This document shows positions 1 through 33,562 of a stretch of 33,562 nt of DNA, one piece after another. The position numbers and the translations under genes are program-made. The stretch lies in IMG/VR virus record IMGVR_UViG_3300025872_002673, positions 1-33,562 of that record; one strand, given 5' to 3'. The DNA comes from a virus. Numbering within the stretch: position 1 is the stretch's first letter; each line of letters starts with the position of its first letter. The notes under the pieces are model-generated. The model worked only from the letters and a program-made list of their open reading frames with translations. It was not told where the DNA came from and did not search any database.

Positions 1-35
1 TTTTTGTTCAAAATTTACAATGTTTTACAATGTTT
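1..35 (-). promoter_or_regulatory. Truncated upstream element of a P1-type promoter
   Basis: The first 35 bases equal the AT-rich element at 32663-32697 and resemble 1461-1495. On the minus strand it holds two tandem copies of ACATTGTAAA followed by TTTTGAACAAAAA. The promoter core that should follow is cut off by the window start. It is listed because it shows that the left edge lies inside a promoter. Confidence 0.5.
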
Positions 36-138
36 GTCTATGAAAGAATTGTATACACGGGTGGAACTTAAATGAAGGCGGGGGCAGGGCCCACTTCCCG
101 CATAACACGTCCTGTGATACCGGCACCTCTGTGTCCAT
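25..138 (-). CDS. Possible 37-aa peptide, unknown
   Basis: A minus-strand frame of 37 codons starts two bases after the stop of the 26-codon membrane peptide and ends with TAA inside the AT-rich promoter element. No good Shine-Dalgarno is visible, so translation would rely on coupling. The second copy of the repeat keeps the frame open but changes one residue (Glu to Gly), so conservation neither proves nor excludes coding. The product would be proline-, aromatic- and cysteine-containing, with no recognised domain. Confidence 0.25.
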   Translation of the reverse strand: MDTEVPVSQDVLCGKWALPPPSFKFHPCIQFFHRQTL

Positions 139-140
139 AC

Positions 141-221
141 TTACCAATTCATAGCAATTTGAATGGCTCCCCACAGAAGACTGAGCCAGAATGCCCAAAA
201 TGTCATTTCGTAAGCAGTCAT
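141..221 (-). CDS. 26-aa membrane peptide (left copy)
   Basis: The frame encodes 26 residues: a short polar start (MTAYE) followed by a single hydrophobic tryptophan- and phenylalanine-rich stretch that could span a membrane. An AGGA motif lies nine bases before the ATG, and the ATG directly follows the stop codon of the upstream 19-codon frame. The right copy of the repeat (32803-32883) differs at two positions inside this frame and both are silent (Phe TTT/TTC, Gly GGA/GGG). On the opposite strand the same changes would alter amino acids. This favours a real gene. Function is unknown; a toxin-like, holin-like or host-takeover membrane peptide would fit its size. Confidence 0.55.
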   Translation of the reverse strand: MTAYEMTFWAFWLSLLWGAIQIAMNW

Positions 222-281
222 TTACAACCGTCCTGGTGGCAAGGGACTGGGCCTGGGATGTGTGTCAGGTATTTGGTTCAT
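222..281 (-). CDS. 19-aa peptide sharing the HNH C-terminal tail
   Basis: The ATG overlaps the TGA stop of the 73-codon gene (ATGA), and the frame ends with TAA immediately before the 26-codon gene. The product is proline- and arginine-rich. Its last 12 residues (HPRPSPLPPGRL) are identical to the end of the HNH endonuclease in the right copy. The one substitution within this shared tail is silent (Arg AGG/AGA), so the frame looks translated in both arrangements. It may be the leftover 3' end of a longer gene from which the endonuclease was lost or exchanged. Function unknown. Confidence 0.45.
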   Translation of the reverse strand: MNQIPDTHPRPSPLPPGRL

Positions 282-499
282 CTGTTGTCCTCCCCGTAGA
301 GTTCTGCGAATGCATCATCTAACACGCGTTTCCTCTCCTCTCTCCTCTTATCTGCAGATGTCATGCGTCTCCTATGAAGGTGTTCGCTCTCCTCCTGGTT
401 CACCTTCTCCTTCTCTACCAGGTGTAGTAATCTTTGAAGAATGTAGCGCTCGGACTGCTTTAGTTGCGTCCCGTTACCGTTTGCCTTCCACTTACTCAT
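278..499 (-). CDS. 73-aa charged helical protein, unknown
   Basis: A highly charged, Lys/Arg/Glu-rich protein that should be mostly alpha-helical and probably forms a coiled coil. AGGAG sits seven bases before the ATG, and the ATG overlaps the stop of the upstream 19-codon frame. It occupies the place taken by the 28-codon gene plus the HNH gene in the right copy. Its residues 10-28 (GTQLKQSERYIL and following) resemble the core of the 28-codon protein (GKQLTEQERKVL and following), so the two may be divergent or truncated relatives. No enzymatic motif is visible. Confidence 0.7.
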   Translation of the reverse strand: MSKWKANGNGTQLKQSERYILQRLLHLVEKEKVNQEESEHLHRRRMTSADKRREERKRVLDDAFAELYGEDNR

Positions 500-555
500 T
501 GATAGCTCCTCGGATTACGACGTTGATTTGTGTGACACTCTTTTGCATTGTCCAT
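496..555 (-). CDS. 19-aa leader peptide, unknown (left copy)
   Basis: A 19-codon frame with AAGG upstream of its ATG; its TGA overlaps the ATG of the 73-codon gene. The same frame, with one Asn-to-Lys change and two changes at its Arg-rich end, is kept in the right copy at 33356-33415, where its stop again overlaps the next start even though the following gene differs. That retained coupling suggests a translated leader or a small regulatory peptide. Too short to assign a role. Confidence 0.4.
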   Translation of the reverse strand: MDNAKECHTNQRRNPRSYQ

Positions 556-702
556 AATAATCCTTATCCAAGAGTTTCCGTGTCTCTAAGAGTCACTGTG
601 TGATTCAGAGATTCAGGTAACCATAAGCCACCAGTTTTGCGACAGTCTGTTTGAATTCTGCTTTGTTGCGCATCCAGTCGTATCCGAACTGTGGCATGTT
701 TC
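501..702. repeat. Left copy of end repeat, arm 2
   Basis: Matches 33361-33562 (offset 32860) with a handful of substitutions near its start and none seen over the last hundred bases. It contains the 19-codon leader and the 3' part of the 99-codon gene. The offset differs by 198 bp from that of arm 1 because the cassette between the arms differs in length. Confidence 0.9.
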
Positions 703-904
703 GTGTGTGACGCTTGTAGTAACGCCACCGGTCATCCAGTTCGTCAGAGACATCGTCCATCCAGTCAGACAATAGAACGCTGTCGTTGGTGTTCAGTTGT
801 TGCGCATTCGTTTGAATGGAACAGTGTTCTTCGTTGATGATGGCATCTGTGAGTTCTTCCAACCACCAACCGTTTTGCTTTGCAATGTAGTTGCTAATGT
901 CCAT
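605..904 (-). CDS. 99-aa hypothetical protein
   Basis: Begins at an ATG overlapping the TAA of the upstream 159-codon gene (TAATG) with GGAGG seven bases before it. The product is acidic in the first half (a Trp-rich start and the segment DWMDDVSDELDD) and basic and aromatic in the second half. I see no transmembrane segment or known motif. Its 3' part is duplicated at the right end of the window. With its neighbours it probably belongs to a short early-type operon driven by promoter P2. Function unknown. Confidence 0.75.
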   Translation of the reverse strand: MDISNYIAKQNGWWLEELTDAIINEEHCSIQTNAQQLNTNDSVLLSDWMDDVSDELDDRWRYYKRHTRNMPQFGYDWMRNKAEFKQTVAKLVAYGYLNL

Positions 905-1383
905 TAGTTTGCCTCCACAAAGGAACGCTTCAATTCATGAATGGTGTCACTTTCGATTTGACCTTCGTAAAGGACATCATGAAACCAGGCATTCTTCCAC
1001 ATGCCACCTGTGTATAGATAGGCTTCGGTCAGAATCATTACAATGGCACCTGTTCTGGTGTCACGTAGCAACTGGCCGGGTTTGTATGCAGGCGGCGCTC
1101 CAATGTTCCATTTAGGGTTCTCAGTATGCACATCACCCCAACCACCCATTTCTGATTCTGAGTAGCGTTCGTCAGTCACCCACCAACTGTTGTCACTGGT
1201 GTCGATGGTGAATGCCACTCGAACGCCTTCGCAACGGGGACCTCTGTAGTAGGTACCGTGAATGGATTTCAGGTCTTTATCCTCAGGATTTGTGTAGAGG
1301 TCATTGGAATCACGACGATCGAATTCATTCTTCAGTTGCTGGTAGAAAGCGAAGCGTTGTTTTTTGGTTCGAACGTAATTCAT
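904..1383 (-). CDS. 159-aa hypothetical protein, first gene after promoter P2
   Basis: A strong Shine-Dalgarno (GGAGG, eight bases before the ATG) and a clear candidate promoter about 45 bp upstream make this the first gene of the leftmost operon. The sequence has a basic amino-terminal helix, several tryptophans in the middle (SWWVTDERY, GGWGDVH), and a compact beta-type stretch near GQLLRDTRTGAIVMI. No family recognised. Promoter and position suggest a small early protein that modifies host or DNA functions, but that is inference. Confidence 0.8.
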   Translation of the reverse strand: MNYVRTKKQRFAFYQQLKNEFDRRDSNDLYTNPEDKDLKSIHGTYYRGPRCEGVRVAFTIDTSDNSWWVTDERYSESEMGGWGDVHTENPKWNIGAPPAYKPGQLLRDTRTGAIVMILTEAYLYTGGMWKNAWFHDVLYEGQIESDTIHELKRSFVEAN

Positions 1384-1429
1384 TTTGTTTCCTCCAGGTT
1401 TGATAAGGAATCCATTTCCTTATGGATTT

Positions 1430-1495
1430 ATCATACCATAGGTTTGAAGACTTTGCACTTTTTTTGTTCAAAATTTACAATCTTTTACAATGTAT
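1430..1495 (-). promoter_or_regulatory. Promoter P2 with AT-rich upstream element
   Basis: On the minus strand a -10 box TATGAT (1430-1435) is preceded by TGG, giving an extended -10, and by GTGCAA (1453-1458) after a 17-bp spacer. Upstream lies an AT-rich stretch with TTTTGAACAAAAAAA and ATTGTAAA repeats. The arrangement and much of the sequence repeat at 32632-32697 (P1). It would drive the 159-, 99- and 73-codon genes. The form suggests host sigma-70-type RNA polymerase. Confidence 0.6.
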
Positions 1496-1583
1496 TGTTG
1501 CACCCCGGTGTGGCGTTCTCCCAAATATCCCAAAGCGCCAGTGGTATGCGACGATCGTAAGGACTCAATTCGTAGTGTGGCAT
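1485..1583 (-). CDS. 32-aa peptide coupled to the methyltransferase (or the 3' end of a longer overlapping gene)
   Basis: The frame starts with an ATG overlapping the methyltransferase stop (TAATG) and ends in the P2 upstream element, so it fills the space between the two. The product (MPHYELSPYDRR and following) is aromatic and proline-rich. The same frame is open back to 1925 or 1985, inside the methyltransferase gene, giving a 146- to 166-aa protein with a low-complexity Ser/Arg/Asp-rich front. I prefer the short coupled form because the long one would be overprinted on a conserved enzyme for more than 340 bp. Function unknown. Confidence 0.35.
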   Translation of the reverse strand: MPHYELSPYDRRIPLALWDIWENATPGCNNTL

Positions 1584-2149
1584 TACGACAGTCTCAAGCC
1601 AATGGGCAGATTCCGGGTATCGAATGTGAGCAGCTCTTGCATCCCAGAGAAAATGATCTGGTTGCTTGGGGAACTCCCATTTGGATCCACCCACACCAGT
1701 CTGGGATGTGGAGGAAGGTGTGGCATTGGACCCCACACTACCAGAGCGTGACCTCTTCCTCTTGTTACCATCTCGTTTGTCGCTGGGTTTCTGAACTGCA
1801 GGCGTCCAAGTATGAACCCCACCTTCGTCGCCTTCTTCCAAATCTCCCTCATCCACGGTCCATCCCCTGGGACTGCTGGAATCAGAGCTATTGCTGTTTG
1901 ATTTGTCTCTCCGTGTTCGCGGCATTTTGCTAACCACCTTGAGGTTTTGGTATATGGCGGATTGCAGAACACCGTTCCTTGCCACGGTAGTTTGAGTCCA
2001 TCATCACCGTTTCTAATATCATACTGGTTTGCAGCACCCACGGTCGAACTGGAATGTGCGCAAGGGTCCAGGTCTATGTGTGGCAACATGTCTGTTATCC
2101 AGGACGGTGTCATCCACTCGTCATTTCTCTGTTCAGTCTGTCTAGTCAT
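1583..2149 (-). CDS. Phage DNA N-6-adenine methyltransferase (Dam-like)
   Basis: The protein (188 aa with this start) shows the hallmarks of the phage Dam family: DEWMTP at residues 10-15, DLDPCA at 26-31 for S-adenosylmethionine binding, and the catalytic motif FCNPPY at 61-66 (D/N-PP-Y type). It should transfer a methyl group to adenine N6 in phage DNA, either as protection from host restriction or as a regulatory mark. Length fits the family. The start at 2149 overlaps the stop of the 47-codon gene by eight bases and puts DEWMTP near the amino terminus as usual. The frame stays open to 2260, but the extra part is overprinted on the upstream gene. Target sequence not predictable. Confidence 0.88.
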   Translation of the reverse strand: MTRQTEQRNDEWMTPSWITDMLPHIDLDPCAHSSSTVGAANQYDIRNGDDGLKLPWQGTVFCNPPYTKTSRWLAKCREHGETNQTAIALIPAVPGDGPWMREIWKKATKVGFILGRLQFRNPATNEMVTRGRGHALVVWGPMPHLPPHPRLVWVDPNGSSPSNQIIFSGMQELLTFDTRNLPIGLRLS

Positions 2150-2285
2150 TGTGGTTCCATTTGTGTTGTCGTTCATTCTCTTCGATGATGTGTTGTTGAT
2201 TGAGCCTGTGTAACAATCGTTCCTGTTTCTTACGCAAGTGTTCGAGTTCCTTTTGGGCATTGTATGGTTTCTTCTTCTTTGCCAT
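2142..2285 (-). CDS. 47-aa basic helical protein, unknown
   Basis: The frame has a good ribosome site (AGGAAGGA before the ATG) and starts with MAKKKKPYNAQKELEHL, followed by a charged Gln/Glu/Arg/His-rich helix; its stop overlaps the methyltransferase start. It is the first coding unit after the putative structured RNA, so the two may share a transcript. A short coiled coil or RNA/DNA-binding helix is likely. No family recognised. Confidence 0.6.
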   Translation of the reverse strand: MAKKKKPYNAQKELEHLRKKQERLLHRLNQQHIIEENERQHKWNHND

Positions 2286-2299
2286 TCTGTTTCCTTCCT

Positions 2300-2648
2300 A
2301 TTTTTGAGTAAAGCGAACCACAGTCTGGGCCAATATAAGCAGACTACGACCCGTTTCCTAGCACCCTATCCTCTGACTCACGACTGTGTCTCTTACGTGT
2401 TGGCCCTTTAATGAGTCATATCCTAGTCCCGGTAGAAACCCTCTCCTCGGAACTGGAACCATCCCTTTTAGCCCAAATCAGCATAGCAACTGATTCCTAT
2501 TACGTCGGTTCGCTAACGACGGTCTGCCTGGCTTGATGGCGAATAGTAATGCTAGTTGTCAGAGAGCAAGGACTGTGTTGTCTCCTCACCTTCAGGTCCC
2601 CTATCCCTGAAGTCCCAACCACTTTTTAGGTCGTGATGACCAAATCTG
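2300..2648 (-). ncRNA. Candidate large structured RNA of unknown class
   Basis: The 510 bp between the 47-codon gene and the endolysin lack any credible ORF on either strand but hold many complementary segments. Local hairpins: 2590-2596 with 2606-2612 (CTTCAGG), 2503-2507 with 2517-2521, 2476-2481 with 2490-2495, and 2425-2431 with 2448-2454 (one G-U pair). In the 3' part three perfect 7-bp complements cross one another: 2412-2418 with 2374-2380, 2400-2406 with 2327-2333, and 2382-2388 with 2319-2325. That is a pseudoknot-like layout with alternatives. A candidate promoter lies just upstream (2655-2683). It does not match tRNA or tmRNA landmarks. A group I-type intron core or one of the large phage-borne RNAs (ROOL, GOLLD-like) is possible but unproven. 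Both boundaries are estimates. Confidence 0.5.
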
Positions 2649-2654
2649 CAAATC

Positions 2655-2683
2655 ATAATAGCGTAATAGCATAAATTGGTAAA
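2655..2683 (-). promoter_or_regulatory. Candidate promoter for the structured RNA
   Basis: On the minus strand TTTACC (2678-2683) and TATTAT (2655-2660) are separated by 17 bp. An overlapping alternative is TTGTCA with TATGCT. The initiation point would be near 2648, just before the structured stretch. Sequence-only prediction. Confidence 0.4.
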
Positions 2684-2795
2684 TCTTAGTATGACAACTG
2701 TAACTCAACACAATCAAAAGAACACAACAAACAGTCTTTAAAGCAACGAACTCAACAAAATTAAATATGCATCACTTTGCAAAGTGGCACAAAAA
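2684..2795 (-). other. GT-rich leader-like gap after the endolysin
   Basis: About 110 bp without a gene. On the minus strand it is unusually rich in T and G, with two copies of GTTGAGTT, and looks unstructured. Next to the endolysin stop it contains the perfect 14-bp palindrome CACTTTGCAAAGTG (2773-2786), which could be a weak hairpin terminator or an operator. Confidence 0.35.
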
Positions 2796-3209
2796 TTATG
2801 CAGGTTTCAGAAAAATAGTTTTGTCTTTTTTCCAGAAGAAATCACCGTTCCTCTCAGTGATTCCGTTCTGTGATTGGGAACAATCAATGATTGTGTGGTG
2901 TTCAGCATCAATTACCACAGCAACATGACCTGCTCGTCTCTTGCCTTTAGAGTCCTTGTATGAGGGATAGACCACAATGCAACCGTCTTCAGCATGTGGA
3001 AGTCTGACGAATTCAGTTAGTGCCTTTTGACTGCACAGGTGATCTGTGTTCCGCCACACCTTACCGTTGTATTTCCTCTCACCCAGGCATCTCCATATGA
3101 ATGCAGAACAGTCCATTTTCTTCAGGTTGTCTGCACCCATCTGGTAGGTAATTCCTTTCCCCATCCAGGACCTGGCATTGTCTATGATCTGTTGCGCTTC
3201 TTTTATCAT
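2796..3209 (-). CDS. Endolysin, NlpC/P60-like cysteine peptidase
   Basis: The product (137 aa) resembles small NlpC/P60 or CHAP-type peptidases: catalytic Cys34 in MDCSAF, His95 in GHVAVVID, and a polar third residue near IIDCSQ. Such enzymes cut peptide bonds in peptidoglycan. Here it should release progeny at lysis or, less likely, help entry as a virion part. There is no signal peptide, so it needs a holin; candidates are the membrane proteins at 4266-4481 and 27012-27188. AGGAG precedes three possible starts; 3209 has the best spacing (six bases). The start region overlaps the tail-fibre stop. Confidence 0.8.
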   Translation of the reverse strand: MIKEAQQIIDNARSWMGKGITYQMGADNLKKMDCSAFIWRCLGERKYNGKVWRNTDHLCSQKALTEFVRLPHAEDGCIVVYPSYKDSKGKRRAGHVAVVIDAEHHTIIDCSQSQNGITERNGDFFWKKDKTIFLKPA

Positions 3210-3211
3210 CA

Positions 3212-4258
3212 TCAACTCCTGATAGCAACGATACGGTAGGTTCCTGATGGAGGTGTGTAACTTCCTGCAGCCGGAGGCATGAAGGTAATGGCTAAAGTGT
3301 TTGTTGCAGAAACACGAGCATTGAATATCGCTGGTCCGGGTGCATTGACAGTGACGGTGTCAGTAGTATCTAGTCCTGTGACTGTGAACGTCTGCTCCAC
3401 AGGCATGCCAGCACTCACCACAGTTGGTGTCAGTGTCTGTGTGTAAGTTGTTTTGAGACAGACATCTTTGCGAACAGTGCTGTTTGTAAATGACAGTGTG
3501 CCATTGTATTCCATGGCACCTGCTTCCGGGGTAGTAAGCAAAGTGCCAGAGGTGAGTTTGAGAGGTGCTGTTCCTGCTGTTGCAGTGCCTGCTTTCATAT
3601 GTACTGTTGCTGTTGGTGCTGAAACACCTGCGCCAATTTTATGTGCAACTGCCAGTACATTTGATGACACCACAGTGCTAGTAGCAAAAGAAGGACCAAT
3701 ACGGACTCCTCCGTTTTGTTGCAAGGACATTACATTGACAAAAGTGCTAGCACCATATGAAAAGAACAGAAAACTCTTGTCATTACGCATAGAAAATGAC
3801 CACAGGTTACCTGTTGGATAGCCATTCTCGTCTTGCAGATAGAAGTTAGAAAACTCGGTTCCATTTCCTTTGCCGGCAATGGTGACCGAACCGATACCAT
3901 TGGTTGCTAGTGCCTTGCAAACCAGACCAGTTGTACCTGTAGGTTGATCGATGGTCAAGGTATTCGTCATTGTGTCGCCAGTCTTTGCGACCTTAGTGGG
4001 ATCTGTTGCAGTTCCTGCCGTAGTAGCATAGGTTGCACTAGTAGCAGTTACTGCTGTGGTTGCAGTGGTCGCAGAACCTGCCGTGGCGGCATAGGTCACA
4101 GATGGGTTAGGATATGTTCCTGTTAGATCACCACCTGCCGCACCTGAAGGGGGTGCACCTGAGACATTGATGTAACCACCACTGACACTGAACTGTCCTG
4201 GATCCAGTGGTGTCGGAATGCTTTGTCCTTCGACCACAACTGCTGCTTTGTTCGACAT
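3212..4258 (-). CDS. Tail fibre / host-recognition protein
   Basis: The 348-aa protein contains the phage fibre signature GGDLTGTYPNPSV near residue 40, then a Thr/Ala-rich degenerate repeat stretch to about residue 90, then AKTGDTMTNTLTI, a motif common in trimeric fibre shafts. The carboxy-terminal part is beta-rich and ends in a Pro/Thr-rich domain. It probably trimerises and binds a surface receptor on the host. A clear AGGAG lies upstream. Its place directly before the endolysin and after the ejection proteins fits the end of a late operon. The receptor cannot be predicted. Confidence 0.82.
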   Translation of the reverse strand: MSNKAAVVVEGQSIPTPLDPGQFSVSGGYINVSGAPPSGAAGGDLTGTYPNPSVTYAATAGSATTATTAVTATSATYATTAGTATDPTKVAKTGDTMTNTLTIDQPTGTTGLVCKALATNGIGSVTIAGKGNGTEFSNFYLQDENGYPTGNLWSFSMRNDKSFLFFSYGASTFVNVMSLQQNGGVRIGPSFATSTVVSSNVLAVAHKIGAGVSAPTATVHMKAGTATAGTAPLKLTSGTLLTTPEAGAMEYNGTLSFTNSTVRKDVCLKTTYTQTLTPTVVSAGMPVEQTFTVTGLDTTDTVTVNAPGPAIFNARVSATNTLAITFMPPAAGSYTPPSGTYRIVAIRS

Positions 4259-4265
4259 GGTGCTC

Positions 4266-4481
4266 CTAGTCCTCAGAATGTTTCAGACACTTTCTTTCCA
4301 ATGCACGAATTCTGGTCTCGTGGTCATCCAACTTAGGAACCATTTGTGAGAGTTTCTGGTCTATCAGTTTGAGTTCTGCCTGAATGTTTGACAACATGGT
4401 GCTGAACCGCCAGAACACCCCACCCAGTAGCATGATGAAGGTGGCAATTTGTATCATGTCTTTTGCAGTGAGTTCTATCAT
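4266..4481 (-). CDS. Small membrane protein with coiled coil, putative holin or i-spanin
   Basis: The 71-aa protein has one hydrophobic segment (about residues 10-28, with FIMLLGGVFW) followed by a charged heptad-like helix. This layout is shared by many phage holin-like (XhlA type) and inner-membrane spanin proteins. The ATG overlaps the stop of the 1477-codon gene (ATGA), so expression is coupled to the last ejection protein. Position two genes before the endolysin supports a lysis role. A structural membrane-anchoring part cannot be excluded. Confidence 0.6.
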   Translation of the reverse strand: MIELTAKDMIQIATFIMLLGGVFWRFSTMLSNIQAELKLIDQKLSQMVPKLDDHETRIRALERKCLKHSED

Positions 4482-7400
4482 GGAGTTCCTTCTAGAGTTT
4501 TGTTGGCATCTTCAATTGCTTTTCGCCTGGCTTCTGCTTCTGCGTCTTCTTCGGTGGTCTGAGTGGGTTCTTCAGCCGGTGGCACATACTCTTCAGCAGG
4601 CACCACACCCTTCACACCCCTCTCATCCAATCCATTCAACCAATCTGTTACTGCTTCTTCCAGAATATCCTTGAGTTCTTCGTATTCATTATCCGCTTTT
4701 TCTGCTGCGCTCTTGTAACCACCTGGTAGAGTTCCTTCTTTGTATTTGTCTGCAATCTGTTGCATGCGTTTCTTTTTCCACACACCCAGACGATCCATCA
4801 TCTCTTTCTTCCAGGCTTCACTGACTCTTTTGGCAGTCTTGGCAGAGTCCACAGGTACCGCACCAAGTCCTGTCGCTTGAGTGAATGCATACTTGGCCTT
4901 CTCACGCCAATTTTTGTAATCAATGTTCGCATCATCTGGCCTTCCTTTGGCCAAGAGTTCTACACCCTTATCAGTTCCAAAGATCACATTGCCAATGTTC
5001 ACCAACCTTCTGACACCACCTGGGGTCACCAACCCTACCATTGCTTCTCCTAGGTCTGTAGTGTCACCAGTCTCTGCCGCATCTTTGAGTTTGGCATAGA
5101 ATTCGAATGCCTGGCTTCCACCAATGCCTAACAATTTCATCATTGCAGGAACTGTTTCAGGTGTATTGAGACCTTGCCTCTTCACCTCGGCAACTGCCAG
5201 GTTATATGCTAGTGTCTCTTCCTCTTTAGTTGCTTTGGTGTTTGGATCCATGGCAATTTTCAAATACTTGTCGACCTGTCTAGTTTCAGTGCGTTCTGCA
5301 AATTCGTCTGCAATGCCTTCTAGAATGTTGAGGTATGTTTGGGTTCCTTCAAACCAGTTTGCCGAAGAGAACCTAGCAATGTTTGCTGCTTCTTCGGTTC
5401 CTCTACCTGTGAGTCTCAGTGCTCCAGGTGAGACAGGATCACCACCGTAGAGTTTTCTGACATCAGGATCTTCTGCAGTCACCTTTGATGCTGCCACCAT
5501 CATGGCTTTTCTTCCTGCATCTTGCAAAGCTTTTTGTGTGATTGCTCTGTTGACAGCATTAGAGGTTGATGAAATACCGTCTGCAGAAGACAACATGAAG
5601 TTCAACATACCCCTTTTGAAAGGAGGTGCGCTCAGTGCCTTGAAACCGTAAGTGTAGAACGGAGAACCAGCACCGACAATCGGTTGTCTTGCCAACCAGT
5701 TGAGGTATCCTGGTGTTCTACTGTAGTCAAAGATCAGGCCACCTGCCATGGCACCTGCACCCTTGGCCAACACATCATCGATTGCCGCGGCCGAAGAGAG
5801 AGCACGAGTGCTGGCATACTTGGCACCTGTGACTCTTTCTGAGAAGAGGTATCCACTGCCTTGTCTTGTCATGGTTCCACGACTGTTGACACCAGTTGGA
5901 AATGAGATGCTTTCACCTTCTGCCAGGTTTGAGGCATAGGTAGCCAGGTCATCGAACTTGGCAGTGAATGTTCTCAACATTGCACCTTGGTCACCCCATT
6001 CCATCAATTTGCCACCTGCCGCCAGCGCTTTATCAAATGTCTTGTTCAGAACTTTTCTGACAGGTCCTGGCATTGTGTTGAGATTTCTTGTCTCATCCAA
6101 CATGAATTGCAATCCTAAGTCTGCATTCATCTTATCACCACCAAAAAGACCTGACCTCTGTGCAGCGCGGTAAGCTCTAGCTCTGGTGGCATCGTCAGCC
6201 ATGTTTCCAAGTTCTCCAAGTCCTGCTCCTTGCAACACGGTCTTCGAAGGTGCTTCACCCTTTAGAAACCTAGCATAGTCTACCAGGTAAGCTCTGACCA
6301 ACTCCATTTCAGTGAAAGGTGTGGTACCAAACTTCACTGATGCAGCAATGGCATTGCCTACAATGTTTGAGATCAGTGAAGGTGGATTCAGAGGAATTGC
6401 ACCAGCCTTCAAGAAGCTGTTCAATCTTCCCATTAGAGTTTCTGTCTGTTTTCTGAAAGCTGTTTGATTTTCTTGAACTTCCTGCAGGTAAGCCAGTGGT
6501 CTAGAGACATTGATTGGTGTACCTGCATCTGTGGCAACCCCTTTCAAAGGTTTCATTTCTTCCAGTCTCTGCAAAAGTGGACGGTAAGAAGAATCCTTGA
6601 TTGCTACACCTCTGACGTAAGAGGTCAAATTGTTGAGTTCTTGTGCACCTAATCCTAGCACATTTGGTAGTGAAGTTTTGTACTTGTCTGCGGTCTGTGC
6701 CAAGTCAATGGTGTTGTCAGCAAGTCTCACAACTTTGTCTGCTTCGTCTGCAGTTCTAAAAATTTCATTGTGTTTTCTTGTTTGTACTTCATCTGCCAAC
6801 CTAGCAAATCCACTTTGAATGGACCTTTGCAAATCTGCGGCAGTGAATTTGAATTTTTGATTTGGGCCACCACCAGCACCCAGTGCATCATCCAAAGCTC
6901 TGGCTAACTGTTGAACACCTTCTGAAGCACCTGCAAATGTAGGATTTAGTGCACTTCCACCCACTGTCCTGAGTCGATAGGGTGCATCACCAGACTTACT
7001 CAATTCTTCTGTCAGCATTCCTAGGAACTGAGCTCGTTCTACAGGAGTAGCTTGAACAGCATTTCCTCTTGCATTTTTTGGTGCTTTCAACCACTCTTCA
7101 ATGTCTGCGAATGGGACTCTTTTCACATTTCTGTTCTGTCCAAGAGCTGATTGCAAAGCCTTTCCAGCTTCATCCATTGTGTAACCATTTCTTACAAGAA
7201 CTTCAATGGCATCTTGAGAAAAGTCAAGTAACCTGGCCATTTGCATGTAACCTTTTCCGACTTTTGCGGTCTTTGCTGCTTCTTCTGCCGCAGCAACTAC
7301 CCATTCAGGATTCAGTTTTGGCATGCCATTTGCGTCTAAGATGAGAGCACCTGATGCATCTCTGAGTTCTCTCTCTAAGACAGGTAATCCTTGTCTGGAA

Positions 7401-8911
7401 CGTTGAAGTGTGACTTTTGAACTGGCTTGATTCAGTGTCTGTTCATCAAACAATCTTCTGGCAAGACTGGACTTGGAAAGGTTACCGAACTCTTCAGCAG
7501 TCCCAGCAACTTGTCCTGCTGCAATGGCACCAGACAGTGTACTTGGTCTGTCCAAAGCACCTGCTTCCAAGGAAGTGACAACATCTGCAGTTGCAGCAAC
7601 CGCTGGTTTTGCACCCTTAGGTCCTGCTTCTAATGCACCACCAACTTTCTCACCAAAAATGTCACTGAGTTTTTTGAGTGCTTTTTCAGTTCCTGCACCT
7701 TCAGCAAAGGCTTCTTCCATCAATGCTGTGATTTTAGGATCTCTGTTATAGAACTTGTCCATCACGAACTGTGAAGTCTGACCCAAACGTCTGGCAACCA
7801 CATCAGCAGTTGTACCCAATGCCTGTGTCCACTTTTCACCTGCTGCAAGTCTCCACGCTCCTAATTTGCTAGCAACTCTTCCAGCACCTGGCAGAACTTT
7901 TAGTGCTGCAGCACCACCTTCTATTGCAGGAATGTACATCAACATTGTAGACAGTGGTGCAGCTCTAAGTTGATCGTAGAAGTCTACACCTGGAACTGAG
8001 AGTGCCGCGGCTGTTGCCATGGTTGGCAACATTTCTTTTCCAGTTTCTTTTCCTATGGCAAATGAAGATTTTTCTTTGGGAGCTTCAAATTCTTCAAAAG
8101 GTGCCATGATTAGTCTGGGCAAGAACATGATCAGATTGCCAGCATCCTCAGTGAATGCACTGAATGCACCGTGCAATGAACTGCCTTCGTATTTTTTCAA
8201 GGCTTCTTCCTGCGCAGCACGAATCTTCAGGCCAGTAGGTGTGTTTTTGATCATGTCAGCAAGAGTAGATTTTGGATTATCAACTACATTTTTTTGCCAA
8301 GCTTCTCTTTCTGCAGTTTCTTGCCTTTTCCTTGCAACAGCAGCTTCAGGAGTTTCCATTGCCAGTTGTTGTTCTCTGGCTACTCTTTCTGCCTCTTCAC
8401 CGAATGGTGTCATTTCATAAAGCTTTTGACCTATGCCTGTAAAGAATCCACCTGTACGTGCAAGACTCTCTCCTAGATCAGTGACGCCACCACGGAGTTC
8501 TGTTCCACGCTTAGATTCTTCCACAGCCAACGCTGCTTCTCTAACGTCTCCCAACAGAGAAGTCTCTTCAGGTGTGGATGTAGTTTCTTCCTCAATGCCT
8601 AACGTTTCACTTCCTAAAGCAGGAGGTTCAGGTTCTAATGCAAACTCAGGTCTATCCTCTCTGCCACCAGTTGCAGCAGATGGGAAATAGATCTCTTCAG
8701 CCAGTTCAGGTCTTGCTGCGGCAACACCTCTTTTTCTAATGGCTCTAGGAGATTGTACGTATGCTTGACGTAAGGTGGTTCCTTCAGGCAAATTGTAATG
8801 AGGAGCACCATACTGCTTTTCAAATTCCTTAGCAATCTGATCTTCAGACATTCCAGCTTTTTTGTACTGCTGGACAAGTGATCCAACTGTTTGCAGTGGT
8901 TTAGGCGGCAT
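4478..8911 (-). CDS. Very large internal virion (DNA ejection) protein, 1477 aa
   Basis: This is the largest gene in the window. Size, position after two Ala/Gln/Glu-rich virion proteins and before the fibre and lysis genes, and long helical Ala-rich composition match the biggest ejection protein of T7-like and related podoviruses (T7 gp16 position). Such proteins leave the capsid first and build a conduit across the Gram-negative envelope. I find no lysozyme or transglycosylase motif in the amino-terminal part, unlike T7 gp16. Several Gly/Ala-rich hydrophobic stretches (around residue 330, for example) could interact with membranes. AGGAG sits upstream. The assignment rests on context and composition, not on a recognised domain. 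Confidence 0.65.
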   Translation of the reverse strand: MPPKPLQTVGSLVQQYKKAGMSEDQIAKEFEKQYGAPHYNLPEGTTLRQAYVQSPRAIRKRGVAAARPELAEEIYFPSAATGGREDRPEFALEPEPPALGSETLGIEEETTSTPEETSLLGDVREAALAVEESKRGTELRGGVTDLGESLARTGGFFTGIGQKLYEMTPFGEEAERVAREQQLAMETPEAAVARKRQETAEREAWQKNVVDNPKSTLADMIKNTPTGLKIRAAQEEALKKYEGSSLHGAFSAFTEDAGNLIMFLPRLIMAPFEEFEAPKEKSSFAIGKETGKEMLPTMATAAALSVPGVDFYDQLRAAPLSTMLMYIPAIEGGAAALKVLPGAGRVASKLGAWRLAAGEKWTQALGTTADVVARRLGQTSQFVMDKFYNRDPKITALMEEAFAEGAGTEKALKKLSDIFGEKVGGALEAGPKGAKPAVAATADVVTSLEAGALDRPSTLSGAIAAGQVAGTAEEFGNLSKSSLARRLFDEQTLNQASSKVTLQRSRQGLPVLERELRDASGALILDANGMPKLNPEWVVAAAEEAAKTAKVGKGYMQMARLLDFSQDAIEVLVRNGYTMDEAGKALQSALGQNRNVKRVPFADIEEWLKAPKNARGNAVQATPVERAQFLGMLTEELSKSGDAPYRLRTVGGSALNPTFAGASEGVQQLARALDDALGAGGGPNQKFKFTAADLQRSIQSGFARLADEVQTRKHNEIFRTADEADKVVRLADNTIDLAQTADKYKTSLPNVLGLGAQELNNLTSYVRGVAIKDSSYRPLLQRLEEMKPLKGVATDAGTPINVSRPLAYLQEVQENQTAFRKQTETLMGRLNSFLKAGAIPLNPPSLISNIVGNAIAASVKFGTTPFTEMELVRAYLVDYARFLKGEAPSKTVLQGAGLGELGNMADDATRARAYRAAQRSGLFGGDKMNADLGLQFMLDETRNLNTMPGPVRKVLNKTFDKALAAGGKLMEWGDQGAMLRTFTAKFDDLATYASNLAEGESISFPTGVNSRGTMTRQGSGYLFSERVTGAKYASTRALSSAAAIDDVLAKGAGAMAGGLIFDYSRTPGYLNWLARQPIVGAGSPFYTYGFKALSAPPFKRGMLNFMLSSADGISSTSNAVNRAITQKALQDAGRKAMMVAASKVTAEDPDVRKLYGGDPVSPGALRLTGRGTEEAANIARFSSANWFEGTQTYLNILEGIADEFAERTETRQVDKYLKIAMDPNTKATKEEETLAYNLAVAEVKRQGLNTPETVPAMMKLLGIGGSQAFEFYAKLKDAAETGDTTDLGEAMVGLVTPGGVRRLVNIGNVIFGTDKGVELLAKGRPDDANIDYKNWREKAKYAFTQATGLGAVPVDSAKTAKRVSEAWKKEMMDRLGVWKKKRMQQIADKYKEGTLPGGYKSAAEKADNEYEELKDILEEAVTDWLNGLDERGVKGVVPAEEYVPPAEEPTQTTEEDAEAEARRKAIEDANKTLEGTP

Positions 8912-8926
8912 GCATTCTCCTGATTA

Positions 8927-11359
8927 TTATTTCTTTTCTGGTTCTCTCTTTTCTTCTTTTCTCTTTTGAACAGCACCAGCGCCTGGATATGTCTTTTCAT
9001 AAATGTCCAAACTATCTTCAGCACGCTGCCTATGTGAATTTGCTCTGTCTCTGAGTCCCTTCGCAGCATCGGCAGCAGCTTTGGCATCCTGTTCACGTCT
9101 TTGAATGTCAGACAATTGTCTCCTGGCTTCTGCTGCTTTTTTGACCGCGGCATCGACTGCAGGTTTTTCTTTGATGCGCACCTTTTCAGGTGGTGTGTAT
9201 TTTGCATCTCGCTCCAATTGGGCTTTTTGTTTTGGATCTGCTGCGTAACCTGCAATTTTATCCATGTTTGCAGCTTGAGAATCCAAGTCTTTTGCTGCTT
9301 GGTTATTTCTGACAATGTCATTTGCCAAACCGGTCTGGTCATTCAATGAAACTCTTTGAGCAAATGTCAAACCACCACCGCCACCTCTTGGTCTTCTGGC
9401 AGCTATCAAGGCAGCCTGTGCTCTCTTGATGTCATTTGCCATTTTGCCAATTTTCTCATCAAGTTTTGCTTGCCTGAGGTAATCTTCAGTTCTTGTCTTG
9501 GCAGCAGTTGCTCTTGCCTGTTCCATCTGTGCAGCAGTACCGACATCAGTTTTTCTGACTTCAGCTTCACCCTTTGCCACTTCACCAGGTCTCTTTGCTG
9601 CAGCAGTTGCAGATGCTTCCGCTTTGGCTCTTGCCTGTTCCTGTTTCAACAGTAAGTCATAGTAAGTGTCCTGTGCAGTCTTTCTGGGGAACATCTCCAC
9701 CACTGCCTTGCCCAGACCCAGGCGTCTTTCAGGATCTGTCTGTCCAAAACCAAATGCTTCGAAAACATTCTTCGGTCTGAACTCTAGGTTTCTGACTGCT
9801 TGTAACACCATCTGTTGCTTCTCAGGTGTGTCTGCCATTCTTGCAGCACCCATCACATCCTCAGTGGTTCTAAGTGCAGTGTATGGTTCTTGACCAGGTT
9901 CAGGTTCCAAACCAAGGCCTGACACGAACTTGTACCTCTCAACTCCTGCCTTGTCCAGACCATAACGTGTCATCAGGTCGGCGTCTTCAGGTGAGATGCC
10001 TCTTTCTTCAAGTCCCAATTTTGCACGTTCGGCAAGTTCAGGTCTCATTTGAGTTCTTTCGACTGCAGGATAAGGTGTTGCTGCAGTTGCTGGAACCGCT
10101 TCAGTACCAGAAGCTGCTGTCATTGCAACAGCATTTGCTGCAAGTTCATTGATGAGTTGCATTCTTTCTTTGTCGTCTTTTGCTTCCCTTATTCTCTTCA
10201 GGTAATCTTCAGCACCTGTGAATGTCGGAGGTCCAGCACCGACCTGTCCCTCAGGATAGACAGGTGTTGGAACTTGCGTGGTTGCAGTTGCAGGTGGTGC
10301 TGGTCTAGTTGCTGGAACAGCAGGTGCGGTAGCAACAGGTGCTCCAGCAACTGAGAACACAGGAGGTGCTGCAGGTGTGGGTGAAACAGGTGCAGTTGCT
10401 GGCATCTCCTTAGGAATTGCTGCGCCACCTGCCATTGCCTGTTCTAACCTGATACCTGGCATGATCCTCTCTTCCATTCTTTTCTTCATGTCTTCGGCAT
10501 ACTTGACAACCTTCTGTTTTTGTTCAGGAGACAGAACATCGTAACCGCCAGAGGCTTTGATACGAGCGATCAGTTGCTTTTCGGCCTTGTCTTCGTCCAT
10601 CAGATTATTGAGTTCAATAATGGTGTCTTTGAGTTCTTGACTACCTGGCACCATTCCTCTCATATCAGCGTAAAACTTATCAATTACCCTAGCACGGTTG
10701 ATCTGGTTGGCCTCCAATGGATCCATCTTTGCCCGTTTTGCTTGCTCAATTTGTTGCTGAGTGTAACCTTGCAGTGAAGCACCTGCCTGTTTTCTGGCTT
10801 CTGCTTCCGCTGCCGCTGCCACCTTATCGGCAGACATCTGAGTCTCTCTCATTCTCAAAAAGTCACCACGTGCATCCATCATTTCTGTTTTGGCGCGTTC
10901 GAAGTCTGTTTGTTCAGCAGTGACCTGTGCTCTGCGTTTTGCTGCGGCATATTTCATGCGTTGTTCAGGTGTCATTGCAGCATACGCCTGCTTTTCCTGC
11001 ATGCTCATGCCAACAGTTGGATCGTAACCACCAATGCCTTCGGGTCCAACAGTGGCAGTGCCAGGAATGACAGGCATCATGCCAGGACCGGGACTGACAG
11101 GTCTGTTCTCTTCTGCCTCTCTTTGGCGCCTGAGTTCTGTGCCCATGCCTTCTAGGGCACCACCCAATTTTTCACCTGCCGCTTTGACACCAGATGCCAA
11201 CACGGTCATGGCTGGAGACTCAGCCATCTTATCCACAAAACCGACCAACTTAGAGATACGCTCTATGGTCTGGTCAGGTGCATAAATTTTCTTACCGTAA
11301 GCAGTTCCTGCATAGTTTTTGAGAAACTCTTCTGTCGAGGGAATTATTACACGCGCCAT
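8927..11359 (-). CDS. Internal virion (ejection) protein, 810 aa
   Basis: A long Ala/Lys/Glu/Gln-rich protein, mainly coiled-coil, interrupted near residues 315-385 by a Pro/Ala/Val/Thr-rich linker (APVATAPAVPATRPAPP) that would be flexible. Another Lys/Arg/Asp-rich helical segment forms the tail, which ends in KKREEKREPEKK-like charges. It sits between two other ejection-type genes with AAGGAG upstream. By analogy to T7 gp15-like proteins it would be packaged in the head and ejected to help DNA transit. The function is inferred from order and composition. Confidence 0.6.
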   Translation of the reverse strand: MARVIIPSTEEFLKNYAGTAYGKKIYAPDQTIERISKLVGFVDKMAESPAMTVLASGVKAAGEKLGGALEGMGTELRRQREAEENRPVSPGPGMMPVIPGTATVGPEGIGGYDPTVGMSMQEKQAYAAMTPEQRMKYAAAKRRAQVTAEQTDFERAKTEMMDARGDFLRMRETQMSADKVAAAAEAEARKQAGASLQGYTQQQIEQAKRAKMDPLEANQINRARVIDKFYADMRGMVPGSQELKDTIIELNNLMDEDKAEKQLIARIKASGGYDVLSPEQKQKVVKYAEDMKKRMEERIMPGIRLEQAMAGGAAIPKEMPATAPVSPTPAAPPVFSVAGAPVATAPAVPATRPAPPATATTQVPTPVYPEGQVGAGPPTFTGAEDYLKRIREAKDDKERMQLINELAANAVAMTAASGTEAVPATAATPYPAVERTQMRPELAERAKLGLEERGISPEDADLMTRYGLDKAGVERYKFVSGLGLEPEPGQEPYTALRTTEDVMGAARMADTPEKQQMVLQAVRNLEFRPKNVFEAFGFGQTDPERRLGLGKAVVEMFPRKTAQDTYYDLLLKQEQARAKAEASATAAAKRPGEVAKGEAEVRKTDVGTAAQMEQARATAAKTRTEDYLRQAKLDEKIGKMANDIKRAQAALIAARRPRGGGGGLTFAQRVSLNDQTGLANDIVRNNQAAKDLDSQAANMDKIAGYAADPKQKAQLERDAKYTPPEKVRIKEKPAVDAAVKKAAEARRQLSDIQRREQDAKAAADAAKGLRDRANSHRQRAEDSLDIYEKTYPGAGAVQKRKEEKREPEKK

Positions 11360-11367
11360 GTTTCTCC

Positions 11368-12147
11368 TTATAGATCTGACTTGCTCCAGGTATCAATGCC
11401 TGGTCCATCGAATGTTCCATTGTAAATGGAGTCAATAATTTTCTGGTATGCAGCTTTTGCTTTTGGAGAAGTTGCTGCCACCTGCTTTGCTCTGATCTCT
11501 TCTAGAATTTTCTTGACATCATCAGCGGTGGTTCTCATTGGACCACCAATTCTGTTGACAGTTTCCTGAGCATCAGACGCAGCATCGATGGCTTCTTGCT
11601 CGTAGGCTTTTTCCTGTTCTAGCAACTTCTTCTTAGCAATGGTGGCAGAAGTTCTGGCCTCTGTGGCTTCACCTTCTCTAGCAGCGACTGCCGCGGCGGT
11701 GTCAGCAAGAATGCCTGCCTCGGTTACACCCGCTGTTTGTGCCGCCATTTGAGAAAGACCCACACCGCGACCGCCCTCACCGAGTCCACGGTAAGAAGAC
11801 AGTGCCTGCGCTGCTTTCAACCTAGCAGCTCTCTGTGCGGCGGTTCCTGCTTCCTGAGCAGCACCAATTGCTTTCTCTGCAGCACCGACCTGCTTCTCCA
11901 AAGCACCGACAGTCTCACCCAGAAGACCCATCTCTTCTTCGTAAATGCCAGTGTCTAGTTTTCTCTCATACTTTCCAGTCTGTGGGTTGAGATAGAATGC
12001 ATAACCCTCACCTGCTTTGGCTTCGGTCAGGCCTTCATCTGTGGGTTGTCCAGGAAAAGCCTTTTTGTAGTCTTCGATTGGAATTGTCTTTTTGCCAGTC
12101 TTGAAACTCTTTCCACCAGCACCGTATCCGATTTGTTGTTCTGCCAT
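11368..12147 (-). CDS. Internal virion (ejection) protein, 259 aa
   Basis: The front 60 residues are mixed (KAFPGQPTDEGLTEAKAG), followed by a long helical Ala/Glu/Gln/Thr-rich region (residues 75-215) typical of small ejection proteins in T7-like phages (gp14 position). It is the first of three consecutive genes of rising size with this composition, each with a strong AGGAG. It likely inserts in the outer membrane or starts the ejection channel. Role inferred from synteny; no diagnostic motif seen. Confidence 0.55.
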   Translation of the reverse strand: MAEQQIGYGAGGKSFKTGKKTIPIEDYKKAFPGQPTDEGLTEAKAGEGYAFYLNPQTGKYERKLDTGIYEEEMGLLGETVGALEKQVGAAEKAIGAAQEAGTAAQRAARLKAAQALSSYRGLGEGGRGVGLSQMAAQTAGVTEAGILADTAAAVAAREGEATEARTSATIAKKKLLEQEKAYEQEAIDAASDAQETVNRIGGPMRTTADDVKKILEEIRAKQVAATSPKAKAAYQKIIDSIYNGTFDGPGIDTWSKSDL

Positions 12148-12175
12148 TTTCGTCTCCTGTATTCTTTACAGTTCT

Positions 12176-14011
12176 CTATGTTGCAGTCGACATCTTTCCA
12201 ATGATGTAGACCCAGCACTTAGATGTTCCAATATATTGTGTCTGTTCAAACGGACCGTTAGCAAACGGAGGATCTGAATAAGACAGACCATACGTTGGAT
12301 CAGTGTCATCCATTACCCACCTGACATCTAAGAACAATTCTTCTCCCACAGTGAGCGGTGTTCTTTTAGAACCTGGTGCGCCCACAATACCTACTGAAGT
12401 TCTGCTTTTTGTTCCTAGGTCAGACTTGCCTACAAAGTATGGGTTGCCTTCGTCGTAGTAAGAACGTGTGCCTCTTCCGTCAGTCACATCACGAACCAAT
12501 GGAATTTGAAAAATTTCCTGGTCTGCTAGGTATCCTGGCAGGCCACTGGGCACACCACTGTCTATCATCTCACCAAAGTCAGGTGGAACAAGACCGTCAA
12601 CCACTTGATCAACCAAAAAGTTGAATTTGCTTGGGTTGAAAAATTCTGCATAAGCCACTTGTTCATACTTCTTAGATTCTGACCTGAGACCAGACGCAAT
12701 GCCCACACCAATTCGTCTTCTGAATGTGGGTGAGATGGGTTGCTGTGCTGCGCCATTCCTGGGTCTTTCAGGGTTCAGAGGAGCACCTGCAGTCACCGCG
12801 TGGCTACCGTAGTCATGTACAGCAAAAACATGGTGAATGACAAAAGGTTGAGAAATAGGAATTAGGCGTTGGTCAGCAATGGGATATGTGAAATACCTGC
12901 CTTCTCCACCGCCAAAGTTTCCTGAAGGACCCCACGGAATGCCTACCTGGTTGAGATCTGAAGACCTCACATCAAGCCACCCGCCAAACATCGGTACCAC
13001 CATGCAAAAGTAAGAAGCATCTTCAATAATTCTTTTGCGCGGCGGTGTGTTCGAACGAAGGTCGTAACCAGAAGAAATGCCTTCGACAGCAATTGCATCC
13101 ACTTTCTCAATGTTTGTTTGCACTCTACCATTGTCAGCAATGCCTGCCCTGGCAGTCGGGTTTGCACCTGCAACTGCCGTGTCCAGTGCCAGTGTGGCAT
13201 TGATGGGGTTGGCTTCCTTGAGTGGAAAATTCTGAATTGAGTAGTCAGGAAATTCACCTTGCAAAATGTCTCTTTGCACCAACCGCGTCTCAAAGTCCAA
13301 CTTCACTGTCAAAGAGATCGGAGCAAAACGCTCAAGAGCATCTCTAGTAGTGTAGAGTTCAGGAAAATTGATCTTGAGCAGGTAAGTCCTGAACGGATGG
13401 AACAGTTTATCAATGCCTGTGATGAAGTAGGGGTTGAAACGCACCACATCAGAGTTGAAAACTTCACCACCAACTGTCGTCTTGTAGATGCTTTTGGGTG
13501 CAATGTTCTGAGACTTTACCGCAGTCGAAGCATTGTAGTTGCTGTAAGCCTGCATCTTCTCACGGATCTCAATTTCAAAAGTGTACCTGTTAGCAAAAGT
13601 AGGATTGACTGTCGCAACTCCACCTGTGTTATCGTTCTCAGAGACTACACCAAAATTGTTCATGTAGGTGTCAAATGACACAGACAATGAAACTAGGTTT
13701 GGCATCTCAATGGTACCAATTTGTTTGAGCCACTGGTCTTGCAAAGGTGGCAAAATGATGGGAACATTGAGACCCTGTGGATCTACTGAGAACCTAGCAT
13801 CAGTTGCCGGCACTTGGTCCGTGTAGCAAAAGTCTTCTGCTAGCAACCGTGGCCAATTGAATGTCAGTGAGAACTTACCGTTATTGAGTGTCATGTTCTC
13901 AGTGTCAATTTCACCTGACATCAGGTCTTCGATCTGCGACTTGTTAGAGTTCCAGTGGTCAGTGTTGAGCGCTGTTCCTCTAGCTAGATCTTTTTTACGT
14001 ATCTTAGCCAT
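12176..14011 (-). CDS. Large virion protein, probable tail or capsid-surface protein, 611 aa
   Basis: A beta-rich 611-aa protein whose first 45 residues (MAKIRKKDLARGTALNTDHW) look like an attachment segment, followed by a globular region with many aromatic and glycine residues. Its start overlaps the end of the preceding gene, and GGAGAG is in place. It lies between the tail/nozzle set and the ejection proteins. It could be a tail spike, a tail accessory protein or a head fibre. No catalytic motif such as a depolymerase signature is apparent. Confidence 0.5.
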   Translation of the reverse strand: MAKIRKKDLARGTALNTDHWNSNKSQIEDLMSGEIDTENMTLNNGKFSLTFNWPRLLAEDFCYTDQVPATDARFSVDPQGLNVPIILPPLQDQWLKQIGTIEMPNLVSLSVSFDTYMNNFGVVSENDNTGGVATVNPTFANRYTFEIEIREKMQAYSNYNASTAVKSQNIAPKSIYKTTVGGEVFNSDVVRFNPYFITGIDKLFHPFRTYLLKINFPELYTTRDALERFAPISLTVKLDFETRLVQRDILQGEFPDYSIQNFPLKEANPINATLALDTAVAGANPTARAGIADNGRVQTNIEKVDAIAVEGISSGYDLRSNTPPRKRIIEDASYFCMVVPMFGGWLDVRSSDLNQVGIPWGPSGNFGGGEGRYFTYPIADQRLIPISQPFVIHHVFAVHDYGSHAVTAGAPLNPERPRNGAAQQPISPTFRRRIGVGIASGLRSESKKYEQVAYAEFFNPSKFNFLVDQVVDGLVPPDFGEMIDSGVPSGLPGYLADQEIFQIPLVRDVTDGRGTRSYYDEGNPYFVGKSDLGTKSRTSVGIVGAPGSKRTPLTVGEELFLDVRWVMDDTDPTYGLSYSDPPFANGPFEQTQYIGTSKCWVYIIGKMSTAT

Positions 14012-14915
14012 TTGTCTTTCTCTCCAGATATGTTAGAGTATTGCTCCACATGAAACGCTTCCACGTTTGATATCCTTCATCTACAGCAGTTGCCCACTCA
14101 TTGACAGGCCCCTCTTCACCTTCTACTTGTGTGTAGTTTGGCATGAAAATGTTGACTCTGACACGTGACTTTGCAGGAATGGGTGCGTTGATCTCTTTTG
14201 CCTGAATTTCGAAACCTCGAGTGTATTCTAATTTATCTGGCAAAGTTGGTAACATGTCAGGTGTGGACCAGATGTCAGCTTCTAACAGACGTTGAGAACT
14301 CATAGCAAAGAAATTTTTGTGCACTGTCAATGCCACCTGAGAAGCATCTTGCTGGTTATTAGGTGAGTCTACAGTCAGTGAGACCACAATGTCTTCCAAA
14401 GGATAGGTTGGTTCCAAAGGTGCTGGTGCATTTGAGTACCACTTGAAGTCAGCAGGATCGGTGTAAATTTGTGAATAGTTAGGATCTGCCATGTGCATAA
14501 ATATGTCGAGGTCTGTGACTATGATCGGTTCTTCTGTCCAAAATGACATTTGCCAGTTCCAACCCGTTGCGACTCCTGCAATGGGAGAACTGGGTGGTAC
14601 GCATGTGACTCCATAAGGATCGTTAGACTTCAACCTCTCATCACGAATTGCTGTCAAGGCATTCGTGGTTGGTATCACAGGCAAAAATGGCGCCACACCA
14701 GTCTCAACACCTACGTTTATGGGAAATGTTGGCACAACAATTTGTGGAGGACACTCACCCCACACCACCTGCTTTTGAATGGTGGATGATGTGTCAATGT
14801 CAGGACCGATGTTGTTGAGACTTTCAAAAATGTCATGAATGCCCTGTTCAAAACCCTCAGTGTCGAGCACAGTCTTGTCTTCAAATTGTTGCAAAGTAAG
14901 TTTTCTAGTGCTCAT
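14004..14915 (-). CDS. Virion protein, probable tail accessory, 303 aa
   Basis: The start (MSTRKLTLQQFEDK) overlaps the stop of the 173-codon gene by four bases (ATGA), with GGAG five bases before it. The open frame extends to 14972, but that part is out of place. The mature sequence is beta-rich with many Pro and Asn residues, and ends in an aromatic segment (WKRFMWSNTLTYLERK). It precedes the 611-aa protein with a small overlap and may form a complex with it. Function otherwise unknown. Confidence 0.5.
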   Translation of the reverse strand: MSTRKLTLQQFEDKTVLDTEGFEQGIHDIFESLNNIGPDIDTSSTIQKQVVWGECPPQIVVPTFPINVGVETGVAPFLPVIPTTNALTAIRDERLKSNDPYGVTCVPPSSPIAGVATGWNWQMSFWTEEPIIVTDLDIFMHMADPNYSQIYTDPADFKWYSNAPAPLEPTYPLEDIVVSLTVDSPNNQQDASQVALTVHKNFFAMSSQRLLEADIWSTPDMLPTLPDKLEYTRGFEIQAKEINAPIPAKSRVRVNIFMPNYTQVEGEEGPVNEWATAVDEGYQTWKRFMWSNTLTYLERKTNG

Positions 14916-15433
14916 GTGGTCTCCGCGATGGTTGTGACGTTGACATTGGCAATGCCTGACTTTCTGACACAACCGACAATGTAGGCATTTGCTGCGACAC
15001 CTGAATTATTTACGGAACCCTGTTCGTAAAAGTAGCAACCCACAAAGTGCGCTCTGGCACCTGCTGTCATTGCCACAGTGTTTGAGAACCTACAATTTGT
15101 GAAAACAACAGATGCCGTTGCTGCAATTGATACTTGCCCACGAAAATCCATGCCTTGACATGTAGTAGTATCGACCGTGAATGTGGTCACGTCTTTGTCA
15201 ATGATACATCCTGGCACACCATCGTACCGTGTTCCATTGACCTCAGTGCCTAACACATGACGCTCACCTGAAAGAAGGTAAGCATTGTTCTCAGCATACG
15301 GACCCACAGTCTGGTTTTTTCTGGTCCTCACATTCAGAGACTGAAGTGTGTAAGAGTCAAAATCCCTTTTCTGTTGGTTGAGCTGATCACGTGGTGCAGC
15401 ATCCACCACACGAATTTCATTGCTTGTTCTCAT
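14912..15433 (-). CDS. 173-aa protein with beta-helix-like repeats, probable virion part
   Basis: After a charged front of 45 residues, the rest is a run of short Val/Thr/Ala/Asn-rich strands with periodic Cys and Phe residues (VVFTNCRF, AHFVGCYF, AYIVGCV), as in right-handed beta-helix folds. The ATG overlaps the stop of the 1029-codon gene. Such small beta-solenoids often trimerise in spikes or tips. The role is inferred from fold and neighbourhood. Confidence 0.5.
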   Translation of the reverse strand: MRTSNEIRVVDAAPRDQLNQQKRDFDSYTLQSLNVRTRKNQTVGPYAENNAYLLSGERHVLGTEVNGTRYDGVPGCIIDKDVTTFTVDTTTCQGMDFRGQVSIAATASVVFTNCRFSNTVAMTAGARAHFVGCYFYEQGSVNNSGVAANAYIVGCVRKSGIANVNVTTIAETT

Positions 15434-18400
15434 GTTGTCGGACGTCCTTTGCGTCTCAGAGCACCAGTCAACCTGACCACTGCTTTTGCCGAGGCAATTC
15501 TGAGTTTTTCCGCCGGGTTCATCATGTGACCGAACAATTGTACCGCAACTCTTTCACCTTTCACATCTGCTGATGCTCTAATTTCATCCTGTGGTGCATC
15601 CCCAATTTCCATGTTGTCAATGTTGGCCTGAGAACCTGGTGATGCCCAAACAATTTGATTGTCAGGTGTTAGACCCCAGATGGGTGGTTGCAAAATTTGT
15701 GCTGGATCTGCAGGAAGTGCCGCAGGTTGCACTCTATCTCTCAGCGTAGTCTTTAGAAATTTGACAATTGCTGTTGGGTTCGTAGTCTTGTGATCCACAA
15801 ACTGTGCTGAGAACTGTTTGTAATTTGTTGTGAACAGAGCATTGAACAATCTGACTGGCCACGAAGACCAGTTCTGACCTGCCAAAGCATCACCGTTATT
15901 AGATCCTGCCAAAACTGTCATGATGCCACGAAGTTTGACAACCGTTTCATCTTCACCGTCAATGCTTTCACCTTGATAGCACCAGTCCACAGCCTGGAAT
16001 TTCTTGTTCTCAGGTTGGTATGATGGGTTGTCTGCAGGTGTGTGTTCTTTCCAGACGTATGCAGGTGTGTAGTAAGTTATGAAAATAGGATCAATTGTGT
16101 ATTCGGCATAGAGGAATGAAATTCCTAAGTCATAGACATTGTCGGTAATTGTTGCTGCCTTACGTTTGAATGCCAGTTCTATCAACTGGTTCTTGAAACG
16201 TGGTGTGAAGTTGAAATATGGCCAACCTGCCCAGGAACCTGCAGGTGCCGCAGAGCCACGAATGTTGATCCAAATAGTGTTACCAGTAGGATCAGGTACG
16301 CCTGCTGCATCTGTCACGTAGACACCTAACGGAGGAAGACCTCCTGGGTTTGCAGTGTTGAGGTTGTATGCTGCCAAAGAACCCAGTCTCTCAGGTGGAA
16401 CATTGTAGATAATTTCTGCACCTGAACCTGGAGGTGCAGGAGTTGGGTTGATGTATGGCTCCCAGTGCGTATTATCAAACCTGAACTTGATCTGAATGTC
16501 TGTCACATTCAAGAAACCAGGAGATGGCAACAAGAAATTTTCCCATGGAACAAAACTGATGGGTTGCCAAACTGGTGAGATGTCAGTAGGTTCTACCTTG
16601 GTGTAAGGTGGAAAGATGTTCGGCCAATTGAACTCATAGTTTGTGGGTATCTTTCTGAGTTTATCAAAGTAAGTCCACGGTTGTTTACGAGTAGTTTCTT
16701 CTACGGGTTCTTCCGCAGTTCCATATTGTTTCTGGTACTCACCAATGACACGTCGTCTGTCTTCTCTGAGGTATTCCAGTGTCCTGTCAACTGCGCCACC
16801 CCTACCAAACTTGCACAGAAAACCTGACTTGACAGTTTGTGACTGGTCAGAAACTGGTGGAGGACTGAGTCCGCCAGGGTTCGTCTGATCGATCCAGTCC
16901 TGTTCCACCTTACCTGCCACGAGGTAAACGTCTTTGGTGAAGTCTGTCAATATCCAAGAGAACGGCATGTTTCTCTGGCCTTTGACAATGGGAAACGGAT
17001 CAAATTCTCCACCAGGATCGAACACTGACACAACAGACTCAAAATTCCACAAGTGCCACATGTCTTCTTCTAAGACCAGGCAAATGTTGAGGACAGGAAT
17101 GTTGAAGAAAATTTGCCTCTTCGTTGGGTTGTATGCAGCATTGACACCTGCCCAAGTGTCTGGAGTCCAGTTGTAGAAAACTATAGGTTGATCTTGAAGA
17201 GCTGGGTTTCCTGCACCGTTTTGAGTGTAGTAGTTCGTCAGTGGGTTTGACATGCCAGACTCTACAAAGAAAATGTCCAGTGGATCACTGATCTTTGAAG
17301 CCGTGACATTGCCATAGTTCTTCCAAATGCCGTTCTTGTCGATCCAAATGACCGCACCATTGACTGTCACCCAGGCATTAGGGTTCAGAATACCTGTGGA
17401 TGAAGACATGGTAGTGACAGTTCCACCAGAGATGATGTCACCAGGAGTCGGATTGTAGTAGTAAGAAGCATTGGCAGTCCACACCACCAAGTTTCCAATG
17501 GTGGGTGCGACACCGATAATTTTAGAAGGAAATGCCTGGACATTCGTAGTGATGATGGCATTTGGAACTTCAGGATCTGAGAAGAAAAGCAGGTTATCTA
17601 CTGCCCAGACAATTCTGTTTCCTAAAGTGCATGCTGCCTGAGGTTTACCGAATGTAGCCTGATCGACATACGTGAGACCCTTGCCTTCGTCAAAGAAAGA
17701 ACCAGGTCTGACTCTGACAGGTGTGCAAACTGGCGACTCAGAATACGGTTCTCTCCAGTCACATGTCGCCTCGGCACCTACCTGTGGCCACCGCTCTCTG
17801 AACTGGTAGTCAGATGCTTTGAAGTCACACGGTGAGTACATCCAAGCACCTGCTCTGGCAGAACCGAAGAAAAGTCTGACTGACCTGTCCTGCCCCTCCA
17901 GTTCTGTGAAGAAGAAATACTCTTCTGCATCATTGTTGAACTGTTGACCGAACTCACCTTCATTGACACCTGCATCGGTCCACGTCTGCCTGTCACTGTT
18001 GCCAGAACCAGGAGCGGCCAGCGATGTCTCATAGTTGCCGTGCCTTCTGAACAACAGGTTCTCTTCCTGTGCTGTGTGATCGTGCAGCACCTCTTCCCAC
18101 ATTTCGTCAGTTGTCAAGTCATAAATTTTGACCACATACAATTTGCGTTTGGAGATGAGTTCATCTTGAGACCCATCTGTCGCAGTCTCAGCAGCGTCAG
18201 AACGTTGCATGTTGGATGGCACCAGTTTTGCTCTCCACACTGAGACCACTTGTTTGTGACCAAAAGAAGTTCTGGTGATGAGGTGAGATCCCAGGTGTTT
18301 TTCTAATCCCAGATCTGCCACCTTCAGTTCATCATCCGGATACTTGCCAGCAGTCAACATGGAGTCCCATTGGCAAATGACACCAGCACCTGGTCTCACT

Positions 18401-18519
18401 TCGAATGAGTCCTTGTTCAGTTGCATGTTCTGAATCCAAGGAACCCCTGAGTCTGCCTTGGATGGAGACATTCCACCTGCGATGATGGACGGCATTTTTG
18501 TCAGTCTGTCTCTTTCCAT
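15430..18519 (-). CDS. Large tail protein, probable tail nozzle (tubular protein B type), 1029 aa
   Basis: The amino-terminal segment (GVPWIQNMQLNKDSFEVRPG) resembles the start of podovirus nozzle or tubular-B proteins, where a Gly-Val...Asn...Arg-Pro-Gly pattern is common. A mid-region with NGAVIWIDKNGIW and other short beta blades fits a propeller-like body. Size (about 1000 aa) and position right after the head-tail adaptor support a distal tail channel protein. A 118-bp gap precedes it. A central tail hub or spike-bearing protein is the main alternative. Confidence 0.5.
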   Translation of the reverse strand: MERDRLTKMPSIIAGGMSPSKADSGVPWIQNMQLNKDSFEVRPGAGVICQWDSMLTAGKYPDDELKVADLGLEKHLGSHLITRTSFGHKQVVSVWRAKLVPSNMQRSDAAETATDGSQDELISKRKLYVVKIYDLTTDEMWEEVLHDHTAQEENLLFRRHGNYETSLAAPGSGNSDRQTWTDAGVNEGEFGQQFNNDAEEYFFFTELEGQDRSVRLFFGSARAGAWMYSPCDFKASDYQFRERWPQVGAEATCDWREPYSESPVCTPVRVRPGSFFDEGKGLTYVDQATFGKPQAACTLGNRIVWAVDNLLFFSDPEVPNAIITTNVQAFPSKIIGVAPTIGNLVVWTANASYYYNPTPGDIISGGTVTTMSSSTGILNPNAWVTVNGAVIWIDKNGIWKNYGNVTASKISDPLDIFFVESGMSNPLTNYYTQNGAGNPALQDQPIVFYNWTPDTWAGVNAAYNPTKRQIFFNIPVLNICLVLEEDMWHLWNFESVVSVFDPGGEFDPFPIVKGQRNMPFSWILTDFTKDVYLVAGKVEQDWIDQTNPGGLSPPPVSDQSQTVKSGFLCKFGRGGAVDRTLEYLREDRRRVIGEYQKQYGTAEEPVEETTRKQPWTYFDKLRKIPTNYEFNWPNIFPPYTKVEPTDISPVWQPISFVPWENFLLPSPGFLNVTDIQIKFRFDNTHWEPYINPTPAPPGSGAEIIYNVPPERLGSLAAYNLNTANPGGLPPLGVYVTDAAGVPDPTGNTIWINIRGSAAPAGSWAGWPYFNFTPRFKNQLIELAFKRKAATITDNVYDLGISFLYAEYTIDPIFITYYTPAYVWKEHTPADNPSYQPENKKFQAVDWCYQGESIDGEDETVVKLRGIMTVLAGSNNGDALAGQNWSSWPVRLFNALFTTNYKQFSAQFVDHKTTNPTAIVKFLKTTLRDRVQPAALPADPAQILQPPIWGLTPDNQIVWASPGSQANIDNMEIGDAPQDEIRASADVKGERVAVQLFGHMMNPAEKLRIASAKAVVRLTGALRRKGRPTT

Positions 18520-18637
18520 TCAAGTCCCTCTCGTGTCTCTCTGGTTCATTCTTTATTCCGATAAAGGTTACCACCATAAAATGAATTTGAGTGTCTCTGA
18601 AATCAACGTCGTAACTCTGGTGACCATTGTCATAATA
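18520..18637 (-). other. 118-bp gap between adaptor and nozzle genes
   Basis: An unusually long gap for this genome. It can encode a 21-codon minus-strand frame (stop TAA, carboxy end ILWW), but no ribosome site at good distance is visible. A weak promoter could also sit here. I do not call a gene. Confidence 0.3.
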
Positions 18638-19366
18638 CTAGTAGGCTCCATAAGGATCATCATCACCCACCCAACGGTTAGCAGGTACCAACCTACCACG
18701 CGTCAGGAATTCTTTGAGCTGGTCACTTCTCATTTTGAGTTGCAATTGCACCTGACTTGAGTCGGCACCGTCTGCAATGGCATAGTTCTTGGCTGCCATC
18801 AAGGCAATGACATCGTGGAACTGAATGAGATCGTCGATCCACTCAGGACCGGGTGGACCAGGAGGAACATTGAGGTTCGACCAATCCACCACCGACTGTG
18901 GAATGTACTCAATTCTGAGGTCGGTGCTTGGAACTTGCTGAAACAACATCTTCGTCCCTTGGATCATGTAACGGTTAGGCCACGTGAAACCAGAAGAGAT
19001 CAGACTTTCGTAAGAGTAGACTGGTTCGTAAATGGTGCCAACTGGAGGTGATGTTCCCTGTGATATTGTGGTCACTCTCATCATCTGTTGCATTCTGTCG
19101 GCATCCAAAGCATTGGGTCCCAGAATTGCATTGAACGGTGCTGCAGTCACAGCTAAATCAAACTCGTTCAATGTGATGACAGGTGTTACCTGAACACGGT
19201 GAAAGATGTTAGGTTCGATATCTGTGACAAAGAAACGAAACTCATCGTAAGCAATTTCTAGAAATTGCGCCACATCTGCCTGAGACATGAAAGTCTGGTC
19301 GGCTTCGTCGATCACCTTACGAAAGTAGTCAGTGACTTGATAGACATATTTCAGGTTAGCAGCCAT
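18638..19366 (-). CDS. Head-tail adaptor (connector) protein, 242 aa
   Basis: The protein follows the portal gene, its ATG overlapping the portal stop (TAATG). The helical amino-terminal part with FMSQADVAQFLEIAYDEF, a beta domain and a carboxy-terminal helical tail match the podovirus adaptor family (T7 gp11 / P22 gp4-like in position and size). It would form a ring beneath the portal to which the tail nozzle binds. AGGAG lies about ten bases upstream. Confidence 0.65.
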   Translation of the reverse strand: MAANLKYVYQVTDYFRKVIDEADQTFMSQADVAQFLEIAYDEFRFFVTDIEPNIFHRVQVTPVITLNEFDLAVTAAPFNAILGPNALDADRMQQMMRVTTISQGTSPPVGTIYEPVYSYESLISSGFTWPNRYMIQGTKMLFQQVPSTDLRIEYIPQSVVDWSNLNVPPGPPGPEWIDDLIQFHDVIALMAAKNYAIADGADSSQVQLQLKMRSDQLKEFLTRGRLVPANRWVGDDDPYGAY

Positions 19367-21291
19367 TATCTAATTGCTCCTGCGTTGCTGGTTATTGCTT
19401 CATTTGTGGGTGCTTCTGCCATTCCTTCAGCAGCCTGTGCAGTCTTATCATAAACAACTCTGTTGGCAGCTTCGGCAGCAACCTGGAACTGAGACATTGG
19501 CGACCTTACGGTTGCAATGTTTTCAGTGGCAGCTCTTTGCCTTGGGAATACCTTCATTCTGTTTTCCAGTTCAGCAGCGAACTGTTCTGGGTTCTGTTGT
19601 TTTGCTGAAGCCAAAGCGATCATCACATCTCTGATGTAATCCTGTCTTTCCTGAGGCAATGAGTAGTACTCATCTGACCTGATAAACTCACCGAAGACCT
19701 TGTTGAAACCTTCAATGTCGTCAGTGGCGAAGACCTCAATTGCAGCACCACGCTTCACAGCATCGAGCATTTCATTGGCATGAGCAATACCTTGCAGAGT
19801 CTCGATCATCCAAGAGTTAGAAGTTCTGAACTCAATTTCCTGCAACGCTTGGTCTTTGTCAATGAGACCTGCCTGGAACAACTGAATGGCTCTGGCTTCT
19901 CTGTCAACTGCATCAGCTTGGAAGAGTGTGTTAGCCTGAATGAAAATTTCTGGCACATCCACAATGTCCTGTGAAGAGACAGAACGGAATACCACGCTGC
20001 CCATGCGGTCGATCATTTTGTACATTCTGGCTTCTGAGTAGTATGCTTTCATGTAGACTAGCACTACTTTTGCCATTTCTTGGCAGGCTTTCTCAATGCC
20101 ATTCTGCGTCATTTGCAAAGTAGAGAGGTCAGAAGCAGTCATTTCCTGAATGGCTTTGCCAGACAAAATACCTACTGCTCTCTTACCCAATGTAGAACCG
20201 TGCACACCAGAGACATCCATGATCTCTGCCTGTAACTGACGAATGTTGTCAATGACATAACTGGGAATGGGTGCTGCAGGAACCTGTTGTGGAGTTCCAC
20301 CTGCCGGGTTGTAGAAAATTTTCTCACCAGCTCTTTTGGTGATGGCATTCGGTGCCACACCAGCACCTTTGGGAATGAGCCACTTAGGGTTGGCCATCAG
20401 TTCAGTGTTCTGTAGAATTTGACCACGAGCGCGGTTGTAGTAAGCTTGCAGTTCTAGCAAAGGTGTCAAAAGACTCAGGCCCCAAACTCTGTTACGAAGT
20501 TCAGTCCACTTGATGTGTTGGCATGGGAAGACTTTCATAGGTGTCTCACCCTCGTAAAGCCACACATCACCTAACACAATGCCGTGGTTGCCTTTCCTAT
20601 CGTAGACTTCAAACACTTCCTGTTTGCCTGGAGGAACATAGTTGGCGTAATAGTAGGAAGTTCCATCCACGTAGGTGGCAGGTCCAGCATCACCAGTGTC
20701 AGTGGTGTGCTCTTCAATGTATTTCTCAATTTCTTTTCGTTTGTCTGGGTATGACTCGATCAGATCTTCCTTTGTGTAGAAGCGCCTGATAGCAACCCAC
20801 CTAGAGTCTCTGGTCTCTACAATGCCACGTTCGTAGAAAAAGTCAAAGGGTTTGATGACCTCAGGACAAATTTTACCCTTGGCTGGATCGTAGTAAGTGT
20901 GAAGAAGCACATTACCACACGGAACAAGCCACTGAACCACTTCATTGATGATCATGGCAATGTCTTCTTCCGCCCAGTAGTAACGAAGTGCCGCCTCAGA
21001 AGACTGAGCTTTGACAATGTCGTCTGCCGAAGGAGAAGCAGGCATTACCACCACACCAGGATAAGCAGCCACTAGTCTCGAAACGAGGTTTCGATAGAGC
21101 GGAAGCAACATGTTGATCGTTGGCAGGTTGTTATTGTCACGGACAGTGAGCCAAGACTGCAAGTTTTTGTCAAAAGAGAGGTGTTGGTTTCCTTCCAAAA
21201 ATTTGAGGTTGAGATCCCACTGTTTCTCTTCTACTGCTTTTGAAGTCTTCGCATCATCGACTTTCGACTTGATGTTGTCAATAAACGGCAT
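19366..21291 (-). CDS. Portal protein
   Basis: 641 aa, a typical length for P22-type portals. The wing/stem signature regions are visible: helical segments around WAEEDIAMIINEVVQWLVPCG near residue 110, then a beta stretch (NVLLHTYYDPAKGK), and a long helical carboxy end rich in Ala, Gln and Glu. The dodecameric portal would be the DNA entry and exit channel and docking site of terminase and adaptor. It follows the glycine-zipper gene and precedes the adaptor, as expected. An AGGGTG ribosome site is present. Confidence 0.82.
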   Translation of the reverse strand: MPFIDNIKSKVDDAKTSKAVEEKQWDLNLKFLEGNQHLSFDKNLQSWLTVRDNNNLPTINMLLPLYRNLVSRLVAAYPGVVVMPASPSADDIVKAQSSEAALRYYWAEEDIAMIINEVVQWLVPCGNVLLHTYYDPAKGKICPEVIKPFDFFYERGIVETRDSRWVAIRRFYTKEDLIESYPDKRKEIEKYIEEHTTDTGDAGPATYVDGTSYYYANYVPPGKQEVFEVYDRKGNHGIVLGDVWLYEGETPMKVFPCQHIKWTELRNRVWGLSLLTPLLELQAYYNRARGQILQNTELMANPKWLIPKGAGVAPNAITKRAGEKIFYNPAGGTPQQVPAAPIPSYVIDNIRQLQAEIMDVSGVHGSTLGKRAVGILSGKAIQEMTASDLSTLQMTQNGIEKACQEMAKVVLVYMKAYYSEARMYKMIDRMGSVVFRSVSSQDIVDVPEIFIQANTLFQADAVDREARAIQLFQAGLIDKDQALQEIEFRTSNSWMIETLQGIAHANEMLDAVKRGAAIEVFATDDIEGFNKVFGEFIRSDEYYSLPQERQDYIRDVMIALASAKQQNPEQFAAELENRMKVFPRQRAATENIATVRSPMSQFQVAAEAANRVVYDKTAQAAEGMAEAPTNEAITSNAGAIR

Positions 21292-21302
21292 TTGTCACCC
21301 TA

Positions 21303-21776
21303 TTACATGCCCATCAGCATTTTGAGTTGATCGTACTTCTCTTTGCTAATTAGGCCAGCAGCGAGTTGTTTGTCCAAATTTTTGATATTTTGTCTGGATG
21401 AGTACACATCTGAGACTGAAGAACCTTGTTTGGCACCTTCCATTCCCATCAATTCACCACCACCTGGCATTTGCATGGCACCGCCAAGTCCTTGAGCAAC
21501 GATATCAGGTGTCACTTCTCCACCACCAATGCCAGCACCCACAGCACCGCCTAGTGCACTGCCTGCCTGGTATCCCATCATGGGGTTACCAGCATAGGCA
21601 CCGATGAGACCACCAGCAATGCCACCGATAATTTTACCGATGTCACCACCTTCTTTGGCGTCTGCCTGCTGCTGTTCTTTCATTCTTTTTTCTGCAGCGT
21701 CACGACGCATGCGTTTCTTTTCGATCTCCGCTTCTGCGTCAGGCAGCATTGCCAGCGCCTTCATGTCAATAGCCAT
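21303..21776 (-). CDS. Glycine-zipper protein between coat and portal genes, 157 aa
   Basis: A basic, Met/Lys/Arg-rich front of 45 residues is followed by a Gly/Ala-rich hydrophobic stretch (residues 46-90, IGGIAGGLIGAYAGNPMMGY) with glycine-zipper spacing. A helical tail ends in DQLKMLMGM. Zipper segments of this kind can insert in membranes. Strong AGGAGG before the ATG. It lies after an intrinsic terminator and before the portal. It might be a minor ejected capsid protein or a membrane-active accessory. No family recognised. Confidence 0.65.
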   Translation of the reverse strand: MAIDMKALAMLPDAEAEIEKKRMRRDAAEKRMKEQQQADAKEGGDIGKIIGGIAGGLIGAYAGNPMMGYQAGSALGGAVGAGIGGGEVTPDIVAQGLGGAMQMPGGGELMGMEGAKQGSSVSDVYSSRQNIKNLDKQLAAGLISKEKYDQLKMLMGM

Positions 21777-21810
21777 TTCGATCCTCCTAGTGACTATACA
21801 GAAAATGCAC

Positions 21811-21870
21811 AGAAAACGAGGAGGCCGACAGTCCAGCAGTACAACTGCCCGTAACTGCCGGCCCCTCGTT
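21811..21870 (-). terminator. Intrinsic terminator after the coat protein gene
   Basis: On the minus strand a long stem begins at AACGAGGGGCCGGCAGT and closes at the matching strand ending in CGTT, about 16 pairs with a bulge and a G-U pair, followed by TTTTC. The stem spans 21815-21870. It lies in the gap after the coat stop codon, so it probably sets a coat-protein-rich transcript and lets only part of transcription run into the portal genes. Confidence 0.7.
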
Positions 21871-21884
21871 TAGACGGTCACTTC

Positions 21885-23147
21885 TTAGAAGTCAATACCG
21901 GTCAGAACACCGTTTGCATTCGGACGCAAGCAGACAGTGTTGTAGTAGATGCGGTAGAAACCTTCGTAGGAGTCCGTCATTGCACCGCCACTGAAAGAAC
22001 GAGCAAGAACGGCGCCGTCGAGATCCGCAAAGCCAGGAGCTTCCAGTTCCGTCAGCTTCCACTCCTTGGGGGTGAGGAAGAAGAATGAACCGAGGAAGCA
22101 GTTCTGAGAAGTACGGAGCGGAATGCCACCGTAACTCAGACCCGTGAAACCACCGTCACCAGTCTTCTTGGAATCGCCAGCCTGCACATACAGGTTAGCA
22201 GCCGCCGTACCGACCAGCAAGGAGGTGTACTCCTGACGCATGATGGGGTTCATCAGGATCAGTTCTGGTGCCATGGAAGAACGCAGTGCAATGCGGTCGA
22301 GGACTGCCTGCATGCGGTCCAGGTTCAGAGCCTGGTAAGCATCAAAGATGACAGGAACGCCACCGTCAGAAACCGTCAGGTGGTTTGAACGAAGTTCGGC
22401 ATTCTGAGGAGCAAGGTTGCTGCGGTCCACACCGAAGTGTGCCTGAGATGCCAGGTTCGTGGTGATACCAGAGGGCTCGTTAGCAGCGCCACCGTCAACC
22501 ACACCAGCAACAACCTGAAGTGCCATGACGACACCAGGAGGAACTGCTGCGGTAGCAGGAGCGGCGTTGAAGGTGATGGAGTCCTGGGTTACAGCGTTGA
22601 TCTGAGCTGCAGCAACCACCGTCTGGTAGTTGTCGAGTCGAACGATGTCGACCGTGTTACCTACACCTAAGAGCAGGTCCTGACGACCTGAGTACTGACG
22701 AGTCGCACCTGCGTTCGTCTTCTCCCAGATGTAACCGATGACTGAACCACCGTGAATGGCGGCCTGGTTGGCACGGATCTTGACGTCCTCCACCAGCTTG
22801 TTCATTTCAGCGTCCACGTAAGAGATGAAGGTGTTAGCTCCAGCCTTAGCAGCGGAAATGGCAGGACCGGTGATGCGGAACTTACCGTAGAGGAACTTGG
22901 CGGAGACGGTCAGTCTCTCGTATCCTTCCTGATCGGTACCAGTTGGCAGAGCACCACCGTCAGAGGTGAAACCCACTGCGGTATTTCTACGAATGTGGAC
23001 AGGAATGATGACCGTCTTGCCTGACCAATCCACGGTGGCCTTTTGAAAGAGGTCGTACACCAGGACTTCCTGGTTGAGCTGTTCGGCGATGGGTCCTAGG
23101 TAGAACTCCTTTAGGATCGCCGATAGGGTTGCGATAGTAGCTGACAT
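21885..23147 (-). CDS. Major capsid (coat) protein
   Basis: A 420-aa protein right after the scaffold gene with a strong AGGAG. It has a helical start (LSAILKEFYLGPIAEQLNQE), a beta/P-loop-like domain and the typical HK97-fold coat pattern of alternating helices and strands. The size fits podovirus coat proteins. It would assemble the icosahedral shell around the scaffold and be the most abundant late protein, consistent with the terminator after it. Subfamily not certain. Confidence 0.82.
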   Translation of the reverse strand: MSATIATLSAILKEFYLGPIAEQLNQEVLVYDLFQKATVDWSGKTVIIPVHIRRNTAVGFTSDGGALPTGTDQEGYERLTVSAKFLYGKFRITGPAISAAKAGANTFISYVDAEMNKLVEDVKIRANQAAIHGGSVIGYIWEKTNAGATRQYSGRQDLLLGVGNTVDIVRLDNYQTVVAAAQINAVTQDSITFNAAPATAAVPPGVVMALQVVAGVVDGGAANEPSGITTNLASQAHFGVDRSNLAPQNAELRSNHLTVSDGGVPVIFDAYQALNLDRMQAVLDRIALRSSMAPELILMNPIMRQEYTSLLVGTAAANLYVQAGDSKKTGDGGFTGLSYGGIPLRTSQNCFLGSFFFLTPKEWKLTELEAPGFADLDGAVLARSFSGGAMTDSYEGFYRIYYNTVCLRPNANGVLTGIDF

Positions 23148-23167
23148 GGTTCAATTTCTCCTCAGGG

Positions 23168-23923
23168 TCATAGCCCTTGTTGTTTTAGATATGCAAGTGC
23201 AGCAGAACGAGCGTCTGCCATCGAGCGCGGCTTGGTCTGTGAGTTAGAAATTGAGGAGGAACCTGTCGACTGTGGTCTTGGAGGTGCTGATGGGGCACGT
23301 TTACCGTGCTTTGCCAGTGCCCTCTCTTCGATCTCAGCAATGAACTGCGAGTAGTCTCGTGCAACTGTGACAAGGTCAATGTCTGGATTCTGAATGCATG
23401 CTGACAACAAGACGGTTTCCGGTACATCCGGAAACTTTTTAGTTATCACTGAAATTTCATTCTCCAGTTCGACCTGCGCAGCTCTCATTTCGAAATTTGC
23501 TATTCTCTGCTCTAGAGCTGATACTTTGTCATCTTCCTGTGGTGCTTCATAAAGAGAAGCAATGTCAGAAAAGATGTCAGGTTCATGCTGATCCCTAGTC
23601 TGGATCTTCCTCGAATTTTCAACTTGGGCTTTCATTTCCGCCAACTGTCTTTCGAGCTCAGCAGTTTTGGCCTTTAGCTGCTTCTTGCTCTCATTGACTT
23701 CTTTGAAACGTTGGTATGGAACTGCGTGCCCTTGCTCATCCTTGTCGTCGGTGGACGAAGCCTCGACTCTCTTTACGTCCGTTTTGTCCTGGAACCTTGT
23801 CTCATCCGCGCGAGTTTCGACTTTTGGTTCATTTTGAACTGGCTGAGCTTTTTCTTCATCTATGTGCATGCTTTGGAACTTCTGTTCTAACGCAGCACGT
23901 GCATCATCTGTCAAAAACGACAT
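23168..23923 (-). CDS. Capsid scaffolding protein
   Basis: A 251-aa protein, strongly charged, with a long helical region (residues 70-110, KKQLKAKTAELERQLAEM) and a Ser/Pro/Gln-rich linker before a short basic carboxy end (MADARSAALAYLKQ), the usual coat-binding form. Position immediately before the coat gene supports the call. It would template procapsid assembly and then leave. AGGAAA serves as ribosome site. No protease-like motif seen, so it is probably not self-cleaved. Confidence 0.75.
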   Translation of the reverse strand: MSFLTDDARAALEQKFQSMHIDEEKAQPVQNEPKVETRADETRFQDKTDVKRVEASSTDDKDEQGHAVPYQRFKEVNESKKQLKAKTAELERQLAEMKAQVENSRKIQTRDQHEPDIFSDIASLYEAPQEDDKVSALEQRIANFEMRAAQVELENEISVITKKFPDVPETVLLSACIQNPDIDLVTVARDYSQFIAEIEERALAKHGKRAPSAPPRPQSTGSSSISNSQTKPRSMADARSAALAYLKQQGL

Positions 23924-24009
23924 GACTATTTCCTTTTACACCCTGAGGTGAATGAACGCCCGATAGAGGCCGGCGGCACCTAAAACTTATACAGATAATT
24001 TGCATCAAA
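23924..24009 (-). other. 86-bp gap between terminase and scaffold genes
   Basis: No gene fits. It contains a GC-rich inverted repeat: AGGTG and CGCC segments near 23942-23960 pair with GGCG and CACCT near 23969-23982. This may slow or direct translation or RNA processing before the scaffold gene. There is no T-run, so it is not a convincing terminator. Confidence 0.35.
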
Positions 24010-25611
24010 TTAGGACCAAGGAACGTGTGTGATGAGGTCTTCAGGACCAGATTCCTCATCAAAATATCCTGCCTGTTTCAATTTTTTGAGCGATTGACCG
24101 GTTTTGAGTTCAATCTCAATGATTTCTTGAATGCTTCTAGGTGCTGGACGTTTTTCCTGGTAAGTCTCAATCACAGCCTGATCAATTCCCATCAGTGCTA
24201 ACCCTGTGGCAAAAATGAGGTCATCATGCGTGCCTCTCATGTGATCAGGTCGACCTGTTCCATCATAGACGAAAGTGTTTGCTTGGTGTCTGATTCTTTC
24301 GTCAGTCAATAACAGAGACTTACCATTGACGTACGATTGTAACTTGCTCAGCAATATCGAGCGAGTATTGCCATTGGTATTGAAGCCTAATTTTTCTGTC
24401 CACGATTGATTCACAGAATCAAATCGTTGCTGTGTGTAGATTCTTCCCCACTCTTCACGCCTGAGAACTTCAAGCACTGTGAGACCGTATGAGTTAGACT
24501 CAACCACCGCAACACAGTTCCATTTTTTGCACTCTTCCAGGATCATATTACCAAATTCTATCGGTGTAGCATAACCTGCAAAAGTCGCCACAATTCTAGG
24601 TGCTTCTGGATTGAGCACATCCATCACCACAAATGCCGAGTAGTCACCGTGAGGTGACCCAGATGCTACATCGACACCCATTGTGTAGACACCGTACTGA
24701 ATAGGTTCATCAAATTGTTTGTAACCGATTTCAAATTTTGCGTGTGGGTAAGCTTCATCAAAGAATCTGGAACCTGAAGACACGAAACAAGTGACAGGAT
24801 CGATGGCATACTCTTGTTGGAACATTGCGAACGAGTTTGCGCATTTCACTGACAGAGTTTCAGCAGCCCAACGTTTTTGGTCACCGGTAAGTTCCCACTC
24901 ATCACAGTACTCTTTGATGACATCTGGAATGTCAATTGCCTCACGCCTGATGTACTCAGGTTCATCAGTCCAAGCCAAGAATGTCTTCGAAAACCCATTC
25001 TCTTCATCAACCCACAGTGCATGGAACTGGTTGAGACCGTTTGCTGTGGTCTCCAAAAGAATGTGAGAGTTACCTGTTGCAGTCTGAAACAGACCTGCAA
25101 TTGTGGTGCTCATGTCCTTCCAGAATGCCACTTCTGAACAGTGCAAATTGTTGTAAGTCGCACCACGAAAGCTTTGGCCAGAAGCAGAACTGACTCGAAT
25201 TGTTCCACCGTGAAAGAAAACCATTTCATGAGCAGACGAGTTCTTCATGTTGAACTGCAAAAACTTTGGCAGATTATCATAAAAGTTCTTGTAGATTCTA
25301 AAAATGTTGCTCACAGCTGCTGCAGTGTGTGCAATCACTAGTGTTCTTTCATTGGGTGTGAACAGAGTTCGCCAAAAGAAAAGTGCAGCAATTAGAGTTG
25401 AAGAACCCAACTGACGTGCCTTGAGAACACATTGCCAGGGATTCTTCTCTATCTCTAAAAGTAACTTGAGTTGGGCTTTCTTCAGTTTGAATGAAACAAT
25501 TTTAGAGTTTCTGTCCAAAATTTTGAGATAGTTCTCACAAAAGTAGACAAAATCCTCCTTGCAACGAAGAATTTCCTCCCCGTGCAGTATCTGCCGGTCG
25601 GGATAGTTCAT
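24010..25611 (-). CDS. Terminase large subunit (DNA packaging ATPase and nuclease)
   Basis: 533 aa with both functional domains. ATPase: Walker A-like KARQLGSST at residues 64-72, Walker B region NLHCSEVAF near 155-163, and TTANG at 188-192 for coupling. Nuclease (RuvC/RNase H-like): MGVDVASGSPHGDYSAF at 311-327 with Asp314 and Asp323, VVESNSYG with Glu371, and HDDLIFA with Asp463/464. It pumps DNA into the procapsid and cuts the concatemer. The ATG overlaps the region right after the stop of the acidic 75-codon gene. The ends of the window do not by themselves settle headful versus site-specific cutting. Confidence 0.95.
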   Translation of the reverse strand: MNYPDRQILHGEEILRCKEDFVYFCENYLKILDRNSKIVSFKLKKAQLKLLLEIEKNPWQCVLKARQLGSSTLIAALFFWRTLFTPNERTLVIAHTAAAVSNIFRIYKNFYDNLPKFLQFNMKNSSAHEMVFFHGGTIRVSSASGQSFRGATYNNLHCSEVAFWKDMSTTIAGLFQTATGNSHILLETTANGLNQFHALWVDEENGFSKTFLAWTDEPEYIRREAIDIPDVIKEYCDEWELTGDQKRWAAETLSVKCANSFAMFQQEYAIDPVTCFVSSGSRFFDEAYPHAKFEIGYKQFDEPIQYGVYTMGVDVASGSPHGDYSAFVVMDVLNPEAPRIVATFAGYATPIEFGNMILEECKKWNCVAVVESNSYGLTVLEVLRREEWGRIYTQQRFDSVNQSWTEKLGFNTNGNTRSILLSKLQSYVNGKSLLLTDERIRHQANTFVYDGTGRPDHMRGTHDDLIFATGLALMGIDQAVIETYQEKRPAPRSIQEIIEIELKTGQSLKKLKQAGYFDEESGPEDLITHVPWS

Positions 25612-25839
25612 TTAGTCCTCTTCTTCGTCTTCGTCTTCTTCCTCTTTGTAATCTTCCATCTCTTCGTCAGCCATCGTGGATTTGTCAGGCATCTTGTGGT
25701 AACCTTTCTTCGGTTTGCCTTCCATCGGAGCACCACTGAGCACCAACTGTATTGTGACTGCCTCAATGTCTGCTGGATCGATGCTTCCGATCTTTTCCAT
25801 CATTTTTTGAGCCATCATTTTCTTCATTTCGGGTTTCAT
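25612..25839 (-). CDS. 75-aa protein with an extremely acidic tail
   Basis: A basic Met/Lys-rich start (MKPEMKKMMAQKMMEKIG) is followed by a short globular part and an acidic tail of Glu and Asp (last 18 residues almost entirely acidic). The ATG overlaps the upstream gene's TAA, and the gene ends next to the large terminase start. It may be a DNA-mimic-like or packaging accessory protein, or a small terminase partner. No family recognised. Confidence 0.7.
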   Translation of the reverse strand: MKPEMKKMMAQKMMEKIGSIDPADIEAVTIQLVLSGAPMEGKPKKGYHKMPDKSTMADEEMEDYKEEEDEDEEED

Positions 25840-26015
25840 TATGGTATCTCTCCTTTCTCCCTCAAAGCGGCGGCCACAAAGGCTGCTGGATCCTCAATGC
25901 CGGGAATGTTCTTCTCGACATAGGCTTCCTTACCTGCAAAGGTTTTAGCCTTCTTCTCCAGCATTTTTGCTGCAGCCATCCTTCGGGCCGCCGCTTTGTC
26001 ACGTTTCTTCTTCAT
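25839..26015 (-). CDS. 58-aa Lys/Ala-rich basic protein
   Basis: The frame (58 codons) begins MKKKRDKAAARRMAAAKMLEKK, is very basic at its start, then mixed; the stop overlaps the ATG of the acidic 75-codon gene, and AAAGGAG inside its end serves as the ribosome site for that gene. Its own ribosome site is weak, so coupling with the virion protein that ends seven bases upstream is likely. A basic peptide next to a very acidic one suggests a pair that might bind each other or DNA. Unknown family. Confidence 0.5.
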   Translation of the reverse strand: MKKKRDKAAARRMAAAKMLEKKAKTFAGKEAYVEKNIPGIEDPAAFVAAALREKGEIP

Positions 26016-26021
26016 GTTGCA

Positions 26022-26501
26022 CTACACTAAGCCAACTGCAATGAAGACTGTGCAACCACAGTTCACACCACTGTTAGCACTGATACGCAACTTGCACCTG
26101 TCAGTGAAGACCGGTTGTGCCTCCAGAATGTTTGGAAAATTCTGGCGACGACTTGCAGCGCCCATGGCAGTCTGAAAGTTGATCGTTGTGAACAGTGCAA
26201 CGTTGGTCACCGTGGTACCATCAACGGCCACGTGCTTGATGATGACATCATCACCAGCACCTGCAGCATTGGTATTCTTCACAGCCCACGCATCCAACAG
26301 TTTCCAGCCTGACTGGATCACGTCAACATCAATGTCACCTGTTGCATTGGGCACATTGATCGCAATGACGTGATGGGGATGTGAGGTCATTGTGACACCG
26401 GAAACGGAAGTCGTAGTCGAAGGCAGAATGACATGGCTCTCTGCCGCCGCATAGTTCTCCTGTTGGCGATACAATGCCTCCTTTGAAACAAGAATAGACA
26501 T
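26022..26501 (-). CDS. Virion-like beta protein, 159 aa
   Basis: A beta-rich protein with GGAG before the ATG. Part of its middle (GWKLLDAWAVKNTNAAGAG...DDVIIKHVAVDG) parallels the 137-aa protein at 26595 (CRLLDGYFVNGAVAAVLNDSVAV), so the two look like paralogues. Two cysteines near the end (CGCT) could pair. Possible capsid decoration or head fibre role; inferred from context. Confidence 0.6.
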   Translation of the reverse strand: MSILVSKEALYRQQENYAAAESHVILPSTTTSVSGVTMTSHPHHVIAINVPNATGDIDVDVIQSGWKLLDAWAVKNTNAAGAGDDVIIKHVAVDGTTVTNVALFTTINFQTAMGAASRRQNFPNILEAQPVFTDRCKLRISANSGVNCGCTVFIAVGLV

Positions 26502-26510
26502 TTGTTCTCC

Positions 26511-26579
26511 TTACTTGCAGCCTTTCATGCCGCCGTTTTTCTTTCCACCCTTACCATTACCTTTCATTCCTTTTCCCAT
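26511..26579 (-). CDS. 22-aa Gly/Lys-rich peptide
   Basis: A tiny frame with a good AAGGAG seven bases before its ATG. The product is almost only Gly, Lys, Met and Asn with one Cys near the end, and its stop codon (TAAGGAG) forms part of the ribosome site of the next gene. It fills the gap between two virion genes exactly. A nucleic-acid-neutralising peptide packaged with DNA is a possible role; this is a guess. Confidence 0.45.
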   Translation of the reverse strand: MGKGMKGNGKGGKKNGGMKGCK

Positions 26580-26594
26580 TATAAACTCCTTACG

Positions 26595-27008
26595 TTACGG
26601 GAGTTGCTCGAAGATCAGAACCAACTGACCACCTGTGAAACCACCCACCTGTGACGTAGCAACAATGGTGAAAGTCTCACCAGCCACAAAGAAGCCTGCG
26701 GGGCTGAGACTGGGTCCAGAGAGTTCAGAAACTAGAAGGTTTAGAGCATTGACGTCTGCACGAACTGTGGTGTTGGCAGCCTTTGCACCAGGAGCGACAC
26801 AAGACAGGAGTGTGGTTGCACCCTGAGTTACGGCGACTGAGTCATTGAGGACCGCAGCGACGGCGCCATTGACAAAGTATCCGTCCAAAAGACGGCAATT
26901 GACTGGAGCCTGGAACGTCTGCGTAGAGGTGCCAGCCTGAGCAACTGTGATCGGAACGACAGTCGTCCATGAGGGCTTCCAAGTGTTGTTTGATGGGAAC
27001 TGTGGCAT
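26595..27008 (-). CDS. Virion-like beta protein, 137 aa
   Basis: Beta-rich, with an aromatic and Pro-containing start (MPQFPSNNTWKPSW) and a compact body. AGGAG lies nine bases upstream. It resembles the 159-aa neighbour in a stretch around LLDGYFVNGAV. Similar size and placement to small head decoration proteins. No motif that identifies the family. Confidence 0.6.
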   Translation of the reverse strand: MPQFPSNNTWKPSWTTVVPITVAQAGTSTQTFQAPVNCRLLDGYFVNGAVAAVLNDSVAVTQGATTLLSCVAPGAKAANTTVRADVNALNLLVSELSGPSLSPAGFFVAGETFTIVATSQVGGFTGGQLVLIFEQLP

Positions 27009-27011
27009 TTT

Positions 27012-27188
27012 CTATTTCTCCTTGTTGAATTGAGCTACTGCGTCACTGACGCCTTGAACCGCGATCCAGGCCAACACGACATGGACCGCATCTGACCACT
27101 GAATGACGCCGAAGGCGGCACCAGCAACTGCAGCACATGCTGCTAAAAACTTACGTGAGAGGAATTTTTCCTTTAGAAACTCTTTCAC
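27012..27188 (-). CDS. 58-aa membrane protein, GTG start, holin-like
   Basis: Starts at GTG with GGAGGA nine bases before it; no ATG is in frame. The product has a basic start (KEFLKEKFLSRK) and a hydrophobic Ala/Val-rich segment (AACAAVAGAAFGVIQW) followed by a second apolar helix (AVHVVLAWIAVQGV), suggesting one or two membrane passes. It directly follows the lipoprotein gene (two-base gap) within a virion-protein operon. Together they could be a lysis pair displaced from the endolysin, or an infection-exclusion pair. Family unknown. Confidence 0.55.
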   Translation of the reverse strand: MKEFLKEKFLSRKFLAACAAVAGAAFGVIQWSDAVHVVLAWIAVQGVSDAVAQFNKEK

Positions 27189-27190
27189 CT

Positions 27191-27388
27191 TTAATTCTCC
27201 TCCGAAGAGCTGACGTCCTTCGATAGATCGACATCTGGAGACGCGTCTTGGCTGAGATCAACTGCAGAAGAAGCATCGACCTCAGCACCTGAGGCATCGG
27301 CATCCACAACACAAACCTCAGGAGCCTTTGAACAACCCAAAATTGCAAGCGAAGCCACGAAAATTTTGATCTTACTTTTTGACACCAT
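27191..27388 (-). CDS. Small lipoprotein, 65 aa
   Basis: The start (MVSKSKIKIFVASLAILGC) is a textbook lipoprotein signal: basic residues, hydrophobic core, then ILGC as the lipobox, with Cys19 as the lipid-bearing residue. The rest is Asp/Ser/Val-rich and acidic. AAGGAG before the ATG fixes this start; the frame stays open further upstream through an alternative TTG. It may be an outer-membrane o-spanin-like protein or a surface protein. It sits before a small membrane protein. Confidence 0.65.
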   Translation of the reverse strand: MVSKSKIKIFVASLAILGCSKAPEVCVVDADASGAEVDASSAVDLSQDASPDVDLSKDVSSSEEN

Positions 27389-27398
27389 CTTTTTCTCC

Positions 27399-27788
27399 TT
27401 ATCCGATGAGAAGTACGTAGAGAGTTCCAGGAGCATTGGCAAAAATTAGAAAGTCATTAGGGGCCTGACTGTTCTGAGCGAAGTAGAAAGTGGTAGGACG
27501 GAAACTGGGATCGCCTGCAGGACCACCTGCAGGCTCGTGGTTGATAGGAAAACCTGGAACAGTTGTCTTCGTTCTGAATTCGCCACCTACGACAGCATCA
27601 TTGAACAGTAACCTGACCTCGTAAGGGGCAAAAGCCGGCTTACCGTTGGCCGTGGCCACAGCATCGATGATGGTTGCCAGTGACTTTTCACCTGGGGCGG
27701 CGTATGCCACCTGACCTGCTAGCGTCTCGTTGGCCTGAAGGACACCGTGACCCACTCTGTTGGCTTGATTTTGACCACCAATTGGCAT
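27399..27788 (-). CDS. Virion-like protein, 129 aa
   Basis: Mixed Gly/Ala/Pro-rich sequence with beta propensity, ending in GTLYVLLIG. AGGAG ATAGAAA ATG spacing is good. It starts the row of small virion-like genes before the terminase. Similar to its neighbours in size but with no clear sequence match. Role uncertain. Confidence 0.55.
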   Translation of the reverse strand: MPIGGQNQANRVGHGVLQANETLAGQVAYAAPGEKSLATIIDAVATANGKPAFAPYEVRLLFNDAVVGGEFRTKTTVPGFPINHEPAGGPAGDPSFRPTTFYFAQNSQAPNDFLIFANAPGTLYVLLIG

Positions 27789-27798
27789 TTTCTATCTC

Positions 27799-28074
27799 CT
27801 AGTCGAATTCTTTCGACTTTTTCTCGTTCTTTGACTTTCCACCTAGCAGTGCCATGATGGAATCGTTGTTCATGTCACCGTCTTTGGCCTTTTCCTTGAT
27901 CACAATGTCTTTCAGAAGACGAAGTGCCTCAATTCTGGCCTTGGCGTGGTAAGCAGATGTCCCCTCAATGTCAGAAATGATGGCAAGAGCCATCGATTTG
28001 AGATCATCTTCGTCCAGTGAAGGCCCTTCGAGCTTCTCCAGTAACTTTTTTAGCTTTTTGGCTTGAGAGTCCAT
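27799..28074 (-). CDS. 91-aa helical protein, possible small terminase subunit
   Basis: A charged, mainly helical protein (MDSQAKKLKKLLEKLEG then a helical centre with HAKARIEALRLLKDIVIKEK). The AAGGAG is too close to the first ATG (28080), so I place the start at 28074, six bases downstream of it. Small terminase subunits are often helical proteins encoded upstream of the large terminase, which fits, but several genes lie in between. No DNA-binding motif is clear. Confidence 0.45.
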   Translation of the reverse strand: MDSQAKKLKKLLEKLEGPSLDEDDLKSMALAIISDIEGTSAYHAKARIEALRLLKDIVIKEKAKDGDMNNDSIMALLGGKSKNEKKSKEFD

Positions 28075-28089
28075 CAGCATCTCCTTACG

Positions 28090-28791
28090 TTATACAGAAA
28101 CTTCAAAAAATGACTCGTTCGTTTTTTCTCTGTACCATTTTTTGAAAGACTTTTTGATACCTACAAGTTCTTTGTGTTGTCTTTTTGTCACTTTCTGGTA
28201 GTCCAGGTCACTGAGTTCTCCCCAAAGCCACAGGTAAGTCTCTACACCCCAGTCTGCAATGGCCATTTGAATGATTTGCCTACTAGCGACCGTCTTTTCT
28301 GGATTGTCAGAACTGAAACCTTGAGTCGCCAGGGCACCCATTGCACCCCATGACATGTTTTCCAATCCATAAATGGCTTCATTGTCCAAAATCTCACCTA
28401 TCTGGTCTCTGATCTCTTTTTCTACAGCTCTTTTTCTGTCGTCCTTTCTGAGATTGTTGAGGTAGTTGAGTGCCGTGAATCGCATGAAAGTAGGATTCAT
28501 CACGGTCAATTTTCCTGCCTTAGCACCCACCAGGAGCCTTTCCACCACGAAATTCACAAATTCACCTGGTGTTCTATTGTCAGCATCCAGCTTCAGACAG
28601 AACCTGACCAAGCCACCACAAAGTGGGTAACTACCAGTGGCTCGAACCATTTTTTCCAGGCAGGTAGGATGGGCACAGAGTCCCGTCTGTCCTGGATGGT
28701 TGAAGTCAGGCAACATCAGATAACGAGAACCGTGTTCTGAGCACAGTCTGTGCTTGTCCCAACGATTGACTCTAAGCTTGGGCGCTTCCAT
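28090..28791 (-). CDS. 233-aa helical protein with amino-terminal Cys/His cluster
   Basis: The first 60 residues hold Cys17, His20, Cys39 and Cys44, which could bind zinc. The rest is helical, with two blocks resembling the spacing of sigma factor regions: FTALNYLNNLRKDDRKRAV near residue 105 and WGELSDLDYQKVTKRQHKEL near residue 190. The likeness to a sigma-like regulator is weak and is inference only. The start overlaps the end of the zinc-finger gene by 20 bp; AGGAG is ten bases upstream. Expected late-gene or host-takeover function. Confidence 0.5.
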   Translation of the reverse strand: MEAPKLRVNRWDKHRLCSEHGSRYLMLPDFNHPGQTGLCAHPTCLEKMVRATGSYPLCGGLVRFCLKLDADNRTPGEFVNFVVERLLVGAKAGKLTVMNPTFMRFTALNYLNNLRKDDRKRAVEKEIRDQIGEILDNEAIYGLENMSWGAMGALATQGFSSDNPEKTVASRQIIQMAIADWGVETYLWLWGELSDLDYQKVTKRQHKELVGIKKSFKKWYREKTNESFFEVSV

Positions 28792-29371
28792 GGTTTAGAC
28801 TCTCCTTCCATTCCTTGGCAATTTGTAAACGAATTTTCTGTGGTGTGTCCTCGTGTAATATCTTGTGAAAGTCACCGATGAGGGCTAATATGGTTCTGGC
28901 ACCGTCCTTGCAGGCATCTTCATCCTGAACATCTTTGAGCGCCTCCCAGAGCGAGACAGAAATTGCACACCAAGTAGGAATCACATCCTTGACCACCTTG
29001 TGTTTGATTGAGAGCGTGGCAACCTGGACAGGATCCAGGCACTCACGAATGAGTTCCAGGTGATCGCAGGAAATTTTGAGCGCTGCCTTGAAAGACTCTA
29101 ACAGGGTCAGTTTGCGGTACTCATCGTGGGCTGTGACCGCGAAGGTCTTGAACATTTCTGAGAGGGCATCCACACACATGGCATCCACAACCTCTTTAGG
29201 CGGTGTAGAATTGACCCTAAAGATCTGGACCATGGTGCCGTGTTGGTTCGTCTCAAAGTGCCCATCCAGGTGCTTCTTGAAACCACCTTCGGTCTTGTAA
29301 TTCTTCTTGCAGACCGGACACTCGTAAAGGGGTTTGAGTTCGTTTCCTTGTTCGTCAAATACTCTACTCAT
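28772..29371 (-). CDS. C2H2 zinc-finger protein, 199 aa
   Basis: Near the start there is a classical C2H2 finger: CPVCKKNYKTEGGFKKHLDGH (Cys-X2-Cys, 12 residues, His-X3-His), preceded by a short Glu/Leu-rich segment. The remaining 140 residues are helical without recognised motifs. A TAGGAGAG site overlaps the upstream glycosyltransferase's TAG stop, fixing the start at 29371. Single C2H2 fingers do occur in phage proteins; it may bind nucleic acid or a partner. Target unknown. Confidence 0.7.
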   Translation of the reverse strand: MSRVFDEQGNELKPLYECPVCKKNYKTEGGFKKHLDGHFETNQHGTMVQIFRVNSTPPKEVVDAMCVDALSEMFKTFAVTAHDEYRKLTLLESFKAALKISCDHLELIRECLDPVQVATLSIKHKVVKDVIPTWCAISVSLWEALKDVQDEDACKDGARTILALIGDFHKILHEDTPQKIRLQIAKEWKESLNHGSAQA

Positions 29372-29381
29372 TGTTTCTCTC

Positions 29382-30272
29382 CTAAATTGGTGGAAGTTTA
29401 CCTGCAAAATACGCATTTCGTAAGTTTGCAATGTTTTTCCAATTTGGCATGGTGTCTTGTAGGCCTTTTCTTTCGCCCACCTTGATTGTCTTTACTCTGT
29501 ACAGGAGTTTTTCGGCAAATTTAGCTTGTTCTTCGAAAGGAAGGGCAGATACCATTTCTTCCTTCTTTTCATCAAGCACTTTCATCCAGTTTTTGTTGGC
29601 GTTGATGACATTCTCCCAGTTAGAATACCAGTCTGCAAGACCTCCTTTCATTGAGGGTAAGGCCACAGGTGCATGATCTACTGCGAGATCAAAGTATTTT
29701 CCACAAAGTGCTCCGCTAAGCATCAGCATTGTGACAAAGTACAAATCTTCTCTTCCTGGAGCATCATCATAATTCACGCTTGTTGGGATCTTAGTGCCAT
29801 CAAGCCAAATACTGCCCGTATCAGCTTTTCTTTTCATCAAGCCTGTATCGCGGCTAGCATGGGCAAAAACGCTAAACACAAAACTTCCATACGCAAGTCC
29901 CTCCTTTAGAAAAAGAGACTCAGATTTATTGAGCGCATCATTTAGTGAAATTGCCGACTTCTTTTTGGCCCACTTTCCAGGTTCAGTTGGATCACTAACT
30001 TCAAGAAAACACTTGATGTCATCATCCATCATGAAAATTTTGATGCCTCGATTTCTACATTCATCAAGCATTTTTTGACGAACATATGTTACACCTTGGT
30101 CATTTTTATCAAGCAGCTTATAGGTGACACAAGGATGACTATTCACTTGCCTGTATGATAACTCATCTTGAGGTTCGATCCAGATCGTGTGAGGTATTCC
30201 CTCCCTACAAAGGGCATTAGAAAATGCAGCATTAGGTCGACCTTTAGACGGTATCCAAATTTCACTTAGCAT
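29382..30272 (-). CDS. GT-A glycosyltransferase, TET-associated (TAGT)-like
   Basis: About 296 aa with this start. The front (EIWIPSKGRPN, WIEPQDELSY) matches the pattern of TET-associated DNA glycosyltransferases, followed by a metal-binding FMMDDDIKCF (DxD type) near residue 83 and a GREDLYF block. The family adds sugars to modified bases in phage DNA. No TET/JBP oxygenase or hydroxymethylase is visible nearby, so the acceptor is unknown and could be a protein. The gene is clearly AT-richer than flanks (33% GC in 30001-30120), a sign of transfer. The frame is open to GTG 30305, but AGGAG lies four bases before ATG 30272. Confidence 0.6.
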   Translation of the reverse strand: MLSEIWIPSKGRPNAAFSNALCREGIPHTIWIEPQDELSYRQVNSHPCVTYKLLDKNDQGVTYVRQKMLDECRNRGIKIFMMDDDIKCFLEVSDPTEPGKWAKKKSAISLNDALNKSESLFLKEGLAYGSFVFSVFAHASRDTGLMKRKADTGSIWLDGTKIPTSVNYDDAPGREDLYFVTMLMLSGALCGKYFDLAVDHAPVALPSMKGGLADWYSNWENVINANKNWMKVLDEKKEEMVSALPFEEQAKFAEKLLYRVKTIKVGERKGLQDTMPNWKNIANLRNAYFAGKLPPI

Positions 30273-30301
30273 TTTGCTCCTATCGTTTGACACATTTATC
30301 A

Positions 30302-30682
30302 TCACTTCTTTCTCCTTCCAATGGCCTCAATTTGGGCTCTCTCGGTGTTCTCTGTGACTTCAGATGACACTTCTTTCTCATTACCAATGGTATCCTTATC
30401 CTCGGAAACGGGTGTCTCCTGGGACAACGTCGTAACACTGTTGACCTTGCCTGCACGTTTTTGGGCACGACTGATGTACTCACCCTGAGAGTCGGTGCGG
30501 ACGATGAGAAGCTCTCTGTCCAGCAGGTAACCTCTGGTCGCCCAGGCAGTCCTGATGGCATAGAGAGTGTTCAGTTGCCTGACTGAGGCGTTGGGGTCCG
30601 CCATCAGTTTGCACAGTTCTTGCAGGTGCTCTTCGTTGCGGACCGCGTGGCCAGCACCCATGCCGCTTCTGACTCTACCCAT
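30302..30682 (-). CDS. 126-aa hypothetical protein
   Basis: A basic Arg/His-containing amino part (GRVRSGMGAGHAVRNEEHL), a helical middle with LADPNASVRQLNTLYAIRTAW-like character, then a charged acidic end with many Glu and Lys residues. GGAGG precedes the ATG, overlapping the end of the 60-codon gene by eight bases. No family recognised; a small DNA-associated protein is plausible by charge. Confidence 0.55.
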   Translation of the reverse strand: MGRVRSGMGAGHAVRNEEHLQELCKLMADPNASVRQLNTLYAIRTAWATRGYLLDRELLIVRTDSQGEYISRAQKRAGKVNSVTTLSQETPVSEDKDTIGNEKEVSSEVTENTERAQIEAIGRRKK

Positions 30683-30857
30683 TATTGTCCTCCTTTAGAG
30701 ACATTTCAAACTCTTCCACTGCTTCCAAGAAACCTTGGCGAATGTTTTCAATACCAATGATGAAGTCGTCCAGCTTTGAGTCAATCTCAATCAACTTCAC
30801 CTTGATGTTCTGTAGTTCATTCCACACTTCAATGTTTGTAGGAATTGCATCATTCAT
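30675..30857 (-). CDS. 60-aa helical coiled-coil protein
   Basis: A strongly helical, heptad-like sequence (VWNELQNIKVKLIEIDSKLD). The ATG overlaps the GIY-YIG stop (ATGA), and AGAGGTG lies upstream. Its small size and operon position suggest a partner or antagonist of a neighbour. No family recognised. Confidence 0.55.
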   Translation of the reverse strand: MNDAIPTNIEVWNELQNIKVKLIEIDSKLDDFIIGIENIRQGFLEAVEEFEMSLKEDNNG

Positions 30858-31381
30858 TTGTCACCTCTTGTTAGGAAGGCGTCGGAGACGCCGGTTGCGG
30901 AGACCCCTGTCTCCTTGGCTTCGTCCTCGCTTATGAAACCAATGACTGCACGGAAACCGTCGCTAACTGCGTTGCTTAGAGCCTTGCGGTGTGCAGGTGT
31001 CTGGCGGTATTGGCCAGGACCCGGTTGACGCCCTCTGCTGGTGGGACGCTTGTTGTAGCACTCCTGCTTACCGTTCTCTCTCTCCCACCACAACTGTTCC
31101 AAGGCCAGGAGACCGTCGTCATCCACCAGGCCCCAGACTTGTTCCACCACCTGAAAGTCGAAGGCAGTGGGACCCAGGAGATCCCAGTCTGCCTGGAGTT
31201 CCTTGTTGCCCTTCTTGCGACCGAAGGCACTGATGTGGAGACGCCAACGACGGCCGACATCCACTGCGGACCCGACATAACAACGACCAGTCTGCCTGTT
31301 CCTGATGACATAGATTCCACTGATACCTGACTGCTTGACCAACCACTCATTGCGGGCAAATCTTGCTGTTTGCTTCTTCAT
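30854..31381 (-). CDS. GIY-YIG endonuclease
   Basis: The 175-aa protein has GIY at 22-24 and YVG at 35-37, Arg44/Arg45, catalytic Glu95 (LLALEQLWWE) and Asn110 (CYNKRP), all in family order. The carboxy part holds an Arg/Pro-rich linker then an RKALSNAVSDGF segment similar to the NUMOD-type DNA-binding repeats of homing endonucleases. It may cut a relative's DNA to spread itself or degrade host DNA. The gene is GC-rich (60% in 31021-31080), in contrast to the AT-rich glycosyltransferase gene downstream. AGGAG is well placed. Confidence 0.85.
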   Translation of the reverse strand: MKKQTARFARNEWLVKQSGISGIYVIRNRQTGRCYVGSAVDVGRRWRLHISAFGRKKGNKELQADWDLLGPTAFDFQVVEQVWGLVDDDGLLALEQLWWERENGKQECYNKRPTSRGRQPGPGQYRQTPAHRKALSNAVSDGFRAVIGFISEDEAKETGVSATGVSDAFLTRGDK

Positions 31382-31653
31382 TCTTTCTCCTCCCAGGAGG
31401 CCTCGGTGATTCCCACCTTCGGCCGACTTGGCCTTCCAGGCGGGCTTTTGAACTGCCTCTTAGTGTAAATATGCGGCTCACTGGGAATTTGGCACAAGGC
31501 GTCGCAAATAATTTGATGAAAATAGGGGTCGTCCCAGTGACGAGTCTCGCCTGTCAAGGCCTGTGAGAGTTTGCACATGGCAGACTTCCAGGTCCAGTAG
31601 ATGGTCATTTTAGGAAGACCACTTATTTCACTACACTCACGAAAGCTACGCAT
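31378..31653 (-). CDS. 91-aa hypothetical, possible small DNA-binding protein
   Basis: The front resembles a short helix-turn-helix (ECSEISGLPKMTIYWTWK), and the end carries a PGRPSRPK stretch like an AT-hook. Both are suggestive, not diagnostic. AAGGA lies upstream of the ATG, and its TGA overlaps the GIY-YIG ATG. It would be a sensible regulator of the endonuclease operon. Confidence 0.5.
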   Translation of the reverse strand: MRSFRECSEISGLPKMTIYWTWKSAMCKLSQALTGETRHWDDPYFHQIICDALCQIPSEPHIYTKRQFKSPPGRPSRPKVGITEASWEEKE

Positions 31654-31944
31654 ACACCATCCTTACCATCCTCACCATCATAGTAAGACTCATTCGGAAT
31701 GCGTAAACAAGTGTTTCAAAAATGCAGGTCGCATTTGAGGGGGACCTGGCGTTTGTACACCTTTTCCAAGATACTATTTAGTCTTCCTAAGGCACACGGG
31801 CCTAACAGTAGGGGGCAGCCACCTAATGGGCCTAAGGCATGCCCCCCACTGCTAGACACGACAACGCTGGAGGACAGCGTGTTCTGTTATACCCCACTTC
31901 CTGCTAGAGGACTTCGTCACATCGAAAGAGAGGGATCCACTCAC
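31654..31944. other. 291-bp structured non-coding gap
   Basis: No frame is credible on either strand. Two hairpins stand out: 31806-31817 with 31840-31851 (12 pairs with one mismatch and a 22-base loop) and 31864-31869 with 31875-31880 (six pairs). Direct repeats of CCTAAGG and GGGCCTAA occur nearby. A possible promoter for the 91-codon gene on the minus strand is TTTACG then TACTAT (spacing 16) near 31679-31706. It might also hold an origin or packaging signal. Confidence 0.4.
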
Positions 31945-32226
31945 CTACCAGGCCTCAGGGTTGAAGTCAGACGTGTGGATCCTTTGTTGTTTTCTGATTA
32001 GCCCCACTTCCCGCTGTAACGCTAGCAAAGCTTTGGCAAGGGAAGCCATCCCCTGTTCCAGCTTGTCCAAGCGTGCCTCAATGGTACCAATATCTGGTAC
32101 CACAGGTATCACAGGTATCATTGATACCGAGGTATCAGGTATCACAGGTATCACGGTATCACCCCTGAAACCGACCACTTTGCGTGCCTCTCTCAGTTCT
32201 CGTTGTCTCTCTTTGCTAACTGGCAT
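31945..32226 (-). CDS. 93-aa protein with VIP repeats and a coiled coil
   Basis: AGGAG precedes the ATG at 32226 (the longer open frame upstream overlaps the next gene). The product has a charged front (MPVSKERQRELREARKV), then a repetitive Val/Ile/Pro/Asp stretch (TVIPVIPDTSVSMIPVIPVV), then a predicted coiled coil (IEARLDKLEQGMASLAKALL) and a basic end. The repeat is encoded by many TGATACC copies. No family recognised; may be a host-interaction or regulatory peptide. Confidence 0.6.
   Translation of the reverse strand: MPVSKERQRELREARKVVGFRGDTVIPVIPDTSVSMIPVIPVVPDIGTIEARLDKLEQGMASLAKALLALQREVGLIRKQQRIHTSDFNPEAW
32083..32163. repeat. Array of GGTATC / TGATACC repeats inside a gene
   Basis: Seven or so short copies of GGTATCA spaced seven to nine bases, in part inverted, within the 93-codon gene. 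They encode the Val-Ile-Pro motifs. As DNA they look like iteron- or operator-like sites and could bind a protein. Confidence 0.6.
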
Positions 32227-32234
32227 TGTTACTC

Positions 32235-32609
32235 CTAATAACTGTGGGGGAGATGCACATCGTCCGGATCGATGCCAGCCTCTACCAGGCGTTCCCTCTC
32301 TTCTGCGTCGGGCGTTTTGGATTCGCCCAAGGACTGCCACACCACCAGGGTGCCGTCATCCAGGACTACCGCTTCCTTGATGGAAATCATGGAACCTGTG
32401 CCAAATTGAGGAATGAATTCATACAACACTGCACTTGTTGAGTAGGTTTCGTGCCACCTACAGACGGCATCCATGAAGGCCTCACGTGCCACATTGATGT
32501 CTGTGTAGAGATTTGAGTAGACTTCAGTGCTTCCGGAACCACCATCCTGTCCGCAAGTCACAATGTAATACCTTTCCATTTGTATCCACGGTTTCATCGG
32601 GGAGTCCAT
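32235..32609 (-). CDS. 124-aa hypothetical protein, first gene after promoter P1
   Basis: Starts with a GGAG five bases before the ATG and lies about 20 bp downstream of the P1 -10 box. Residues 11-30 form MERYYIVTCGQDGGSGS, then a mixed alpha/beta body with DGTLVVWQS. No known domain. It likely belongs to an early transcript; function unknown. Confidence 0.65.
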   Translation of the reverse strand: MDSPMKPWIQMERYYIVTCGQDGGSGSTEVYSNLYTDINVAREAFMDAVCRWHETYSTSAVLYEFIPQFGTGSMISIKEAVVLDDGTLVVWQSLGESKTPDAEERERLVEAGIDPDDVHLPHSY

Positions 32610-32631
32610 TTCCCCTCCACCTTACAAATTC

Positions 32632-32697
32632 ATTATACCACAGTTTTGGAGGCATTACACTTTTTTTGTTCAAAATTTACAATGTTTTACAATGTTT
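32632..32697 (-). promoter_or_regulatory. Promoter P1 with AT-rich upstream element
   Basis: Minus-strand TATAAT (32632-32637) is preceded by TGG, forming an extended -10, and by GTGTAA (32655-32660) after 17 bp. Upstream, TTTTGAACAAAAAAA and two ACATTGTAAA copies repeat the P2 element at 1459-1495. It would drive the 124-codon gene and probably the whole right-hand operon. Confidence 0.65.
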
Positions 32698-32800
32698 GTC
32701 TATGAAAGAATTGTATACACGGGTGGAACTTAAATGAAGGCGGGGGCAGGGCCCACTTCCCGCATAACACGTCCTGTGATACCGGCACCCCTGTGTCCAT
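32687..32800 (-). CDS. Possible 37-aa peptide, right copy
   Basis: Same frame as 25-138, with one Glu/Gly difference. Weak support: no ribosome site, and one non-silent change in 37 codons. Its stop lies in the P1 upstream element. Confidence 0.25.
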   Translation of the reverse strand: MDTGVPVSQDVLCGKWALPPPSFKFHPCIQFFHRQTL

Positions 32801-32802
32801 AC

Positions 32803-32883
32803 TTACCAATTCATAGCAATTTGAATGGCCCCCCACAGAAGACTGAGCCAGAATGCCCAGAATGTCATTTCGTAAGCAGTCAT
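32803..32883 (-). CDS. 26-aa membrane peptide (right copy)
   Basis: Identical protein to the copy at 141-221 despite two base differences, both silent. The ATG follows the HNH stop codon directly, so it is coupled to the endonuclease here. Confidence 0.55.
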   Translation of the reverse strand: MTAYEMTFWAFWLSLLWGAIQIAMNW

Positions 32884-33276
32884 TTACAACCGTCCTGGTG
32901 GCAAGGGACTGGGTCTGGGATGTGGGTCATTATATTTGTAGAATGTTGGACTTATGCGTTTGAGTCTTTGTTTCATTGCATTCTCCTTTCTTTTTGAAAT
33001 GGCCTGAGCATATCGTTCTGGATAGTTTCTAAGGTCATTGGTGTTTTCCTTCACGGTTCCCCATCGTAGGTGGGCCCCATTGACACACCCACCATGGTTT
33101 GAATCGTGTTCGCAAATATGCATTGCCACACATTTAGGATGAGGAGGAGGTCCTGCATGCTCCTCTAATGCTTTTCTACTTCTACTTCCTCTAGGTTTGA
33201 GAGGTAACAGACACTCCCCTACCTGAGTTACCTTCCAACGAGATAAGAGTTGTTCCATTGACAATTTGGGTCTCAC
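32884..33276 (-). CDS. HNH endonuclease
   Basis: 130 aa, starting at GTG with AGGAGG five bases upstream. The zinc-type HNH core is clear: H53, C55, H57, then GGCVNGAHLRWGTVKENTNDL at 62-82 (Cys64, His69, GT..EN). Such proteins cut DNA as homing enzymes or help packaging. Its GTG overlaps the TGA of the 28-codon gene (GTGA). Its last 14 residues or so lie in the repeat arm and are also present in the left copy, so the gene seems inserted in or swapped for a short cassette. The left copy lacks the HNH core. Confidence 0.8.
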   Translation of the reverse strand: MRPKLSMEQLLSRWKVTQVGECLLPLKPRGSRSRKALEEHAGPPPHPKCVAMHICEHDSNHGGCVNGAHLRWGTVKENTNDLRNYPERYAQAISKRKENAMKQRLKRISPTFYKYNDPHPRPSPLPPGRL

Positions 33277-33359
33277 TTGCCCTCCTGTATTTGAGTCAAT
33301 TTTTTCTTTAGGACCTTGCGCTCTTGTTCGGTCAACTGCTTCCCCTTGCTGTCCTTCAT
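33273..33359 (-). CDS. 28-aa basic peptide upstream of the HNH gene
   Basis: A perfect GAGGAGG site precedes the ATG, and the stop overlaps the HNH start. The Lys/Glu/Gln-rich helix (SKGKQLTEQERKVLKKKL) resembles part of the 73-aa protein in the left copy. It may be a shortened relative of that protein, cut by the endonuclease cassette. Confidence 0.5.
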   Translation of the reverse strand: MKDSKGKQLTEQERKVLKKKLTQIQEGK

Positions 33360-33415
33360 CGATACCTCCTCGGATTACGACGTTGATTTGTGTGACACTC
33401 TTTTGCCTTGTCCAT
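33356..33415 (-). CDS. 19-aa leader peptide, unknown (right copy)
   Basis: Counterpart of 496-555. The frame and the ATGA overlap with the next gene are kept even though that next gene is different. This favours translation. Confidence 0.4.
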   Translation of the reverse strand: MDKAKECHTNQRRNPRRYR

Positions 33416-33562
33416 AATAATCCTTATCCAAGAGTTTCCGTGTCTCTGAGAGTCACTGTGTGATTCAGAGATTCAGGTAACCATAAGCCACCAGTTTTGC
33501 GACAGTCTGTTTGAATTCTGCTTTGTTGCGCATCCAGTCGTATCCGAACTGTGGCATGTTTC
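33361..33562. repeat. Right copy of end repeat, arm 2
   Basis: Counterpart of 501-702 and ends only because the window ends. The last hundred bases show no differences. Confidence 0.9.
33465..33562 (-). CDS. Partial copy of the 99-aa hypothetical protein
   Basis: Identical to the 3' end of the gene at 605-904; its 5' part lies outside the window. It supports a circular or terminally redundant layout in which the right end continues into the left-end genes. Confidence 0.7.
   Translation of the reverse strand, partial: NMPQFGYDWMRNKAEFKQTVAKLVAYGYLNL

Follow-up and report, generated by a model that had tools for sequence, protein, structure and literature searches.

An orphan TAGT-family glycosyltransferase with a retained donor half and a diverged acceptor half in a viral contig

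The DNA analysed here, called the window throughout, is the whole of IMG/VR virus record IMGVR_UViG_3300025872_002673 (33,562 nucleotides), which comes from a tailed phage with a small genome. At positions 29382-30272 it carries a real gene of the TET-associated glycosyltransferase (TAGT) family. The encoded protein keeps the sugar-nucleotide half of TAGTs that accompany phage TET oxidases, its acceptor half has diverged, and the window has no match to TET or to PF00303. The reading that we favour, tentatively and at slightly less than an even chance, is that the enzyme comes from the TET lineage, that its oxidase partner has gone and its acceptor half has been rebuilt, and that the sugar goes to an acceptor other than the 5-hydroxymethylcytosine made by a phage TET. 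That such a TAGT was repurposed for a non-DNA acceptor (virion protein or host surface) or for a host-made base is possible, and we advance this with more doubt.

Profile searches identify the family. Pfam PF20691 matches the protein with 34.7 bits (cut-off 27.5; E 2.2e-8), the match spanning positions 2-118 of the 205 in the profile, i.e., its N-terminal half only, and PHROGs place residues 5-220 in phrog_842, ‘beta-glucosyl-HMC-alpha-glucosyltransferase’ (E 1.6e-13). Both agree with the AF2 model, as they do with the sequence-only reading, which had called the gene TAGT-like. The ORF encodes 296 aa, with its stop side at 29382 and an ATG at 30272 preceded by AGGAG a few bases upstream; a longer form starting with GTG at 30305 is possible. 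Its neighbours run in the same direction and are tightly packed. No close relative of the protein was found in viral_contigs, and a TAGT profile run against PDB sequences gave no match. The gene and its motifs are:

29382-30272, minus strand: orphan TAGT-family GT-A glycosyltransferase (PF20691, phrog_842, AF2 model, BFVD matches, RBS)
30237-30248, minus strand: SKGR motif, residues 9-12, in the donor half; K10 and R12 invariant in alignments A1 and A2
30018-30026, minus strand: DDD motif, residues 83-85; invariant in A2
29745-29750, minus strand: ED motif, residues 175-176; D176 invariant in A2
29640-29645, minus strand: GG motif, residues 210-211; invariant in A1 and A2
29382-29972, minus strand: putative acceptor half, residues ~100-296; 13 of 35 conserved columns kept

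The AF2 model, built from alignment A2 (20 rows), has a pLDDT of 87.1 and a pTM of 0.85 and predicts a GT-A fold like that of other TAGTs. In the BFVD viral library the first two structural matches carry the name TAGT (E about 1e-13, TM about 0.7), the top one with E 1.0e-13 and TM 0.68/0.72. Structural matches in the PDB include the GT-A enzymes TarP, LARGE1 and GalNAc-T2, and RmlT and TarP align to the model with a Z of about 14 and an rmsd of about 4 over about 225 residues. K10, R12, P34, Y40, G60, R65, D83-D85, D176, G210 and G211 are invariant in A2, window included, so that all catalytic-type residues (K10, R12, G60, R65, DDD, D176 and GG) are present. Judged by sequence, DDD would be the metal/nucleotide-sugar motif, and D176 is presumably the catalytic base, by analogy with GT2 enzymes. 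Motifs and model together suggest a functional protein that is probably active. The name acceptor half, given to residues ~100-296, follows GT-A enzymes in general; a Pfam search with this half alone gave no match. Alignment A1 was too diverse to serve as a scanning profile, and a motif-pattern scan returned three stretches: one TET-linked TAGT present on two contigs, plus a false match.

To compare the two halves, we aligned 14 TET-linked TAGTs, took the columns in which at least 80% of them agree, and set the split point 15 residues after DDD. This reference derives from TET-linked seeds and leaves out L036, L043, L045 and L047, which nearly duplicate rows already included, as well as L049, which is broken. 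The window TAGT keeps 19/20 donor columns versus 13/35 acceptor columns (Fisher p 1.7e-5, ranging from 1.3e-5 to 1.6e-3 across three thresholds with each of four aligner settings). With alignments that differed slightly, the counts were 18/19 versus 9/26 plus 5/10 and, in another case, 19/20 versus 11/34. Among the 14 reference members the minimum acceptor score is 0.57-0.61; the TET-linked L050 and L051 reach only 0.60-0.67, and the held-out TET-linked TAGT L060, scored singly, keeps 29/34. TET-linked TAGTs have in common with the window protein the GT-A fold, the SKGR-EPQ-DDD donor half (26-40 identical residues in 88-95 aligned columns), D176 and GG. In contrast, the acceptor half of the window TAGT has diverged from their signature LEYQQ(Y/F)AWS ... 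KEDRDF ... NGSNxGGL, with LEYQQYAWS and NGSN lost, and its C-terminal part is longer, with extra helices. It also keeps only 9 of the 84 acceptor-half columns conserved in T-even-type TAGTs. Because so few columns of either kind are kept, this half is of neither the TET-linked nor the T-even type.

Low acceptor scores are found in other records that lack a TET match: 13 of their 14 TAGTs, window included, score 0.23-0.37. These 13 are the window protein, that of Lactobacillus phage Ld17, four from record G034, five from records with PF00303 and two from Vibrio phages; the window and G034 are alike in that the donor half is TET-like (0.70-0.95) and the acceptor half changed. The exception is L037, on the 5.5-kb fragment G019, whose acceptor half is of TET type (30/34), and no TET match was found in its flanks of 2.3 kb per side. 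It is a partial counter-example, as a TET-type acceptor half need not have an adjoining TET; either the TET lies farther off, as in record G023, or the signature is independent of TET. By sequence, the conserved-column test speaks for an altered acceptor rather than for the usual TET product. To that extent only, it narrows the three substrates proposed from the sequence alone (a host-made base, a protein, or a base made by an unrecognised enzyme).

If repurposing is true, the acceptor-half signature would help to predict TET-partnered TAGTs from sequence. The split between donor and acceptor halves suggests a rule that would sort TET-dependent from TET-independent TAGTs; so far, L060 counts as its single held-out success, and L037 as a single doubtful case.

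In a 27-row tree with a 100/100 split, the window TAGT groups with the TET-linked rows, on the side of 18 rows that also contains L037 and two TET-less proteins of G034. By tree and donor half, TET-linked TAGTs are the clade nearest to it. Its end branch measures 2.8, ten times the median of 0.28, and because this branch is so long the exact placement is unsure.

Partner enzymes were sought in the window and in other TAGT records. Six-frame profile searches of the window with Tet_JBP (PF12851) and with PF00303 (thymidylate-synthase type, a profile that cannot tell hydroxymethylases and thymidylate synthases apart) found nothing at E 0.01, in line with the earlier statement that no base oxidase or hydroxymethylase is recognisable. 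The C5-methyltransferase PF00145, a possible source of 5mC, was also absent from the window; it does not discriminate, since a search of 12 records, the window among them, found it in only one. A Pfam and/or PHROGs scan covered the 33 ORFs taken as genes plus the overlapping ORF 278-499. Besides the TAGT, the sole base-modifying enzyme recognised was of Dam type, and Dam-type enzymes add a methyl group and no hydroxyl. The features in question are:

1583-2260, minus strand: Dam-type DNA N6-adenine methyltransferase (PF05869, 51.9 bits; phrog_111)
30302-30682, minus strand, same direction as the TAGT gene: upstream ORF, 126 aa
28772-29431, minus strand, same direction: downstream ORF with a likely start at ATG 29371; the longer form overlaps the TAGT gene
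30854-31381, minus strand: GIY-YIG homing-type endonuclease, 0.6 kb from the TAGT gene; at 0.564, its GC is the maximum among 32 ORFs

For the upstream ORF, PHROGs gave nothing and Pfam a single match that falls far short of the cut-off. The ORF after the TAGT gene contains a C2H2 zinc-finger-like stretch, CPVCKKNYKTEGGFKKHLDGH, just under the Pfam cut-offs.

For the census, 30 records, IMG/VR ones being mostly fragments, were gathered by TAGT similarity. A TAGT exceeded the cut-off in 29; G016, a 4.7-kb fragment whose TAGT piece had no match, was left out. TET is present in 19/29 (18 over the family cut-off; the match in G024 is below it and clipped by the contig end), a share that describes the TET-linked clade rather than all TAGTs, since the set was mostly gathered with TET-linked queries. 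Five further records, all large phages, have PF00303 over cut-off, which brings those with TET or PF00303 to 24/29. This bears out the statement that TAGTs normally go with TET/JBP or a hydroxymethylase, for a set partly from TET-linked seeds and with PF00303 ambiguous. Neither was found in the remaining 5/29, i.e., the window, Vibrio phages 1.076.O and 1.124.O (both ‘partial genome’ records), the 5.5-kb fragment G019, and G034. P12024L, counted as TET-bearing, also has a sub-cut-off PF00303 match, and the TAGT of G031 carries two in-frame stops. Two records joined the set at a later stage: one, a Siphonobacter MAG locus, has TET adjoining TAGT; the other, the complete 32,975-base genome of Lactobacillus phage Ld17, has a TAGT and no TET or PF00303 match. 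Of 30 records, two have both Dam (PF05869) and TAGT, namely the window and that of Vibrio phage 1.124.O, and neither shows a TET or PF00303 match; this co-occurrence is suggestive, and the records are too few to use.

According to the reading we favour, the ancestor would be a TAGT encoded beside a phage TET/JBP oxidase, or the window TAGT would at least be closest to such TAGTs. The sugar-nucleotide half (SKGR, EPQ, DDD), together with D176 and GG, would have been retained, the rest of the acceptor half rebuilt and the TET partner lost, and the enzyme would move a sugar from a nucleotide-sugar donor to a changed acceptor. We consider a virion protein or a host-surface glycan somewhat more likely as acceptor than a phage DNA base. 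Non-DNA acceptors are plausible because capsid or tail protein glycans are reported for mycobacteriophages in two papers (PMC11256854, PMC12619734), and because the nearest solved folds include cell-wall glycosyltransferases, a common GT-A fold being no proof of function. The virion glycosyltransferases of Che8-type mycobacteriophages are set beside the window TAGT by possible function, as a precedent for a protein acceptor only.

The enzyme may be a DNA glycosyltransferase after all, working on a base, hydroxylated or modified in another way, that comes from the host, from a prophage or from a co-infecting phage; we regard this alternative as unlikely. Consistent with it, the catalytic core is kept and a TET or PF00303 gene accompanies most TAGTs of the census. 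The T6 TAGT, moreover, adds a second glucose on DNA, i.e., acts on DNA that already bears sugar, according to PMC13216743 and PMC13390438. Against it, the window acceptor half lacks the TET-linked signature and retains few T-even-type columns. A diverged acceptor half does not itself exclude a DNA acceptor, because T-even-type TAGTs, to which the T6 enzyme with its product on DNA belongs, also score low on the TET-linked acceptor columns.

The window TAGT was compared with known systems. In Nonlabens phage P12024L, TAGT gp27 adjoins the TET/JBP gene gp26, whereas the window TAGT has no TET. With the T6-type beta-glucosyl-HMC-alpha-glucosyltransferase, the window TAGT has Pfam family, PHROG and core motifs in common; all five large T-even-type phages examined have a PF00303 gene and the window does not. 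T-even-type TAGT phages mostly carry an alpha- or beta-GT too (PMC13216743). Similar in situation are the solitary TAGTs of Lactobacillus phage Ld17 (gp1, KJ564037) and Vibrio phages 1.076.O and 1.124.O, likewise without TET or PF00303. They are not close in sequence to the window protein: that of Ld17 lacks a large part of the donor-half signature (8/20), and those of the Vibrio phages are of T-even type. No literature on Ld17 glycosylation was found. That an orphan TAGT is a rarity is not supported, since PMC13216743 reports solitary TAGTs as common and the complete 33-kb Ld17 has one. The same paper counts 288 of 753 phage genomes with a TAGT and no alpha- or beta-GT, a figure that concerns T4-type glucosyltransferases and not TET, and treats solitary TAGTs as potentially novel transferases. 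Because solitary TAGTs are already in print, we count the window TAGT with a known kind, of which it is a new and strongly diverged member. An open-access search, not specifically aimed at the point and covering its sources in part, found no literature linking acceptor-half conservation to TET. The window offers a clean case for the target of an orphan TAGT, with a small genome and no other DNA glucosyltransferase recognised among its 33 main ORFs.

A second alternative is that the contig is incomplete and an oxidase or hydroxymethylase lies in the missing part. Besides the Dam-type enzyme, the window encodes a terminase, portal and capsid proteins, an endolysin, and endonucleases of the GIY-YIG and HNH types. 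The scan of the 33 ORFs brought up no recognisable gene for a DNA polymerase, primase or helicase, and no Rfam family or tRNA was found in the window. Its ends form an imperfect repeat:

1-702: left copy, with 98% identity to the right end over 1-267 and 496-702
32663-33562: right copy; the unmatched middle holds most of the HNH-endonuclease ORF 32884-33276

The pairs matching at 98% are 1-267 with 32663-32929 and 496-702 with 33356-33562, and the middles are dissimilar (228 bases on the left versus 426 on the right); the left repeat includes a 73-aa ORF. The contig likely follows a circular genome of about 32.7 kb all the way round and was pieced together from two strain variants, and the repeats look like variants with and without the homing endonuclease, merged in one assembly. 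Closure is unproven, because a 36-base probe common to both repeats had 0 matches in viral_contigs and thus found no contig with the repeat stretch; two joined ORFs used as a query for the same species found no relative. As a complete circle of ~32.7 kb, this would be a phage without a recognised polymerase, primase or helicase. A promoter-like repeat with TTTGTTCAAAATTTACAATNTTTTACAATGT was seen by eye at 1-35, at the contig start, and at 1460-1493 and 32660-32695.

Several observations would fit a missing segment. The distant relatives G008 and G009 (~39 kb) carry DnaB helicase and YqaJ recombinase genes, neither of which was found in the window, and the lysis-to-terminase stretch is ~16.5 kb in G008 versus ~9.8 kb in the window if circular. 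The end repeats differ mid-way, so that a missing segment could lie between them, and in G023 the TET sits 4.3 kb from the TAGT. However, the near-identical ends point to a closed circle in two strain variants, and the acceptor half does not belong to the TET-linked type. In 18 of the 19 TET-bearing records, G023 being the exception, TET and TAGT are less than 1 kb apart, yet more than 3 kb was assembled on each side of the window TAGT and is TET-free. We therefore consider an incomplete contig quite improbable. In G008, a C5-cytosine methyltransferase gene (PF00145, 102.7 bits; L055 18932-19750) directly follows the DnaB gene.

Very improbable, in our judgement, is an unrecognised oxidase or other base-modifying enzyme among the ORFs of the window that supplies the acceptor. 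No family over cut-off was assigned to the non-structural ORFs 605-904, 904-1383, 28090-28791, 30302-30682, 30675-30857, 31378-31653 and 32235-32609, which leaves room for such an enzyme, but most are short (60-159 aa; 28090-28791 encodes 233 aa), not even a weak oxygenase or synthase match was seen among them, and the Dam-type product would be a methyl group without hydroxyl. Decay to an inactive remnant, which would fit the very long branch and the missing close relatives, is hardly credible given the intact frame, the RBS, the A2 invariant columns and the confident model.

The TAGT gene is atypical in composition. GC is 33.3% at 30001-30120 and 60.0% at 31021-31080, so the AT-rich island described earlier (33% against 60%) was measured as such. 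A GC below that of 30001-30120 is seen in 0.57% of all 120-base stretches, and 4 of 279 non-overlapping ones are at or below it. The 891-base stretch of minimum GC, 29295-30185 (0.409), overlaps the TAGT gene (0.411). At shorter scales the minima fall elsewhere (120 bases at 1376, 300 bases at 2615), and the 60-aa ORF 30675-30857 has a GC of 0.388, below that of the TAGT gene. None of 32 ORFs is more atypical in its synonymous codons than the TAGT gene (z -4.7); next come 1583-2260 (z -4.1), 31378-31653 (z -3.8) and 23168-23923 (z -3.3). Relatives of the major capsid protein gave 21 loci, and 14 of their records were searched for a TAGT; none had one (0/14), two records of ~39 kb being the only ones informative by size. 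Codon usage and this absence both speak for the recent acquisition that had been proposed. Because the highest-GC gene, encoding the GIY-YIG enzyme, lies only 0.6 kb upstream of the atypical TAGT gene, the region may be one of mixed imports.

Other TAGT records showed further arrangements. In the 25.7-kb record G034, which has no TET or PF00303 match, four TAGT genes stand in a row (L059 5371-9276) beside an RGP-family gene (PF03214) and, by eye, ParB-like genes; this array is possibly a multi-sugar cluster. TAGT genes were also seen inside head modules, in two records without a TET match: L037 (2309-3052) has protease-like (head protease) and capsid-like flanks by eye, and L027 (6534-7703) lies, by annotation, between portal and head-morphogenesis genes.
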